DNA of 64,000 nucleotides from an uncultured Pelagibacteraceae bacterium (GTDB lineage Bacteria > Pseudomonadota > Alphaproteobacteria > Pelagibacterales > Pelagibacteraceae): contig CABYUV010000001.1 in assembly GCA_902522115.1 (NCBI GenBank), positions 62,001 through 126,000 of the forward strand, read 5' to 3'. Of this stretch, positions 1-64,000 are shown in pieces. The notes beneath the pieces were generated by a model, which saw only the letters and a list, made by a program, of their open reading frames with translations, was not told the DNA's origin and searched no databases. Position numbers and translations under genes: made by a program. Each line of letters starts with the position of its first letter. The stretch's first letter is position 1.

Positions 1-1017
1 TCTACTTTCTTTTTCTTGTTTGTTTAAAAGTTCTAAAGTTCTAATTTTAGGACAACCAATTACAGATCCTCCGGGCATCATTGCCTTAATGATATCAATC
101 AATTTTGTATTTTTATTTAATATTCCACCAATTGAAGTCACATAATGAAAAAGATGTTTGTATTCCTCGACATATTTTTTTTTGAATATTTTGACACTTC
201 CAGGTTTACAAATTTTAGATAAATCACTTCTTTCCATATCAACTATCATGTTATGTTCTTTGGTTTCTTTTTCGTTATTTTTAAAATATTTAAGAGCTAT
301 ATTTTTATTGGATAATAATTTTTTCTTAAAAGTTCCAGCTATTGGTTTAGTTATTATTTTGTTTTTTTTCTTATCAATTAATGTTTCAGGAGAGCAACTG
401 ACTATAGAGTAATCCTTATCTTTTATCATAAATGATTCTGGGGAGGCATTAACACGCATTAATTTCCAAAAAAAATTAATAGGATCAATTAATGATTTAT
501 TCTTGTATTTTGTGCAAATTTTAATTTGATAGGTTTCACCTTCTCTTATTTTTTTTGAGAATAATTCAAATATTTTTTTATATTTTGTATAAGAAATATT
601 AATCTTAAAAGGACTTAGTATTTGAGTTTTGCTGAACTGATAATTGAACGAATGTTTTTTTATATTAGATATAATTTTAATATTTTTTCTAATTTTAATT
701 ATAGTCTCAGGTTTATAAAATATTCCTTTATAAAAATTGATTCTTTTTTTATTTTTTAAGTTAATACCAATTAAATTACATAAAATTTCATAACCAAAAA
801 AACCGAGATATAAATCTGTTTCTTTTTTATATTTTTTCTTCTCTAATGAATTTAGAAATTTATTAATATTTTTTTTTGTTAGAATAATTTTTTTAGAAAA
901 ATCGGTATAAATATTATACCCATCATCTATTTTATAAATTATTAAAGGTTTATCTGATTGATACAGATCCTCTAAATATGGGTTAAATTTAAACTTATGC
1001 TGGCTGAGTTCTTTCAA
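1..1017 (-). CDS. pabB: Chorismate-binding enzyme, aminodeoxychorismate synthase component I (partial)
   Basis: The minus-strand frame stays open to the left edge, so the C-terminus is missing. It makes 4-amino-4-deoxychorismate from chorismate and ammonia for folate synthesis. Visible motifs, in order, are FFGYE near residue 80, EGETYQI, a KPIAGT block, EHNMIVDMERSDLSKIC, and MPGGSVIGCPKIRTLEL at the very end, the signature of the chorismate-binding TrpE/PabB fold. I prefer PabB to TrpE from the short N-terminus. No early in-frame ATG exists; the only plausible start is TTG at 1017, preceded by an AGAGAA-type sequence and overlapping the MFS gene by 23 bp. It is last in a metC-MFS-pabB run. 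TrpE remains possible. Confidence 0.8.
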   Translation of the reverse strand, partial: MKELSQHKFKFNPYLEDLYQSDKPLIIYKIDDGYNIYTDFSKKIILTKKNINKFLNSLEKKKYKKETDLYLGFFGYEILCNLIGINLKNKKRINFYKGIFYKPETIIKIRKNIKIISNIKKHSFNYQFSKTQILSPFKINISYTKYKKIFELFSKKIREGETYQIKICTKYKNKSLIDPINFFWKLMRVNASPESFMIKDKDYSIVSCSPETLIDKKKNKIITKPIAGTFKKKLLSNKNIALKYFKNNEKETKEHNMIVDMERSDLSKICKPGSVKIFKKKYVEEYKHLFHYVTSIGGILNKNTKLIDIIKAMMPGGSVIGCPKIRTLELLNKQEKESR

Positions 1018-2215
1018 TTGCTTTCTCTATTATAGGTAAGTGTATCAGACCTGCAAATAATGATAATGCGATAGATCCGTACCATGCATAATCAAAATTT
1101 CCGTTTAATTCATAAAATACACCACCTAGATATGCTCCTAGGAAAGAACCAATTTGATGGCTTACAAAAACTATTCCATATAAAAGTCCAACATATTTTG
1201 TACCAAATATGTGTGCAACAATTCCATTTGTTGGAGGAACTGTGGATAACCATAAAAAACCAAAAGTAACTCCAAATACTACTGAATTAAAGATACTTGG
1301 TGGTAAGAAAATAAAATAAATTATAGAAACTCCTCTTAATAGATAAATGGCACTTAATATTTTTTTCTTACTATACCTTGTTGCCAAATAACCGCTTGTA
1401 ATAGTACCAGCCATATTAAATACACCAATTAAAGCTAAAACCATTGCAGGTGTCCAATCAGGCAAACCTTTATCTGCCATATAAGTAGGAATGTGTGTTG
1501 CTACTAAAGCAATATGCCAACCACAAACAAAAAAACCCAAAGTAAGATAAATAAAACTTTTGTTGGCAAATGCCTCTCTTAGAGCCTCTCTTGCTGTTTG
1601 ATTATTGTCTTCATTAACTCCTACAGGTATTTTTGGAGTACTAACAAACAAAGCTATAACCAATCCTAATCCTAAAAGAAGAGAAAAGTATAAAAGCGTA
1701 TTCTCCCAACCTGTTTCAACTAAGGAATATCTTACAAGTAACGGTGATACAAAATATCCAAATGAACCTGCACATGTAACAATTCCAGTTGCAATAGTTC
1801 TATTAGATGCTGGAAAATGTTTAGCTACTACTGATACTGGGATACCGATTGCAGTGGAGCCTAGACCAATTCCAATCATCACTCCTATAGTTAAAGTAAA
1901 ATAACCTCCAGTATTATAGCCAGAATAAAAAAGCAAAACCCCAATTAAATAAAAAGCAAAGCCAATAAATATTGAAACCGCTCCTCCGTATTTATCAGTA
2001 AGTACACCAAATAACGGACTGAATACTCCCCAAAGTAATAACTGTAATCCCATAACAAAACCAAAATGAGAAATGGAAATATCTAAATCTGTGTTAAAAT
2101 CAAAATAAAATAATCCAAACGTCTGTCTGATTCCTAATGAAATTATTACAACTATAGAAGCAGCAATTAAAGTGATTAATGCTTTTTTGGTAATAGTAAA
2201 ACTTTCTGAACTCAT
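995..2215 (-). CDS. MFS transporter
   Basis: A 406-aa integral membrane protein with about 12 hydrophobic segments. The loop 2-3 signature of the major facilitator superfamily is visible as GVLTDKYGG near residues 70-80. The N-terminal half with IRQTFGLF and the overall length resemble the monocarboxylate or oxalate:formate-type MFS subgroup, but the substrate cannot be read from sequence. Its ATG overlaps the stop of the upstream cystathionine beta-lyase gene by 4 bp (ATGA), which implies translational coupling. Export or import of a small organic acid or amino-acid product is a guess from this pairing. Confidence 0.85.
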   Translation of the reverse strand: MSSESFTITKKALITLIAASIVVIISLGIRQTFGLFYFDFNTDLDISISHFGFVMGLQLLLWGVFSPLFGVLTDKYGGAVSIFIGFAFYLIGVLLFYSGYNTGGYFTLTIGVMIGIGLGSTAIGIPVSVVAKHFPASNRTIATGIVTCAGSFGYFVSPLLVRYSLVETGWENTLLYFSLLLGLGLVIALFVSTPKIPVGVNEDNNQTAREALREAFANKSFIYLTLGFFVCGWHIALVATHIPTYMADKGLPDWTPAMVLALIGVFNMAGTITSGYLATRYSKKKILSAIYLLRGVSIIYFIFLPPSIFNSVVFGVTFGFLWLSTVPPTNGIVAHIFGTKYVGLLYGIVFVSHQIGSFLGAYLGGVFYELNGNFDYAWYGSIALSLFAGLIHLPIIEKAIERTQPA

Positions 2216-3390
2216 TTTATAAATTTTAATGCTTGTTTTATATCATTTATTATGTCTTTAGGATCTTCAAGTCCAATATGCATCCTTATTATATGTTCAT
2301 CTTTATTTATATGTGTAAATTGTCTCTTACCTAATGCTTGGTGTGTTTGATAAAGTGCTAGGCTTTCAAAACCACCCCAACTAAAACCATAACCAAAAAG
2401 TTTTAGTGAATTAACAAATTTTAATACAGAATTTTTGTTTTTTGATTTAATTTTAAATCCTAATAAACCCGAAGCTCCAGAGTAATATTTTTTCCACAGT
2501 TTATAATTTTGACTTCCTTTTTTATATGGATAGAAAACTTTAATAATTTTTTTTTGTTTTGATAAAAACTGTGAAACTTTTAGGGCATTTTCTTGATGTT
2601 TGTCTAATCTTACATCTAAAGTTCTAATTCCTCTAAGAATTAAATATGCATCATCTGGACCTAACCTTAATCCTGAAACTTTACTTGTTAGTTCAACCAA
2701 TTTAAAAACTCTCTTACTTATTGCTAAACTACCTCCCATTACATCTGAATGCCCAGAATAATATTTTGTTGCAGAAACAATTGACATGTCAAAACCTAAT
2801 TTTATTGGTTTTAAAAAATAAGGTGTTCCCCAAGTGTTATCTATGGCTGTATAAATTTTATTTTTTTTTGCCAATGAGACTATTTTAGATAAATCTTGAA
2901 ATTCAAAGGTGTTACTTCCAGGATTTTCAACAAAAATAAGCTTTGTTTTTTTTGTAATCTTGCTTTTAAGGTCGTTCAAATCATTTGGATTATAAAATAT
3001 TGCTCTGATGTTGAATTTTTTTAAATAAGTTTCTGTTAATAGTCTTGAAGGTGAGTAAACAGAGTCTGTAACAAGTATTTCATCATCTGGCTTGACAACG
3101 CTTAACACTCCAAGAAATATAGCACCAAAACCAGTAGGTGTTAGATAAACCTTGTAACATTCTTCAATTTTTCTTAAAATTTGTTGTAATGCATATGTTG
3201 TGGACGTTCCCTGTCGACCATAATCAAAATTTCCACTTACTGGATTTTTAAGATATTTATTTTGTGTCTTTTTAATATCCTGCAAAGATTTAAAAATAAT
3301 AGTAGAAGCTCTTACCACTGGAGGATTTACTGACTGATTATGAAAATCTTTAGCTGTATGTTTCAGAAAAGTCTTTAAGGAATTACCCAT
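2212..3390 (-). CDS. metC: Cystathionine beta-lyase, PLP-dependent
   Basis: A 392-aa cytosolic enzyme of the Cys/Met-metabolism PLP family, close to the usual length. It is expected to cleave cystathionine to homocysteine, pyruvate and ammonia in methionine synthesis. The PLP lysine is K209 in SATKYYSGHSDVMGG; D184 in AIDNTW contacts the pyridine nitrogen; Y57 and R59 in DYGRQGTST match the residues that reach the cofactor of the neighbouring subunit. Related family members (cystathionine gamma-synthase, methionine gamma-lyase) share these motifs, so exact specificity is inferred. First gene of the minus-strand run leading into the MFS carrier and pabB. Confidence 0.82.
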   Translation of the reverse strand: MGNSLKTFLKHTAKDFHNQSVNPPVVRASTIIFKSLQDIKKTQNKYLKNPVSGNFDYGRQGTSTTYALQQILRKIEECYKVYLTPTGFGAIFLGVLSVVKPDDEILVTDSVYSPSRLLTETYLKKFNIRAIFYNPNDLNDLKSKITKKTKLIFVENPGSNTFEFQDLSKIVSLAKKNKIYTAIDNTWGTPYFLKPIKLGFDMSIVSATKYYSGHSDVMGGSLAISKRVFKLVELTSKVSGLRLGPDDAYLILRGIRTLDVRLDKHQENALKVSQFLSKQKKIIKVFYPYKKGSQNYKLWKKYYSGASGLLGFKIKSKNKNSVLKFVNSLKLFGYGFSWGGFESLALYQTHQALGKRQFTHINKDEHIIRMHIGLEDPKDIINDIKQALKFIK

Positions 3391-3462
3391 AATAAATTTG
3401 ATATGTTATTAAGACAATGCTATATCCCATGAAAAACGTCAATATAATTAAAATAGGATTAA

Positions 3463-3546
3463 ATGAGTTACCCAAAAAAACATAGAGGCCGAAGAAAACA
3501 AGGGTCAAAAAAAAGAAGAGCTAAAAGAAAAAACAAGAAGAAATAA
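3463..3546 (+). CDS. 27-aa very basic small protein
   Basis: A short frame of 27 codons that starts MSYPKKHRGRRKQGSKKR and ends in three lysines; 16 of its 27 residues are Lys or Arg. A TATAAT box lies at 3443-3448 and a GGA-type ribosome site sits a few bases before the ATG. It fills the gap between the divergent metC gene and the convergent mnmA gene, ending 8 bp from the mnmA stop. The composition resembles small ribosomal proteins or other RNA-binding peptides, but I recognise no family and assign no function. Whether it is translated is unproven. Confidence 0.55.
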   Translation: MSYPKKHRGRRKQGSKKRRAKRKNKKK

Positions 3547-3554
3547 TTTCTCTA

Positions 3555-4673
3555 CTATTCTTTAATCCATCCACCACCAAGCACTTTGTGACCAAATTGG
3601 TCTTCACGATAAAAGACACATGCTTGACCAGGGGAAATACCATCCTCTGGATGTGTTAAATGAACTTTTGCATTATTATTATCTATTAAATCGACTTTTG
3701 CCTCTAAAAGACTTCCTGTGGATCTAACTTTAACAAAGAGCTTTTTATCTAAATCCTCTTTTTTAGTTAACAAATTTATTTCTTTTAAAGATATTATTTT
3801 TTTTCCAAGTTTTTCTTTAGGTCCAACGATTATTTCATTTTTATCAGAATTGATCTTAAGCACATAAAGAGCTTCTTTATCTGAAACTTTAATACCTTTA
3901 CGTTGTCCAATTGTAAAATTAATAATTCCATCATGAACACCAATTACATTACCATTCAAATTTTTTATATTTCCTTTCTGAAAGGAGTCTGGTTTAAACT
4001 TTTGTATTACTGAAGCATAATCACCATTTGGAACAAAACATATGTCTTGACTATCAGGTTTATCAGCAACGTTTAAATCTAACTTTTTTGCAATTTCTCT
4101 AGTTTTGTCTTTTAACATTCCGCCTAATGGAAATCTTAAATAATCTAATTGCTCCCTAGTTGTATTAAACAAAAAATAACTTTGGTCCCTATTTTCATCT
4201 ATAGCTCTATACATGTTTGAAGTTTTATTTTCTGTAACACTTTTTACATAATGACCAGTAACTAATGCATCAGCTTTGAGTTCTTTTGAAACTTCAAATA
4301 AATCTTTAAATTTTACAGTTTGATTACACTGAACACATGGAATTGGAGTTTCACCTTTTAAATAACTCTCAACAAAATTATCTATAACGCCTTGCTTAAA
4401 CTTGTCTTGGTAATATAAAATTTTATGTTCTATACCTAGCTTATGTGCAACGCGTTTAGCATCCATTATGTCTTGACCTGAACAACATTGTTTTGATGCA
4501 GCTACTTCTTTGCCATCGTCATAAAGTTTTAGAGTTATTCCAATTACATTGTATCCTTCTTTTTTCATGATACCTGCAACGGTGGAAGAATCTACTCCAC
4601 CCGACATTGCAACAACTACAGTTGTATCTGAAGGTTTTTTATCTAAACCTATAGAATTTAAGTCTTTATTCAT
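3555..4673 (-). CDS. mnmA: tRNA-specific 2-thiouridylase MnmA
   Basis: A 372-aa enzyme that activates U34 of Lys, Glu and Gln tRNAs with ATP and inserts sulfur. The PP-loop SGGVDS is at residues 24-29. The two catalytic cysteines are C116 in VQCNQTVKF and C212 in SQDICF. The C-terminal third carries the tRNA-binding and beta-barrel blocks, including FTIGQRKGI and [12 protein letters not shown]. Length is standard and the ATG is unambiguous. It is divergent from the small DUF3553 gene. I see no unusual residue. Confidence 0.95.
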
Positions 4674-4714
4674 ATGGTGGTATTTATACTGATTTACAAT
4701 ATAAGTTAAATTAA

Positions 4715-4885
4715 ATGATATTAGATTATGAACCAGGTGACAAAGTCACTAACCCTCAAAAAAAAGAATGGGGGATTGGGCAAGTACAATCTATAATTAA
4801 AGATAAAGTAACAGTAAATTTTGAAAATGCTGGAAAAAAAGTAATTAACGCAAAAAACATTGAATTAAAAAAACTAGGAAAATGA
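4715..4885 (+). CDS. DUF3553 domain small protein
   Basis: A 56-aa protein reading [19 protein letters not shown], then GIGQVQS and a [11 protein letters not shown] block. This is the pattern of the alphaproteobacterial DUF3553 family, whose biochemical role is unknown to me. Its TGA overlaps the ATG of the following phosphatase gene (aATGA, 4 bp), so the two are probably translated together. It is divergent from mnmA, with about 41 bp between starts, so both promoters must lie in that gap. Confidence 0.8.
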
Positions 4886-5652
4886 AGGTAAACTTAAAAG
4901 AGATTGTAGAAAGTTTAATTGAAAATTTTTTAGAAGCAGGAGATTTATCTATTCAATTAAGAGAAAAGGGTCTAGTTAAAAAAATAAAATCAGACAATAC
5001 ACCTGTCAGTAATGGTGATTTGGAGGTAAATAAATTTATATCAAACAAAATTTCTGAGGTAACTCCTAATTTACCTATCATTTCAGAGGAAACTTCTGAA
5101 AATAAAGACAATCAAAATTTGAGAGATTTCTGGCTTATTGATCCTATTGATGGAACTTATGATTATATTAATAATTTAGAAGAATTTACCATTAACGCTG
5201 GTTTAATAATAAACAACAGGCCTGCTGCAGGATTGATAAATGCTCCTGCAAAAAAAAGGATGTTTTATTCTTATGAAAAAGGTAATGCTTTTGAATTTAG
5301 TAGCGGTAAAAAAATTAACTTATTTGATTTACCTTCTAAGAAAAAAGAAAATTTAAAATTTATTTCTTACTCAAATAAAATAAAACCTGAAATTCAAAAA
5401 ATTTATGATGATTTAGGGGTAAAAGAAAATATTAGAATGAAAAGTTCTTTGAAATTCTGTGTTGTTGCTGCTGGTGAATACGATGGATATGTTGCTGAAC
5501 CTAGGGCACATGAATGGGATATAGCAGCTGGTCATGCAATTTTAGAACATGCAGGTGGAACTGTAACAGATTTTGAGGGAAATGAAATTTTGTATGGTAA
5601 AAAAGATTTAAAAAATCCAAGTATAATTTTGAAAAATAAAAATATTTTATAA
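4882..5652 (+). CDS. cysQ: Inositol monophosphatase-family 3'(2'),5'-bisphosphate nucleotidase
   Basis: A 256-aa Mg-dependent phosphatase. Family metal ligands are visible: E69-E70 in IISEETSE, the DPIDGT loop at 87-92, and W212-D213 in EWDIAAGHA. CysQ members remove the 3'-phosphate from PAP made during sulfate assimilation; the IMPase fold also covers inositol and fructose-bisphosphate phosphatases, so the substrate is inferred. Translation appears coupled upstream to DUF3553 and downstream to a 47-aa membrane peptide, whose ATG shares a base with this stop. The inositol genes near 40-61 kb make an inositol phosphatase role worth considering, but nothing links them directly. Confidence 0.75.
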   Translation: MKVNLKEIVESLIENFLEAGDLSIQLREKGLVKKIKSDNTPVSNGDLEVNKFISNKISEVTPNLPIISEETSENKDNQNLRDFWLIDPIDGTYDYINNLEEFTINAGLIINNRPAAGLINAPAKKRMFYSYEKGNAFEFSSGKKINLFDLPSKKKENLKFISYSNKIKPEIQKIYDDLGVKENIRMKSSLKFCVVAAGEYDGYVAEPRAHEWDIAAGHAILEHAGGTVTDFEGNEILYGKKDLKNPSIILKNKNIL

Positions 5653-5795
5653 TGGATGAACAATTAAGAATAATACTGATAATTATTGTTTCTGTTTCAA
5701 TTTTTGGGTTGTTAGTGTTTGTTTTCGTAAAAAACTATATAAGAAGTAAAATAAATCAGCTTGTTAAAGAAGAAAAAGATAAAAAGTCAGAGTAA
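5652..5795 (+). CDS. 47-aa single-span membrane protein
   Basis: The frame starts inside the cysQ stop (TAATG). It encodes a short N-terminus, one strongly hydrophobic segment at about residues 6-28, and a charged Lys/Glu-rich tail. The layout suggests a single-pass inner-membrane peptide with a cytosolic tail. No family is recognised. The last 9 bp overlap the 3' end of recX on the other strand. Confidence 0.6.
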   Translation: MDEQLRIILIIIVSVSIFGLLVFVFVKNYIRSKINQLVKEEKDKKSE

Positions 5796-6350
5796 ATTTA
5801 TTATTTTCAGATATTCATCTTTTTCTATATCCATTACCTTTTTAGATGTTTCAAAATCAAAACCGTTTCTTGCAAGCAAGGATATATCTTTTTTATAAAA
5901 TAAAGTTCTATTATCCTCTGCTCTAGCTGGACCAATTCTTTTTTTTTTACATAATTTTATAGCAGAAAAAAAATCTTGATCTGAATTGTCTTCTTTTATT
6001 TTATTTACAGTATCTTTGATAAATGTCTCGTTAATTCCTTTTCCAATCAGATAATTTCTAATTTTATTAATTGAGTTTCCTCTTTGAATCATACTTTTAG
6101 CTTTGCTTTCAGAATAAAATTGATCATTTATAAATCTATTTTTCTCTAAATCAGATAGAACAATATCAATCAGTTTATTTACATCTTTTTTTCTGACATC
6201 TGATGATGATAGTTTCATATATTTTTTTAATAAATAAGTTTTGAGTTGTTGTTTTGAAGGAGCGTACTTTTCAACATAAGCAAAGGCAAAATTACGCATC
6301 TCATCAACAGTTACTTGGAGGGTTTTTTTTCTATTTCTTATAGGAATCAT
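5787..6350 (-). CDS. recX: Regulatory protein RecX
   Basis: A 187-aa protein of charged helical repeats typical of RecX, which binds RecA filaments and limits their activity. Recognisable blocks are FAFAYVEKYAPSKQQLKTYL near the N-terminus, LEKNRFINDQFYSESKAKSM in the middle, and a third degenerate three-helix repeat at the C-terminus. recA is not in the window, so the gene is unlinked from its partner. Its ATG is only 26 bp from the ATG of the divergent ABA4-like gene. Confidence 0.8.
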   Translation of the reverse strand: MIPIRNRKKTLQVTVDEMRNFAFAYVEKYAPSKQQLKTYLLKKYMKLSSSDVRKKDVNKLIDIVLSDLEKNRFINDQFYSESKAKSMIQRGNSINKIRNYLIGKGINETFIKDTVNKIKEDNSDQDFFSAIKLCKKKRIGPARAEDNRTLFYKKDISLLARNGFDFETSKKVMDIEKDEYLKIINLL

Positions 6351-6376
6351 TGTTAGATTTAATATAATATATCTAA

Positions 6377-6850
6377 ATGATTGAACAAATTTATACTTAT
6401 TTCACAATTGAGATACTTTACATGTGGATCAACCTTGGAGTTCTACCTTTTTGGTTTATCTTAATAGTGTTTCCTCAATCACATTTAAGTAGAATATTTG
6501 TAACATCAATTTTTCCCTTTTTCATATTAAGCGGTGTGTATATCTTTATTTTATATAAATCTTATTTAATTGGGTATGATTTTGACAGTAATTTCACTCT
6601 TTACTTGGGTCTAAGTGAGCTATCTAGATTGTTTGAAGATCATTTGTATATAATGATATTTTGGACTCATTTTATAGCAATAAACTTATTTATTGGTGGC
6701 TGGATTGTTAAAGACTCTCAAAAGTTTTCTATAAATAAAGTTTTGATGGCTGTGCCATTAATTGTGACTTATTTAATTGGTCCAATAGGTTTGCTTTTAT
6801 ATTGGATAATTAGAATTTTTTACGCAAAAAGAATTAGTTTATATGAGTAA
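6377..6850 (+). CDS. ABA4-like (DUF4281) membrane protein
   Basis: A 157-aa protein with about four membrane segments. The N-terminal NLGVLPFWFILIVFPQS, the central LSRLFEDHLYIMIFWTHFIA and the following LFIGGWIV match the pattern of the ABA4/DUF4281 family, first known from plant neoxanthin formation and common in marine bacteria. The bacterial role is not established. The gene overlaps the next one by 8 bp, so the pair is probably one transcript. Confidence 0.7.
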   Translation: MIEQIYTYFTIEILYMWINLGVLPFWFILIVFPQSHLSRIFVTSIFPFFILSGVYIFILYKSYLIGYDFDSNFTLYLGLSELSRLFEDHLYIMIFWTHFIAINLFIGGWIVKDSQKFSINKVLMAVPLIVTYLIGPIGLLLYWIIRIFYAKRISLYE

Positions 6851-7421
6851 TCATATAGATTTTTATTTCGATATAATTAGCCCGTATGCATATATTGCAC
6901 ATAAAAAAATTCTTAAATATAAAAATGTCATCTTTAATTATAAACCCATCTATTTAGGAGGTCTTCATAAACTTGCTGGGATAGATTCGCCTGCATTTAA
7001 TAAATATAAATTGAAAAATAATATAAATGATTGCAATTTGGTATCTGCAAAAAATAATATTGAATTCAAATGGAATGCTAATTTTCCTATAAATTCTTTA
7101 AATATAATGCGAGGGTATATTAGTGTTAGTAAGGATAAGCAAAACGATTACTTAAATTGTTTCTTTGATGCTTATTGGAAAAACAATAATGACTTATCAA
7201 ATATTAATAATATGTCTAAATTGATAAGGAATTTAAATATTGATAGTGAAGAATTTTTTCAATCTATAAAAGAACAATCTGTTAAAGATCAATTGATTAA
7301 ATTAACTACTGATGCTTTTCAAAAAGAAGTTTTTGGAACTCCAACTTTTAGAGTAAATAATAAAATTTTTTGGGGACAAGATAGACTCGAATATGCTTTA
7401 GAAGAAATCGGTGCTAACTAA
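6843..7421 (+). CDS. DsbA-fold protein, 2-hydroxychromene-2-carboxylate isomerase family
   Basis: A 192-aa protein with a thioredoxin-like DsbA fold but no CxxC. The N-terminal DFYFDIISPYAYIA places a serine (S13) where the kappa-class GST and HCCA isomerase family keeps its catalytic serine. The FGTPTF cis-proline motif lies near residue 165 and a DRLEY segment follows, as in that family. Glutathione-dependent isomerisation is known for relatives; the natural substrate here is unknown. It ends 4 bp inside the convergent rhodanese gene. Confidence 0.75.
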   Translation: MSNHIDFYFDIISPYAYIAHKKILKYKNVIFNYKPIYLGGLHKLAGIDSPAFNKYKLKNNINDCNLVSAKNNIEFKWNANFPINSLNIMRGYISVSKDKQNDYLNCFFDAYWKNNNDLSNINNMSKLIRNLNIDSEEFFQSIKEQSVKDQLIKLTTDAFQKEVFGTPTFRVNNKIFWGQDRLEYALEEIGAN

Positions 7422-7801
7422 ATTATTTTAAATTTGCTGCTAGCTATAGAGCCAAATCCTCCATCAATGTGTGATACTTTTTGATACCCCATATCTTTTA
7501 ATGATTTTACAGCTAAAGCTGATCTTACACCTCCTGCACAAAACAAAACAAATTCTTTATTTTGGTCTATTTTTCCACTTTGAAATATTGGGCTATTGGG
7601 ATCTAAATATACTTCAAGCATTCCTCTTGGAATATGAGTTGCTCCCTCAACACTACCTGTGTTCTCTAACTCATTACTTTCTCTTATATCAATAAGATTA
7701 CAATTTTTATTTTGGACCATTTGATAAGCTTCTCCAGCATCAATTGTTTTAATTTCACTCATAGCTTCAGAAACTAAATTTTGAATTGTTTTTACACTCA
7801 T
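7418..7801 (-). CDS. Rhodanese-like sulfurtransferase domain protein
   Basis: A 127-aa single-domain rhodanese. The persulfide-carrying cysteine is C88 in the active loop CAGGVR (88-93). The N-terminal CNLIDIRESNELENTG and the C-terminal HIDGGF segment are standard for the family. No signal peptide is seen, so it is expected to be cytosolic. Sulfur transfer is the family activity; acceptor and donor are unknown. Confidence 0.85.
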   Translation of the reverse strand: MSVKTIQNLVSEAMSEIKTIDAGEAYQMVQNKNCNLIDIRESNELENTGSVEGATHIPRGMLEVYLDPNSPIFQSGKIDQNKEFVLFCAGGVRSALAVKSLKDMGYQKVSHIDGGFGSIASSKFKII

Positions 7802-7846
7802 AATTTATTTTAAATTACCTGAAAAATATTATATTGCTATCAAATT

Positions 7847-8317
7847 ATGCTTAAAATTAATTCCAAGGCTCCTTCATTTACAGTTACATCAACTACAAAA
7901 AATAAATACTCATTAAAAGATTCAATAGGAAAATATGTTGTTTTGTACTTTTATCCAAAAGACGATACTCCTGGATGTACTATGGAAACTAATGATTTTA
8001 ATAAACTCCTATCTAAGTTTAAAAAGTTAGACTGTGAAGTTTATGGGCTATCAAAAGATAGTTTAAAAAGTCATGATAAATTCAGAGATAAATACAATAT
8101 AAAATTTGATTTACTCTCTGACGAAGAAATAAAAGTTCTTAAGAAATATAAAGTTTGGGGTAAGAAAAAATTTATGGGCCGTGAATTTATGGGAATAATT
8201 AGATCTACTTATTTAATAGATAAAAAAGGCAAAATACTTAAATTTTGGGAAAACGTTAAAGTAAAAGACCATGCTAAAGAAGTCTTAAAAACTCTTCAAA
8301 ATATTGTTAAAAAATAA
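7847..8317 (+). CDS. bcp: Thioredoxin-dependent thiol peroxidase (peroxiredoxin, Bcp type)
   Basis: A 156-aa peroxiredoxin that reduces hydroperoxides. The peroxidatic cysteine is C44 in KDDTPGCTMETND. E. coli Bcp has its resolving cysteine five residues later; here that position is an asparagine and the only nearby cysteine is C63, so this is either a 1-Cys form or resolves differently. Other family blocks are FDLLSDEE and VWGKKKFMGREFMGI. A terminator-like hairpin follows directly. Confidence 0.88.
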   Translation: MLKINSKAPSFTVTSTTKNKYSLKDSIGKYVVLYFYPKDDTPGCTMETNDFNKLLSKFKKLDCEVYGLSKDSLKSHDKFRDKYNIKFDLLSDEEIKVLKKYKVWGKKKFMGREFMGIIRSTYLIDKKGKILKFWENVKVKDHAKEVLKTLQNIVKK

Positions 8318-8320
8318 AAA

Positions 8321-8346
8321 AGACCCCTTATTTCTAAGGGGCCTTT
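8321..8346 (+). terminator. Terminator-like hairpin after bcp
   Basis: The arms CCCCTTA (8324-8330) and TAAGGGG (8335-8341) pair perfectly around a TTTC loop, with an A-rich 5' flank and a short T-rich 3' flank. It lies four bases after the bcp stop and probably ends that transcript. Confidence 0.7.
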
Positions 8347-8348
8347 GG

Positions 8349-8387
8349 TTAACTAACTAGAGAGAGATTATAGTTAATTCTTTTTAT
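8349..8387 (+). terminator. Second plus-strand hairpin with T-rich tail
   Basis: TTAACTA (8349-8355) and TAGTTAA (8371-8377) form a 7-bp stem with a 15-nt loop, followed by TTCTTTTTATT. It is weaker and AU-rich, and could be a backup terminator for bcp. Confidence 0.4.
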
Positions 8388-8434
8388 TAGAGGCTCTTCA
8401 ATGAGATAACGACATGGAGATCGAAGAGCCTCTA
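8388..8434 (-). terminator. 12-bp inverted repeat downstream of amtB
   Basis: TAGAGGCTCTTC (8388-8399) and GAAGAGCCTCTA (8423-8434) are exact inverse complements separated by 23 nt. On the minus strand the second arm is followed by ATAAAAAGAATT. The position 12 bp after the amtB stop suggests a 3' stem that ends or protects the amtB mRNA; the loop is long for a classic terminator. Confidence 0.6.
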
Positions 8435-8446
8435 TATTGCATGCAA

Positions 8447-9748
8447 TTAGTCTCTTATTGCGTATGCTATTACTCCTGTTTCTGTTACGTCAGTACCTTT
8501 AGCTTCAGCCTCTTTACTTAACCTAATTCCAAAAGTAGCCTTCATAATTGAGAACACGATATATGACACCACAAATACAAAAATGTTAATTGATAGCACA
8601 CCAATTAATTGTGCGCTAAACGAAGCATCAGTATTAGTTAATGGCACTGCTAATGTTCCCCATATACCAGCAAACATGTGAGCTGGGATTGCACCTACAA
8701 CATCGTCAAGTTTGAAACTAAATAATAACTTAGTTCCAAAAACTACGATTAAACCACCTACAGCTCCAATAAATATTGCTGCTAAAGGTGATGGTGCTAA
8801 TGGTTCAGCTGTTACAGCCACAAGACCACCAATTGCTCCATTTAACATTTGAATAACATCAGTTTTACCAAACATTAATCTTGTAATGATTGCAGCAGCC
8901 ATTACACCACCGGCAGCAGCAAGATTAGTATTAATGAAAATGCTTGATACAGCAACTGCATCATCAAATGTTCCAATAGCTAGTTGAGATCCACCATTGA
9001 ATCCAAACCAACCTAACCACAAAATAAATACACCAATAGTTACTAATGGAATTGAAGAAGCAGCGAAAGGTTTAATAGCTTTTGCTTCACCTTTGCTTCC
9101 AAATCTTCCATATCTAGCACCTAGCAACATAATACCAGCTAAAGCTGCAGCACCACCTGTTGAGTGTACTAATGTTGAACCAGCAAAATCAGAGAAGCCT
9201 AGTTCTGCTAACCAGCCTCCACCCCATTGCCAACCCATAACGATTGGATAAATAATTCCAGATAAGATAGCTGCAAAAAGAAAGAAGGGCCAAAGTTTTA
9301 CTCTTTCAGCCATTGCTCCTGAACAAATTGAAACTGTTGTTGCACAAAAAACCATTTGAAAATACCAGTCGGAACCATCAGCATATCCAGTATCAACTGA
9401 ACTTGCATCTGACCAAGGTGTGAATGTACCTATATATCCACCTTCAGGTATACCATATGCTAAGTTATATCCAAATAACCAAAACATAATTCCAGCAATT
9501 GAGTAAAGACCAATGTTCTTTGCACAGATTACAGAAACACTTTTAGAAGTTACCATACCAGATTCTAGCATTGCAAAACCCGCTGCCATGAACATGACCA
9601 TGAAACCACACATTAAAAATAATAGTGAATTGAATATAGCTTGAACTTCAGCAGAAACTGTCGTCTCTGCCATACCTGCACTACTCATGTTTAATAAAAA
9701 TATTAAACTAAGAACTGGTGCAGACATTTTTTTTATAAATTTAGTCAT
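8447..9748 (-). CDS. amtB: Ammonium transporter
   Basis: A 433-aa Amt protein with a cleavable N-terminal signal segment (about residues 1-27) and 11 predicted membrane helices. The pore twin histidines are H195 in STLVHSTGG and H357 in IPAHMFAG. It imports ammonium or ammonia across the inner membrane. The start is supported by a GGAGG ribosome site at 9753-9757, four bases before the ATG. No glnK is adjacent. It lies downstream of HU on the same strand, but hairpins between them suggest separate transcription. Confidence 0.96.
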   Translation of the reverse strand: MTKFIKKMSAPVLSLIFLLNMSSAGMAETTVSAEVQAIFNSLLFLMCGFMVMFMAAGFAMLESGMVTSKSVSVICAKNIGLYSIAGIMFWLFGYNLAYGIPEGGYIGTFTPWSDASSVDTGYADGSDWYFQMVFCATTVSICSGAMAERVKLWPFFLFAAILSGIIYPIVMGWQWGGGWLAELGFSDFAGSTLVHSTGGAAALAGIMLLGARYGRFGSKGEAKAIKPFAASSIPLVTIGVFILWLGWFGFNGGSQLAIGTFDDAVAVSSIFINTNLAAAGGVMAAAIITRLMFGKTDVIQMLNGAIGGLVAVTAEPLAPSPLAAIFIGAVGGLIVVFGTKLLFSFKLDDVVGAIPAHMFAGIWGTLAVPLTNTDASFSAQLIGVLSINIFVFVVSYIVFSIMKATFGIRLSKEAEAKGTDVTETGVIAYAIRD

Positions 9749-9823
9749 AAGACCTCCACTTGTTTAAATGATGTCTTATAGTTTTAATAAAATTTTAAAG
9801 TAACGCTGATTAGGAAAAGTGGC

Positions 9824-9840
9824 TATGCATTTTTTGCATA
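9824..9840. promoter_or_regulatory. TATGCA inverted repeat upstream of amtB
   Basis: TATGCA (9824-9829) and TGCATA (9835-9840) form a perfect dyad with a 5-nt T spacer, about 76 bp before the amtB start. Its place in the amtB promoter region makes it a candidate operator. It does not match the NtrC half-site spacing I know. Confidence 0.35.
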
Positions 9841-9844
9841 TAGT

Positions 9845-9883
9845 AACAGCCCTGAACGTGTTTTAAAATACGTTAGGGCTGTT
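9845..9883 (-). terminator. Hairpin between HU and amtB
   Basis: AACAGCCCT (9845-9853) pairs with AGGGCTGTT (9875-9883), extended inside by AACGT/ACGTT. It lies 12 bp after the HU stop. On the minus strand the T-run precedes rather than follows the stem, so it may act as a 3' stabilising stem or weak terminator. Confidence 0.5.
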
Positions 9884-9894
9884 AAAAAAAAATA

Positions 9895-10170
9895 TTATCT
9901 ATTGAATACTTCTTTTAAAGCTTTTGCTGGTAAGAATTTTACCTTTTGAGAAGCAGCGATTTGAATTTGCTCACCAGTTCTTGGGTTTCTCCCAACTCTT
10001 GCTTTTCTCTTAGCGACTTTGTACGTACCAAATCCAGCAATTTTTACTGAATCATCACCTTTTAGAGCATCTAAAATAGTGTTAGTAATTGTATCAAAAG
10101 TTCGCTCAGCATCTGCTTTGCTCAAATTTAATGAGCCAGAAAGCTTAGCAATTAGTTGTTTTTTGTTCAT
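9895..10170 (-). CDS. hupB: HU family DNA-binding protein
   Basis: A 91-aa histone-like protein of standard length. The family signature GFGTYKVAKRKARVGRNP lies near residues 46-63, followed by TGEQIQI and the C-terminal helix. It bends and compacts DNA in the nucleoid. A CCGGAG-type ribosome site precedes the ATG by a few bases. It has its own promoter region of about 155 bp upstream. Confidence 0.93.
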   Translation of the reverse strand: MNKKQLIAKLSGSLNLSKADAERTFDTITNTILDALKGDDSVKIAGFGTYKVAKRKARVGRNPRTGEQIQIAASQKVKFLPAKALKEVFNR

Positions 10171-10326
10171 TTTAGCTCCGGTTTTGTTGGTTAATATTTA
10201 TATTTGTCATAAACGTTGATAAATCAAGCTTTTTTTTAGTGTTCACTTTTTTAGAATACACAATATCTTGTAAAAACTTAAATAAACCCTGAATTTATTA
10301 ACTTTTTGAACTTTTTAAAATTTAAA
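10171..10326. other. Intergenic region between rseP and HU
   Basis: About 156 bp of AT-rich sequence that must contain the HU promoter. On the minus strand a TTGATT and a TATAAA-like element lie roughly 60 and 30 bp before the HU start, but spacing is not ideal. I see no RNA gene or small frame. Confidence 0.4.
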
Positions 10327-11439
10327 TTATCTAAATAAACCTAGGTCTTTTAGATCATTGAATGTGGTGAAAAACATCAACGATAGCAACAAAAACAATC
10401 CGATTCGAAAAAAACCTTCTTGAGTTTTTTGAGACAAAGGTCGGCCTAAAACTTTCTCAAATGCATAAAACATTAAATGACCCCCATCTAACATTGGTAT
10501 TGGAAATAGATTTATAAGCCCCAAACTTATTGAAATATAAGCCATCATGCTAATAAATGCCAACACTCCAAAAGTTGCAACTTGTCCAGAAATTTTTGCA
10601 ATTCTAATTGGACCTCCCAATTGAGAAGTGTCTGCCTTACCTAAAATCATCCCTCCAATGTATTTTAGTGAGGAAACACTTACAAAATAAACTTCATTTG
10701 CTGCGTGATAAAGTGCTTTTGCAGGTCCTAATTTAACATGATTAATCTTATCATTATAAGCTGACAATTTTATACCAACCATTCTTTTGTTTATTTTGTT
10801 ACCTAATCCATCATCACCTTCAACAACATTAGGTTTTACTTTTAATATCAATTCATCATAAGAACGCTTAACTTTGAAATCTATAAAATCACCAGTAGAC
10901 AAGGTTATAAATTTAGAAACTTCCATAATACTTTTAACCTCATTTCCATCTATTTCTAAAATTATATCTTGATCTTTAAGTCCACCAATCATTGCAGGAC
11001 TGTTTTCTTGAACTTCGCTGATTACAGCAGGAGTAAAATCTTTACCAACAAATGTATAAAGACAAAAAAAAATAACTAAAGCTAATAAAAAATTAGCTAA
11101 AGGGCCACCAAACACAATTAATGCCCTTTGATATAAGGGTTTTAATGTAAACAGTTTTTTTCTTTCTTCTTCATTGTATTTCTCTAAAATTTCTTGATGA
11201 TCGGCCTGAGAATATACATTTCTGTCTCCAAAAAATTTTACATATCCACCCAGAGGGATTGCACATATTTTCCATCTTGTGCCTGATTTATCATTCCAAC
11301 CAAATAACTCTTTACCAAAACCAATTGAAAAATCTGTAACACCTACTCCATATTTTCTAGCAAAATAGTAGTGTCCATATTCGTGTATAAAAACAACTAC
11401 CAAAATAAGAATTAAAAAAGGAATAATATAAGTAAGCAT
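10327..11439 (-). CDS. rseP: Site-2 membrane metalloprotease RseP/MmpA
   Basis: A 370-aa inner-membrane zinc protease that cleaves transmembrane anti-sigma or signal proteins. HEYGH (19-23) lies in the first membrane helix and the third zinc ligand is in MLDGGH (LDGG at 317-320). A single PDZ-like domain spans about 130-200, as expected for the shorter alphaproteobacterial form (two PDZ domains in E. coli). The bamA and dxr neighbours common in other proteobacteria are absent, so its substrate is not indicated by context. Confidence 0.92.
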   Translation of the reverse strand: MLTYIIPFLILILVVVFIHEYGHYYFARKYGVGVTDFSIGFGKELFGWNDKSGTRWKICAIPLGGYVKFFGDRNVYSQADHQEILEKYNEEERKKLFTLKPLYQRALIVFGGPLANFLLALVIFFCLYTFVGKDFTPAVISEVQENSPAMIGGLKDQDIILEIDGNEVKSIMEVSKFITLSTGDFIDFKVKRSYDELILKVKPNVVEGDDGLGNKINKRMVGIKLSAYNDKINHVKLGPAKALYHAANEVYFVSVSSLKYIGGMILGKADTSQLGGPIRIAKISGQVATFGVLAFISMMAYISISLGLINLFPIPMLDGGHLMFYAFEKVLGRPLSQKTQEGFFRIGLFLLLSLMFFTTFNDLKDLGLFR

Positions 11440-11548
11440 GTGTTAAATATAATTATATTTATAATTAACTCAATAAGATAAAATGCCTTAATATTAATAG
11501 ATTTTATATTTAGTTTAAATTTTGATCTTAAATATTGTATAATATAAT

Positions 11549-12034
11549 ATGCCTTCATTTGATGTAATCAGTAAAGTAAATTATCAAGAATTTGATAATG
11601 CTTTAGCTAATTGTTTAAGAGAAATAAGTAATCGTTACGATTTTAAAGGCCTACATATTACTATTGAACGAAAAGATAAAACGGTAACAATCAATGCGCC
11701 TGATGAGTTAAAATTAAAACAGGTAAATGATTTATTGCAGACGCATTTAGTTAGACGAAAAGTAGACCCAAGAGTATTAGAATTTAAAAATTCAGAAGGA
11801 GCTTCGGGAGGATCAATTAGACAAATAAGTGAACTGAAAGAAGGTATTACCCAAGAAAATGCTAAAAAAATTATTGCTGATATTAAAAAGCTCAAGATTA
11901 AAATTCAAATTAAAATCCAAGGTGACGAACTAAGAGTAGATGGCAAAAAGAAAGATGATCTTCAAGAAGCTATCGCTGCAATTAAAGCAATTGATATAGG
12001 ACTTCCAACTGACTTTGTTAATTTTAGAGACTAA
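11549..12034 (+). CDS. yajQ: YajQ family nucleotide-binding protein (DUF520)
   Basis: A 161-aa protein of standard length starting MPSFDVISKVNYQEFDNA, the near-invariant family start, with NRYDFKG and the C-terminal SIRQISELKEG block. Relatives bind cyclic di-GMP or other nucleotides and RNA; the role in this organism is unknown. It converges on the SRAP gene with no gap. Confidence 0.93.
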   Translation: MPSFDVISKVNYQEFDNALANCLREISNRYDFKGLHITIERKDKTVTINAPDELKLKQVNDLLQTHLVRRKVDPRVLEFKNSEGASGGSIRQISELKEGITQENAKKIIADIKKLKIKIQIKIQGDELRVDGKKKDDLQEAIAAIKAIDIGLPTDFVNFRD

Positions 12035-12655
12035 TTAGAGTTTCTGAATTAAAGATGCACTGTTATTTGTAGGTTTATTAACATCTTTTGAAACTTCATA
12101 GAAAGTCAAATCAGGTATTTTGCGTTCTTTTAAAAATGCTGAACCTTGCAATTCTAAATTTAAATAGCGATTAATATCTGCTTGATTTAAAATAACAGGT
12201 TGTCTGTTATGAATTTCATTTATATTTTCTTTTGCTTCCTCTGTAATCAAACAGAACTGATCATTTTCAAAGATGCCAGCAAAATAAATAGGACTAGCAT
12301 CTTCACGAGTAAAATAATGGGGAGTTTTTTCTTTCTCTTCCCTTTTCCACTCATAAAAACCATCTGCAACTGCAACACATCGATTGTTTTTTATTAGTTT
12401 TTTAAATGAAACCTTTTCATCAATGGTCTCTAACCTTGCATTAATTAAAGCTTTAAAATCTTTATTTTTAGCCCAACTAGGTACTAAACCCCATCGAAGA
12501 TTTTCTAAAGTATTTCCATTTTTATATTTTTTTATGACAGGCAGTTTTTGATATGGATGAGCATTATAGTTTTCAGTATCTTCAACCTGAATTGCTGACT
12601 TTACTAACTTATTAGTTTTTGTTACCGGGTTTTTTACTACGTATCTTCCACACAT
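12035..12655 (-). CDS. SRAP domain protein (abasic-site shielding, YedK/HMCES type)
   Basis: A 206-aa protein with the conserved MCGRYVV start: C2, exposed after methionine removal, forms the covalent bond with abasic sites in single-stranded DNA. Other family residues are in NARLETIDE, DGFYEWK and HNRQPVIL. It protects abasic sites at stalled forks. Its ATG shares one base with the TPR-protein stop (TAATG), so the two are coupled. Confidence 0.9.
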   Translation of the reverse strand: MCGRYVVKNPVTKTNKLVKSAIQVEDTENYNAHPYQKLPVIKKYKNGNTLENLRWGLVPSWAKNKDFKALINARLETIDEKVSFKKLIKNNRCVAVADGFYEWKREEKEKTPHYFTREDASPIYFAGIFENDQFCLITEEAKENINEIHNRQPVILNQADINRYLNLELQGSAFLKERKIPDLTFYEVSKDVNKPTNNSASLIQKL

Positions 12656-13203
12656 TATATTGTTTGCTGTTTCATTAATTCTTCTATTTGCTTAATCATA
12701 ATTTTTGGTGATCTCATTGCAGGATAAATTTCTTGTGCTTGTTCATAACTTCTTATTGCTTTTTCATAATTTTTAAGTTGAATATTTACTAAACCCTGCC
12801 CTGCTAAAGCTCCAAAGTGCCTTTGTTCCAAGGCTAATACTTTATCTATATCATCTTGTGACTTTTGAAATTCTCCTAGCATATAAAGCACTGTTGCTCT
12901 TTTATTCCATGCCTCAGCCCAACTTTGATCAAGATTAATTACTTCAGTAAAAATATCTTTTGCTTTTATATAATTTTGATCTCTCACAAATTGAGAACCC
13001 TCCTCTAATCTTGCAGTAAGTTTTTCATCTGTTGGATGGGTGCTCCATAAAGTCCAAATTTCTTGTTCAATTATAAAAGCTACTTTTGATTTATTTACTT
13101 TTAATTCATTAAACAATTGGTTCAGTCTAACATCCCTTTCATTTGCTAAAAGGCTAACTTGAGATAGTAAATAAAACAAAATTACTAGGAATACCTTCTT
13201 CAT
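12655..13203 (-). CDS. Periplasmic TPR-repeat protein
   Basis: A 182-aa protein with a signal peptide (about residues 1-20, MKKVFLVILFYLLSQVSLL) and at least three tetratricopeptide repeats between about 70 and 170, including AEAWNKRATVLYMLGEFQKS and ALAGQGLVNIQLKNYEKAI. It is probably a periplasmic scaffold. The IWTLWSTHP segment near residue 48 recurs in alphaproteobacterial TPR proteins, as far as I recall. No function is assigned. Confidence 0.75.
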   Translation of the reverse strand: MKKVFLVILFYLLSQVSLLANERDVRLNQLFNELKVNKSKVAFIIEQEIWTLWSTHPTDEKLTARLEEGSQFVRDQNYIKAKDIFTEVINLDQSWAEAWNKRATVLYMLGEFQKSQDDIDKVLALEQRHFGALAGQGLVNIQLKNYEKAIRSYEQAQEIYPAMRSPKIMIKQIEELMKQQTI

Positions 13204-13243
13204 AGTTAGATGTTATCAAATATTAGAATTAGAGTCTTTGGTC

Positions 13244-13699
13244 TTAAGTGTCTTTATTGTTATTTTTACAACTATAAAAAGAAATGTCTTTTTCTTTTTC
13301 TTCTTGTTTTATATTACTTGTGATTTCGTGAATAAGTTCACCTGTTTTTCTAGTATAGACTGCAGACTCAGAATAATTCCTTTCTTTATCGAATGCTTGA
13401 ATTAAGAATATATCCTTATTTGAAATTTTAACCTCTAAATCAATTTTATTAAAAAATTCCGATAAATTTTTTACATTTAGAACGTCTGGTGTTTTAGACT
13501 GTATTATTAACTTATTAATATCTTTTCTTTTAATTTGATCTTTTGTGAAAGACTCAAAATTATGGTCTGGATTTTTTAAAATTACCTTTTCAAATTTACA
13601 ATTTAAGTTCAAATCAGAATTTTGAGTAATATTTGTATTTTGAGCTTGAGCAAAACTAATGCAACATAATAAGATAAATATAGATAGAAAAATTTTCAT
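13244..13699 (-). CDS. Exported hypothetical protein
   Basis: A 151-aa protein with a signal peptide (MKIFLSIFILLCCISFAQA, 1-19). The mature part has two cysteines (about 34 and 143) that could form a disulfide, and is rich in Lys, Asn and Ile with alternating short strands. No family is recognised. It starts immediately after the tesA stop on the same strand, so the two are probably co-transcribed. Confidence 0.6.
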   Translation of the reverse strand: MKIFLSIFILLCCISFAQAQNTNITQNSDLNLNCKFEKVILKNPDHNFESFTKDQIKRKDINKLIIQSKTPDVLNVKNLSEFFNKIDLEVKISNKDIFLIQAFDKERNYSESAVYTRKTGELIHEITSNIKQEEKEKDISFYSCKNNNKDT

Positions 13700-14311
13700 T
13701 TAATTAATTATATTAATAATACTTTTTTTTATAGTTTCACTTACTTTAATTGTTCCATCTTTATTGGGGTGTATACCGTCTTGTTGATTCAAACTTGGAT
13801 TAAGTGCCACACCTTCAAGAAGAAATGGGATTAGTGGTAAATTGTACTTTTTTGATAACTTTGGATAAATAGCATCAAACTCCTTTTTATATTTTTCCCC
13901 ATGAGTATCTGGTGCCATCATTCCAGCTAAAATAATTTTAATTTTTTTATTCTGAGCAACTTTTATTATTTGTTCTAAATTTTTTTCCGTTTCCTCTGGT
14001 TGGATTCCTCTAAGCATATCATTAGCACCTAATCCTAAAATAATTAAATCAATACCTGGCTCTGATAAACTCCAATCAGCCCTATTTAATCCACCTGATG
14101 ACGTGCTACCAGAGACACTTCCATTAATAACTTTAATATTTAACCCAGCTTGATTAAGATTGTTTTCTAAAACTATTGATAAATGCTGTTCTTTAGGTAA
14201 TCCATAACCGGCCATCAAACTATCACCAAATAAAACTACCTTTTCTATTGCACTTGCGTTTATGTTCACTAGAAAGATTATCAAAATTTTTGTAAATAAA
14301 CTTTTATTCAT
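13700..14311 (-). CDS. tesA: GDSL esterase/thioesterase I
   Basis: A periplasmic SGNH hydrolase that cleaves acyl esters, acyl-CoA thioesters or lysophospholipids. From the chosen ATG at 14311 the signal peptide is about 1-20, followed by VVLFGDSLMAGYGLP with nucleophile S31; GANDML and the DGIHPNKDG block supply the other catalytic residues. A longer frame to 14362 would need a TTG start and would spoil the signal peptide. It is divergent from the ABC ATPase gene, and the two ATGs overlap in CATG. E. coli has the same tesA/ybbAP divergent layout. Confidence 0.9.
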   Translation of the reverse strand: MNKSLFTKILIIFLVNINASAIEKVVLFGDSLMAGYGLPKEQHLSIVLENNLNQAGLNIKVINGSVSGSTSSGGLNRADWSLSEPGIDLIILGLGANDMLRGIQPEETEKNLEQIIKVAQNKKIKIILAGMMAPDTHGEKYKKEFDAIYPKLSKKYNLPLIPFLLEGVALNPSLNQQDGIHPNKDGTIKVSETIKKSIINIIN

Positions 14312-14975
14312 GAGCACTCTTCTTAAATTAAAAAAAATAAATCTCAAATACCAAACTGGCAAAGATAGTATAAATGTTTTAAAAAATATTGATTTAAATA
14401 TTAAGAAAAAAGAAACTGTTTCAGTAGTTGGAGAAAGTGGCTCAGGGAAAACAAGTTTAATAATGTTAATTGGGGGCTTAGAAAAACCAACCTCTGGTAA
14501 AATAATTTTTAATGATCAAGAGATAACAGGCCTTATTGAAGACGAAGTATCTGAAATAAGAAAGAAAAATATTGGAATAATATTTCAGTCTTTTTATTTA
14601 ATTCCTAATTACACAGCAGTTGAAAATGTTGCTTTAACTCTTGAACTTAATAATTTTAAAAATCCAGAAAAAGAAGCAAAAATTTTATTAGATCGTTTTG
14701 GTTTGAAACATCGTTTTAATAATTTACCAAGTCAATTATCAGGTGGTGAACAACAAAGGGTTGCTATTGCTAGAGCAATTTCTATGAAACCTGAACTAAT
14801 CTTAGCAGATGAACCAACAGGAAACTTAGATACTGAAAATTCTATCATGATTGCAAATATTTTATTTAAATATGTAAAAGAAGAAGGTTCATCTTTAATC
14901 ATGGTAACCCATGACCCCAAACTTGCTGACAGGGCTAAAAGAAAAGTGAAAATTAAAGATGGAAAAATTAAATAA
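14310..14975 (+). CDS. ybbA: ABC transporter ATP-binding protein, YbbA type
   Basis: A 221-aa ATPase of the LolD/MacB-like family. Walker A is GESGSGKTS (41-49), the signature is LSGGEQQRVAIARA, and Walker B is ILADEPTGNLD. An upstream in-frame ATG at 14262 would add 16 residues inside the tesA gene on the other strand; relatives start close to the chosen ATG. The last 17 bp overlap the permease gene. Its role beside tesA may be moving lipids or secreted proteins, but the substrate is unknown. Confidence 0.88.
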   Translation: MSTLLKLKKINLKYQTGKDSINVLKNIDLNIKKKETVSVVGESGSGKTSLIMLIGGLEKPTSGKIIFNDQEITGLIEDEVSEIRKKNIGIIFQSFYLIPNYTAVENVALTLELNNFKNPEKEAKILLDRFGLKHRFNNLPSQLSGGEQQRVAIARAISMKPELILADEPTGNLDTENSIMIANILFKYVKEEGSSLIMVTHDPKLADRAKRKVKIKDGKIK

Positions 14976-17493
14976 TCCTTCAGAATTTAGTTTGATGTTT
15001 AAATACGCTTTAAAAGATTTAAGCAGAAATTATCATAAAATTTCCAGTATCATTCTAACGCTCTTTATAAGTTTATTTATCTTAAGTGCTATTTTCACAA
15101 TTGAAGATAGTCTTAAAAAAGAACTAAATGATAATGCTAAAGCTCTTTTGGGTGGAGATTTAGAGATTGATTACAATCGTAATCAAGGAAATTTAGATCT
15201 AGTTAACAAAGTAAAAGAGTTTGCAACTGTTTCTCAAATGATTGAGTTCAGCACTATGCTTTCAACTATTGGCAGAGAAAAAAATAAATCATTATTCACT
15301 AGAATTAAAACTGTAGATGAAAAATATCCTTTGTATGGAAATGTTGTGTATGAGCCAATTGGTGCTTATGAAAGAATGCAAAAAGAACCTAACACTATCC
15401 TGATCAATGAAAGTTTATCAAAAACCCTTAATATTAAAATTAATGAAATAGTAAAAGTTCAAGATCAAAATTTTACAGTAATTGGAATTATTAAATCAGT
15501 ACCAGATGTAAGTGGATTTGTTGCATTCGGCGATTGGGCTTTAGCAGGGAAACAAACTTTAGAAATTCTAAAACTAAACGGAATTGGAAGCTTTTTAAAC
15601 TATGAATACAAAATTAAGTTTAATGAAAATGATAAACCAGAAGAAATTGAACTACGAATTGAAGAAATCTTTAAAGACGATCAAAAAGTAAAACTTAGAT
15701 ATCCTGAAAATTCTGCAAGTGGAATAAAAAGAATTATTAGTAATTTTTCTCAATTTTTATCTTTAGTATCTATTAGTGCAATGTTGATTGCAGGAATTGG
15801 AATAGCAAATACTTTGCTTTCTTTTATTAATCAAAACAACATGTCGATAGCTGTTCGGAAAGCAGTTGGCTTTTATTCAGGAAATATTAAAACACTATAT
15901 TACCTACAGTTATTTATACTTTTATTTATTATCACTGTTGTAGCTTATGGATCGAGTTTCTTAATTGTACCAATAGTAGATAAATATTTATCTGATGGAT
16001 TGGGATTAAATGTTTATCCAGTATTTTCAATTCTTAATTTTTTTAAAATATTTTTAGTAGGATTATTGGTACTTGTAATTTTTTCTATCCCAACAATCAG
16101 TTCTATTGACCAAGTCAAAGCATCTAATTTATTTAGAAACGTATTTCAAAACCTTCAATTTTATTATTCAAAGAGATCAGTTGTTCTAAGCTTTATTTTA
16201 TTATCTATTTTAATTTTATTATTCACAGTTGGGTCTGAACAGCCTTCTTATAGTTTAGGTTACTTTGCTGCTTTTTTTGTGTGTTTATTTGTATTTTTCT
16301 TACTTTCAAAATTAATCATTTATTTTCTAAAAAAATTCAAATCTAGTCCAATAATTTCTTTAAAAATTTCAATTAAAAATATTACACAAACAAAAAGTAT
16401 AACTCCCATTACAGTTATGTCACTTGGCTTAGGTGTCACTTTGTTACTAACCCTAGCCTTAGTAGGTACAAATTTTCAAAGAGAAATTGCTAAATCTATT
16501 CCTGATATTGCGCCTGATTATTTCTTTGTTGGTATTCAAAAAGGAGAAAGAGAAAAATTTAAAAAAGGTATTTTAAATATGGATCCAAACGCATCTATTG
16601 AAATCGTGCCAATGGTATCCTCTGGAATTGTAAAAATTAATGGTGTCGATCCTAACACTTATATTAAACCAGATAATGATAGTTACTGGGTAATTGGTAG
16701 TGAACGAAGATCTTCTTGGGTAGAAAATATACCTGATGATAACGCAATTTTAGATGGTAAATGGTGGGATTTATCAAACCCAAATCAACTTCAAATATCT
16801 CTAGATGCAAAAGTTGCTAAAGATTTTAATATCCGGTTAGGAGATATTTTTACTTTAAATGTTTATGGACGAGAAATTGAAGGTGAAGTAATTAATTTTA
16901 GAGAAGTAGATTATCGAGATCTAAGCATCAACTTTGCAATGTTGTTTAATCCTCAATTTGCAAAAAAAATGCCCCATGAATATTTGGCCACTGCAAAATT
17001 TAATTCAGATAAATTTGATGAAACTGAAATGGTTCAGATCATGCCAAGTTTATCAATTATAAAAATTGCAGATTACTTATCTAAAGTTACAGCTGTTTTA
17101 AATAAAGTATTTATTGCAGTTACTTTAATTTCAGCTGTTACTATTATTATTGGTTTAATTGTAATTTCAAGTGCAATTATGGTTCAAGGAAAAGTAAAAG
17201 AATATCAAAATTTAGTCTTTAAAATCCTAGGTTTTTCAAAAAAACAAATTGTTTTATCATCGTTGATTGAATTCATTATTATTTTTAAATCTGTAATTTT
17301 AATTGCAATATTATTTGCAGTGATTGGTTCAAAATTTATTATGGAAAATATTTTTGAGCTAGTTTGGATGTTTGATTTCAAAGTTTTAATTTATTTAGGA
17401 TTTTCAATTGGTTTCGTTACTTTAATTTTAATATTGCTAACAAACGTAAAATATCTAAATCCTAAAGTTTATCCCCTAATAAGAAATCAATAA
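14959..17493 (+). CDS. ybbP: ABC transporter permease, YbbP/FtsX family
   Basis: An 844-aa membrane protein of the double-FtsX type. One membrane helix lies near residue 30, a soluble periplasmic domain follows to about 265, then a cluster of helices, a second large soluble domain (about 520-690) and a final helix cluster. The FtsX motif FTVIGIIKSVPDVSG and later IGIANTLLSFINQNNM are visible. It overlaps ybbA by 17 bp and should form the transporter with it. It ends one base before the convergent carbonic-anhydrase-like gene. Confidence 0.87.
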   Translation: MEKLNNPSEFSLMFKYALKDLSRNYHKISSIILTLFISLFILSAIFTIEDSLKKELNDNAKALLGGDLEIDYNRNQGNLDLVNKVKEFATVSQMIEFSTMLSTIGREKNKSLFTRIKTVDEKYPLYGNVVYEPIGAYERMQKEPNTILINESLSKTLNIKINEIVKVQDQNFTVIGIIKSVPDVSGFVAFGDWALAGKQTLEILKLNGIGSFLNYEYKIKFNENDKPEEIELRIEEIFKDDQKVKLRYPENSASGIKRIISNFSQFLSLVSISAMLIAGIGIANTLLSFINQNNMSIAVRKAVGFYSGNIKTLYYLQLFILLFIITVVAYGSSFLIVPIVDKYLSDGLGLNVYPVFSILNFFKIFLVGLLVLVIFSIPTISSIDQVKASNLFRNVFQNLQFYYSKRSVVLSFILLSILILLFTVGSEQPSYSLGYFAAFFVCLFVFFLLSKLIIYFLKKFKSSPIISLKISIKNITQTKSITPITVMSLGLGVTLLLTLALVGTNFQREIAKSIPDIAPDYFFVGIQKGEREKFKKGILNMDPNASIEIVPMVSSGIVKINGVDPNTYIKPDNDSYWVIGSERRSSWVENIPDDNAILDGKWWDLSNPNQLQISLDAKVAKDFNIRLGDIFTLNVYGREIEGEVINFREVDYRDLSINFAMLFNPQFAKKMPHEYLATAKFNSDKFDETEMVQIMPSLSIIKIADYLSKVTAVLNKVFIAVTLISAVTIIIGLIVISSAIMVQGKVKEYQNLVFKILGFSKKQIVLSSLIEFIIIFKSVILIAILFAVIGSKFIMENIFELVWMFDFKVLIYLGFSIGFVTLILILLTNVKYLNPKVYPLIRNQ

Positions 17494-17910
17494 TTAGAAT
17501 TTAGTAATTTTACTATCTAAAGAAATTAGATTTAATTCAACTTTTAATTTTGGAAATTTTTTTTTTATTTGTTTTTTAATTTTAGAAAACGAAACTCTGT
17601 GTATTTTATTTTCAATAGCTGGGCTAAATTCTTTTTTTCCATTAGCTATTTTTGCTGCACCACAATCTTTATGATTAATTACAATTAATTTTTCTATTTT
17701 ATGTAATTGAATAGAGGTTCCTAAATTATCATAAAACGTTTTATGCCATTGCTTAAATTTATTATGTGTAACCCCAACAGCTGCACCTGCAATTGTAAAA
17801 GCACTGTATTTACCTATTAATTTTTTTTTCTGTAAATGATTGTGGACTATATTTTGAAATCTTGGATCTATACAAGATAATACCATTGCTTTAAATTTTG
17901 ATTTCTTCAA
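17494..17910 (-). CDS. Short carbonic-anhydrase-like protein
   Basis: A 138-aa protein with the zinc ligands of beta-carbonic anhydrases in order: C13, D15 and R17 in SCIDPRF, then H80 and C83 in INHKDCGAAKI. It is shorter than typical beta enzymes (about 200 aa) and lacks much of their N-terminal arm. The intact Cys-Asp/Arg-His-Cys set supports a metal site; CO2 hydration is inferred. It overlaps the SOUL gene by 4 bp. Confidence 0.7.
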   Translation of the reverse strand: MKKSKFKAMVLSCIDPRFQNIVHNHLQKKKLIGKYSAFTIAGAAVGVTHNKFKQWHKTFYDNLGTSIQLHKIEKLIVINHKDCGAAKIANGKKEFSPAIENKIHRVSFSKIKKQIKKKFPKLKVELNLISLDSKITKF

Positions 17911-18473
17911 TTTAATTCCACTTTAAACATAGCCTCGTTTCTTCTATTCATTGGTAGGGTAAATGGGCTGTCATATGTTGCTCTAATAGGTAAGCTTATA
18001 ATTGAAATGCTATTTTTTTTTAACTCTTTTTCTAAAATTTCTTTATGTTTAAGAAAATTTCCATCTGATGCTCGACCAGAATACCTCAACACTGCGTAGT
18101 ATCCCCCTTCAATATTAACTATTTTAACGTCTTTCCTGATTGGATTTGGTACATTTTCTGAATTAAATTTAGAAGGTAAATAAAATTGCATACTCATATT
18201 TCCATTTTTCTCAACTTGAGTAACAGGAGTTGTCATTTTAATTTTCTCCTGAGTATCATTTCTGCCTGAAATATAATTAAATAATTTTCTAAAATTACTA
18301 TCTATTCCAGTTGTCATTGTTTCTACTGCTAAACGATCAGAATATTTTCTAATCTCATATACCTCATTTTTTGAGAAAACTTCATAATTTGCTTCTTCGT
18401 AAGCCATAACTGTAGAATACGGTAAAATAAATAAAGCACAAAATACTATAAAATAAAGTTTAATTAATCTCAT
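17907..18473 (-). CDS. SOUL-domain heme-binding family protein, exported
   Basis: A 188-aa protein with a signal peptide (1-24) and a SOUL/HEBP domain: the start EEANYEVFSKNEVYEIRKY, then IKMTTPVTQ and YAVLRYSGRASD are the usual conserved blocks. Relatives bind heme or porphyrin, but no unique ligand can be named here. It is probably periplasmic. It overlaps the CA-like gene by 4 bp and follows the next upstream gene by 2 bp, suggesting one operon. Confidence 0.85.
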   Translation of the reverse strand: MRLIKLYFIVFCALFILPYSTVMAYEEANYEVFSKNEVYEIRKYSDRLAVETMTTGIDSNFRKLFNYISGRNDTQEKIKMTTPVTQVEKNGNMSMQFYLPSKFNSENVPNPIRKDVKIVNIEGGYYAVLRYSGRASDGNFLKHKEILEKELKKNSISIISLPIRATYDSPFTLPMNRRNEAMFKVELN

Positions 18474-18475
18474 TG

Positions 18476-19030
18476 TTACATAACTTTATATTCAAAATTT
18501 TGTGTAGTTTCATTAATTTGAATTAATTTAGCACCATTTCTTTCATGAAAGTTAGTTGCCATTTCTGTTAGTGGTGAAAGAGTTACTAATCTATTTAAGT
18601 GATTGGATTTTTTTATATTTTTAAACACTTCTTTTACAATTAATTTTCCTCCGCCCTTTTTTTTGGACCATACAGTATAAGCTACAGCTATTTGACCACC
18701 TGATTGATCTCTCATAGCTGTTTGTAGAAATGCATCAGTGCTTAATTTTTCTAACTCCTCAACACTTTTTGGAATTTCATTTGTATAAGCAAAACACATT
18801 ACAGCATGAATTTCACCTTGATATTCAACACCAAAAATTTTTCTTCCATATCCTGTTCTAAACTTATTATCCAACTCTGGTCTAACAGGATCTTCTTCAG
18901 GATTACACTCTTTAAGCTCAACAAGCTTTGCACCTTTAACCCAACCAAAAAAATTATCAATATTTTTATTTAAAACTTGTCTATTTTTTCTTAGTCTTGC
19001 TTTTATTCTTGGGTTAAATTTTTTATTCAT
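18476..19030 (-). CDS. Acetyltransferase-like hypothetical protein
   Basis: A 184-aa cytosolic protein with a very basic N-terminus (about 1-25) and a later region resembling a GNAT core: EIHAVMCFAYT, a GQIAVAYTVWSKKKGGG turn that could bind CoA, and VTLSPLTEMATNFHERNGA near the C-terminus. The GNAT assignment is tentative and I do not recognise the family. Confidence 0.55.
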   Translation of the reverse strand: MNKKFNPRIKARLRKNRQVLNKNIDNFFGWVKGAKLVELKECNPEEDPVRPELDNKFRTGYGRKIFGVEYQGEIHAVMCFAYTNEIPKSVEELEKLSTDAFLQTAMRDQSGGQIAVAYTVWSKKKGGGKLIVKEVFKNIKKSNHLNRLVTLSPLTEMATNFHERNGAKLIQINETTQNFEYKVM

Positions 19031-19080
19031 TTTAATAATGATTATCTACCATTTTTTTTAATTTTGAATGTGTTATTAAA

Positions 19081-19827
19081 TCATAGCAGATAATCATACA
19101 AAAGCTTTGCACTAGTAACAAAAATTAAAGCATATAAAATATTATAAAATAATTTCTCTTCAATAATTTTAAGTAATTTATATCCAATCAATATTCCTAA
19201 TATTGCAACTGGAAATAATATTGCTGAATGTTTAAAAGTATCTAAATTTGTCATAGACAAATTAATATATAAAGGAAGTTTAATTAAATTCACAAAAGTG
19301 AAAAAAAATATTCTTGTTCCAACATAGATTTCTTTTTTCATTCTAAGCGGAAGTAAGTATAAACTAGTTGGTGTCCCTCCTGCATGGACACAAAAACTTG
19401 TAAAACCTGCAACCACTGAACATGTTCCACCTTTAAGAAAATTTTTCTCTGATTTTTTTTCTTTGTCTTTTTTAAAAAAAAAATAATGACCTGCAAACAA
19501 AAAACCCATTACTCCAATTATAAATTTTAATAAATCTTCTGAAAAATATGAAAAGGTTAAAGATCCTATAATTATTCCAATAGCTGCAAATGGAACCATT
19601 AGTTTTAAAGTTCCTAAATCAAATTCTTTTCTATATTTATAAACAGCAATAAAATCTGAAAATATTAAAATTGGTAAAATAATTCCTAAAGCTTGATTTA
19701 GTGGCATCACTATTGTCATTAACGGAACAGAAATTAAAGTCATGGATCCGCCTAAGCCTGATTTAGCAATACCATATAAAATTATGGCTGGAACAACGGT
19801 AAAAAAAAATAATAAGTTTATTTCCAT
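19081..19827 (-). CDS. TauE/SafE family membrane permease
   Basis: A 248-aa protein with about eight membrane segments. The N-terminal KSGLGGSMTLISVPL matches the first TauE/SafE repeat, and CSVVAGFTSFCVHAGGTPTS matches the second. Family members are proposed to export sulfite, sulfoacetate or other organosulfur anions. Its first 10 bp overlap the small GNAT gene. Confidence 0.82.
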   Translation of the reverse strand: MEINLLFFFTVVPAIILYGIAKSGLGGSMTLISVPLMTIVMPLNQALGIILPILIFSDFIAVYKYRKEFDLGTLKLMVPFAAIGIIIGSLTFSYFSEDLLKFIIGVMGFLFAGHYFFFKKDKEKKSEKNFLKGGTCSVVAGFTSFCVHAGGTPTSLYLLPLRMKKEIYVGTRIFFFTFVNLIKLPLYINLSMTNLDTFKHSAILFPVAILGILIGYKLLKIIEEKLFYNILYALIFVTSAKLLYDYLL

Positions 19828-20087
19828 TTATTTAATGATTTTAATAATTTCGATCCTAAGGGGCTAATTGGTTCTTGTAGTATTATTTCTTTTCCAGTTT
19901 TTTGTTTTACTAATCGTAATAATTTAGTTGCTAACCCTTGTTTTCTAAAAATTGGATTAACAAAAATATACTCTACCTCACCAAACTCATTAAATCTAAC
20001 AAAGCCTATTGTTGTATTTTCATTTTTAAAAGTAAAAACACCCTCAGTTTCATCAATTTCAAAATTAGAAACCTCCAAAGTAGTCAT
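19818..20087 (-). CDS. Small GNAT-family N-acetyltransferase
   Basis: An 89-aa compact GNAT. The core IGFVRFNEFGEVEYIFVNP is followed by the acetyl-CoA loop FRKQGLATKLL (the RxxGxA/G motif). It is at the lower size limit, like the YidJ/YjdJ small acetyltransferases. Substrate unknown. It lies between a 54-aa membrane gene and TauE on the same strand. Confidence 0.75.
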   Translation of the reverse strand: MTTLEVSNFEIDETEGVFTFKNENTTIGFVRFNEFGEVEYIFVNPIFRKQGLATKLLRLVKQKTGKEIILQEPISPLGSKLLKSLNKWK

Positions 20088-20092
20088 AAATC

Positions 20093-20257
20093 TTAGTAAT
20101 TTAAGAGTAAAAGAATAATCCCTATTGCAGCAATAATGGAGCTAACGACAATATAATTGAGTTTAATATTGAATTTTTTTTCTACAAATTCAGTAATTTT
20201 CTCCCAGAACAAAACAATCAAAAAAATAATGATAGCTGGAAGAATATACTTAATCAT
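20093..20257 (-). CDS. 54-aa membrane protein after ABC-2 exporter
   Basis: A 54-aa frame with two hydrophobic segments (about 3-18 and 35-52) flanking a charged helix, EKITEFVEKKFNIK. Its ATG lies 3 bp after the stop of the ABC-2 permease gene and its stop 5 bp before the GNAT start, consistent with one operon. No family is recognised. It may be a small partner of the exporter. Confidence 0.55.
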   Translation of the reverse strand: MIKYILPAIIIFLIVLFWEKITEFVEKKFNIKLNYIVVSSIIAAIGIILLLLNY

Positions 20258-20260
20258 TAT

Positions 20261-21025
20261 TTACGCTTTTATATTATAACCTTTTTTAAGAAGACTTGTT
20301 ACAATCACTATACAAATAATCAAAAAGCTTAACATTAAACCTACACTTATCCATATATTAAAATCTGATACCCCATAAAATGAAAATCTTAATCCATTGA
20401 TCAGATATACTACCGGATTAAAATATGTAACTATTTGCCAAAACTCTGGAAGCATGTCTAGAGAATACAAGCTTCCACCTAAAAAAACCATTGGTGTTAT
20501 AACAAGCGTAGGAATGATTGACATTTGTTCGAAATTAGAACTCATCAATCCAATTAAAAAACCAAATAATGCAAAAGTAAATGAAACTAATATCAAAAGA
20601 AAAATCATTAATACTGGAAATTTTACTTCAACTTCAACAAAAAAAGTTGAAGTGATAAATATCATACAACCTACAATTAAAGTTTTGGTTGCTCCAGCGC
20701 CAACAAATGCAAGAACTATTTCTAAAGTTGAAATTGGTGCAGCTAAAATTTCATAAATTGTTCCATTAAATTTAGGAAAAAAAATACCAAAAGAAGTGTT
20801 ACTTATTGATTGGGTTAATAATGTAAGCATCAACAAACCAGGTACGATGTATGACCCATAACTGATGCCATCAATATTTTCAACATATCCTCCAATTACT
20901 GAGCCAAAAACTATAAAATATAAAGAGGTAGATAAAACTGGTGATAATAAGGATTGCATCAGTGTTCTTCTAAATCTATCCATCTCATGAAGATAAATTG
21001 CTTTAAATGCATAATAATTAAACAT
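20261..21025 (-). CDS. ABC-2 type exporter permease
   Basis: A 254-aa protein with six membrane segments and the ABC-2 pattern: a cytosolic N-terminal helix with [16 protein letters not shown], then [30 protein letters not shown] and a C-terminal [12 protein letters not shown] block. It overlaps its ATPase gene by 8 bp. The pair resembles the multidrug-type YadGH exporters; the substrate is unknown. Confidence 0.88.
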
Positions 21026-21953
21026 TATTATTTTCCTTTACTAAACTTACAAAAATTTTTTCTAAAGTACTTTGTTCTGTTTTTAAATCCTTCAGTTTAA
21101 ATCCTGCATCTTTTAAATCTTGAAGTAAATTTGTGATACCTGTTTGTTTTGCTTGAACGTTGTAAGTATAATCAATTGAAATTTTATCTTTTCCAATTTC
21201 AAGATTATATTTTTCTAAACTACTTGGTATTTCTTTGACTTCTTCCTGTAAGTCTACTGTAAGTTTTTTATGACCCATTTTTTTTAACAATTCTTTTGTT
21301 TTATCAACAACTATAATTTCTCCTTGATTGATCACCCCCACTCTATCTGCAATAGCCTCTGCTTCCTCTATGTAGTGCGTAGTTAAAATTATTGTTACAC
21401 CAGTTTTTCTTAAACTCTCAACAACCTTCCACATATCTTGCCTTAACTCAACATCTACACCAGCGGTTGGTTCATCTAAAAATAGAATAGTCGGTTCATG
21501 TGATAATGCTTTTGCAATCAAAACTCTTCTTTTCATTCCACCAGATAATTGTCTGAGTCTTAAGTCTTTTTTGTCCCATAAACTCAAATCTTTTAAAACT
21601 CTCTCTATATGTTCTGGATCTGGTTTCTTTCCATACAAACCTCTGGAATAGGAAACATTGTTAAATACTGTTTCAAATTGCTCCAAAGTAAGCTCTTGTG
21701 GAACTAAACCAATTTTTGACCTTGTTTCTCTATAATCATCAATTATATCAAATTCGTCTACACTAACCTTTCCGGAAGATGGTCTTACTATCCCACAGAT
21801 GATACTTATAAGGGTCGTTTTTCCTGCGCCATTTGGTCCAAGCATCGCAAAAATTTCACCCCTTTTAATGTTAAGATTAATGTTTTTTAATGCCTCAAAT
21901 CCATTGTCATAGACTTTTGATAAGTTATTTATGGTAATTTGATCGCTAGACAT
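21018..21953 (-). CDS. ABC exporter ATP-binding protein
   Basis: A 311-aa ATPase. Walker A is GPNGAGKTT (near 38-46), the signature is [15 protein letters not shown], Walker B is [12 protein letters not shown], and the switch histidine is in [12 protein letters not shown]-terminal extension of about 80 residues after the ATPase core is typical of the YadG/CcmA exporter group. It pairs with the overlapping ABC-2 permease. Confidence 0.92.
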
Positions 21954-22023
21954 TTGATAAACATATATAGAGACAATTTATTCTATTACAATAAATTAAA
22001 ATTTACCTTAACAGACCCTAATT

Positions 22024-22392
22024 ATGAAAAAATTTTTATTATTTGTTTGTTTTGTATTAACTTTGAGCTCTAAAGCAACTGGTAAAGAAACAACTTACAG
22101 CAAACAATTATTTGATAAAGCTTTATCAGAGGGAAAAGTTGTTGTGGTAAGTTCTTGGATTAAATATTGCACATCGTGCGCAGGTCAAATGGAAGTATTA
22201 AAAAAGGCAAAAAAAGATTTTGATAATATGGAATATTTTGCTTTTGATGTAACAAATAAAGAAATTGCAAAATTTTTTAATGTTCAATATCAAACGACAC
22301 TTTTAATATTTAAAGATAATAAAGAGGTTTATAGAAGTATTGGTGAGACCACTAAAGAACTTATTTATGACGCTTTAAATTCCTCTATATAA
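22024..22392 (+). CDS. Exported thioredoxin-like protein
   Basis: A 122-aa protein with a signal peptide (about 1-20) and a thioredoxin fold resembling the C-terminal domain of DsbD: SSWIKYCTSCAGQM contains C49 and C52 as a CxxC, and QYQTTLLIFKDN supplies the cis-position segment (usually Pro, here Thr). It probably shuffles disulfides in the periplasm. Its 3' end overlaps thiV by 8 bp on the other strand. Confidence 0.7.
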   Translation: MKKFLLFVCFVLTLSSKATGKETTYSKQLFDKALSEGKVVVVSSWIKYCTSCAGQMEVLKKAKKDFDNMEYFAFDVTNKEIAKFFNVQYQTTLLIFKDNKEVYRSIGETTKELIYDALNSSI

Positions 22393-23824
22393 ATTTAATT
22401 TTCAAAATTATTACTGGTAAGAAAGTTGCCATCAAAAAAGATAAAAATAATAAAGATTGAGCTATAAAAGGTGAAAATAAATCTTTAGACAAAAATACTC
22501 CCACTAATAAACTTTTGGAAAAATCTGGAAATGGAAACATTAAAAATCCAGCAACTAGACCAATTATAATTGAAACATAAGCAGTATTTTCATTTACTTT
22601 ATTATAGAAACTATAAAAAACAGTCACTACAAACGCACAACAAAATAAATCTGCAAGTAAAAATAAATATAAAATATCAAATCCTTTTGAAGCAACGCCA
22701 AAAGCAATTACAGACAAGATTACAATGAAATATTTAGATATTTTTAAGTAATCAGTTTTTTTATCAAAGTTAAAAGTTGCTTTACCATCAACTACAAATA
22801 AACTGGAAATAGCATTAACCAAAGTATCAACAGTAGAAATTGTTAATGCAAGACCAAGGATAACGATCAATAAAGACAAAATTTCTGTTTGATCTTTTAA
22901 TAATAAACTAAAAAATCCTAAATCAGGTCTAACCGATGGATCCATTGAAAATGAAACCATTCCAATAAAACCCATTAAGAAAACTATTGGAACAACAATA
23001 AAGAAAGAAATTACTAAACTACCTTTTAATGTTTGATAATCTTTTGCTGCATATACTCTTTGCCAATTTCCTTGATGAAATAAATTAGTTGCTGCAACCG
23101 CTATAAAAAAAGTTAATCCAGCTGTGTATCCTGGAATATAGTTTGCACTTAATAATTGAGGGTTTTTCTCATTAATTAAAGAAAAAGAAAAATTACCTCC
23201 TGAAGATGAACTAATAATTGAAATCAAAATAATTAATAAAACACCAATTACAATCATTTGAATATTATCAGTAAATATAGAAGCTCTTAATCCCCCATAA
23301 AGAGTATAGCTTAAGGTAGCTACCAGGACTATTAATGCTGTAATCCACAATTCTGTTCCAGATATATAATTAATTAATACAGCAACTGCAGTTACTTCTG
23401 CGCAAAGAAAAATAAACATATAAAAGATTGTCATTAACAAAATTAACTTAAATAGACTTTTGCTAAATTTTTTTCTCATAAACTCAACTAAAGAAGATCC
23501 TTTTGGAAACTCATTTCTAATTTTTTTTCCAAAATAAATTAAGAAAATCATTGGAAAAGCTGTACCTAATGCATAACCAATAACGGCGCCTACTCCGCCC
23601 CACGTTGCAGCTGCGACGGGACCAAATAAAATCCAAGCTCCTAAAGCAGATGCTACAAGACTTGTCGTAAGTGAAAATAAACCAATGTTTCTATTTGCAG
23701 TTAAATAATTGTTAATGCCTTTAAATTTTTTAGAATGAAAAATTCCCAAGAAAGCAAATATTAAACTAATTGTGATAACTAATATTAATGACGATGATTG
23801 AGTTAAAAAATATGTTTTATCCAT
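22385..23824 (-). CDS. thiV: Sodium:solute symporter under TPP riboswitch control
   Basis: A 479-aa SSS-family symporter with about 13 membrane segments and the family motifs ASALGAWILFGPVAAATWGG and YGGLRASIFTDNIQM. A TPP riboswitch ends 3 bp before the ATG, so the cargo should be thiamin-related. In cultured SAR11 a symporter in this setting was named thiV and proposed to import the pyrimidine precursor HMP; applying that name here rests on context. The ribosome site lies inside the aptamer. Confidence 0.85.
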   Translation of the reverse strand: MDKTYFLTQSSSLILVITISLIFAFLGIFHSKKFKGINNYLTANRNIGLFSLTTSLVASALGAWILFGPVAAATWGGVGAVIGYALGTAFPMIFLIYFGKKIRNEFPKGSSLVEFMRKKFSKSLFKLILLMTIFYMFIFLCAEVTAVAVLINYISGTELWITALIVLVATLSYTLYGGLRASIFTDNIQMIVIGVLLIILISIISSSSGGNFSFSLINEKNPQLLSANYIPGYTAGLTFFIAVAATNLFHQGNWQRVYAAKDYQTLKGSLVISFFIVVPIVFLMGFIGMVSFSMDPSVRPDLGFFSLLLKDQTEILSLLIVILGLALTISTVDTLVNAISSLFVVDGKATFNFDKKTDYLKISKYFIVILSVIAFGVASKGFDILYLFLLADLFCCAFVVTVFYSFYNKVNENTAYVSIIIGLVAGFLMFPFPDFSKSLLVGVFLSKDLFSPFIAQSLLFLSFLMATFLPVIILKIKFI

Positions 23825-23827
23825 TTA

Positions 23828-23894
23828 TCCCTTTCTGAATTACCGGACAGGTTCTTTGGGTATGATCTCAGTCTGTTAAGACACCCCTTGTAAG
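23828..23894 (-). promoter_or_regulatory. TPP riboswitch (THI element)
   Basis: On the minus strand the conserved THI-box blocks appear in order: GGGGTGT (23887-23881), CTGAGAT (23871-23865), ACCC (23861-23858), GAACCTG (23854-23848), GGTAAT (23844-23839) and GAAAGGGA (23835-23828). The last block contains AAGG, placed 5 nt before the thiV ATG, so ligand binding should directly hide the ribosome site. No separate terminator hairpin fits between aptamer and ATG. Upstream at 23895-23930 are two TATACT-like boxes. Confidence 0.93.
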
Positions 23895-23942
23895 TATATT
23901 TAGTATATTTTTTTTGTTATGGAAAGACTTTTTAAAATTTTG

Positions 23943-24236
23943 TTATTTTAGATTTTTGTGGTTCATTATTTCGACCATGCATTGTGTAGCATATTCTCTC
24001 CACTCGGATGAAGTTTTATTTTTTAAGCTATTAAGGTGATTTCGGTTACTTTGTATATCGTCTTTATGCTTAATATAATCAGCACCATTTAAATTTGCTT
24101 CCATACTAGACAAATTTGTTTCCATTGCTTTAATCCACTCTTTTCCTAGCTCAACACACTTTTGATCATCTTTTTCATCACAAATTTGTTTGAAAAAATT
24201 AAAAATAACATCATCAGTATTAACTGAAGTATTCAT
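23943..24236 (-). CDS. Hypothetical helical protein
   Basis: A 97-aa soluble, charged and mostly helical protein with no signal peptide. Cysteines lie at about 18, 27 and 87; C18 and C27 flank the DEKDDQK segment. No family is recognised. It starts 3 bp after the pentapeptide gene stop, so it is probably co-transcribed with it. Confidence 0.55.
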   Translation of the reverse strand: MNTSVNTDDVIFNFFKQICDEKDDQKCVELGKEWIKAMETNLSSMEANLNGADYIKHKDDIQSNRNHLNSLKNKTSSEWREYATQCMVEIMNHKNLK

Positions 24237-24239
24237 TAA

Positions 24240-24749
24240 TTATTGTTTACAAATACCTATAGACTCTTGACCACAAGTTTGACCATTGGTCCAAGTAGCT
24301 CCGGTTAAATTGGCACCATCAAAATTAGCATTTGTAATATTAGAGGATGTAAAGTTTGCTTCCATTAAATTAGAATTTTGAAAATTTGCTTCGATTAAAG
24401 TTGCACCCATAAAATCAACTCTAGTTAGGTTTGCCCCAGTAAAGTTAGTTTTTTCAAAATTTGCACCAATCGAAATAGATTCATAAAGATTAGCTCTTAC
24501 AAATGTAGATTCTGGAAACGTACCAAATGACAGATTTGATGTCATCATAATGCTTTTATCAAAATTCACTTGAATAAAACTTGCAAAAGAAAGATTTGAA
24601 TTTGGAAGATAACTTCCTTGTAAGTCTTGAGAATCTGAAAATCTACAATTAGAATAATCTACACCTTCTGTTAAAGGATCATCACATGCAGCATTTGAAT
24701 TTGTAAAAAATAACAAACTAAAAAAAGCAAGTAAGATAATTTTTTTCAT
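24240..24749 (-). CDS. Exported pentapeptide-repeat protein
   Basis: A protein of about 169 aa with a signal peptide (MKKIILLAFFSLLFFTNSNA) followed by roughly 20 A(N/D/S)(L/F)xx pentapeptides, for example GANLTRVDFMGATLIEANF, which build a right-handed beta helix. Two cysteines follow the signal and two lie near the C-terminus. A TTG 15 bp further upstream is possible, but ATG at 24749 puts the signal peptide at the start. Function unknown. Confidence 0.78.
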   Translation of the reverse strand: MKKIILLAFFSLLFFTNSNAACDDPLTEGVDYSNCRFSDSQDLQGSYLPNSNLSFASFIQVNFDKSIMMTSNLSFGTFPESTFVRANLYESISIGANFEKTNFTGANLTRVDFMGATLIEANFQNSNLMEANFTSSNITNANFDGANLTGATWTNGQTCGQESIGICKQ

Positions 24750-24810
24750 ATAAAAATTTAACAAAAAAAATATGTCAAAACAATGAATGATTTAAATTTT
24801 AATAAAAATT

Positions 24811-25848
24811 TTATATTCTTACTTTTTTACCAGTTTTTGCACTTCTAGTTATTGCTGCAAAAATTTTGAGAGAAATTAAACCATCATGACCATTCACTTT
24901 TGGTTTAGCTTTTTTAGTCACTACATCAGCAAAATGGTCAATTTGATTTACTAATGTATTGTCATCTTTTTTGTATTTATCTTCATTAACAAAAATTTTA
25001 TTCCACCAGCTTCGTTCTTTTTTATAGAACCAATATTTAAGATTGGGGAACTGTAAAGAACCTCTTGTGCCTCCAATCATATATGCGGATTGGTTTGTAA
25101 TTGGGTATGCAGGATTTTCTCCAGCAGTTAATTCATAACTCCAAGGTGCAACAATTGTATCTGACAAATTTAGTGAGCAAAGTGCCCCTGAATTAAAGAT
25201 CAGGCTTATTGTAGCTGTATCTTCTACTGCAAATTTTCTAGTTTTATTAGTTGTAAATGCTTGAACGTATTTAATAGATCCAAGTAAGTAACAAATCATA
25301 TCGATATCATGGACTAAATTAATCCCTAGAGGACCTCCTCCTTTACTAATTCTCCATTTTTCTTTGTAATAAGCTTTGTGTTTATAAAGCCAACACAATA
25401 CATTTGCTGAAACGATGTTTCCTAATTTTCCTTTATCAATAAGACCTTTTACCTTTGATACTATTGAGTTATGCCTTCTGTGATAACCTATCAATAATGG
25501 TGTTTTATTTTTATTAGCACTTCTAATAATTTTTTTAGCTGAATTAATATTATCTGAAATAGGTTTTTCTAATAATACCGGAATTTTTTTCTTTAAAAAA
25601 CTGACTGTATGTTTTTCATGAAGTTGATTTGGAGTAGCAACAATCACTGCATCTAAATTTTTTGAATTTAACAGTTCATCTGTATTTGAATACAATGGGA
25701 TCTTAAATTTTTTAGATAAATTTTTAGCGTTATGACCAATCTCTACTATCGAATGTAAATTTGCTTTATTTGATTTTTGAATAGCTTTTATATGTTGCAA
25801 ACCCATTAATCCTGTTCCAACAATTGATATATTTATTTTTTTATTCAT
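24811..25848 (-). CDS. Gfo/Idh/MocA family oxidoreductase
   Basis: A 345-aa NAD(P)-dependent sugar or cyclitol dehydrogenase. The Rossmann motif GTGLMG is at about 10-15; the EKP motif appears as LLEKPIS near 95; NLVHDIDMICYLLG near 178 carries the catalytic His/Asp region. It is the last gene of the minus-strand run of ABC transporter, PhyH, SDR and mutarotase genes, so it probably oxidises the sugar imported by that transporter. Substrate unknown. Confidence 0.85.
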   Translation of the reverse strand: MNKKINISIVGTGLMGLQHIKAIQKSNKANLHSIVEIGHNAKNLSKKFKIPLYSNTDELLNSKNLDAVIVATPNQLHEKHTVSFLKKKIPVLLEKPISDNINSAKKIIRSANKNKTPLLIGYHRRHNSIVSKVKGLIDKGKLGNIVSANVLCWLYKHKAYYKEKWRISKGGGPLGINLVHDIDMICYLLGSIKYVQAFTTNKTRKFAVEDTATISLIFNSGALCSLNLSDTIVAPWSYELTAGENPAYPITNQSAYMIGGTRGSLQFPNLKYWFYKKERSWWNKIFVNEDKYKKDDNTLVNQIDHFADVVTKKAKPKVNGHDGLISLKIFAAITRSAKTGKKVRI

Positions 25849-25849
25849 T

Positions 25850-26851
25850 TTATGAAATTTTTATCTTTGTAAAGTACTTATAAAGTTTTTTGGGTTTAAT
25901 TAAAGTACTTGGAAAATTTTTGTTATTTGGTGCATCTGGGTAGTGCTGAGTTTCCAAACAAACCCCTTGGTAAGGAGCAAGTTTATTTTTATACCTCAAA
26001 CCTTGACTAGTATAGAGCTGTACACCAGGAAGATTTGAATAAAAGTCTAATTGAATATTAGTTTTTTTATTTTTTAGAGAGGCTACATAATTTTTATAAT
26101 TTTTTTTAATACAATATGTTAAATCAAATCCCAATTGATTGATTGTATTAGATACTCTCTTTATTTTTTTGTTTTTAATAATGTCTATTTTTTTTCCAAT
26201 ATTTTGGAATATGTTGAAATCATTAATGGTTTTTTTAACTTTTTTAATTTTACCAGTTGGGATTAATTTATTAGTTACTTCAAGATATTTTTCTGAATTA
26301 ATTTTTAAATCATGATTGAAAATTGCACCTTTCTTATTTTTATTTAAATTCCAGTAACTATGATTAGTTAAACTCACATGAGTTAATTCGCTTGATTTAT
26401 ATTGATATTTTATAAATAAGCTTTTATTTCTAATTTCAAAAATACACTCTGAATATAGATCACCTGGAAAACCTTGGTCTAAATTTTTAGATAACAATTG
26501 ATAGATAATTTTATTTTTTGAATGATGTTTAGTTTTCCATTCTAATCTATCAAATCCTATTTTTCCTCCATGGAGTGTATTTCTTCCTTCGTTGCCATCA
26601 AGTTTATAAATCTTATTTTTAATCTTAAATCTTGAATTTGAAATTCTGCCTGCGTACCTTCCACAAGTAGCACCTACATAAAAATTTTTATTGCTATAAT
26701 TTTTTGTAGAACCAAGATTTAAGATTAAATTTATCCTCTTTTTCTTATCATAAACTTCATACAAACAAGCACCGATATTAATTGATTTAACTCTTAGATA
26801 TTTATTTTCTATAATTGAGCTTTGTACCTTCACAAAGCTTATTACAACCAA
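25850..26851 (-). CDS. galM: Aldose 1-epimerase (mutarotase)
   Basis: A 333-aa cytosolic enzyme interconverting alpha and beta anomers of aldoses. Family residues are visible: GRYAGRISN, NTLHGG (catalytic-site His), LTNHSYWNLN (second His) and CLETQHYPDAPN (the catalytic Glu region). The gene is noticeably lysine-rich. It lies 1 bp from the Gfo/Idh gene and overlaps the SDR gene by 10 bp, which ties it to sugar catabolism in this operon. Confidence 0.88.
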   Translation of the reverse strand: MVVISFVKVQSSIIENKYLRVKSINIGACLYEVYDKKKRINLILNLGSTKNYSNKNFYVGATCGRYAGRISNSRFKIKNKIYKLDGNEGRNTLHGGKIGFDRLEWKTKHHSKNKIIYQLLSKNLDQGFPGDLYSECIFEIRNKSLFIKYQYKSSELTHVSLTNHSYWNLNKNKKGAIFNHDLKINSEKYLEVTNKLIPTGKIKKVKKTINDFNIFQNIGKKIDIIKNKKIKRVSNTINQLGFDLTYCIKKNYKNYVASLKNKKTNIQLDFYSNLPGVQLYTSQGLRYKNKLAPYQGVCLETQHYPDAPNNKNFPSTLIKPKKLYKYFTKIKIS

Positions 26852-27603
26852 CCTTTATCGACAATATAAGATTGATTTGTGCATCCACCTGATTGTTCTG
26901 ATGAAAAAAACAACACTGCTTGAGCAAGTTCATGTGGCAACAATCTCTCTTTTAAACATTGATTTTTCATCAAATCTTTTTCAGATTCCTCGTTTAACCA
27001 AAGATCAATTTGTCTTTGTGTTAAAACCCAGCCTGGTACTACTGAGTTAACTCTAATGTTAAATTCACCTAAATCTCTTGCAAATGATCTTGTTAAACCA
27101 ACTACTCCAGATTTTGCGGCTGTATAAGCAGCCATACCACCTTGTCCGACCATCCAAGACGAAGATCCTATATTGACAATTACACCACCTTTATTTTCAA
27201 TCATTGATTTTTTAACTGACTGAACTGTGAAAAAATAATGTCTTAAATTTACATTCATTCTTTCGTTCCAATATTCTTCTGTAACATCGTCAATTTTGTG
27301 TCTTGTGTCATTAGCAGCATTGTTGATTAAAATATCAATTGGGCCTTTTTGATCAATGATGTCTGCAATTGTTTTTTGAAGTTGTTTTATATTTAACAAA
27401 TCACATTCAAAAAAAGTTGGTATTGAATGTTTTTTATTTTTTATATCCTCAATTAATTTTTCAGCTTCTGACACTTTAATATCTATGAAGTAAACCTCAG
27501 AACCTTGTTCACAAAAATGTTCAACAATTGAAGCTCCAATTCCTGATCCTCCGCCAGTAATAAATACTCTTTTATTTTCTAGATCATAATATTTTACTTT
27601 CAT
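26842..27603 (-). CDS. Short-chain dehydrogenase/reductase
   Basis: A 253-aa classical SDR. TGGGSGIG near residues 16-23 binds NAD(P); NNAAND is the structural motif; the catalytic set is S in NIGSSSW and YTAAK. It probably oxidises a sugar or sugar acid within the frc-like operon. A degenerate copy of its N-terminal coding sequence lies just upstream at 27604-27666. Confidence 0.88.
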   Translation of the reverse strand: MKVKYYDLENKRVFITGGGSGIGASIVEHFCEQGSEVYFIDIKVSEAEKLIEDIKNKKHSIPTFFECDLLNIKQLQKTIADIIDQKGPIDILINNAANDTRHKIDDVTEEYWNERMNVNLRHYFFTVQSVKKSMIENKGGVIVNIGSSSWMVGQGGMAAYTAAKSGVVGLTRSFARDLGEFNIRVNSVVPGWVLTQRQIDLWLNEESEKDLMKNQCLKERLLPHELAQAVLFFSSEQSGGCTNQSYIVDKGWL

Positions 27604-27666
27604 TTTCCTATTCCTCCGCCTGTTATAAATACTCTTTTGTTTTTAAAATCATAATGTTTACAAATT
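27604..27666 (-). pseudogene. Remnant of an SDR N-terminus
   Basis: One frame of this stretch reads KHYDFKNKRVFITGGGIGK and then TGA. The adjacent intact SDR begins KYYDLENKRVFITGGGSGIG. The remnant keeps the nucleotide-binding turn but lacks two residues inside it, and it stops exactly where the intact gene starts. It looks like a leftover of a tandem paralogue or of recombination between SDR genes. Confidence 0.7.
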
Positions 27667-27737
27667 CTATTAACTTAATATTTTTAATTCTATTTTTTTT
27701 TAATATTTATAAAGAATTTAAATTAAAAATATAGATT

Positions 27738-28586
27738 TTATTTAGCTTTATAACCTAAACCAATATTATTTGTTTTTTTACTTGCATCCATAATTTTTGG
27801 ATATTCATAATTTAATCCTAAAAGCTGTCGTACTTTTGGATTTGAATTGTTTTTAAAGTCTTCAGATAAATAAGTGACTAAATCTTCAACTGGTTTTATA
27901 TATTTAGGAAGAAACTCTATCAGTAATGCTGCTCTTTGATGATTTGATTTATTAGATGATGCTCCATGCCAACAGTTACCATTAAAAAAAACTAAATCTC
28001 CAGGATTAGCAATCATTTGTTGTTTATTTGAAAAATCATCATTTTCATTCGGATAGTGTAATTTCTTCTGTGATCCAGGTATATATGCAGTTGCTCCTGA
28101 TTGTTCTGAACAAATATCTAGAGGTATAGTAGCCTGACAGTTTTGTGCAAATGAACTATTAAGACCCATGGGAAAAGTCTCGCTTTTATAAAAATCCCAA
28201 TACGGATAATCGATATGAAGTTCTTGACCTATAGATCCTGGTAGCAATCTACTTGCGCAGTAAGATCCACAAAAAAATTCTGAACCTAAAAGTTTAGACA
28301 TTAAGCTAAAAATAATATCGTTTGTTATTAATTTACTAAAAATCTCACCTTTACCAAACAAATTCCATATCCTTTGCTGAAGTTTAATTTTGTCAGATGC
28401 TTCAGCCTCAGCATTAAAGTGGGTTTCTTTTTGCTCCTGAGTATCTGCAAAATAATTAACAATCTCTCTTGCTTCTTTGATATCATTTAAATTATATGCA
28501 TTTTCAATAACTATAACTCCAGACTCATGCATTAATTCGTTTATTGCTTCAATAATATTAAAGTTATTTATTGAGAATTTCCGCAT
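27738..28586 (-). CDS. Phytanoyl-CoA dioxygenase (PhyH) family oxygenase
   Basis: A 282-aa Fe(II)/2-oxoglutarate oxygenase. The iron facial triad is H124 and D126 in QELHIDYPYW and H207 in CWHGASSN; R218 in NHQRAAL is placed to bind 2-oxoglutarate. Small-molecule hydroxylation or dealkylation is expected. It lies between the sugar ABC ATPase (44 bp upstream) and the SDR, which suggests that it acts on the imported compound, for example by oxidative demethylation. The substrate is unknown. Confidence 0.82.
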   Translation of the reverse strand: MRKFSINNFNIIEAINELMHESGVIVIENAYNLNDIKEAREIVNYFADTQEQKETHFNAEAEASDKIKLQQRIWNLFGKGEIFSKLITNDIIFSLMSKLLGSEFFCGSYCASRLLPGSIGQELHIDYPYWDFYKSETFPMGLNSSFAQNCQATIPLDICSEQSGATAYIPGSQKKLHYPNENDDFSNKQQMIANPGDLVFFNGNCWHGASSNKSNHQRAALLIEFLPKYIKPVEDLVTYLSEDFKNNSNPKVRQLLGLNYEYPKIMDASKKTNNIGLGYKAK

Positions 28587-28630
28587 AGATAAATTTTAAG
28601 TGAAAAAAAATTAAAAAAAAATAAAAAAAA

Positions 28631-29410
28631 TTAATGCTCTAATTCTTTAGCTAGATCGCCAATTTTAGCACCACCTGCCATCAATCTTTTCACATCTTCA
28701 TTACCAAGTTCTGAAGACAATCCTGAACCAATTACCTCTCCTAAACTTAAGAAAGTATATCGATCAGCTATAAGACGTGCATGAATTTCATTGTGTGTAA
28801 TAAGTATAATTGCAATATTTCCTAAACTTTGCACTTTTTTAATTGTTTTTAAAACTTCCATTTGCTGCTTTTGACCTAATGCTGAAGTAGGCTCATCTAA
28901 TATTAGTATCTTTGCACCAAAGTAAATTGCTCTTGCAATAGCCAAAGTTTGTCTTTGTCCACCTGACATTGTCCCAACTGGCTGATTAGGGTTTGCGATA
29001 CTAATTCCAATTTTAGACATTTCCTCTGTTGTTATTCTATCCATCTCATCCATTTGCATTAAGCCAAATCCGCTAGGTCCTTTTATTAATTCACGTCCAA
29101 GAAAAAAATTCCTTGTTACTGAAGTTAAAGCATTGAGTGCCAAATCTTGATAAACTGTTCCAATGCCTGCATCAGATGCTTGACGTGGTGTAGTAAAGTT
29201 AACAATTTCTCCATCTACTTTTATTTCTCCACTTGTCATTGGATGAACCCCAGATAATACTTTGATCAAAGTTGACTTTCCAGCACCATTGTCACCTAAA
29301 AGCGCGTGAACTTCGCCTGGATAAACATCTAATGAAACACCATTTAAAGCGGTAAATGTTCCAAATTTTTTTACTAAATTCTTTATTTCAATTAATGGTT
29401 TTTTATCCAT
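28631..29410 (-). CDS. Sugar ABC transporter ATP-binding protein (FrcA-like)
   Basis: A 259-aa single-domain ATPase of the ribose/fructose (CUT2) group, whose classical members are double ATPases; FrcA-type members are single. Walker A is GDNGAGKST, the signature is MSGGQRQTLAIARA, and Walker B is ILILDEPTSALG. Its ATG shares a base with the permease stop (TAATG). It energises import with the adjacent permease and binding protein. Confidence 0.9.
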   Translation of the reverse strand: MDKKPLIEIKNLVKKFGTFTALNGVSLDVYPGEVHALLGDNGAGKSTLIKVLSGVHPMTSGEIKVDGEIVNFTTPRQASDAGIGTVYQDLALNALTSVTRNFFLGRELIKGPSGFGLMQMDEMDRITTEEMSKIGISIANPNQPVGTMSGGQRQTLAIARAIYFGAKILILDEPTSALGQKQQMEVLKTIKKVQSLGNIAIILITHNEIHARLIADRYTFLSLGEVIGSGLSSELGNEDVKRLMAGGAKIGDLAKELEH

Positions 29411-31005
29411 TAGATATTTCCCATAATTCGTTTTCTAATATTCTCATTTGTTAAGGCAGCAGTAACAAGAACTGCTCCAAGGAAAACCCTGTAGAACGAT
29501 CCATCAATCCCAGGAATATAAAAGAAGGCTTCTTTTGCAATTCCAAAAATAATTGTGCCGAGAATTATTCCACCTATTGTTCCAAAACCACCTGTTAGCA
29601 CAACACCACCTATAACCGCTGCAGCAATTGCTTCTAATTCTTTTAAATTACCTTTTGCTGTATCCGCAGTATTAACTTCAAATACCTGACACGCAGCAAA
29701 CATAGTTGCGCAGAACGCAGTAAACATAAATAATGAAATCTTAACTTTATTAGTTGGCACACCGTTAGCTTTTGCAGCACTAAGGTTTCCACCAGTTGAA
29801 TAAATCCAGTTACCTGCTTGAGTTTTACTCAAAATTAAATAACAAATAAACGCTATAAGTCCCCAAATCATTAATGCAGAATACATCCCTTTAGCAAAAA
29901 TGTTTCCATAGTTATTTACATTCCAATCTGCCGTATAATATAACCAATTAAATACTGGCTCCATAATGTCGCCTCCAAAAAAATTAGCAACCGGTCTTGC
30001 AGTAACTATTGTATCTATGTAAGCTCTTGCTATATCAATATCAGTAACCGCTTTTGCAGCAACATCAGGAACATTAACTCCAGCTTCTATTTTCTTTGTC
30101 AAAATTTCCACCATTGAATCATTGCCAGATTTTTTTGCTCCAGCTAAAGATTTTTCTAAAGTTGCAATCATTTTTTCAGCATTTGCTTCCGTTTTGTAAG
30201 TAGCAACTTTTTCGTTTATATATGTTAGTCGTTCAGTTAATTTTGCTACCGTGCTCGCTGGCACAGTGTTAAGAATTTCTAATAGTTGGTCATTTGGTAA
30301 AGCTTTAGCCGCATCTCTTTCCATTTCTCCATGACCTGGAACATTTATAATGTTTTTAATATCTGGTAAATCTGTAACAGTTGTTGATCCAGCAGTTTGA
30401 TCAGGAGCTCTATTAAAAGCTCTATACGAAACTTCTGTTAAACCTCGTAAAAAGAAAAGTCCACCTAGCGTTACAATGAAAGATGCTATACCACTTTTAA
30501 CTATTATCCATCCTTGTATCCATCCAAAAGATAGCGTCATACATAATGTAATTAATATTGCTAGTAGTGGTGAAACATCTTTAATTTTAAATAATGTGTA
30601 TCCTTCAAAATGAAAACCTCCTTCAAAAGATATGTAAGGAATAACAACAGCAAAACCCCATTTTAGTATCATTGCCATACAACCACCAGCAAAACCAATC
30701 ATTGAACCAACAGAAAGATCAAATTCACCTGCTATAATTAACATTCCAGCAGCAAGTGCAACTATCCCTAATTGTGCAATTACCCTAAAATTATTTCTAA
30801 TTCCTAAAGCGTTAAACCCTTCACCAGAAAAAGGATTAAGAGAAAATTGCCCTTCAGGAATTGAAAAGTATCCCAACATACAAAAAAGTAAAAGCATCAC
30901 TCCAAAAGGTCCAACCTCTGGACGAGACGTAAATGCAGAGTACCATTTTTTTTCACCTTGCCGGTCTGACTCTTGTCTTGGTGTTTTTGTTGTTGATGTA
31001 TTCAT
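29410..31005 (-). CDS. Sugar ABC transporter permease (FrcC-like) with inserted domain
   Basis: A 531-aa CUT2 permease, about 200 residues longer than usual. Family blocks flank an insertion: IAGEFDLSVGSMIGFAGG (92-109) and SFIVTLGGLFFLRGL (175-189) before it, and GVPTNKVKISLFMFTAF plus AVIGGVVLTGGFGTIGG after it. Residues about 200-345 form a soluble, helical, Ala/Lys/Glu-rich stretch with a likely coiled coil around 250-310. It shares a start/stop base with the ATPase gene. A strong terminator separates it from the binding-protein gene upstream. Confidence 0.87.
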   Translation of the reverse strand: MNTSTTKTPRQESDRQGEKKWYSAFTSRPEVGPFGVMLLLFCMLGYFSIPEGQFSLNPFSGEGFNALGIRNNFRVIAQLGIVALAAGMLIIAGEFDLSVGSMIGFAGGCMAMILKWGFAVVIPYISFEGGFHFEGYTLFKIKDVSPLLAILITLCMTLSFGWIQGWIIVKSGIASFIVTLGGLFFLRGLTEVSYRAFNRAPDQTAGSTTVTDLPDIKNIINVPGHGEMERDAAKALPNDQLLEILNTVPASTVAKLTERLTYINEKVATYKTEANAEKMIATLEKSLAGAKKSGNDSMVEILTKKIEAGVNVPDVAAKAVTDIDIARAYIDTIVTARPVANFFGGDIMEPVFNWLYYTADWNVNNYGNIFAKGMYSALMIWGLIAFICYLILSKTQAGNWIYSTGGNLSAAKANGVPTNKVKISLFMFTAFCATMFAACQVFEVNTADTAKGNLKELEAIAAAVIGGVVLTGGFGTIGGIILGTIIFGIAKEAFFYIPGIDGSFYRVFLGAVLVTAALTNENIRKRIMGNI

Positions 31006-31030
31006 TTATAAAAGACTTATTAATTGTGTT

Positions 31031-31065
31031 AAAAAAAAAAGGGCCGATTGAATAATCGACCCTTT
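31031..31065 (-). terminator. Intra-operon terminator between binding protein and permease
   Basis: On the minus strand AAAGGGTCGATT pairs with AATCGGCCCTTT (one T-G wobble) around an ATTC loop, and ten Ts follow. It lies 14 bp after the binding-protein stop. Partial termination here would give excess binding protein over permease and ATPase. Confidence 0.88.
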
Positions 31066-31078
31066 AAATTATTACAGA

Positions 31079-31984
31079 CTATCTATCAATACCTGCTAAA
31101 GCAGCAACTGAAGAAGCGTTAGACTTGTCAACGAAGCCAGGTCCTGAAGGGATGTTAGCTCCTGGTAAAAGTCCAGCACTGTTATTGTACAAGTGTAATA
31201 CGATAACTGGCATATAACCTTGTAATCTTTGTTGTTGATCGATAGTGAAAGAAACTCTTCCAGATCCGATTAAGTCCATAACTGCAGGACTCAAGTCGAA
31301 GCAAGAGTGGTGTACTGTCATACCAAGATCAACTAAAGCTTTATCAACAGCTTCACATACGTGTGGTCCTACTGAAAGGATCGCATCGATATCAGTGTTA
31401 GCTTGTAAAGCAGCAGTTGCTCTAGTTTGAATAGTTGCAGGGTCAGATGTAGTATCAGTCATTTGCATAGGAACAGCTGCACCGTAACCTTCACATCTGT
31501 CTACAAGAGCTGTGTTGTATGCTTCTTGAATCATGCAAAGTGCTTTAGTAGCACCTTCAGCTTTTGCTCTTTCACCAGCTTTTTGACCAGCAAGTAATTC
31601 AGGCTGACCAACGTGCATTAAAGCACCCAGGCTAGCAGAAGACTCTAAACCAGAGTTCATTGTAATTACTGGAACACCAGCAGCAACAGCAGCTTTAATA
31701 GCTGGGCCTAATGCATCTGGATCTGGTAAAGAAATTACCATACCGTCTGGTTGAGTAGCTGCAGCAGCTTGAATTGAGCTTGCCATATCAGCCATATCAG
31801 CAGAAGGGTTATAGATATATTCAAAGTCAGCACCGATTGCTCTAGCTGCATCCTCACCACCTTTTTGAACTACTGGCCAAAAAGGATCTTTACCTTCACC
31901 ATGAGTAATCATGACATATCTTTCAGCGAACGCAGAAGTTGCAAATAATGCAAGAGCTGCAATCGAAAGTATAAGTTTTTTCAT
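31079..31984 (-). CDS. Periplasmic sugar-binding protein (FrcB/RbsB-like)
   Basis: A 301-aa substrate-binding protein with a signal peptide (1-20, ending SAFA) and a type-I periplasmic binding fold: MITHGEGKDPFWPVVQKGG, the PDGMVISLPDPDALGPAI block, and DAILSVGPHVCEAVDKAL. Two cysteines near 150 and 163 may form a disulfide. The gene is visibly richer in G+C and alanine codons than its neighbours. An AGAGGGA ribosome site precedes the ATG. It delivers substrate to the FrcC/FrcA-like pair; the ligand is not readable. Confidence 0.88.
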   Translation of the reverse strand: MKKLILSIAALALFATSAFAERYVMITHGEGKDPFWPVVQKGGEDAARAIGADFEYIYNPSADMADMASSIQAAAATQPDGMVISLPDPDALGPAIKAAVAAGVPVITMNSGLESSASLGALMHVGQPELLAGQKAGERAKAEGATKALCMIQEAYNTALVDRCEGYGAAVPMQMTDTTSDPATIQTRATAALQANTDIDAILSVGPHVCEAVDKALVDLGMTVHHSCFDLSPAVMDLIGSGRVSFTIDQQQRLQGYMPVIVLHLYNNSAGLLPGANIPSGPGFVDKSNASSVAALAGIDR

Positions 31985-32241
31985 TGTTTCCCTCTTAAGT
32001 TAATTGAATTAATATATATTAATTTAGTGTGAATATAATCATACTCAAACGTAATTCGTAAAGTAAAAAGTGATAAAAATTTTATTTTTATTTTATATAT
32101 AATATCTAAACATAATTTGACTTTGCAAAATTATTTTGAGTTCAACCTATGGTTGATTTTAATTTTTTTATAATTTTTTGTTTGTTTTGGTTGTTTTTAA
32201 AAAAATTTTTTTTTTTTAAATTAAATTATGAATAGAATTTT
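31985..32241. other. Upstream region of the frc-like operon
   Basis: A 257-bp gap, mostly A/T runs. It holds the leader AATTAACTTAAGAGGGAAA (about 31988-32006 on the minus strand, shared with tctC), an AT-rich promoter stretch, a perfect dyad at 32142-32156, and a long T/A tract at about 32195-32220. No frame or RNA gene is recognised. Confidence 0.5.
32142..32156. promoter_or_regulatory. TCAACC-TAT-GGTTGA dyad
   Basis: A perfect 6-3-6 inverted repeat about 160 bp upstream of the binding-protein ATG. On the plus strand it is followed by a T-rich run, so it could be a weak terminator, but no plus-strand gene precedes it. An operator for the frc-like operon is an alternative reading. Confidence 0.35.
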
Positions 32242-33144
32242 CTAGTATGTCGCACTTCTTCCCAATCTTGCGGCACCTCGAACACCACTAGCATCACCAT
32301 ATCTTGGTTTTAAAAAAACTCCTTCGTACTCTCTACCAATAACAAATTTTCTAACTAGTGAATCTATTTCATGTAAAAAATCTATTTCATTTGAAACTCC
32401 ACCTCCAAAAATAAATGCATCAGGATCTAAAATATTTATAATACTTGATAGAGACATTGCTAGATTTACTTTAAAATCATCTATAAATCTTTCAGCATCT
32501 AAATCATGTTTTCTATTCAATTCAAAAATTTCGTTTGCTTTTAAATTTTTTCCATAAAGCTTATTAAATCTTTTAGCCAAGCTTAAGCCAGATAAAAAAC
32601 TTTCAATCTCTGCTTCTCTAGGATTACTTGAGTCGAAATTTTCTTTTTTAGCAGCAAAATAGGGGATTTGATTATGCCCCCATTCTCCTGCAACACCATT
32701 AGGACCACTCACTATTTTTTTATCAATCACTAAACCACCCCCTACTCCGGAGCCAAGAATTATGCCATAAACAATTTTATAATGTTTGCCCGATCCATCT
32801 ATCGACTCTGAAAGGGCAAAACAATTTGCATCATTTTCACAAAATACTTCTTTCCCAAGTGCTTTACGTAAATCATTTTGAAAAGGTTTTTTTTCTAACC
32901 AACTTATATTGGGAACATTTTTGACCAAACCTGTTTGAGGAGAGTGAACTCCTGGATGACAAACACCGATTGGAAGATCCTGTTTAAATTCTTGCTCTAA
33001 TTTTTTATGAATATCTTTTATTGAAGTAATAATCTGAGTGTAATTTTTTGGGCATGATATTCTGGATCTAAATCTTTCTTGTCCATCTTGTTCAAGCAAA
33101 ACAGTCTCTATCTTAGTTGCACCAACGTCTATACCTACTTGCAT
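32242..33144 (-). CDS. ROK-family sugar kinase without the zinc motif
   Basis: A 300-aa ASKHA kinase. GIDVGATKIE at the N-terminus binds phosphate, ENDAN (103-107) contains the catalytic base D105, GSGVGGGLVI (131-140) and EWGHNQI (154-160) are present, and FGGG lies near the C-terminus. Typical ROK kinases carry a CxCGxxGCxE zinc site after the GH motif; residues 160-186 contain no cysteine. It is the last gene of the tctCBA-SDR operon. It probably phosphorylates a hexose or sugar derivative at the hydroxymethyl end; the substrate is unknown. Confidence 0.85.
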   Translation of the reverse strand: MQVGIDVGATKIETVLLEQDGQERFRSRISCPKNYTQIITSIKDIHKKLEQEFKQDLPIGVCHPGVHSPQTGLVKNVPNISWLEKKPFQNDLRKALGKEVFCENDANCFALSESIDGSGKHYKIVYGIILGSGVGGGLVIDKKIVSGPNGVAGEWGHNQIPYFAAKKENFDSSNPREAEIESFLSGLSLAKRFNKLYGKNLKANEIFELNRKHDLDAERFIDDFKVNLAMSLSSIINILDPDAFIFGGGVSNEIDFLHEIDSLVRKFVIGREYEGVFLKPRYGDASGVRGAARLGRSATY

Positions 33145-33149
33145 AATTA

Positions 33150-33899
33150 TTAGTAAGTTGCTCTTCCTCCACTAAGATCAAAAACAGCTGCAGTTGAAAA
33201 AGAATTTTCTTCACTAGCTAACCAAGTTACCAATGATGCTAATTCTTCAACCTTTGCAAATTTGTTTCTCGGAATTTTTGATAGCATATAATTTATATGC
33301 TCCTCAGTCATTTGATCAAAAATTCTAGTTTTAGCTGCTGCTGGTGTTACACAATTTACAGCTATATTTTTTTGCGCAAGTTCTTTACCTAGGGATTTTG
33401 TTAAACCTATAACACCTGCCTTAGATGTACTATAAGCACTTGCATTTGGGTTTCCTTCTTTACCTGCAATAGACGCAATATTAACAATTCTTCCATAATC
33501 ATTCTTTGTCATAAATGGAACAACTGCTTTGCAACAATAAAAAACAGCATTTAAATTTAAGTTAATTACCTTATTCCACTCCTCAATTGGATATTCTGCA
33601 ACTGTGGTGTTCATACCAGCTACACCCGCATTGTTAATAAAGATATCAATTTTACCGTGTGATTTTTCAACTTCAGATAATTTTGAATTTATTGTTTCAT
33701 AGTTGCTTACATCAACTATTTGATAAGTTAAATTTTCAGAATTTACTTTTTCTAAAGCTTTTTTTGCTTCCCCTTCATCTATATCCCAAATTACTACTTT
33801 GGCACCAGACTCAATAAATCTTTCAGTAATAGCTAACCCAAAACCTTGAGCTCCACCTGTTACAATTGCTACTCTGTTATTTAAATCAAATTTAATCAT
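33150..33899 (-). CDS. Short-chain dehydrogenase/reductase
   Basis: A 249-aa classical SDR with TGGAQGFG near residues 14-21, NNAGVAG, and the catalytic YSTSK after IAGKEGNPNASA. It resembles sugar or polyol dehydrogenases and 3-oxoacyl reductases. It is 2 bp from tctA upstream and 5 bp from the ROK kinase downstream, so it probably acts on the compound imported by TctABC. Confidence 0.87.
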   Translation of the reverse strand: MIKFDLNNRVAIVTGGAQGFGLAITERFIESGAKVVIWDIDEGEAKKALEKVNSENLTYQIVDVSNYETINSKLSEVEKSHGKIDIFINNAGVAGMNTTVAEYPIEEWNKVINLNLNAVFYCCKAVVPFMTKNDYGRIVNIASIAGKEGNPNASAYSTSKAGVIGLTKSLGKELAQKNIAVNCVTPAAAKTRIFDQMTEEHINYMLSKIPRNKFAKVEELASLVTWLASEENSFSTAAVFDLSGGRATY

Positions 33900-33901
33900 C
33901 T

Positions 33902-35374
33902 TTATTTTTTAATTTTTTTTGCTCTTATTAAAGGAAAAGCTAAAGCAATTAAAGATAAAATAAAGAATGTTAAAGCTATTGGTCTTGTGAAAAACATTAA
34001 CCAATTTCCATCAAATATAACTAGAGATTGTCTTAAGGTACCTTCAACTAGCTCACCTAAAATTAGTCCAATTATAACAGGTACAACTGAGAAGCCGTAT
34101 CTTCTCATAAAGAAACCAAGCACACCAAAAAATAACATTATCCAAACATCAATGATAGATTGATTTAATGAATAGGTTCCGCAAACTGAAACTGCGAAGA
34201 TCATTGGCCATAATATTTTATTAGGTACCAACGTTATTCTAGCAAAGATTTTTGCACCAAAAAAACCAAATATAAAAAATAAAACATTAGCAATAAGCAT
34301 TGCTCCAAAAATTCCATATAGAAAATCAGGTTGTTCTCTAAACAAATCAGGTCCAGGTCTAACCCCATGTATAATTAATCCTGTTAAAATAACAGCTGTT
34401 GTTGCACTCCCAGGAATTCCAAGTGCAAGAGTTGGAACCATTGCTCCACCTGTTGCTGCATTATTTGCAGCTTCTGCACCAGCAATACCTTCGATGGAAC
34501 CTTTTCCAAATTTCTCTGGTTTTTTTGAAAATCTTTTTGCTTCTGAATATCCAATTAAAGAGGCAACCGTTCCTCCCTCTGCAGGCAACACTCCAATAAA
34601 TGAACCAATACCACTGGATCTTAAAATTGTTTTCCAGGTTTTTTTATAATCTTCTTTACTTGGAAGCTTTATTGCCTTTAAAGCTATTCTATTAAATACT
34701 TGGTTGATTAAAGTTGATTGAGTTAACATTTCACTCATTGCAAATAAACCAACTACTACTGGTATGAAACCAATCCCTTCTGTTAATTCATTAATTCCAA
34801 AAGTAAATCGATCAATTGAAGTCATAAAATCTTTACCAACTGTTGAAATTAAAATTCCAAATGCACCTGCAATTAAATTTTTAATTGGACTTCCTTCTCC
34901 TATTGATGCAAGCATAGTTAAACCAAAAATAGCTAATGCAAAATACTCTGGTTGACCAAATTCATAAGCAAGTTTAGCCAGCATAGGAGCGAAGAAGACA
35001 AGAATAATAACGCTAAAAATACCCCCAACTGTACTAGAAACAGTTGCCATTCCTAAAGCTCTTCCAGCCTCTCCCTTTTGTGCTAAAGGATACCCGTCTA
35101 GACAAGTTGCTGCAGCAGCTGGAGTTCCAGGTGTATTAATTAGAACTGCAGTTATTGCACCTCCATAAGTACCTGCGCAGTAAATTGAGGTTAACAATAC
35201 TATTGCTGATAATGGATCAAGCGTCATTGTAAAAGGTAAAATTAATGCTCCACCGGTTGTTGGTCCCAAACCAGGAAGAACACCTAATATCAAACCAAAC
35301 AAAGTTCCAAAAAATAAAACTAACAACAGCTTTGAGCTAAATAAAGGAGCCATCATTAATAATAAATTGTCCAT
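33902..35374 (-). CDS. tctA: Tripartite tricarboxylate transporter, large permease TctA
   Basis: A 490-aa membrane protein with about 12 segments and the TctA glycine/proline-rich motif GLILGVLPGLGPTTGGALIL near the N-terminus, the repeated ALGIPGSATTAVILTGL block in the second half, and GTYGGAITAVLINTPGTP. It moves carboxylates with a cation gradient, together with TctB and the binding protein TctC. It directly follows tctB. Confidence 0.95.
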   Translation of the reverse strand: MDNLLLMMAPLFSSKLLLVLFFGTLFGLILGVLPGLGPTTGGALILPFTMTLDPLSAIVLLTSIYCAGTYGGAITAVLINTPGTPAAAATCLDGYPLAQKGEAGRALGMATVSSTVGGIFSVIILVFFAPMLAKLAYEFGQPEYFALAIFGLTMLASIGEGSPIKNLIAGAFGILISTVGKDFMTSIDRFTFGINELTEGIGFIPVVVGLFAMSEMLTQSTLINQVFNRIALKAIKLPSKEDYKKTWKTILRSSGIGSFIGVLPAEGGTVASLIGYSEAKRFSKKPEKFGKGSIEGIAGAEAANNAATGGAMVPTLALGIPGSATTAVILTGLIIHGVRPGPDLFREQPDFLYGIFGAMLIANVLFFIFGFFGAKIFARITLVPNKILWPMIFAVSVCGTYSLNQSIIDVWIMLFFGVLGFFMRRYGFSVVPVIIGLILGELVEGTLRQSLVIFDGNWLMFFTRPIALTFFILSLIALAFPLIRAKKIKK

Positions 35375-35881
35375 TTAGCTATAATAAATATTGGTTAAAA
35401 TTCCAGGTGGAAATCTTAAACCCAGAATTGTTTCAAAAAAAATAAATACGATAATTGGAAAAATAATTCCAACAAGCAATAAATAAATTATTCTTTTCTC
35501 CCCCCAGTAATAGGAAACAAAAATAGATAAAGCTGAAATTCCCAAAAAGAAATCCAAAGTCTTTGAAACCACAACGAAAATTAAAAAACTTAGAAGTGTT
35601 AAAAAGAATGATTTTGGTAATTTTTTTTGAACCTTCCAAGGTTTTTTAGTTGCTAAATAATAAACCAATAAAGTCATTATTATTATTAAAACCAAAAGAG
35701 CTTTTGGAAATGCTGCTGGTTGAATTCCTCTATTTAAAATAGGAGGAACTATATCGAAAGTAAAAGTGGTTATTAATAATGCTAAAGATATTAAAATAAT
35801 TATTAAAGAAACTCTAAATTCGTCTCTAAAAAAAAAGGGCAAACTTTTGTTTGCCCTTTTTTGCTTCTGTACATTTTTCAT
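35375..35881 (-). CDS. tctB: Tripartite tricarboxylate transporter, small permease TctB
   Basis: A protein of about 168 aa with four membrane segments, the usual layout of TctB. The best start is ATG at 35881; a TTG at 35887 would add two residues. Codons about 7-18 coincide with a terminator-type hairpin (35831-35862), so the basic N-terminus KRANKSLPFFF is encoded by that stem-loop. It lies 23 bp after tctC and abuts tctA. Confidence 0.85.
   Translation of the reverse strand: MKNVQKQKRANKSLPFFFRDEFRVSLIIILISLALLITTFTFDIVPPILNRGIQPAAFPKALLVLIIIMTLLVYYLATKKPWKVQKKLPKSFFLTLLSFLIFVVVSKTLDFFLGISALSIFVSYYWGEKRIIYLLLVGIIFPIIVFIFFETILGLRFPPGILTNIYYS
35828..35862 (-). terminator. Terminator hairpin embedded in tctB
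   Basis: AAAAAAGGGCAAA (35831-35843) and TTTGCCCTTTTTT (35850-35862) pair over 13 bp around a 6-nt loop; on the minus strand a T-run continues to 35828. It begins 43 bp after the tctC stop but lies inside the tctB reading frame. It should cause partial termination after tctC unless ribosomes on tctB open the stem. Confidence 0.85.
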
Positions 35882-35904
35882 ATGCAAATGTACTTTTAAT
35901 TAGA

Positions 35905-36879
35905 TTAATTAATATAACCTAAAGCTTTAAGCTGAGCAGTCATTTCAGTAAGCATTTCTTCCATTTGCTTACCCCACTCGTCAGCACCAACTACACTACT
36001 GTCATCTAGACCAATTTCTGTTAAGAAATTTTTGTAATAGTTGTGGCCCATTGCTTTAAGCATTCCAGCTTCTAATTGTTTTACTCTGTCTGCTGGAGCA
36101 CCTTTTTTAGTTACGAAACCTCTAACAGTAGATAAAGAAACAGGAATTCCTAATTCTTTAGCTGTTGGAGAATCTCCAATTTTAGCCATTCTTTCATTTG
36201 CTAACACAACTGATACACAAAGTTTACCCTCGTTTATTTCAGTCAATGCTTCACCTAAGTTTAAAACACCTACATCGATATCACCTTTGATTAGGTTTGT
36301 TTTAATTGGTGCTACACCTTTGTAAGCAACAATAGTTGGATCTGTTAATCCACCTTTTTTAGTAAATGCAATTGCACTAACGTCATCAATACCACCAGTA
36401 TGTGTTGTTCCATATTTTAATGATTTTGATTTTTGTGCACTAATGAATTTCTTAGCATCTTTAATTTCATTATTACAGTTTACTACAAATAATTGAGGAT
36501 CATCTGTACCTCTTGCTAAAGGCTGCATATCACTTAATTTAACTTTAGTTTTTCCTAAAGCCATCGATACAGCATGACCAGTAGTCCATGTTAAAGTATG
36601 ATTTCCATCAGCTGGTAAAGACATCATATAATCCATTGATGCTGCTCCACCACCACCTTTTTTGTTTACTAATTGCATATCCTGCTTAAGAACTCTTCTA
36701 GCTCTTAATAACATCATTCTAGTAGTAACGTCTGTTCCACCACCAAAACCAGCATGAGTAATTGCTTGTATTGGATGTCCATCAGCTTTAGCTGATGTGA
36801 TCATTAATGGAAGAGCTACAACAAAAAATTCAGTTACTAAAAAAGCAGCTGCTAAAAATAGTTTAAAACTTTTTTTCAT
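35905..36879 (-). CDS. tctC: Tripartite tricarboxylate transporter, binding protein TctC
   Basis: A 324-aa periplasmic protein with a signal peptide (about 1-33, ending SAKADG) and the Bug/TctC fold: ITHAGFGGGTDVTTRMML near the N-terminus contacts the ligand carboxylate, and GGIDDVSAIAF and VRGFVTKKGAPADRVKQLE are family blocks. The ligand is a carboxylate of unknown identity. A strong AGAGGGA ribosome site sits in a leader shared with the frc-like binding-protein gene. Confidence 0.9.
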   Translation of the reverse strand: MKKSFKLFLAAAFLVTEFFVVALPLMITSAKADGHPIQAITHAGFGGGTDVTTRMMLLRARRVLKQDMQLVNKKGGGGAASMDYMMSLPADGNHTLTWTTGHAVSMALGKTKVKLSDMQPLARGTDDPQLFVVNCNNEIKDAKKFISAQKSKSLKYGTTHTGGIDDVSAIAFTKKGGLTDPTIVAYKGVAPIKTNLIKGDIDVGVLNLGEALTEINEGKLCVSVVLANERMAKIGDSPTAKELGIPVSLSTVRGFVTKKGAPADRVKQLEAGMLKAMGHNYYKNFLTEIGLDDSSVVGADEWGKQMEEMLTEMTAQLKALGYIN

Positions 36880-36948
36880 TATTTCCCTCTTAAGTTAATT
36901 TATATTTAATAAATTAAACATAATCTGATACAAGACGTAAAGAAAAAA

Positions 36949-37953
36949 ATGACTCAAAACAAATCTAAAATTGCTTTATTGCTAGGAGATCCTGCGGGGA
37001 TAGGTCCAGAGTTAATTTCAAAACTTTTGAATGATGATATTACTAAAAAAGCAAACATAGTCATCATTGGTGAAAAACAAGTATTTGAAAACGGAAATAA
37101 TATTACTGGTATTTTTCATAAATTAGATGTTGTTGAAAATTTTGATGAAATAGATTTTAATAAATCTAATCGATTTTTATTAGATATTTCAAAAGGAAAA
37201 AATCATAAATATAAATTAGCTGTACCTTCCAAAGAATCTGGTGAAAGTGTATTAGAAGCTTTATATTTAGCTTTAACACTCGCTAAAGAAAAAAAAATAG
37301 ATGCAATCAATTTTGCACCAATGAATAAAACAAGTTTAAAACTTGGAGGAAACAAGCATTCTGATGAGTTGCAGTTAATGGCTGAAAAGCTTGGAGTAGA
37401 TAGCTTTTGCTGTGAATTTAATGTCATAGATGATTTTTGGACGGCAAGAGTAACTTCCCATATTCCAATAAAAGAAGTTGCTCAACATATTACAAAAGAA
37501 AATATCATGAAGCCGATAAAACTTATAAATGAAGTTATGGAGTTGAATGGTGTAAAAAATCCTCGAATTGCTGTTCAGGCACTTAATCCACACGCTGAGT
37601 TTGGTACAGAGGAAAAAGATGAAATTATACCAGCAATTGAGGAAGCAAAAAAACTTGGTTACAATGTTGATGGTCCTTTACCGTGTGACACATCTTTTGT
37701 GGTTGCATATAAAAATAAAAATCATGATTGTATGGTTGGCATGTATCATGATGCACTTCAATCTGGGCTAAAAGCATTTGGCTTCGACAGAGGCGTAACA
37801 GTTCAAGGAGGATTAACTGTACCAGTAACTACTACAGCTCATGGTTCTGCATTTGCTATTGCAGGAAAAAATGAGGCTAATTTAGCACCAATTTTAAATT
37901 CTTTTAAAATTGCTTTGTCTATGGCTGAGAATAAAAATAAATCTATTAATTAA
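36949..37953 (+). CDS. PdxA-family 4-phosphohydroxy-L-threonine dehydrogenase-like protein
   Basis: A 334-aa NAD-dependent dehydrogenase. The three metal-binding histidines are kept: in TSHIPIKEVAQHI, ALNPHAEFG and MYHDALQSG, and the C-terminal AHGSAFAIAG block is typical. PdxA makes the 3-amino-2-oxopropyl phosphate precursor of vitamin B6; PdxA2 paralogues act in breakdown of four-carbon sugar acids. Sitting alone, divergent from tctC and next to Gfo/Idh and IolD-like genes, a catabolic role is more likely. No DUF1537 kinase, the usual PdxA2 partner, is seen here. Confidence 0.8.
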   Translation: MTQNKSKIALLLGDPAGIGPELISKLLNDDITKKANIVIIGEKQVFENGNNITGIFHKLDVVENFDEIDFNKSNRFLLDISKGKNHKYKLAVPSKESGESVLEALYLALTLAKEKKIDAINFAPMNKTSLKLGGNKHSDELQLMAEKLGVDSFCCEFNVIDDFWTARVTSHIPIKEVAQHITKENIMKPIKLINEVMELNGVKNPRIAVQALNPHAEFGTEEKDEIIPAIEEAKKLGYNVDGPLPCDTSFVVAYKNKNHDCMVGMYHDALQSGLKAFGFDRGVTVQGGLTVPVTTTAHGSAFAIAGKNEANLAPILNSFKIALSMAENKNKSIN

Positions 37954-37967
37954 AATTTAACTATTTT

Positions 37968-39125
37968 TTAATTTAATATTTTTTTAATTTCTTCAAGTGT
38001 AAAAGGTTTTGGTTTTTTACATGTGGTTTTTATTTCTTGAGGAACTCCAGTTTGTGAAGCTCTCATTGTAGAGTCTATTATATCTAATACATGCAGTGAT
38101 AACTCTCCGTTACATCGATGCTCTAAATTATTTTCAATTGCATACGCCATTTCTGATAATCCAACCCCTCGGTAATTTGCATTAGTTGGTGATTCGTTTG
38201 CTCTGGAGCTTTGACTCTTTATATTAATCTTTCCTAAAGGCATCATATCTGTTTTATGTTCTCCCCAATTACCTCCAGCTGTAACTGAGACAAAAGCAGA
38301 GCCACCAAACATGTTTGGATCTGGAACAATAATTGATCCTTTGTTTCCATAAAGCTCAATATGGTTTCTTTGATGTGCTACCACATCAAATGATAAAGTT
38401 ATTTGAATTATGCAATCATTTTCAAACTGTATAGTTGCTAAATAAGTTGTTGGAGTATCAACTTTAAATTTTTGACCTTTTTTGTGACCAATTCCAATTT
38501 CTCTTTCTTCAAAAACTTTTGTACATCTTCCTTGAACCTGTTTTGCTGGACCAATTAAATTTACTAATGCTGTTAAGTAGTATGGTCCCATATCTATAAC
38601 TGGTCCACCTTCATTTTTAGCAAACCATGGTTCTGGATTTGGATGATAAGATTGAATTCCTGGATAAGCAAAAATAGCATTACCTAACTTGATATCTCCA
38701 ATAACTCCGTTATCAATTAATTCTCGGGTTTTTTGTATTCCTCCTCCTAAAAATGTATCTGGCGCATTCCCAAGATATAAATTTTTATTTGAAGCAATCT
38801 CTATTAATTTTTTTCCATCATCAAAATCAACTGACAAAGGTTTTTCAGCATAAGAATGTTTGCCGTTTTCTAAAGCCATTTTAGAAACTTCAAAATGTGC
38901 TGCAGGTATTGTTAGATTGAGTATTATTTCAATTTCCTTATCATTCAAAATTTCCTCAACAGTTACAGCTTCAATATTGTAGTGTATTGCACATTTTTTT
39001 GCCGCATCCATATTTATATCAGCACATTTAACTATCCTAATATTATTGAAATACTCTTGTGCTCTAAAATAAGTTTCTGAAATATGCCCACAGCCAATAA
39101 GACCGACTTTAAAAATTTTATTCAT
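37968..39125 (-). CDS. Gfo/Idh/MocA family oxidoreductase
   Basis: A 385-aa NAD(P)-dependent dehydrogenase. GCGHIS near 11-16 starts the Rossmann fold, SYAEKPLSVDF near 93 carries the EKP motif, and GGPVIDMGPYYLTALVNLIG near 170 is the catalytic helix. It lies 6 bp after the IolD-like gene on the same strand, so the two probably serve the same cyclitol or sugar route. Substrate unknown. Confidence 0.85.
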   Translation of the reverse strand: MNKIFKVGLIGCGHISETYFRAQEYFNNIRIVKCADINMDAAKKCAIHYNIEAVTVEEILNDKEIEIILNLTIPAAHFEVSKMALENGKHSYAEKPLSVDFDDGKKLIEIASNKNLYLGNAPDTFLGGGIQKTRELIDNGVIGDIKLGNAIFAYPGIQSYHPNPEPWFAKNEGGPVIDMGPYYLTALVNLIGPAKQVQGRCTKVFEEREIGIGHKKGQKFKVDTPTTYLATIQFENDCIIQITLSFDVVAHQRNHIELYGNKGSIIVPDPNMFGGSAFVSVTAGGNWGEHKTDMMPLGKINIKSQSSRANESPTNANYRGVGLSEMAYAIENNLEHRCNGELSLHVLDIIDSTMRASQTGVPQEIKTTCKKPKPFTLEEIKKILN

Positions 39126-39131
39126 AAAGGT

Positions 39132-40976
39132 TTATACACCTTGTCTTTGTTTACCTTTTCCTTCTTTATAAAGTTTTAAAGCCTCTTCATTTTCTTTAGT
39201 GGTTGAAATTTCTAAAGTTGGACTATCCCAAAAAGATGAGCCTTCAACCCATTTGTAAGCATGAGTTTTAATTGAAATAACATAAGTCACATCAGATGCT
39301 TTTGCTCTTTTAAATGCAGCTTCAAGATCTGAAATTGAAGTAACGTGTTCAGATTTTGCACCCATACTTTCCGCATGTTTTGCAAAATCTACATCAACTA
39401 AGCCAGGTGCGTTAGAACTCTTTAATAAGTTGTTGTACTCTTTACCACCTTTAAATAATTGTAATCGATTAATAACTGCAAAGCCTCCGTTGTCACAAAC
39501 AATTATAATCAATTTTTTTTTTGTGATAACTGAAGAATAAATGTCGGTATTATTTAATAGATAAGATCCATCTCCTACAAAAGAAATTACTTCTTTATCT
39601 GGATTTGCCATTTTGATTCCCAAAGCTCCAGAAATTTCATAACCCATACAACTAAAACCCCATTCTGTTTCATGAGTATTTAGTTCTCTTGGTCTCCAAA
39701 CTTGAATTACCTCACCAACTAAACCTCCTGCAGCTGTAACTGCAATATCTGTTGGATCAGAATTTTTATAGATTGCACCAATTGCTTGAACATAACTTGG
39801 AACTTCTTGATTAGTTGGAGCACTCTCTTTATCTATATGCTCATTCCACGACTTAAGCTCAATTTGAGATTTTTTATTCCAATCTTCTCCTACTTTCCAG
39901 TCACCTAAAGCTTTAGAAAGTTCAGTTAACGAAACTTTTGCATCTCCAACAACTGCTTGTGCTAAATGTTTATTAGCATCATATCTTGATACATTGATAG
40001 AAACTAATTTGAAATTTTCGTTTTCAAAATTTGCCCATGATCCAGTTGTAAAATCAGCAAGTTTTGTTCCAACTGCAATAGCAAGATCAGTTTCTTTAGC
40101 TAATGTATTTGTATTTTTTCCTCCTAGACCTCCAATTTGACCTGCAAAATGAGAATGGTCTCTCTTCATTGTTGAGTAGCCCATTACAGTTTGTGTAACT
40201 GGGATGTTGTGTTTAATTGCAAACTGACTTAATTCTTCCATTGCGTCTGAATAAAATACTCCACCTCCAGATATTATTATTGGATTTTTTGAAGATTTAA
40301 TTTTAACAGCTGCTTCTTTTATTTGAAATTCATCTGGTCTTGGTCTTCGAATTGTGTGAACTTTTTCTTGAAAAAATTCTAATGGATAATCAAAAGTTTG
40401 ACCTTGGATATCTTGACTCAACGAAATACAAGCTGGGCCACAATCAGCTGGATCTAACATTGTTTGAACTGCTATTGGAAATGATTGAATTATTTGTTCG
40501 GGTCTTGTGATACGATCAAAATATCTCGTAACTGGTTTAAAAGCGTCGTTTGCAGTTGTGCTTGGGTTGTTAAATTGTTCAACTTGTTGCAATACTGGAT
40601 CTGGCATTCTATTTGCATAAGTATCACCAGGTAAAAATAAAATTGGTAATCTATTGCTCATAGCAACCGCAGCAGCTGTAATCATATTTGTTGCTCCAGG
40701 TCCAACAGATGATGTCGCTACAAAAATTTGTTGTCTTCTTTTTGCTCTTGCATAACCAATTCCTGTAAGAGCCATATTTTGCTCATGATGACCTCTATAT
40801 GTTGGAAGATCTTTTTGATTTTCCTCTAATGCTTGACCTAAGCAAGCTACGTTTCCATGTCCAAAAATTCCAAAGACACCTGGAAATAAAGGTTCTTTTT
40901 TGCCGTTAATTAATATTTTCTGAGCAATTAAATATTTAACTATTGCATGAGCACATGTAAGGGTAATTTTTTTCAT
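39132..40976 (-). CDS. iolD: ThDP-dependent trihydroxycyclohexane-1,2-dione hydrolase (IolD-like)
   Basis: A 614-aa ThDP enzyme. IolD hydrolyses the ring of 3D-trihydroxycyclohexane-1,2-dione to 5-deoxy-glucuronate in myo-inositol breakdown. Specific IolD blocks are GVFGIFGHGNVACLGQALEE, PDPVLQQVEQF, FKPVTRYFDRITRPEQ and the Mg/ThDP motif GDGSYLLNNT near 470. E65 in HHEQNM is the ThDP-activating glutamate. It lies upstream of a Gfo/Idh gene and is divergent from an aldehyde dehydrogenase. IolE and IolG are about 18-20 kb further right. Confidence 0.85.
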   Translation of the reverse strand: MKKITLTCAHAIVKYLIAQKILINGKKEPLFPGVFGIFGHGNVACLGQALEENQKDLPTYRGHHEQNMALTGIGYARAKRRQQIFVATSSVGPGATNMITAAAVAMSNRLPILFLPGDTYANRMPDPVLQQVEQFNNPSTTANDAFKPVTRYFDRITRPEQIIQSFPIAVQTMLDPADCGPACISLSQDIQGQTFDYPLEFFQEKVHTIRRPRPDEFQIKEAAVKIKSSKNPIIISGGGVFYSDAMEELSQFAIKHNIPVTQTVMGYSTMKRDHSHFAGQIGGLGGKNTNTLAKETDLAIAVGTKLADFTTGSWANFENENFKLVSINVSRYDANKHLAQAVVGDAKVSLTELSKALGDWKVGEDWNKKSQIELKSWNEHIDKESAPTNQEVPSYVQAIGAIYKNSDPTDIAVTAAGGLVGEVIQVWRPRELNTHETEWGFSCMGYEISGALGIKMANPDKEVISFVGDGSYLLNNTDIYSSVITKKKLIIIVCDNGGFAVINRLQLFKGGKEYNNLLKSSNAPGLVDVDFAKHAESMGAKSEHVTSISDLEAAFKRAKASDVTYVISIKTHAYKWVEGSSFWDSPTLEISTTKENEEALKLYKEGKGKQRQGV

Positions 40977-41068
40977 AAATATGTTTATCTTTTAATATGT
41001 ATAGTGTTTATATATAATTTTAATTATAAATTAAAAAACCTAATTAAGTAAACTTAAAAATAAATTCT

Positions 41069-42511
41069 ATGTACGAAAAATTTGGACAATTCATTGATGG
41101 TAAATGGCAGCAAGCTGAAAAAAAAGAAACTTACGATGTAATCAACCCTGCAACCGAGGAAGTGATTGGAAAAGCATCGAAAGCTTCATCTATTGAAGTA
41201 CAAAAAGCATTAAAGTCTGCAGAAAAAGGTTTGGAAGTTTGGAAAAACACCGCTCCATGGCAAAGAGCTTACGTGCTTAGAAAAATTGCAGACATGATGA
41301 GAGAAAAAAAAGATGTTATTGCAAAATGGTTAACTCTTGAAGTTGGAAAACCTTTAACAGAAGCGGTTGGAGAAGTTGGTGGTGGAGCTGATATTTTTGA
41401 GTGGAATGCTGAGGAAACAAAAAGGATTTATGGTCAAACACAACAAAGTAGATTTCCAGATACTAGGGTTCATGTTTATTATCAACCCGTAGGAGTTGTT
41501 GCAGCTTTAGTTCCTTGGAATTTTCCAATAGTCTTAGCATCAAGAAAAATTTCTACTGCTTTAGCTGCAGGATGTTCTGTAATTTGTAAACCTGACGTAA
41601 TTACTCCTGGTGCTGTGATGGAATTAGTTAACATTTGCAAAGAAGCTGGGGTACCAGATGGAGTTGTAAGTCTTTTGTCGGGTGATCCTGCTGAAATATC
41701 AAATGAATTAATGGAATCTGATATTATTAAAAAAGTTTCAGTTACTGGATCAACTAGAGTTGGTAAAATTATTTTAAAAAAAGCAGCTGATAAAGTCCAA
41801 AGAGTTACTATGGAATTAAGTGGGCACTCACCGTTTATTGTATGTGAAGATGTGGATATAAACAAAGTAGCTGATATAGCAATAACTGGTAAATTTAGAA
41901 ATAATGGACAAGTCTGTATTTCGCCGAATAGATTTTATATTCAAGAAAATAGAAAAGATGAGTTTGTTAATGCTTTCATAGAAAGAGCAAAAAAATTAAA
42001 AATTGGTAACGGTATGGACGAAGGTGTTGATTTAGGACCTTTAACTACAGCTAAGAGATTGGAGGAAATAGAAAAACTGGTTGAAACTACTAAAAAAGAG
42101 GGAGCTAAAGTATTGATGGGTGGACAGAAACCTTCTGGTTTCAATAAAGGATATTATTATGAACCAACAGTTTTTGACGATGTAAAAGATAATTTTACAA
42201 TAATGAAGGAAGAACCTTTTGGTCCGCTTGTTCCGATATTAACTTTTAAAACTTTTGATGAAGTAATTGAAAGAGCTAACGACAATGACTTAGGATTGTG
42301 TAGTTATTTATATACTAACTCTATGGATAAAGCTCATATTGGATCTGAGAAATTAGAATCTGGTTGTGTAGCAGTTAATACTGGTGTTGTTGCAATCGCA
42401 GAAGCACCATTTGGAGGAATAAAACAAACTGGTTACGGGCGAGAGGGAGGATCAAACGCAATAAAAGATTATTTAAATGTAAAATACACTCACATGGGAT
42501 TAAAAATCTAA
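41069..42511 (+). CDS. Aldehyde dehydrogenase, succinate-semialdehyde dehydrogenase-like
   Basis: A 480-aa NAD(P)-dependent enzyme. N151 in PWNFP, E249 in TMELSGHSP and the nucleophile C283 in GQVCISPNRF are all in place; the C-terminal PFGGIKQTGYGREGG block resembles succinate-semialdehyde and 2,5-dioxovalerate dehydrogenases rather than the CoA-acylating IolA. It is 4 bp before an HpcH/HpaI aldolase gene. The pair suggests aldol cleavage of a keto-deoxy acid and oxidation of the aldehyde formed or used. Confidence 0.87.
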   Translation: MYEKFGQFIDGKWQQAEKKETYDVINPATEEVIGKASKASSIEVQKALKSAEKGLEVWKNTAPWQRAYVLRKIADMMREKKDVIAKWLTLEVGKPLTEAVGEVGGGADIFEWNAEETKRIYGQTQQSRFPDTRVHVYYQPVGVVAALVPWNFPIVLASRKISTALAAGCSVICKPDVITPGAVMELVNICKEAGVPDGVVSLLSGDPAEISNELMESDIIKKVSVTGSTRVGKIILKKAADKVQRVTMELSGHSPFIVCEDVDINKVADIAITGKFRNNGQVCISPNRFYIQENRKDEFVNAFIERAKKLKIGNGMDEGVDLGPLTTAKRLEEIEKLVETTKKEGAKVLMGGQKPSGFNKGYYYEPTVFDDVKDNFTIMKEEPFGPLVPILTFKTFDEVIERANDNDLGLCSYLYTNSMDKAHIGSEKLESGCVAVNTGVVAIAEAPFGGIKQTGYGREGGSNAIKDYLNVKYTHMGLKI

Positions 42512-42515
42512 ATTA

Positions 42516-43310
42516 ATGAGAAAAAATAAGGTTAAACAAATGATGAAAGACGGCAAACCCGTCATTAATGGCTGGTGTGCAATTCCAAGTACTGCATCTG
42601 CTGAAGCTATGGCTCATCAAGGTTGGGATTCTCTAACTGTGGATATGCAACATGGTTTAGTTGATTACAGTAATGCACTACCAATGATGCAAACAATATC
42701 TACAACAGAGGTAACTCCTTTGGCAAGAGTAAATTGGAATGAACCAGGTCAAATAATGAAAATATTAGATGCTGGGTGTTATGGAATTATATGCCCAATG
42801 GTAAGCAATAAAAAAGAGGCAGAAAACTTTGTTCAAGCATGCATGTATCCACCTGATGGTTATAGAAGTTTTGGTCCTGTTAGAGGTTTAATTTACGGTG
42901 GAGCTGATTATGCAGATCACGCTAATGATGAAATACTTAAATTAGCAATGATAGAAACAAAAGAATCCCTAGAAAATCTTGATGAAATTATGTCTACACC
43001 TGGTGTCGACGGGATTTACATTGGACCAGCAGATTTAAGTTTAGCTATAGGAGAAAAACCTGGGTTTGACAGACCAGAGTCTACAAAAGCTTATTCAGAA
43101 ATTTTAAGAATTTTAGAACATGCAAAAAAAAATAATATTTTTGCAGGAATTCATAATGGTACCACAGAATATGCAACCAAGATGATTGAAAAAGGATTTA
43201 ATTTTGTAACTATAGCATCTGATTTAAGAGCCCTGAGTGCTGGTGCAAAAGCTACAGTTGATAAAATGAAAGGTTCTTTGTCAAAAAAAGACGATAACGC
43301 TACTTACTAA
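42516..43310 (+). CDS. HpcH/HpaI family class II aldolase
   Basis: A 264-aa (beta/alpha)8 aldolase acting on 2-keto-3-deoxy sugar acids to give pyruvate and an aldehyde. Family features are WDSLTVDMQHGLVDY, the metal-ligand glutamate in LAMIETKESL and the aspartate in GIYIGPADLSLAIG. It resembles the 2-dehydro-3-deoxyglucarate (GarL) and 4-hydroxy-2-oxoheptanedioate branch. It is coupled to the ALDH gene. The aldolase IolJ is absent from the window, so this enzyme could replace it. Confidence 0.88.
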   Translation: MRKNKVKQMMKDGKPVINGWCAIPSTASAEAMAHQGWDSLTVDMQHGLVDYSNALPMMQTISTTEVTPLARVNWNEPGQIMKILDAGCYGIICPMVSNKKEAENFVQACMYPPDGYRSFGPVRGLIYGGADYADHANDEILKLAMIETKESLENLDEIMSTPGVDGIYIGPADLSLAIGEKPGFDRPESTKAYSEILRILEHAKKNNIFAGIHNGTTEYATKMIEKGFNFVTIASDLRALSAGAKATVDKMKGSLSKKDDNATY

Positions 43311-44122
43311 TCTATTTGATCTAAAAATTTCTCAAATTGTTTTTTTTCTAAATTAGATGATTGTTTTTTTCCAGGAAATTTACCAGAAATTGAGTCCTTT
43401 TTAAAAGCTTTAAGAGCTTTTAATCTCTCAATTTTAATTTCATCTCTAAGTCTTAATAAATTTCCGTATGCTTTAGAATGTCTTGGAGGATTTTTAGTAT
43501 CACCACAAATATCTTCCATAAATAAATACATTACATCAGCATTTTTTCCTGAACCTAATGAAACAGTAACAATATCTGTGCGCTTTGAAATTTCACCCAT
43601 TACATTTTCTGGTATAACTTCACACTCTGCAGAAAAAGCACCTGCATCTTCTAATCTTTTAAATTTTTTAAATAGATCATATGCTTCATCAGCAGTTTTG
43701 CCCACTGCTCTCAAACCACCAATCCAAGTAGATTTTCTTGGAACCAAACCTAAATGCCCCATTACTGGTACATCTTCTTTAGCTAGCATTTCAACTATAT
43801 CCATACTTCTAGGAGTCATAACTGCATCTGCACCATTTTCTAAAGCTTTAAAAGCTCCACGCATAATATCCTCTGCAGTTACAAACTCATTCAATACTAA
43901 AGCAGCTGTTAAAAATAAATTTTTTGAACCTTCTCTTACAGGAATTACATTTTTTGCGTTTGATATAATCATGTCAAATCCCGCTTTTTCTGCTGCCTCT
44001 GCTTCTTCAATATTGTTCGCAGTAACTTGCGTAAATTTTCTTTTACCCTTAGCTATTTTTAAGTCTCCAACAGTTAAAGTTCGCTTTGCTGGTTTAGCAG
44101 CCCATGTATAGATATTCTTCAT
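43307..44122 (-). CDS. PanB-like protein lacking hydroxymethyltransferase residues
   Basis: A 271-aa TIM-barrel protein related to ketopantoate hydroxymethyltransferase by VPVMGHLGLVPRKS, followed by IGGLRAVGKTADEA, and by a conserved glutamate in AECEVIPENV. The E. coli PanB metal ligands D45 and D84 and K112 are not kept: the matching segments read IISNAKN, FLTAALVL and AVMTPRS. A vitamin B5 role is therefore unlikely. It overlaps the MarR-like gene by 4 bp. Possible roles are another aldolase or lyase of the PEP mutase/PanB superfamily. Confidence 0.75.
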   Translation of the reverse strand: MKNIYTWAAKPAKRTLTVGDLKIAKGKRKFTQVTANNIEEAEAAEKAGFDMIISNAKNVIPVREGSKNLFLTAALVLNEFVTAEDIMRGAFKALENGADAVMTPRSMDIVEMLAKEDVPVMGHLGLVPRKSTWIGGLRAVGKTADEAYDLFKKFKRLEDAGAFSAECEVIPENVMGEISKRTDIVTVSLGSGKNADVMYLFMEDICGDTKNPPRHSKAYGNLLRLRDEIKIERLKALKAFKKDSISGKFPGKKQSSNLEKKQFEKFLDQID

Positions 44123-44535
44123 TTGATTCCTTTGTAAAGAATATCTCTTCTATCAATAAACTCCTCAAAGGTTTTAATGGTAATTACAGAGGGCAAGATA
44201 AAAATAGATCTTTTGTCTCTCTCATTTCTAATAATTCTAAAATAACCTTTTTTAATGGCTGTATCGATATAGACGTTTGAAGTCAAATATGATTTCTCAA
44301 TTACTTTAAGTAGTTGATTTTTAGTAATTGATTTATTTTTGTAATAAGCAAGCATAACCATATGTAACATTATCCAATGTTGCGGGGTTAAAGAAAACCA
44401 ATTCAATAATTCATTGGCTAATCTTCCTTCAAAATCACCAAGTGAAATTTCTGCTAGTTGAATTCTTTTTTGAGTTAATTTTGGAATTTTTTTTTGTTCT
44501 TCGAAGTGTTTTGGGTATTTAAACTGTCTTTTCAT
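44119..44535 (-). CDS. MarR-like winged-helix regulator
   Basis: A 138-aa DNA-binding protein. Residues about 45-115 form a winged helix: LTPQHWIMLHMVMLAYY, KSITKNQLLKVIEKS, TSNVYIDTAIKKGYF as the recognition helix, then IIRNERDKRSIFIL as the wing. It is the only clear transcription regulator seen in the island and lies between the DUF1907 and PanB-like genes, so it probably controls them. The ligand is unknown. Confidence 0.7.
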   Translation of the reverse strand: MKRQFKYPKHFEEQKKIPKLTQKRIQLAEISLGDFEGRLANELLNWFSLTPQHWIMLHMVMLAYYKNKSITKNQLLKVIEKSYLTSNVYIDTAIKKGYFRIIRNERDKRSIFILPSVITIKTFEEFIDRRDILYKGIK

Positions 44536-44562
44536 TAAATAAATTTAAACACATTCAGTTTT

Positions 44563-45540
44563 CTATTCAATACTATTTTTATTTATTAGTTCTTTATAAA
44601 TATTGTTTACTCTGTGTACTTCCGTTGCAGTGTTGAAATATCCTTCATATTCTATCTCATTAGGTGTCACGTCAAAATGATAATGACCAGCATCTCTATG
44701 GTGCTCGTAAGAATGAAAGTGAGTATGCTCACCAGACTCTCTTAAATTTAATTTTCCTCCTGTAGGATCGCCAGTCCAAAGAACTGTATAACACTGCAAT
44801 TTTGGTCCAACTGGTTCATAGAATTGAAGAAAATCTTTAACACATTTCATTTGTTTTGGATCGTAATACTCATACTTAATATCTTTATAATCTGGTTGAA
44901 CATGTGATCTTATTTTTCCATCTAACACTCTAAATACACCAGAGAGAGACATATGCTCGTTATTTTTAATATTTAAATTTTTTGATAATGAAGACCTCAT
45001 TGCTTGAGGTAAAGATCCTTGTTCTCCTTTTCTACCTTTAATTTTTATTTTAATAACTTTTCCTTTTTTACCATCTGTGTAATAAATGTTTCCAAGTCCA
45101 CCATGTTTTTTTGCAGAATATTTTTCAACAATACATTTTTTTTCTGGACTTACTCTTGCAATTATTGATTTAGACTCATCAGTAATTAAATTTTCATTAA
45201 TAATTAATTCACCACAGTGACCATCTAAACATGACATTGCACCTGATCCAGCTCCTAAAGCATAAGATTTTTCAGAGCCAATCATTTTAGATATTTCTTG
45301 ATAGTCAAACTCTGCACCAATAAATTTTGGATCATGCATATAAGGCTCTCCACCAACGTCTATTATTTTTTGATTTCCACTGATTCCTTCTGAGGGACAA
45401 TCCCAATCTCTAAGATTAGGACAATCTACCACTTCTATTTCAACTTTTTTGAAATTTTCAGACAATCCTTTTCTTAATGAATCTGAAATATTCTCTAATG
45501 AATATTCTTTAAAAGTTCCTTTTTCTATTTTTAATTGCAT
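44563..45540 (-). CDS. C11orf54/DUF1907 family ester hydrolase-like protein
   Basis: A 325-aa protein matching the animal C11orf54 (PTD012) family along its length: VEVVDCPNL-like start, VGGEPYM, LGAGSGAMSC, VEKYSAKKHGGLG, RVLDGKIRSHVQPD and the C-terminal zinc site with H272, H274 (EHTHFHS) and H286 (GHYHFD). The human protein has a zinc centre and shows ester hydrolase activity in vitro; its physiological substrate is unclear. Here it is 27 bp from a MarR-like gene and near PanB-like and PanE-like genes, which suggests a lactone or ester step in a catabolic route. Confidence 0.8.
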   Translation of the reverse strand: MQLKIEKGTFKEYSLENISDSLRKGLSENFKKVEIEVVDCPNLRDWDCPSEGISGNQKIIDVGGEPYMHDPKFIGAEFDYQEISKMIGSEKSYALGAGSGAMSCLDGHCGELIINENLITDESKSIIARVSPEKKCIVEKYSAKKHGGLGNIYYTDGKKGKVIKIKIKGRKGEQGSLPQAMRSSLSKNLNIKNNEHMSLSGVFRVLDGKIRSHVQPDYKDIKYEYYDPKQMKCVKDFLQFYEPVGPKLQCYTVLWTGDPTGGKLNLRESGEHTHFHSYEHHRDAGHYHFDVTPNEIEYEGYFNTATEVHRVNNIYKELINKNSIE

Positions 45541-45628
45541 GATCTTAATAAGCTATTATTTATTTTGCATAATGTCTATAGATAATATATATAATTTCTA
45601 TACATAAATAATTTGAGATAAAATATCG

Positions 45629-46573
45629 ATGATTAATAAAAATTTAAAAGTAGCTGTGCTTGGTGCAGGAGCAATGGGTTGCTTATTTGGCGGTTTACTT
45701 GCTGAAAAAGGTTTAAGTGTAATTTTAATTGATGTTTGGAAAGAACATGTAGATGCAATTAATAAAGATGGTTTGAAAATGGACGGACATGGAGGTAATC
45801 GAATAATTAAAGTCAAAGCCACCTCAGATCCATCTTCTTTAGACAAAGTAGATGCTGTAATTGTTATGTGTAAAGCAACAGCTTTAGATCCAGCATTAAA
45901 TAGTATTAAAAATATTATAGGAGATAAAACAGTATTCATGTCTTTTCAAAATGGTATTGGTCATGAAGCAATTATTCAAAGTATTGTGGGTGATGAAAAA
46001 GTGATAGGTGGAACAACTACACAGGCTTCAAATATTTTGGGACCAGGACATATAATGAATCATGGTTCGTTGCCATCTTGGATTGGTGAGTACGAGGGAG
46101 GAATTTCTGATCGAATTAAAGAAATAGCAGAAACTTTTACAGCTCATAACCTTGAAATGATTGCTGCAGAAGATGTAAAAAAAAGAAAATGGATGAAACT
46201 TTTTGCTTTAACAGCAATTGGTCCTTTGTCTGCAATTTTCGATCTTCACCATACTGACTTATATATAAACAACAAAGCAAATAAAGTATCTCGCGGTTTA
46301 GGTAAAGAAATAATTTTAGAAACTAGAGAAGTTGCACTTGCTGATGGTGTTAATGTTTCTGAAGATGAGTGCTTATTTATGTTTAATAAAATTGTAGATT
46401 CGATGCAAACTAACAAGTCATCAATGGCTTTTGATGTTCAATACAAGAGAAAAACTGAAATAGACTTTATTAGTGGTGCAGTTTCAAAAATAGGTAAAAA
46501 ACATGGTGTTAAAACCCCATTAAATGATCTTATGTATAAAATGATCAAAGTGAAAGAAGGTATGTACAGCTAA
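45629..46573 (+). CDS. Ketopantoate reductase (PanE/ApbA) family oxidoreductase
   Basis: A 314-aa NADP-type dehydrogenase. GAGAMGCLFGG near residues 12-22 starts the Rossmann fold. The catalytic lysine is kept in KWMKLFALTAIGPLSAI, but the two asparagines that hold ketopantoate in E. coli PanE (N180, N184) are replaced by other residues. It therefore probably reduces or oxidises a different 2-keto or 2-hydroxy acid. It abuts the following oxygenase gene with no gap. Confidence 0.8.
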   Translation: MINKNLKVAVLGAGAMGCLFGGLLAEKGLSVILIDVWKEHVDAINKDGLKMDGHGGNRIIKVKATSDPSSLDKVDAVIVMCKATALDPALNSIKNIIGDKTVFMSFQNGIGHEAIIQSIVGDEKVIGGTTTQASNILGPGHIMNHGSLPSWIGEYEGGISDRIKEIAETFTAHNLEMIAAEDVKKRKWMKLFALTAIGPLSAIFDLHHTDLYINNKANKVSRGLGKEIILETREVALADGVNVSEDECLFMFNKIVDSMQTNKSSMAFDVQYKRKTEIDFISGAVSKIGKKHGVKTPLNDLMYKMIKVKEGMYS

Positions 46574-47443
46574 ATGCTAAGTACAAATAGATTAAAAAAA
46601 ATCAAAAGCAACTTTCCTGTTTTAGTTGGAAACAACGTTGTTTCAAAAAATATCTGTAATTTATTAATAAAAGAAATCATTAACTCAAAATCATTTGATG
46701 ATATGATTATGGGAGGTAGAAGCAGAATTAACAAAGGTTCAAAAAATTTTAATTTATATATCAAAAATTCAGTTAACTCCGCAAAACTTTTTAAACTTTT
46801 TAATAGTAAATCTTTTTATAAAAAAATTGAAAATCTTTTTATAAAAAATTTTAAGGATGGATCGTGGGTCAATTTATATAAACCACAATCATTTAGTCCT
46901 AATAAGTTTACTGTTAAAAAAAAATTAAATTCAAATGAATTAAAAAAAATGTTAGGTAATAATTATTCTAATCCTAAAGTAAATTTAGATATAGACTTTT
47001 CAGTATCAAAAGGAGGATATAGATTACGACCTCACAGAGATGATATAACTAGATTATATAATTTCTTAATTTATTTAAATGACATACCAAAAAAAAATGG
47101 TGGCTCTCTTACTATCTACAGAAAAAAAGCAAAAAAAAATTTAAGAAAGAGTTTTAGAAGATTTCCAAAAATAACTGAACTTGAGATAGTCAAGTCTTTT
47201 ACGCCTAAAAAAGGAACTGTCGTTTTTTTTCAATCTACTCCAAATTCTTATCATGGAGTAAAGAGGTTTACAGAGAGAAATTGTCCAAAACGTTTTTTTA
47301 TTTATGGAAGTTATGCTTTAAATAAACCAGTAATATGGAATTACAAAGGGATATCATATTATCCTCATATAGTTAGCAACAAAAAAAAAATGCTTACTTC
47401 TTTTCATGACGCGAACTATTTAACCACACCACCAAACCATTGA
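46574..47443 (+). CDS. 2OG-Fe(II) oxygenase superfamily protein
   Basis: A 289-aa, very lysine-rich protein. A prolyl-hydroxylase-like iron site is visible: H154 and D156 in LRPHRDD, H227 in NSYHGV, and an arginine near 240 (CPKRFF) for 2-oxoglutarate. The N-terminal 100 residues match nothing I recognise. Such proteins act on peptides, nucleotide sugars or small molecules. It follows the PanE-like gene directly. Confidence 0.7.
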   Translation: MLSTNRLKKIKSNFPVLVGNNVVSKNICNLLIKEIINSKSFDDMIMGGRSRINKGSKNFNLYIKNSVNSAKLFKLFNSKSFYKKIENLFIKNFKDGSWVNLYKPQSFSPNKFTVKKKLNSNELKKMLGNNYSNPKVNLDIDFSVSKGGYRLRPHRDDITRLYNFLIYLNDIPKKNGGSLTIYRKKAKKNLRKSFRRFPKITELEIVKSFTPKKGTVVFFQSTPNSYHGVKRFTERNCPKRFFIYGSYALNKPVIWNYKGISYYPHIVSNKKKMLTSFHDANYLTTPPNH

Positions 47444-47474
47444 AATTATCTTTATGATAAAATAAATTTAAATA

Positions 47475-48455
47475 ATGATAAATAATTTTCAAAAAAAATT
47501 GTACGAGAATGGTTATTTAATTATTAAAAATGTACTTAACTTTGAGAGAGACTTAAAACCAGTTCTTAAAGATATGGAATTTGTAATGGATTGCCTCATA
47601 CAAAAATATGCTAAAAGAAAAGAAGTCAAAAAAGTTCTTAATTTAGATTTTAGAAAAAAATATTCTTTTATTTCAAAACTTAATATCTATGATTTGGATC
47701 AATATTTTAATACAAGATTACCAAGAGACCACGTAAGAAAAGATAGCGATTATTTTGCTACTCAATCATTATGGAATTTAATTACTAATAAAAAAATTTT
47801 AGATGTTGTAGAAAAAATTTTAGGGACAGAAATAATGTCAAACCCGGTTCAAAATACTAGAATTAAACAACCAGAGAAAAAATTACCAAAAGGATCAATT
47901 CATGATGGTTTAAGTGGTAGAACACCTTGGCATCAAGATGCGGCTGTTTTAAATTCTAGGGGACAAAAATTAACAGATATGGTCACTGTTTGGATACCTT
48001 TTACTAAAACAACTAAGAAAAATGGATGCATGATTACAGTAAAAAAAATAAATAAAATGGGATTGTTAAATCATATATCTGGATATAGAGGACAAGTTGA
48101 ATTAAAAAATAGTGAATTACTTGATAATATGGAGCATGTTTATTTGGAAGCAAATATTGGTGATGTAATATTATTGCACAAACACTCTATACATTGTTCT
48201 TTACCAAATAGATCTGATGACTTTAGAATAAGTGCTGACCTCAGATATAATATAGCCGGACAACCTTCTGGCAGAGAACCTCTTCCAAATTTCTATGTGA
48301 GAAGTAAAAATAAAAAAAATATTCAAATAAAAAATTTCAAACAGTGGTTGGCTCTTTGGGAAAAGGCCAAAGAAAGTCGTGTTGGGAAATATGCTTTTAA
48401 ATATCCACTCCCAACTTATAAAACAAATAAAAGAGATTTATCAAAATTAATTTAA
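47475..48455 (+). CDS. Phytanoyl-CoA dioxygenase (PhyH) family oxygenase
   Basis: A 326-aa Fe(II)/2OG oxygenase with H153 and D155 in TPWHQDAAV, the distal histidine H240 in HSIHCSLPN, and R251 in DDFRISADLR. It lies 31 bp after another oxygenase of the same broad fold. Both are AT-rich and Lys-rich. Possible roles are oxidation of a methyl ether, betaine, phosphonate or lipid; the neighbours do not decide. Confidence 0.78.
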   Translation: MINNFQKKLYENGYLIIKNVLNFERDLKPVLKDMEFVMDCLIQKYAKRKEVKKVLNLDFRKKYSFISKLNIYDLDQYFNTRLPRDHVRKDSDYFATQSLWNLITNKKILDVVEKILGTEIMSNPVQNTRIKQPEKKLPKGSIHDGLSGRTPWHQDAAVLNSRGQKLTDMVTVWIPFTKTTKKNGCMITVKKINKMGLLNHISGYRGQVELKNSELLDNMEHVYLEANIGDVILLHKHSIHCSLPNRSDDFRISADLRYNIAGQPSGREPLPNFYVRSKNKKNIQIKNFKQWLALWEKAKESRVGKYAFKYPLPTYKTNKRDLSKLI

Positions 48456-48457
48456 TT

Positions 48458-49609
48458 TTACTTATTAAACTGTATCCATTTACTGTTGTTTTTACTTGAG
48501 TCTAAAACAGTCTCTATAAACTTCATCCCTTCGACTCCATCATAAATAGTTGGGTAACAGTCGTCTAACTCGTCATATTTTTCATTATTTATTTGAGCAT
48601 TTAATTTTTTAGAAACATCAGTATAAATATTTGCAAAACCTTCCAAATATCCCTCTGGATGACCTGGTGGAATTCTTGTTACATCGTTAGCTTCTTTGCT
48701 AGAACTGCTACTTCCTCTTGTTATTTTTTCAGAAGGTTTTCCAAAATTTGTAAAATACAAATAATTTGGATCTTCTTGTTTCCACTCTAACCCACCTGTT
48801 TCACCATAGACTCTTATTTTAAGATTATTTTCATTGCCAACTGCAACTTGACTAGACCATATTGCGCCTTTTGCACCGCCTTTAAATCTAAGCATGATTT
48901 GTGCATTATCATCTAGTTTTCTACCTTTTACAAAAGTGTGAATGTCAGCTGATAACTCATCTAATTCTAATTCAGTAATAAACCTAATAAGATTAAATGC
49001 ATGAGTTCCAATATCTCCTATACAACCTCCTCCTCCTGATCTTTTAGGATCAGTTCTCCACTCAGCTTGTTTTAAACCAGTGTCTTCTGCTTTTGTGGTT
49101 AACCAATCTTGAGGGTACTCTGCTTGTACAACTCTTATTTTTCCAAGATCACCTTTTTTTATAAGAGATCTTGCATGTCTTACCATTGGATACCCAGTAT
49201 AATTATGTGTTAAGGCAAAAATTACCTTTTTGTTTTCTATGATATCTTTTAGAGAATTTGCTTCTTCACTTGATAAGGCAAGAGGCTTATCACAAATAAT
49301 GTGAATACCCTTTTCTGCAAAAATTTTTGCTACTGGCACATGGAGATGATTAGGAGTTACAATAGAAACAACATCTATTCCATCTGAACGAACAGACTCC
49401 TTTTCTGCCATTTCCTGATAAGTTTTATAGATACGTTCTTTTGACAATCCAACTTTTCTTCCAGTTTCTTTTGAGTTATCAAAATTAGATGAAAAACATC
49501 CTGCTACTAATTCGTAATAACCATCAATTCTTAACGCTATTCTGTGAACACCTCCAATAAAAGCGCCTTCTCCTCCGCCGACCATTCCAATACGGATTTT
49601 TCTTTGCAC
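48458..49609 (-). CDS. Gfo/Idh/MocA family oxidoreductase
   Basis: A 383-aa NAD(P) dehydrogenase. GMVGGGEGAFIGGVHR at the N-terminus and IICDKPLALSSEE near 110 mark the cofactor domain; GGGGCIGDIGTHAFNLIRF near 190 is the catalytic helix region. The start is GTG at 49609, sharing a base with the upstream TAG stop; no suitable ATG lies nearby. With the preceding TIM-barrel gene it forms a two-gene unit typical of sugar or inositol oxidation-isomerisation routes. Confidence 0.85.
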   Translation of the reverse strand: MQRKIRIGMVGGGEGAFIGGVHRIALRIDGYYELVAGCFSSNFDNSKETGRKVGLSKERIYKTYQEMAEKESVRSDGIDVVSIVTPNHLHVPVAKIFAEKGIHIICDKPLALSSEEANSLKDIIENKKVIFALTHNYTGYPMVRHARSLIKKGDLGKIRVVQAEYPQDWLTTKAEDTGLKQAEWRTDPKRSGGGGCIGDIGTHAFNLIRFITELELDELSADIHTFVKGRKLDDNAQIMLRFKGGAKGAIWSSQVAVGNENNLKIRVYGETGGLEWKQEDPNYLYFTNFGKPSEKITRGSSSSSKEANDVTRIPPGHPEGYLEGFANIYTDVSKKLNAQINNEKYDELDDCYPTIYDGVEGMKFIETVLDSSKNNSKWIQFNK

Positions 49610-50664
49610 TAATTTATACCTAGCATTTTTTTATTAGCTTCAATATCAGCGCCACTTCCTGCAAAATCATCAAATGCTTTTTCTGTAGTGTTGATAATAT
49701 GATTTTTAATAAATTCAGCTCCTTCTCTTGCGCCATCTTCTGGATGTTTTAAACAGCACTCCCATTCAAGAACTGCCCAACCATCATAACCATATGAAGT
49801 AAATTTTGAAAAAATTGATTTAAAATCTACTTGTCCATCACCAAGGGATCTAAATCTACCTGCTCTGTTAACCCAAGATTGAAAACCACCATACACTCCT
49901 TGTTTTCCAGAGGGATTTAACTCTGCATCTTTAACATGAAACATTTTTATTTTTTCATGATAAATATCTATATGAGCCAAGTAATCTAAATTCTGTAAAA
50001 CATAATGACTAGGATCATAAAGCATATTGCATCTTTTATGGTTACCAACTTTTTCTAAAAACATTTCAAATGTAATACCATCGTGAAGATCTTCACCTGG
50101 ATGTATTTCGTAACAGAGATCAACTCCATTTTGATCAAATTGATCGAGAATTGGTTTCCATCTATTTGAAAGCTCATTAAATGCATTTTCAATTAATCCT
50201 TCAGGTCTTTGTGGCCAAGGATAAACATAAGGCCAAGCAAGTGCTCCTGAAAAAGTAACATGTCTATCTAGCCCAAGATTTTTTGAGGCCTTAGCTGCCA
50301 TCATTAATTGATTTACTGCCCACTCTTGTCTTGCTTTTGGATTGCCTCTAACCTCAGGTGCTGCAAATCCATCAAATGCTGTATCATACGCTGGATGCAC
50401 TGCAACCAACTGTCCTTGAAGATGTGTTGATAGTTCTGTGATTTCGAGATTATATTTTTTTGTTACGCCTTTGATTTCATCACAATAATCTTTGCTTTCA
50501 GATGCTCTCTTCAGATCAATTAATCTAGCATCCCAACTCGGAATTTGAACACCTTTATAACCTAATGAAGATACCCACTTACAAATATTATCTAAAGAAT
50601 TGAATGGTGCATCTTCGCCTACAAATTGTGCTAGGAAAATTGCAGGACCTTTTATATTGTTCAT
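49609..50664 (-). CDS. Sugar phosphate isomerase/epimerase family protein (xylose isomerase-like TIM barrel)
   Basis: A 351-aa TIM-barrel enzyme of the AP-endonuclease-2 superfamily. Metal-binding residues are in VDLCYEIHPGEDL, MLYDPSHYV, KMFHVKDAE and VLEWECC. Family members isomerise or epimerise ketoses and inosoles, or dehydrate them. A GGGGGAGATT ribosome site precedes the ATG. It is divergent from the ABC transporter operon at 50779, which suggests a shared substrate. Confidence 0.83.
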   Translation of the reverse strand: MNNIKGPAIFLAQFVGEDAPFNSLDNICKWVSSLGYKGVQIPSWDARLIDLKRASESKDYCDEIKGVTKKYNLEITELSTHLQGQLVAVHPAYDTAFDGFAAPEVRGNPKARQEWAVNQLMMAAKASKNLGLDRHVTFSGALAWPYVYPWPQRPEGLIENAFNELSNRWKPILDQFDQNGVDLCYEIHPGEDLHDGITFEMFLEKVGNHKRCNMLYDPSHYVLQNLDYLAHIDIYHEKIKMFHVKDAELNPSGKQGVYGGFQSWVNRAGRFRSLGDGQVDFKSIFSKFTSYGYDGWAVLEWECCLKHPEDGAREGAEFIKNHIINTTEKAFDDFAGSGADIEANKKMLGIN

Positions 50665-50778
50665 AATCTCCCCCTCTCTTTGAATTTATCAACAATTTTT
50701 TTTTATAAAAAAATACTAGCAGGCACAACTCATCTTGGGTAGACTATTCTTAAGAAAAATAAACTAAGAGGAGATAAA

Positions 50779-52083
50779 ATGAAAAAAATAATGATTTTAT
50801 TGTTTGTTTCTCTATTTTCGTTCTCTGTAAATTCAAATGCAAAATCTATAACATTAGGATGGGCCGCTTGGGACCCAGCGAATGCTTTGCAAGAGTTAAC
50901 TAAGGAATTTACTGCTGAAACTGGAATAGAAGTTAACTTTGAGTTTGTACCGTGGCCAAATTTTGCTGACCGTATGTTAAATGAACTTAACAACAAAGGT
51001 AAAACATTTGACTTATTAATTGGTGACTCACAATGGATCGGTGCTGGAGCTGTTTATGGGCATTACGTGAAGTTGAATGACTTCTTTGATAAAGAGGGAA
51101 TTTCAATGAGTGATTTCTCACCAGCTACAGTTTATGCATATTCGACATGGCCAAAGGGTAGTGAAAATTACTACGCATTGCCAGCTATGGGAGATGCATT
51201 AGCTTGGGCTTATAGAAAAGACTGGTTTGACAGACCAGAACTTAAATCAGAGTTCAAAAAGAAACATGGATATGATCTAGGAGTTCCAGCTAACTGGAAT
51301 CAATTACATGATATGTGTAAATTCTTCCAAGGAAGAGAAATTGATGGTCAAAAAAGATATGGGGCTGCAATTAACACAGAGCGTGGATCAGAAGGTATAA
51401 CAATGGGTGTTACAGCTGCTATGTATGCGTGGGGTATGGAATATGAAAATCCTAACAAACCATACGATATGGAAGGATATTTCAATTCACCACAAGCTGT
51501 AGAAGCAGTTGAGTTTTATAGAAAGTTATATGAAGACTGCGCACCTCCAGGACACTCTGATGCTTACATGGTTGCAAATTTAGATGCTTACAAATCAGGA
51601 CAAGTTGCATTCCAAATGAACTGGTATGCTTTCTGGCCTGGCGTTTCTAAAGAAGACAGTGATGGAAGAGTTAGCGGCTTCTTTGCAAATCCTAAACAAA
51701 ATGTTGCAGCTGCAACATTAGGTGGACAGGGTATATCTGTTGTTAAATACTCAGATAAGCAAGATCTTGCTCTTGAATACATTAAGTGGTTTGCAAGACC
51801 AGATGTTCAACAAAAATGGTGGGATCTAGGTGGATACTCATGTCATAATGATGTTTTAAATTCACCATCATTTCCAACATCGACTGTTTACGCACAAGGA
51901 TTCTTAGACTCAATGGGAATTGTCAAAGATTTTTGGCAAGAACCAACTTTCGTTGAGTTAATGCTTCCTATGCAAGAAGCAATTCACGACTATGTTGTTA
52001 ATGGAAAAGGAACTGCTAAAGAAGCTCTAGATAAAATTATCGAAGAGTGGGTTGAAGTGTTCGAAGCAGACGGAAAACTTTAA
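50779..52083 (+). CDS. Extracellular solute-binding protein, family 1 (sugar/polyol ABC transporter)
   Basis: A 434-aa periplasmic protein with a signal peptide (about 1-22) and the MalE-type fold: TLGWAAWDPANALQELTKEF, FDLLIGDSQWIG, AYRKDWFDRPELK, and YKSGQVAFQMNWYAFWPG. The aromatic-rich segments suit sugar or polyol binding. AGAGGAGA sits just before the ATG. A terminator follows at 52111. It serves the two permeases and two ATPases downstream. Confidence 0.9.
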   Translation: MKKIMILLFVSLFSFSVNSNAKSITLGWAAWDPANALQELTKEFTAETGIEVNFEFVPWPNFADRMLNELNNKGKTFDLLIGDSQWIGAGAVYGHYVKLNDFFDKEGISMSDFSPATVYAYSTWPKGSENYYALPAMGDALAWAYRKDWFDRPELKSEFKKKHGYDLGVPANWNQLHDMCKFFQGREIDGQKRYGAAINTERGSEGITMGVTAAMYAWGMEYENPNKPYDMEGYFNSPQAVEAVEFYRKLYEDCAPPGHSDAYMVANLDAYKSGQVAFQMNWYAFWPGVSKEDSDGRVSGFFANPKQNVAAATLGGQGISVVKYSDKQDLALEYIKWFARPDVQQKWWDLGGYSCHNDVLNSPSFPTSTVYAQGFLDSMGIVKDFWQEPTFVELMLPMQEAIHDYVVNGKGTAKEALDKIIEEWVEVFEADGKL

Positions 52084-52110
52084 CATTAATAGTTAAGAAA
52101 TTAAAAAATT

Positions 52111-52137
52111 AGGGGGGGTTAAACCTCCCCTTTTTTT
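52111..52137 (+). terminator. Terminator after the binding-protein gene
   Basis: A G-run (52112-52118) pairs with CCTCCCC (52124-52130) through a short TTAAA loop, then seven Ts follow. It lies 27 bp after the binding-protein stop and 14 bp before the permease ATG, so it should make the permease-ATPase-kinase genes less abundant than the binding protein. Confidence 0.82.
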
Positions 52138-52150
52138 ATTAAAAATTCAT

Positions 52151-53050
52151 ATGAACGTTAAGAAAAAATTTAAAGGACTTTCCGATAAAGCTGTAGGATG
52201 GCTTTTTATTGGACCAACTGTACTTCTGCTACTGGCTATAAATATTTATCCATTGGTCTATGCAATTAAAATGTCTTTTACAAATTTTTACGCAAATAAA
52301 ATTGGAAGAGAACCTCAGTTCGTTGGTTTAAAAAATTACATTAAAGTCCTTAACAAAGAAGCCATATGGGAAAAAATGCAAGTTACAGCAAGCTTTATGT
52401 TTTGGACTTTGTTACTTCAAGCAATTATAGGTTTGGGTTTAGCTTTACTTCTAAACAGGAAATTTAAAGGTAATGAACTACTAACCACATTAATTGTTTT
52501 ACCCATGATGTTATCACCTGCTGTAGTAGGTGTATTTTGGACTTATCTTTATAATCCTCAAGTTGGTCTATTTAATTACGTAGTTAATTTTTTCTATGAT
52601 TTAGGAAGCTTTGACATGATTGGTTCAAGTACTCTTGCTCCTTGGGCTATTGTTATTGTTGATACATGGATGTGGACACCTTTTACAATGTTAATTTGCC
52701 TAGCTGGTCTAAGATCTGTTCCAAATTATTTATATGAAGCTGCAGAAGTTGATAGAGCCAGTAAATGGCAGCAATTTATATATATTACATTACCTTCTGT
52801 TTTACCATTTTTATTACTAGCTCTGCTTTTTAGAGGGATTGAGAATTTCAAAATGTTTGACATGGTTGTTGAGCTAACCTCTGGTGGTCCTGGCTCTGCT
52901 ACAGAGCTTGCTTCAATTAACTTAAAAAGAGAAGCATTTGAAAAATGGAAAACAGGTTACAGCTCAGCATTTGCTGTTATTCTTTTTGTTACCATATTTG
53001 GTTTTGGGAATGTCTACGTAAAAGTAATGAACAAAATAAAAGAACGCTGA
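52151..53050 (+). CDS. ABC sugar permease (MalF-like)
   Basis: A 299-aa inner-membrane protein with six helices. Typical CUT1 blocks are WLFIGPTVLLLLAINIYPLV near residue 17 and the EAA loop YEAAEVDRASKWQQFIYITLP near 200. It pairs with the next permease, whose ATG shares a base with this stop (TGATG). Confidence 0.92.
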   Translation: MNVKKKFKGLSDKAVGWLFIGPTVLLLLAINIYPLVYAIKMSFTNFYANKIGREPQFVGLKNYIKVLNKEAIWEKMQVTASFMFWTLLLQAIIGLGLALLLNRKFKGNELLTTLIVLPMMLSPAVVGVFWTYLYNPQVGLFNYVVNFFYDLGSFDMIGSSTLAPWAIVIVDTWMWTPFTMLICLAGLRSVPNYLYEAAEVDRASKWQQFIYITLPSVLPFLLLALLFRGIENFKMFDMVVELTSGGPGSATELASINLKREAFEKWKTGYSSAFAVILFVTIFGFGNVYVKVMNKIKER

Positions 53051-53994
53051 TGGATACTTCTAGATCATATTTAGAACCTTCGTCATTTTCAAAAAAAATG
53101 GCTGCAGCTATTATCATAGTTTACGCTGTAATTACTTTGATACCAATATCATGGATGGTGATGACGAGTTTTAAAAATGTTGATAGCGCAATTTCATATC
53201 CACCCGAAGTTCTGTTTGAACCATCACTAGAAGGATATGTTAACTTATTTACTAATAGGTCAAGACAATCACAAGAATACCTTGATTCATTACCTCCCCC
53301 AGAAAATTGGTATGAAGAACTAGTTAGAAGTAGAGAGATGGTTATAACAGGACCATCTAAATTTTTGGGTAGATATTCAAATTCAATGATTATTGGATTT
53401 GGTTCAACTTTTGCATCTGTATTTTTAGGAGCATTAGCTGCATATGCATTTTCAAGGTTTAGGGTTCCTTTAAAAGATGATTTATTATTTTTTATTCTTT
53501 CAACCAGGATGTTTCCTCCTATAGCAGTGGCTGTTCCTATATTTATTATGTACAGAAAATTAGGTCTTGGGGATACTCACCTTGGAATGATCATATTGTA
53601 TACCGTTGTAAACTTAAGTTTGGCAGTATGGTTATTAAAAGGATTTATGGATGAAATTCCTAAAGAATATGAAGAGGCAGCTATGATCGATGGATATTCA
53701 AGGCTTCAAGCTTTCTTTAAAGTTGTTCTTCCACAAGCAATGACAGGTATAGCTGCAACTGCAATCTTTTGTATGATTTTTTCATGGAATGAATACGCAT
53801 TTGCTGTTTTGCTAACTCAATTCAATGCACAAACAGCTCCACCATTTATTCCTACAATCATTGGTGAAGGTGGTCTAGATTGGCCAGCAATTGGGGCAGG
53901 AACAACTTTATTTCTATTACCTGTTATGATTTTTACAATAATTCTAAGAAAACATCTTTTAAGAGGTATTACCTTTGGAGCAGTAAGGAAATAA
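53050..53994 (+). CDS. ABC sugar permease (MalG-like)
   Basis: A 314-aa permease. The coupled ATG at 53050 is chosen; an in-frame upstream start at 52945 would put 35 unrelated residues inside the preceding gene. The EAA loop is EEAAMIDGYSRLQAFFKVVLP, and an N-terminal TLIPISWMVMTSFK block is standard for MalG-type subunits. A soluble insertion of about 50 residues follows the first helix (about 50-110), as in some CUT1 permeases. It shares a base with the following 63-aa gene. Confidence 0.92.
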   Translation: MDTSRSYLEPSSFSKKMAAAIIIVYAVITLIPISWMVMTSFKNVDSAISYPPEVLFEPSLEGYVNLFTNRSRQSQEYLDSLPPPENWYEELVRSREMVITGPSKFLGRYSNSMIIGFGSTFASVFLGALAAYAFSRFRVPLKDDLLFFILSTRMFPPIAVAVPIFIMYRKLGLGDTHLGMIILYTVVNLSLAVWLLKGFMDEIPKEYEEAAMIDGYSRLQAFFKVVLPQAMTGIAATAIFCMIFSWNEYAFAVLLTQFNAQTAPPFIPTIIGEGGLDWPAIGAGTTLFLLPVMIFTIILRKHLLRGITFGAVRK

Positions 53995-54185
53995 TGCAAG
54001 AAGAAAAATCATTAATGAGAAAAATATTTAGAAGAGTTTACTGGGAAAACTTTTCGACAATATTAATTTTAATTGGGGTTTTCATGTTGTTACAACCATT
54101 TGCAATGTGGATGTTTACTTATTCTTTTATTGTAATATTAGTAGGAACTATAGGTTTCATAATCACAAGTCACTTTCCAGATTAA
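53994..54185 (+). CDS. 63-aa membrane protein in ABC operon
   Basis: The start MQEEKSLMRKIFRRVY overlaps the permease stop (TAATG) and the frame ends 1 bp before the ATPase ATG. A basic N-terminus is followed by two hydrophobic segments (about 20-38 and 40-58) ending SHFPD. Small membrane genes at this position occur in two-ATPase polyol transporters such as rhizobial glycerol systems, but I cannot assign this one to a known family. Confidence 0.7.
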   Translation: MQEEKSLMRKIFRRVYWENFSTILILIGVFMLLQPFAMWMFTYSFIVILVGTIGFIITSHFPD

Positions 54186-54186
54186 T

Positions 54187-55269
54187 ATGTCTCAAATTAA
54201 AATAGTAAATTTGCAAAAATCATTTGGTGACTTTACTGCAGTTAAAAATTCTAATTTAACGATTAATGATAAAGAGTTCTTTGTTTTACTTGGACCATCT
54301 GGTTGTGGAAAGACTACAACACTTCGAATGATTGCAGGATTAGAATTACCGACATCTGGTGAAATATATCTTGGAGATGAAGAGGTAGGAATGTTAAGAG
54401 CATCAGAAAGAGATATTGCTTTTGTTTTTCAATTGTTTGCCCTCTACCCACACATGAATGTAAGAAACAACTTATCATTTCCTCTAAAAATGCAGGGATA
54501 TAAAAAAAGTGATATCAAAAATAGAGTTGAAGAAGCAGCAAAACTTTTAAGAATTGATCACATTTTAAATTCTAATATTTCCTCTCTTTCGGGTGGAGAT
54601 AGACAACGGGTAGCTTTAGGAAGAGCACTAGTTAGAAGACCAAAAGCATTTTTAATGGACGAGCCATTAGGAACCTTGGATGCTGAATTTAGAGAATTAA
54701 TGTGTCTAGAATTAAAAAAACTACATTTAGATATTGGGGCAACTACAGTTTATGTAACTCATGATCAGTTAGAAGCAATGTCATTAGCTGACCGAATTGC
54801 AGTTATGGATGGTGGTGAAATATTACAAGCTGATGAGCCTAATGTTATTTATAATAAACCTAAAACTAAATTTGTGGCCTCATTTATAGGATCTCCAGGT
54901 ATGAACTTTTTTGAAGTTCATGAAGGAATTTCTAAAGATCAATCTTTTGTAAATATCGAAGGTGCTAAATTTGATATTCCTAAACAACTTGAGGAGTCAA
55001 GAGGAAGTAAAAACTTTTTTGGCATACGTCCAGAAAATTTAACTCTAGATAATAATGAGGGTCTAAAAGGTTCGGTTTTTGGAGTGGAGTATTTAGGATC
55101 AAGAAAAATAATTACAGTTAAAACAAGTTTAGGTGAGATTAAAGTTAAAACAGATATTTCTGTTAAAGTTAAATTGAATGAAAATGTTCAGGTAAAACCT
55201 TCAAATAATAATATTATTATTTTTGACGGTGAGACAGACAAATCTTTAAACAGTGAGTTTATAAAATAA
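54187..55269 (+). CDS. ABC transporter ATP-binding protein 1 (CUT1 type)
   Basis: A 360-aa ATPase with Walker A GPSGCGKTTT, signature LSGGDRQRVALGRAL, Walker B FLMDEPLGTLD and the switch histidine in THDQLEAM. A C-terminal TOBE-like domain (about 250-345) follows. The Q-loop reads FQLFALYPHM instead of the more usual FQNYALYPHM. With the next gene it forms a heterodimeric ATPase pair. Its stop overlaps the next start. Confidence 0.93.
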   Translation: MSQIKIVNLQKSFGDFTAVKNSNLTINDKEFFVLLGPSGCGKTTTLRMIAGLELPTSGEIYLGDEEVGMLRASERDIAFVFQLFALYPHMNVRNNLSFPLKMQGYKKSDIKNRVEEAAKLLRIDHILNSNISSLSGGDRQRVALGRALVRRPKAFLMDEPLGTLDAEFRELMCLELKKLHLDIGATTVYVTHDQLEAMSLADRIAVMDGGEILQADEPNVIYNKPKTKFVASFIGSPGMNFFEVHEGISKDQSFVNIEGAKFDIPKQLEESRGSKNFFGIRPENLTLDNNEGLKGSVFGVEYLGSRKIITVKTSLGEIKVKTDISVKVKLNENVQVKPSNNNIIIFDGETDKSLNSEFIK

Positions 55270-56279
55270 TGGCAAAAGTAGAATTAAAAAAATTATTTAA
55301 AACTTATAATAAAAACATTAAAGCTTTGGAGGATATAAATCTCACAATTGAAGATGGTCAATTTTTTGTATTACTAGGTCCATCTGGTGCTGGAAAAACA
55401 ACAACACTTAGATGTATAGCCGGTTTAGAAAAAATTGATTCAGGAGATGTACTATTTAATGATGAAAATATAACTAATGATCAACCTGCTTCGAGAGATG
55501 TGACTTTCGTTTTTCAACAATACTCTCTTTATCCTCACTATACTGTTTATGAAAATCTTGCTTTTCCACTAAGGTCACCCATGAGAAAACTTCCTGAGGA
55601 AGAAATAAAAAACAAAGTAGAGAAAATTGCTGAAATGCTGAAAATTACTAACAAATTACAAAATAAAGCAACTCAACTTTCAGGTGGAGAAATGCAAAGA
55701 GTAGCTATTGGTAGAGCTCTTGTTCGTGAACCAAATATCTATTTGATGGATGAGCCACTTTCATCATTAGATGCTAAACTAAGAGAAACTCTTAGAGTTG
55801 AATTAAAAAATATTCAATTAAATCTAAACGCTACTATTTTGTATGTGACACATGATCAGGCTGAAGCAACAACTTTGGCAGATAAAATTGGAGTTTTAAA
55901 AGAAGGTAAAATAGTTCAAATTGGAACTCCTGAAGAAATTTATGAAAATCCAAATTCAATTTATGTATCCCAAAGATTGGGTTCACCAAAAATAAATATT
56001 TTACCTGGTTCTTTATTTAAAATAGATAACAACATACCAAAAATTGGAATTAGACCAGAAAATATAGAGTTAGGTGATGGACCATACGAGGGAAAGGTTG
56101 TGTCAATAGAAAATTTAGGTTCAGAGACTGTTGTAGCTATTAGTTTTCAGGACAATGAAATATTAGCTTCAATCCAGGGTAGTTATAAATCATCAATTAA
56201 TGAAAAAATTAATTTTGACATTAATGCAAATAAAGTTTTAAAATTTGATAACGGAGACCAAAGAATATATGAGCGTTAA
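55269..56279 (+). CDS. ABC transporter ATP-binding protein 2 (CUT1 type)
   Basis: A 336-aa ATPase with Walker A GPSGAGKTTT, signature LSGGEMQRVAIGRAL, Walker B LMDEPLSSLD, THDQAEATTLAD, and a C-terminal TOBE-like regulatory domain. Two different ATPases encoded side by side are a mark of glycerol-type (GlpS/GlpT) and some polyol transporters rather than maltose-type ones, which use one. It overlaps dhaL by 11 bp. Confidence 0.93.
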   Translation: MAKVELKKLFKTYNKNIKALEDINLTIEDGQFFVLLGPSGAGKTTTLRCIAGLEKIDSGDVLFNDENITNDQPASRDVTFVFQQYSLYPHYTVYENLAFPLRSPMRKLPEEEIKNKVEKIAEMLKITNKLQNKATQLSGGEMQRVAIGRALVREPNIYLMDEPLSSLDAKLRETLRVELKNIQLNLNATILYVTHDQAEATTLADKIGVLKEGKIVQIGTPEEIYENPNSIYVSQRLGSPKINILPGSLFKIDNNIPKIGIRPENIELGDGPYEGKVVSIENLGSETVVAISFQDNEILASIQGSYKSSINEKINFDINANKVLKFDNGDQRIYER

Positions 56280-56898
56280 TTTTTTAATTTCTCAAGCAAA
56301 AAATATTCAAATTGTCATAAATGAAAATGCAGGAGAAATTGAAGCCCTAGATCAAAATATTGGAGATGGGGATCATATATTTAATGTGCAAAGAGGTCTT
56401 AAGTTAGTAGTTGAGCTTGAAAATGATATTAAAAACCTACCTTTGCAAAAAGGTTTAAATATGATTGCAATGAAAGTGTTGTCAGGTATTGGTGGTTCCT
56501 CTGGAGCTTTGTTTGGAACTTTCTTTATGTCTATGGCTAAAACACCAGATCTAGATAAAAATATAGATTTTAACAAAGCATGTGAAATGGTTATAACAGG
56601 AATTAATGCAATGAAGGAAAGAGGAAAAGCGGATGTTGGAGAAAAAACAATGATGGATGTTTTAATTCCAGTATCAGAAAAACTAAATGAATTAAAAAAT
56701 AGCAATACGGATATGAATGAAGGGTTAAGTGAGATAATAAAAATTGCCGAAGATAGAATGTTAGCAACAAAAGACATGCTTGCTACCAAAGGTAGAGCTT
56801 CATTTTTAGGAGAACGTGCAAAAGGTCATATAGATCCAGGGGCTCGTTCATCACAACTTATAATAGATACAATATGCAAATCACTAATTAATAAATAG
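56269..56898 (+). CDS. dhaL: Dihydroxyacetone kinase ADP/ATP-binding subunit DhaL
   Basis: A 209-aa helical-barrel protein. Mg-binding aspartates are D28, D33 and D35 in LDQNIGDGDH; GIGGSSGALFGTFF and RASFLGERAKGHIDPGARSS are the nucleotide-binding family blocks. ATG at 56269 is preferred over 56245, which lies deeper inside the ATPase gene. It pairs with DhaK immediately downstream; no DhaM phosphotransferase is nearby, so the phosphate donor is probably ATP. Confidence 0.88.
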   Translation: MSVNFLISQAKNIQIVINENAGEIEALDQNIGDGDHIFNVQRGLKLVVELENDIKNLPLQKGLNMIAMKVLSGIGGSSGALFGTFFMSMAKTPDLDKNIDFNKACEMVITGINAMKERGKADVGEKTMMDVLIPVSEKLNELKNSNTDMNEGLSEIIKIAEDRMLATKDMLATKGRASFLGERAKGHIDPGARSSQLIIDTICKSLINK

Positions 56899-56906
56899 GA
56901 GGAAAT

Positions 56907-57899
56907 ATGAAAAAATTTATAAATAATGTTGACGACTTTTTAAAAGAAAGTCTTAATGGATTTGGTAAAGCTCATGGAGATATAATCAAAGTAAATTTTG
57001 AGCCAAACTTTATTTCCAGAAAAACAAAAACTAAAGAAGGAAAAGTATCTTTAATCTCGGGTGGAGGGAGTGGACATGAACCAATGCATGGTGGTTTTGT
57101 TGGTCATGGAATGCTGGATGCAGCATGTCCAGGTTTTGTTTTTTCAGCACCTACTCCAGATCAAATGCAAGCAGCTGCTGAAAATGTAGATAGTGGTGCT
57201 GGTGTTCTGTTCATAGTTAAAAATTATTCTGGTGATATTATGAATTTTCAAATGGGTGCTGAAATGTACTCAGGTAAAAATGATAGTATTATTACTAATG
57301 ACGATGTAGCTGTTGAAGACTCTACCTTCACAACTGGTAGAAGAGGTGTGGCTGCAACAGTTTTGGTCGAAAAGATAGTTGGATCACTTGCCGAGAATGG
57401 AGGTTCCTTAGAAGAATGTAAAAAACTTGGCGAAAAAGTAAACAAAAATTCAGGAACTATGGGCGTTGCTTTTACAAGTTGCACAGTTCCTGCTGCAGGC
57501 AAACCAACTTTTGATATTGGAAATGATGAAATGGAATTTGGAGTAGGTATACACGGTGAACCTGGAAGAAAAAGAGAAAAAATTCAACCATCAAAAACAA
57601 TAGTAAATAACATGTTGGAAGCTATACTTGATGATTTAAAACCACAAAAAAATGAAAAAACACTTCTATTTGTAAATGGTATGGGTGGAACTCCTCTTAC
57701 TGAATTATATTTAGTATACGACGATGCTTGTGAAATTTTAAAATCTAAAGGTATTGAAATTACAAGAAGTTTGGTAGGTAATTATTGCACATCACTTGAA
57801 ATGCAAGGAGCGTCCATAACTCTTCTTAAATGTGATGAAGAAATTTTAAAAAATTGGGATGCGCCTGTTCATACAGCAGCTATGAGATGGGGTATGTAA
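56907..57899 (+). CDS. dhaK: Dihydroxyacetone kinase substrate-binding subunit DhaK
   Basis: A 330-aa protein with the full active site: H57 in GGGSGHEPMHGG, D110 in NYSGDIMNF, and H216 in GVGIHGEPG, the histidine that forms the hemiaminal with the ketone. The substrate should be a short ketose such as dihydroxyacetone or erythrulose. An AGGAGG ribosome site overlaps the dhaL stop. The order L-K and its place after a two-ATPase importer suggest that it phosphorylates the imported compound or a product of its oxidation. Confidence 0.9.
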   Translation: MKKFINNVDDFLKESLNGFGKAHGDIIKVNFEPNFISRKTKTKEGKVSLISGGGSGHEPMHGGFVGHGMLDAACPGFVFSAPTPDQMQAAAENVDSGAGVLFIVKNYSGDIMNFQMGAEMYSGKNDSIITNDDVAVEDSTFTTGRRGVAATVLVEKIVGSLAENGGSLEECKKLGEKVNKNSGTMGVAFTSCTVPAAGKPTFDIGNDEMEFGVGIHGEPGRKREKIQPSKTIVNNMLEAILDDLKPQKNEKTLLFVNGMGGTPLTELYLVYDDACEILKSKGIEITRSLVGNYCTSLEMQGASITLLKCDEEILKNWDAPVHTAAMRWGM

Positions 57900-57958
57900 A
57901 AAGTAATTTACATTTTTAATTAATTTTCGTATTAAAAAGTCGTTAATCAAACATAAAT

Positions 57959-58924
57959 ATGAGTAGTAAAAAAAAAATTTTAATTATTCAGCCTATTCAT
58001 GATGCGGGTATAAAACTATTAGAAGATAATTCTGATTATGAGTTTGAAATAGTAGAAAATACAGATAATAAATTTTTAAAATCCAAAATAAAAGATTGCG
58101 ATGGTATTTCCATAAGAACTGCAAAACTTACCGGTGAAGTAATAGAAGGTTCAACTAAATTAAAAATTATTTCAAGACATGGTGTTGGTTATGATAATAT
58201 AGACTTGGAGAGCACTAAAAAAAATAATATCACACTTGCAATCACAGCAACTGCAAATGCAGTAGCAGTAGCTGAACATGTAATGTTTATGCTACTAAAT
58301 ATTTCCAAAAAAGGAAATATGTATAATGAAACTGTTAAAAGCGGCAAATTCAATGATCGAAATAAATTACCCAAAACAGTTGAATTGTGGAATAAAAATA
58401 TGTTGATTGCTGGATTTGGTCGTATTGGACAAGCTTTGATAAAAAGATGTCATGGATTTGAAATGAAAGTTTTTGTTTATGATCCATTTGTATCTAAAGA
58501 AATAATTGAAAAGCATGGTGGTATTAAAGTCGATAGTTTAGAGGAAGCATCTAAAAATATGGATGCTATATCACTTCATGTACCGCTTAGTGAAAAAACT
58601 AAGAATATTATTAATTATGATTTACTAAAAAACATGAAAAAAAATTGCATTATAATTAATGCTGCAAGAGGTGGAGTAATAAATGAAATCGATCTAGATA
58701 AAGCTTTAAATGAAAATTTAATTCTTGGTGCTGGTTTAGATGTTTTTGAGATTGAGCCACCTGATCCAGATAATCCTTTGCTAAAAAATAATAAAGTATT
58801 TTTAAGTCCACATACTGCTGCATTTACAGAGGAATGTATGACCAGAATGGGAATAGAAACAATTCAAAATATTATTGATTTTTTTGATAGAAAATTACAA
58901 AAATCTAAGATTGTAAATTTATAA
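57959..58924 (+). CDS. D-isomer-specific 2-hydroxyacid dehydrogenase
   Basis: A 321-aa NAD-dependent enzyme of the PGDH/glycerate dehydrogenase family. GFGRIG (152-157) starts the cofactor domain; the catalytic residues are R237 in NAARGG, E266 in FEIEPP and H285 in SPHTAAF. There is no C-terminal ACT domain, so it is not full-length SerA. Likely substrates are glycerate, glyoxylate or a sugar-derived hydroxyacid. It follows dhaK by 59 bp. Confidence 0.87.
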   Translation: MSSKKKILIIQPIHDAGIKLLEDNSDYEFEIVENTDNKFLKSKIKDCDGISIRTAKLTGEVIEGSTKLKIISRHGVGYDNIDLESTKKNNITLAITATANAVAVAEHVMFMLLNISKKGNMYNETVKSGKFNDRNKLPKTVELWNKNMLIAGFGRIGQALIKRCHGFEMKVFVYDPFVSKEIIEKHGGIKVDSLEEASKNMDAISLHVPLSEKTKNIINYDLLKNMKKNCIIINAARGGVINEIDLDKALNENLILGAGLDVFEIEPPDPDNPLLKNNKVFLSPHTAAFTEECMTRMGIETIQNIIDFFDRKLQKSKIVNL

Positions 58925-58993
58925 TATAAAAATAATTTTATTTTAAATTTTTTTTACCTAAGAGATTAATTAGCTAAGTTTTATCTACAGAAG

Positions 58994-59896
58994 TCAGTTA
59001 TTGTATATATCTATATTGCTACTATCTAAAGTTTCAGTCAAATATTTGTATCCCATTTTTGCATATTCAAACGGATTAGCTTTTGCTGGATCTTGTTCCG
59101 CCTCTACTACTAACCATCCTGAATAATTTTTTTGTTTCAACACATCAAATAATGGTTTGTAATCAATACATCCATCACCTGGAACTGTAAATGCGCCTTC
59201 TAAAAATGCTTCTCTAAAACTCAAGTCTTCTTTTAAAGATTTTTCTAAAACACTTTTTCTTATATCCTTACAATGCATATGAATTAATCTTTCGCTAAAA
59301 TCATTTAATATTTTTAAAGAGTCTCCCTGCGCAAATAACATATGACCAGTGTCTAATGTAAGTTTTACACTGTCGTGTGTATTTTCAAGCAATCTTACTG
59401 TATCCTCTTCGGTCTCTATTATCGTGCCCATATGATGATGATAAGCAAGTGGCATACCTTCATCTTCAAGATATTTTCCCATCTCTGAAATTTTTTCATA
59501 ATATTTTTTAGACTCTTCAAGACCCATTTGAGGCCTTGTAGATAATTTTCGATCTGGATCTCCTTGAATTGAACCAGAAACTTCAGCAAAAACCATGCAA
59601 GGTGAATTACAATCCTTAAAAAGTTTAAGTTGATCTTGAATAACTTTTTTTTCTTCATTTACACTATTTGTTCTTAAATTAGCTCCATACCAACCTGAAC
59701 AAAGATTCAGTTTAAACTCATTAAGTTTAGGAATTAATTCTTCTGATTTTTTTGGAAATTTACCACCAGACTCAATTCCAATAAATCCCGCCTGACTAGC
59801 TTCAGACAAGCATTGTTCTAAAGGGGTATCACCACCCAGTTCTGGCATATCATCATTACTCCATGCAATTGGTGCTATTCCTAATTTTACTGACAT
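58994..59896 (-). CDS. iolE: Inosose dehydratase (IolE)
   Basis: A 300-aa TIM-barrel enzyme that dehydrates 2-keto-myo-inositol (scyllo-inosose). The start GIAPIAWSNDDMPELGGDTP and the blocks GFIGIESGGKFPK, FAEVSGSIQGD and MPLAYHHHMGT are strong IolE signatures. A metal site uses the glutamate, aspartate and histidines of LTLDTGHMLF and HMHCKDIR. It is divergent from iolG with 137 bp between starts. Confidence 0.9.
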   Translation of the reverse strand: MSVKLGIAPIAWSNDDMPELGGDTPLEQCLSEASQAGFIGIESGGKFPKKSEELIPKLNEFKLNLCSGWYGANLRTNSVNEEKKVIQDQLKLFKDCNSPCMVFAEVSGSIQGDPDRKLSTRPQMGLEESKKYYEKISEMGKYLEDEGMPLAYHHHMGTIIETEEDTVRLLENTHDSVKLTLDTGHMLFAQGDSLKILNDFSERLIHMHCKDIRKSVLEKSLKEDLSFREAFLEGAFTVPGDGCIDYKPLFDVLKQKNYSGWLVVEAEQDPAKANPFEYAKMGYKYLTETLDSSNIDIYNN

Positions 59897-60033
59897 ACAA
59901 AATTTATTAAAAACTTAAAACATTTTTAAATGATGATGTTATTTGCATCAAGAAAATTATATTTTCATTTAATGTTTAATTCATCATAAAAATTGTTTCT
60001 TGATTTTATTTTTTAATTCTGTTCTATATTATT

Positions 60034-61035
60034 ATGATCAACTTTTCTTTAATGGGAGCAGGACGGATTGGAAAAATGCATGCTAAATTTATAGCAGCAC
60101 ATCCAAAAGCAAAATTAAAATATATATATGATCCTAATTCACAATTTGCTGAAGAAGTAGCAAAATCAACAAGTTGCTCAATTGCATCATCACCAGAAGA
60201 AGCAATTAATGCAGATGATGTGGATGCAATTCTTATAGCATCTGCTACTCCAACTCATACTCAATTTATTACAATGGCAGCAAAAGCAGGAAAAGCAGTT
60301 TTTTGTGAAAAGCCAATTGATTTAGATATCAACAAAGTAAATGAGTGTATGGAAAATATTAAAGGAACAAAAGTTCCTATTCAAATTGGTTTTAATAGAA
60401 GATTTGATGCCAGTCATAAAAAGGCACAACAAGCAAGAGTAAAAAAAGAAATTGGTGAATTAGAAATGATTGTTATTACTAGTAGAGATCCTGAACCTCC
60501 TGGAATTGATTATTTAAAAGCTGCTGGTGGATTTTTTAGAGATACTACTATTCATGATTTTGATTTAACTAGATTTATATTGGGAGATGATCCTGTAGTA
60601 CAAATATCAGCATTTGGGGCTGCTTTATTTGATAAAAATTCACAACATGTAAAAGATCTTGATACCGCAATGTTTATTTTAAAATCAAAAAATGGTGTTT
60701 TAATACATATTAATAACTCTAGACGAGCTGTTTATGGATATGATCAAAGAGTTGAAGTATTTGGCAGTAAAGGAATGGTAATCTCTGATAATCAAACTCC
60801 TACCTCTTTAGAAAGATATACAAGCTCATCAACAAATGAAAAGGAAACTATACATTTCTTTTTTATTGAAAGATATGAGCAAGCTTACAGAGATCAATTT
60901 AATGAGTTTGTAAAATGCGTTGAAGATAAAACAAAACCATTAGTAGGGTTTGAAGATGGTAGAAACGCTTTAATAATAGCTAATGCAGCATATGAATCAT
61001 TTGAAAGTGGTAAAGTAATAGATATAAAATTATAA
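60034..61035 (+). CDS. iolG: Inositol 2-dehydrogenase (IolG)
   Basis: A 333-aa Gfo/Idh/MocA enzyme that oxidises myo-inositol to scyllo-inosose with NAD. GAGRIGKMHAKF opens the Rossmann domain, FCEKPIDLD near 93 is the EKP motif, and FFRDTTIHDFDLTRFILG near 165-182 carries the catalytic Asp/His pair. The LIHINNSRRAVYGYDQR block is typical of IolG. It is divergent from iolE and 1 bp from the next SDR. A related cyclitol substrate is possible. Confidence 0.88.
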   Translation: MINFSLMGAGRIGKMHAKFIAAHPKAKLKYIYDPNSQFAEEVAKSTSCSIASSPEEAINADDVDAILIASATPTHTQFITMAAKAGKAVFCEKPIDLDINKVNECMENIKGTKVPIQIGFNRRFDASHKKAQQARVKKEIGELEMIVITSRDPEPPGIDYLKAAGGFFRDTTIHDFDLTRFILGDDPVVQISAFGAALFDKNSQHVKDLDTAMFILKSKNGVLIHINNSRRAVYGYDQRVEVFGSKGMVISDNQTPTSLERYTSSSTNEKETIHFFFIERYEQAYRDQFNEFVKCVEDKTKPLVGFEDGRNALIIANAAYESFESGKVIDIKL

Positions 61036-61036
61036 A

Positions 61037-61891
61037 ATGTCTAATAAATATATATCTGAACAAACCAATCAATTTAAAGACAAAATAATAATTGTAACAG
61101 GAAGCACCCAAGGAAGTGGAGCTGAGACTGCAAAATTACTTGCAAACAGAGGAGCTAAAGGAATAACTATTTGTGGAAGAAATAATGAAAAAGGAAACAA
61201 GGTAAAATCTGAAATAGAAAGCATAGGTGCAGAATGCTTGTACGTTAGAGCAGATTTAGAAAAACTTGAAGACTGTAAAAAAATAGTTTCTGAAACTGAT
61301 AAAAAATTTAACACAGTAGATTCTTTTATAAATGTTGCTGCTTTTACTGAAAGAGGAACGATCTTAAGCACAACAGAGGAAAATTATGATAAAAATTTTA
61401 ATGTAAATGTAAAAGCTCCCCTCTTTATGATGCAAGACGTTATAAAAATAATGATTAGAGATAAAAAAAAAGGAACTATAGCTCATATTTTATCAATGGC
61501 CGGATATAGTGGTATGCCTTTCTTAACTGCTTACAGTTCTTCTAAAGCAGCATTAGCAGTAATGATTAAAAATGTTGCAAACTCAGTTTCAGGTCATCAA
61601 ATAAGAGTGAATGGTGTAAATCTAGGTTGGACAGATACACCGGCAGAAACAGTCATTCAGAAAAAATTTCACAATGCAGATGATAATTGGTTAAAAAAAA
61701 CTGAAGCAAAAGTTCCTTTTAAAAGATTAAACAAACCTATAGATGTTGCAAAGATACTAGCTTTCTTGTGCTCAGATGAGTCAGGAATTATGACTGGTAG
61801 CATTGTTGACTTTGATCAAACAGTTGCGGGATGGCATTCTTATTCAGCATATGACACCAAGGTGTTAGATGATAGTATTTTGGGTGAGTGA
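61037..61891 (+). CDS. Short-chain dehydrogenase/reductase
   Basis: A 284-aa SDR with TGSTQGSG near 20-27, NVAAFTE in place of NNAG, and YSSSK as catalytic Tyr-Lys. It starts 1 bp after iolG, so it is probably a second oxidoreductase of the inositol or sugar pathway. The C-terminal VDFDQTVAGWHSYSAYDT tail is a distinctive ending. Confidence 0.85.
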   Translation: MSNKYISEQTNQFKDKIIIVTGSTQGSGAETAKLLANRGAKGITICGRNNEKGNKVKSEIESIGAECLYVRADLEKLEDCKKIVSETDKKFNTVDSFINVAAFTERGTILSTTEENYDKNFNVNVKAPLFMMQDVIKIMIRDKKKGTIAHILSMAGYSGMPFLTAYSSSKAALAVMIKNVANSVSGHQIRVNGVNLGWTDTPAETVIQKKFHNADDNWLKKTEAKVPFKRLNKPIDVAKILAFLCSDESGIMTGSIVDFDQTVAGWHSYSAYDTKVLDDSILGE

Positions 61892-61910
61892 ACCGAATTA
61901 AAATTAACTT

Positions 61911-62873
61911 ATGAAAAAAAATAAAATTAGAGATACTGGTTTGGAAGTTACAGAATTAAGTTTTGGAACATCCTCTTTGGGGAGTATGCCAGATACTTAT
62001 GGTTATGAAGTACCAGAGCAAAGAGCTCAAGAAACGTTAAAAAGATTTTTTCAAGGTCCAGTAAATATGCTTGATACTTCAAGAAATTATGCGATGGGCG
62101 AAAGTGAAAAAAGGATTGGAATAGCAATAAAGGAAAATGGTGGTTGGCCAGGAAACTTTGTCTTGTCAACAAAAATTGATAGAAATATGGATACTCTAGT
62201 TCTTGATAAGATAAGAACAAGAGAGTCTATCGAAGAAAGTTTAAAAACTTTAAATGTAGATTCTGTCGATATTTTATTTCTTCATGATCCAGAATATGTA
62301 AAAGATTTAAATGAAGTCACTAAAAAAGATGGGGCATTGGATGAGTTATTTAAAATAAAAGAAGAGGGTTTGGCTAAGGCAGTTGGTTTAGCTATGGGAA
62401 AAATAAATATAATGTTTCCTATTTTAAAAAATTGGGACTTTGATGTGATAATTAATCATAACAGATATACTTTATTAAACAGAGAAGCTGATGAAATGTA
62501 TAGCTACGCTCACAGTAAAAATATATCTATTTTCAATGCTGCTCCTTACGCTGGTGGTGTTTTGGCAAAAGGTCCAAGTAACTTTAAAAAAATAACTTAT
62601 CAAGATGTTACAGAAGAAAAACTTGCGCCTGCTATAGAAATAGAAAAAGTTTGTAAAAAGTATAATGTAGAAATGGGTGCGGCTGCTTTACAGTTTTCAA
62701 TGAAAGATGAAAGAGTCACCTCTACTTTATGTGGGGTCACTAGTGTTCAGAGTATTGAAAAAAACCTATCTTGGGCTGAAACAAGTATCCCAGAAAAATT
62801 TTGGGATGAAGTTTTAAAATTACCTTACTCAACAAAAGATCCAGAATCTGAAAGAAAATATACACCTGGTTAA
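61911..62873 (+). CDS. Aldo/keto reductase
   Basis: A 320-aa (beta/alpha)8 oxidoreductase with the AKR catalytic tetrad D55, Y60 (in LDTSRNYAMG), K88 (STKID) and H125 (FLHDPEY). It resembles the D-threo-aldose 1-dehydrogenase/L-fucose dehydrogenase branch, which oxidises sugars to lactones. It lies 19 bp after the SDR and ahead of another sugar-binding protein. Confidence 0.87.
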   Translation: MKKNKIRDTGLEVTELSFGTSSLGSMPDTYGYEVPEQRAQETLKRFFQGPVNMLDTSRNYAMGESEKRIGIAIKENGGWPGNFVLSTKIDRNMDTLVLDKIRTRESIEESLKTLNVDSVDILFLHDPEYVKDLNEVTKKDGALDELFKIKEEGLAKAVGLAMGKINIMFPILKNWDFDVIINHNRYTLLNREADEMYSYAHSKNISIFNAAPYAGGVLAKGPSNFKKITYQDVTEEKLAPAIEIEKVCKKYNVEMGAAALQFSMKDERVTSTLCGVTSVQSIEKNLSWAETSIPEKFWDEVLKLPYSTKDPESERKYTPG

Positions 62874-63012
62874 ATTTTAAAAAAATTATAAATAAGATAA
62901 CTATATATTTATTTATTAATTTAATTATCAATAATTTCTGGGGATAATTTTTAATTGTAATCAATTTTAAAAATACATAATCTATAAATCATAAATTAAA
63001 AAAGGAGCATAA
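62874..63012. other. AT-rich upstream region of the right-edge binding protein
   Basis: A 139-bp gap of mostly A/T with several TATAAT-like stretches, expected to carry the promoter of the next gene. I see no dyad or RNA gene that stands out. Confidence 0.35.
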
Positions 63013-64000
63013 ATGAAAAAGATTATTATCTCATTAATAATGATGTTTGGAATAATCTCTTCAACTTCATTTGCTGGTACTTTAGTGATAAACACAGATA
63101 CGTCTGATGCAGCACCTAAAGAAGCTTTTGAATATATTATTAAAAAATTTGAAGAAGAAAACCCAGACGTTACAGTAAAATGGAATGTTTTTGACCATGA
63201 AGGTTATAAACAATCCATAAGAAATTTTTTAAACACTGATCCACCTGATGTTGCAAACTGGTATGCTGGAAATAGAATGCTACCATTTGTAAGAGCAGGT
63301 TTGTTTGAAGATGTCTCTGATATTTGGAAAGACTCAGGTTGGGTCGATGGAAACCTTTCTGAAAATATGGAGCATGCTAAAAAATCAATGACGATTGGTG
63401 GTAAGCAATGGGGAATTCCTTACACTTATTATCAATGGGGGGTGTATTACAGGAAAGATCTATTTACAGCAAATGGAATATCTGTACCAACTACATGGGA
63501 TGATTTTGTAGCTGCATGCGCTACTTTAAAAGCTGCAGGCATTACACCTATTACAATTGGATCAAAGTATCTTTGGACAACAGCTGGTGTTTTTGATTAT
63601 TTAAATCTGAGAACAAATGGCTATGAGTTCCATATGGATTTAACACTAGGCAAGGTTCCTTACACAGATCCAAAAGTGCAAGCGGTATTTGATAAATGGG
63701 ATGAGCTTGTGAAACCTGGTTACTTCTTAGAAAATCATGCAGCACTTAGTTGGCAAGAAGCTTTAACTCCTATGGTAAACGGCGAAGCAGCAATGTATGT
63801 GATGGGTAACTTTGCTGTTGCTCCTTTAAAAGAGGCTGGCTTAAGAGATTCTAATTTAGGTTTCTTCCAGTTCCCTGAAATCACACCAGGTATTCCAATG
63901 GCTGAAGAAGCACCTACGGACACTGTGCACATACCTTCTAAAGCTAAAAATAAAACTGATGCTAAACGTTTCTTAATATTTATGTCTCGAGCAGATGTGC
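63013..64000 (+). CDS. Sugar ABC transporter substrate-binding protein (partial)
   Basis: The right edge cuts this gene after 329 codons. A signal peptide (MKKIIISLIMMFGIISSTSFA) is followed by a family-1 binding fold: KKFEEENPDVTVKWNVFDHE, DPPDVANWYAG, GIPYTYYQWGVYYRKDLF and GEAAMYVMGNFAV. AGGAG at 63003-63007 precedes the ATG by 5 bp. It differs clearly from the binding protein at 50779, so it should serve a second transporter beyond the window. Confidence 0.88.
   Translation, partial: MKKIIISLIMMFGIISSTSFAGTLVINTDTSDAAPKEAFEYIIKKFEEENPDVTVKWNVFDHEGYKQSIRNFLNTDPPDVANWYAGNRMLPFVRAGLFEDVSDIWKDSGWVDGNLSENMEHAKKSMTIGGKQWGIPYTYYQWGVYYRKDLFTANGISVPTTWDDFVAACATLKAAGITPITIGSKYLWTTAGVFDYLNLRTNGYEFHMDLTLGKVPYTDPKVQAVFDKWDELVKPGYFLENHAALSWQEALTPMVNGEAAMYVMGNFAVAPLKEAGLRDSNLGFFQFPEITPGIPMAEEAPTDTVHIPSKAKNKTDAKRFLIFMSRADV

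Follow-up and report, generated by a model that had tools for sequence, protein, structure and literature searches.

What does a relative of the human protein C11orf54 do in a marine bacterium, and which enzymes would it work with? The locus that raises this question lies in a 64,000-nucleotide stretch of a Pelagibacteraceae (SAR11) genome, which we refer to as the window. An earlier note on this DNA proposed that bacterial context might reveal the long-unclear function of the human protein, a premise that has since been overtaken, as C11orf54 was recognized in 2025 to be a BKG decarboxylase (EC 4.1.1.34), which takes CO2 off a sugar acid (Malatesta et al., as told in the commentary PMC12435205), a result also cited in PMC12921845. 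The esterase annotation of the family originated in the hydrolysis of p-nitrophenyl acetate by human PTD012; the human family member holds zinc by three conserved histidines, and its fold is structurally related to that of acetolactate decarboxylase (PMC12435205). The family, DUF1907, occurs in some bacteria (PMC12435205) and is listed among domains from marine metagenomes in PMC3597751. A function is thus already assigned in humans and the family is known in bacteria; what is new here is the bacterial gene context. Among the titles and opening lines of abstracts listed in our search of open-licence papers, none describes this SAR11 cluster.

The gene occupies positions 44563 to 45540 on the minus strand, with an ATG at 45540 and a stop codon ending at 44563. 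Its reading frame encodes 325 amino acids without an internal stop, and the plus strand across the same interval is full of stops. Pfam assigned the protein to one family only, DUF1907 (PF08925; 206.6 bits; cut-off, 25 bits; E value, 6.5e-61), and the match covered positions 1 to 285 of the 285-position profile and residues 22 to 311 of the protein. The sole match in the PDB was human PTD012/C11orf54 (1xcr; E value, 6.4e-40; residues 10 to 312), which is 39% identical over the matched stretch in a nine-row alignment of eight SAR11 proteins and 1xcr. NCBIfam, searched at an E value of 0.001, returned no family. The C11orf54-like protein that the earlier note had read from the letters is therefore exactly where it was placed, and the match does run along the whole family length. 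The bacterioplankton host holds as well, as the scan of genome contigs yielded 289 relatives, and the 80 that ranked highest against the window protein are without exception Pelagibacteraceae or Candidatus Pelagibacter by title. The composition of the gene is not odd (GC 0.296 in its own 2-kb bin, compared with 0.263 to 0.378 across the bins of the window). A scan for promoters and terminators stayed at the level of chance (29 promoter-like hits with 30.5 expected; 3 terminator-like hits with 2.0 expected).

The HTHFH and GHYHFD region, noticed previously, supplies H272 and H274 from the HTH pair and H286 and H288 from the GHYH pair, and the corresponding histidines in the 1xcr chain are 267, 269, 279, and 281. 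The distance from the second histidine of HTH to the last histidine of GHYH is 14 in the SAR11 protein and 12 in 1xcr, which agrees with the two additional residues that had been seen between the ligands. H272, H274, and H288 align with the zinc region of 1xcr as a three-histidine zinc motif and are the predicted ligands; which three of the 1xcr histidines bind zinc is our assumption. Residues E271 to F275, G285 to H288, and D290 do not vary across the nine rows of the alignment, the human row included. In addition, EHTH and GHYH stand at identical spacing at all 98 SAR11 loci collected (91 distinct proteins), which combine the best 80 relatives with 18 loci from sampled genomes and include some places twice. 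Among the 81 of these 98 copies that equal the window copy in length, dN/dS relative to it has a median of 0.084 and a maximum of 0.141; purifying selection acts on this gene. The AlphaFold2 model of the window protein, built with 16 close sequences, was poor (mean pLDDT, 39.6).

The gene order around DUF1907 in the window suggests partners. A PanE-like NAD(P) dehydrogenase of the ApbA/KPR family (45629 to 46573, plus strand) is transcribed away from DUF1907 across an 88-bp spacer. It is followed on the same strand directly, with no gap, by a 2-oxoglutarate (2OG)-Fe(II) oxygenase (46574 to 47443) and, after 31 bp, by a PhyH-family Fe(II)/2-oxoglutarate oxygenase (47475 to 48455). On the minus strand, 27 bp after DUF1907, a small gene (44119 to 44535) probably encodes a regulator, its SarA-type matches being weak and under cut-offs, and it overlaps by 4 bp a gene for a PanB-like protein of the Pantoate_transf family (43307 to 44122). 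The divergent PanE-like neighbor is found at 87 of the 98 loci and the small putative regulator at 86. At three of the 11 loci without this divergent neighbor, no more than 400 bp separate DUF1907 from the end of the contig; the other eight belong to the sister genera g8 and g9, where gene orders differ. Adjacency alone is unspecific in genus g1, because genes for HpcH (87 of 98 loci) and an aldehyde dehydrogenase (86 of 98), both located beyond the PanB-like gene in that genus, are as constant as the PanE-like gene.

The motifs of the neighbors fit a dehydrogenase and an oxygenase. The PanE-like protein passes the TIGR00745 model (234.8 bits; cut-off, 141.35), and its K190 and E277, presumably catalytic, lie in stretches that solved proteins of the KPR family also conserve. 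In the PhyH-family protein, H153, D155, and H240 (H-x-D...H) and the later R251 fit the usual motif, and we take their roles to be the customary ones. The PanB-like protein differs: aligned with Escherichia coli PanB (1m3u), it has A74, M102, and P104 opposite D84, K112, and E114, and retains a residue only at E168, opposite E181. Three of the four PanB active-site residues are thus lost, if the functional roles that we assume for these E. coli residues are right. As the protein also scores under both PanB-type NCBIfam cut-offs reported, hydroxymethyltransferase is an unreliable name for it. Pantothenate biosynthesis was considered for the PanE-like/PanB-like pair and rejected on the strength of this residue loss and of the genome content: many cluster-bearing genomes, e.g., G070, hold a second match to the PanB-like query, and PanC is present in all four that were checked. 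The latter two observations make it unlikely that the pair represents ordinary pantothenate genes.

A more telling arrangement is found in the two sister genera g8 (6 genomes) and g9 (3 genomes), where 6 to 9 kb lie between the PanE-like gene and DUF1907, except in G205, in which the two are on different contigs. At the loci read, the PanE-like gene stands in an operon-like run after genes of a LIV-type ABC transporter (binding protein in g8: L020:2239-3441) and is followed downstream by genes for an acetate-CoA-ligase-like enzyme, a crotonase, an MR/MLE enzyme, a CitE/HpcH-type lyase, and Gfo/Idh dehydrogenases. These operon neighbors may belong to an unrelated route. DUF1907 itself adjoins a gene for a protein of 256 to 259 amino acids (L020:9946-10725; L023:7884-8654) that is 39% identical between the two genera and weakly similar to 2-oxopent-4-enoate hydratases.

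Co-occurrence was analyzed by using each protein as a query on a sample of 247 genomes of the order and counting close orthologs. DUF1907 is present in 48 of these genomes, distributed over 3 of 10 genera. Close orthologs of the PanE-like protein (at least 76% identity) are found in exactly the same 48 and in none of the other 199; three of them are partial genes (G181, G258, and G251), and 11 further genomes with distant matches only (29 to 30%) were left out of the count. PhyH is present in 47 of the 48, plus G099, and was not found in G251, where the cluster contig appears to end inside the PanE-like gene. In G099, the PhyH gene lies as two opposite pieces at a contig end (L129:8053-9209), maybe an assembly artefact, and neither DUF1907 nor the PanE-like gene was found in that assembly. 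The second 2OG-Fe(II) oxygenase (at least 66% identity, leaving out a 38% match in G095) occurs in 41 of the 48 and is missing in the three g9 genomes, G126, G205, G226, and G251. The PanB-like protein occurs in 42 of these 48 genomes and, outside them, in G165 and G270 (at least 69%, one copy partial; the 41% match in G130 and others weaker still were disregarded). We claim no significance from the Fisher values for these associations, which overstate the support because genomes of the same order are related and the g1 genes are neighbors. The sharpest evidence comes from the nine g8 and g9 genomes with DUF1907, all of which encode both the PanE-like protein and PhyH in spite of the separated PanE-like gene, and the weight of support rests there.

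Taken with the zinc motif and the gene order, this pattern leads us to favor, as the probable reading, that SAR11 DUF1907 is a zinc-dependent decarboxylase of a beta-keto acid (probably bearing an alpha-hydroxyl group) that works with the PanE-like protein in a hydroxylate-oxidize-decarboxylate module of organic-acid catabolism. A hydroxyl group would first be introduced by the PhyH oxygenase; the PanE-like dehydrogenase would then oxidize it in an NAD(P)-dependent reaction, yielding the beta-keto acid that the DUF1907 enzyme would decarboxylate. Zinc decarboxylases generally act by polarizing a keto group and stabilizing the enolate; here, a Zn2+ ion held by H272, H274, and H288 would polarize the keto group and stabilize the enolate after the departure of CO2. 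The module would take part in the breakdown of a small organic acid, which the LIV (branched-chain-type) ABC transporter would import in g8 and g9. A point against the scheme is that the PanE family is known above all for acting on 2-keto acids; one has to suppose that the compound here is a 3-keto acid or else a 2-keto diacid with its distal carboxyl in the beta position. A fuller version of this scheme, which we advance tentatively and judge slightly short of an even chance, holds that an organic acid dissolved in the surface ocean is hydroxylated, oxidized, and decarboxylated by the PhyH, PanE-like, and DUF1907 proteins, and that the PanB-like protein, depleted of PanB active-site residues, is an extra lyase. 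The expectation that the bacterial context would be informative was upheld in part: the shared presence of the PanE-like protein (48 of 247 genomes) and PhyH (47 of 48) favors keto-acid decarboxylation over simple ester hydrolysis, but it does not name the substrate.

One rival to this scheme is the animal reaction itself, i.e., that the SAR11 protein is literally a BKG decarboxylase in a route from L-gulonate through 3-dehydro-L-gulonate to L-xylulose, followed by reduction and phosphorylation. The strong full-length likeness to the human enzyme and the sugar and cyclitol gene island around DUF1907 in the window speak for it. The remaining enzymes of such a route, however, were not seen in the four cluster-bearing genomes searched. 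FGGY_N identified one kinase each in G000, G070, and G078 and none in G196, and all three kinases are GlpK, scoring above the GlpK cut-off and under the XylB cut-off. Nor was a stand-alone CRYL1-type 3HCDH strongly matched in these genomes: the single strong 3HCDH_N (PF02737) matches of G000, G070, and G196 lie in proteins of 747 to 760 amino acids, G078 has no strong one, and the shorter matches are weak, with the PanE-like protein among them. In addition, the loci read in g8 and g9 showed none of the g1 neighbors IolD, aldehyde dehydrogenase, and HpcH. Genome completeness (87% for G000 and 92% for G196) tempers these absences, and L-xylulose could exit by another route, but we consider the animal-type route improbable. 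Because the human member is a decarboxylase and the rest of the animal route was not seen in four genomes, the reaction type is likely conserved with the human enzyme and the substrate is probably different, so that the SAR11 organic-acid route would be distinct from the animal pentose pathway.

Two further proposals depart from decarboxylation. An ester hydrolase or lactonase, in keeping with the long-standing annotation, could open an ester or lactone in the same catabolic route; human PTD012 does hydrolyze p-nitrophenyl acetate, yet its reported physiological activity is decarboxylation (PMC12435205). The dehydrogenase that co-occurs with DUF1907 is a better fit to the formation of a keto acid, and we therefore hold a hydrolase to be quite unlikely. 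Lactone intermediates are common in sugar-acid pathways, which would accommodate such an enzyme, but p-nitrophenyl acetate hydrolysis is also a common side activity of zinc sites. Alternatively, the chemistry may have changed in the SAR11 branch to that of a zinc lyase, tautomerase, or isomerase, marked by the enlarged zinc loop and by a cysteine-bearing segment (AMSCLDGHCGEL in the window). The two extra loop residues recur at all 98 loci, this segment in the eight SAR11 rows of the alignment is unlike the human row, and lyase-type families are among the neighbors. The zinc-region residues E271 to F275, G285 to H288, and D290 are nevertheless shared by the SAR11 and human rows, and the DUF1907 profile match is strong; we consider such a change very unlikely. 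We thus retain decarboxylation with a PanE-like partner as the preferred reading.

Besides the 48 genomes of the order, DUF1907 was detected in 4 of 61 genomes in a first sample of relatives and in 1 of 398 genomes of the phylum and 1 of 289 of the class, both being the genome of the window. As these two samples matched that genome alone, bacterial members outside the order were not reached. The viral contigs, phages, and plasmids searched contained no DUF1907 relative, and a mobile-element reading is therefore unsupported.

The wider surroundings of the gene form a long island of sugar, cyclitol, and organic-acid genes (24811 to 62873), several of whose gene labels are our own presumptive assignments. 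It includes several Gfo/Idh-type dehydrogenases, TIM-barrel isomerase-like genes, ABC and tripartite-type transport genes, three 2OG/PhyH oxygenases (starting at 27738, 46574, and 47475), and IolD (39132 to 40976), which scores above its NCBIfam cut-off. A PdxA-family dehydrogenase (36949 to 37953) also lies in this catabolic island, where it may be a sugar-acid phosphate dehydrogenase instead of an enzyme of vitamin B6 metabolism. Plasmids carry homologs of the PanB-like protein with up to 56.6% identity; in three rhizobial plasmid records, the neighbors are a sterol-desaturase-family protein, a 2Fe-2S protein, and an FAD oxidoreductase, and in a Leisingera record a sterol-desaturase-family gene, contexts that suggest an oxygenase partner for the PanB-like protein. 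Plasmid homologs of PhyH and the PanE-like protein are distant (32% and 36%, respectively, at best among the matches listed). Gene context and the comparison with plasmid relatives singled out no substrate class.

Collectively, the gene is a confirmed and well-conserved bacterial member of the DUF1907 family, and its interest lies in the putative SAR11 pathway linked to it. If the fuller version of the scheme is true, DUF1907 would act beyond the L-gulonate pathway, and its partner dehydrogenase would be no ortholog of CRYL1. SAR11 cells rank with the most numerous in the ocean, and since about one-fifth of the sampled genomes of the order (48 of 247) carry the gene, the compound that it acts on may make up a real share of dissolved organic carbon. 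The bacterial copies, seemingly used without the rest of the animal pathway, would therefore provide a compact, operon-linked system for probing the substrate breadth of a newly assigned human enzyme family.

Comparison with known systems places the SAR11 protein closest to human C11orf54/PTD012 (1xcr, PF08925), which it resembles over its full length, in the HTH...GHYH motif, and in the GAG and VGGxPY segments, whereas it is bacterial and its zinc loop is two residues longer. Its setting also differs from the human pathway in having a PanE-like partner, with no strong CRYL1-type match and no FGGY kinase except GlpK in the four genomes. Acetolactate decarboxylase shares the proposed chemistry, and a related fold is reported for the human homolog (PMC12435205), but the window protein has no Pfam match to acetolactate decarboxylase at an E value of 0.001, DUF1907 alone being reported. 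Among the neighbors, the PanE-like protein passes the subfamily cut-off of ketopantoate reductase (PanE, TIGR00745), whereas the PanB-like protein shares the Pfam family of the hydroxymethyltransferase PanB without the residues aligned to D84, K112, and E114. Finally, in rotifers DUF1907 is fused to a dehydrogenase domain of the 3HCDH type (PMC12435205), a link that is echoed in SAR11, where DUF1907 is paired with a PanE-like dehydrogenase from a different family.
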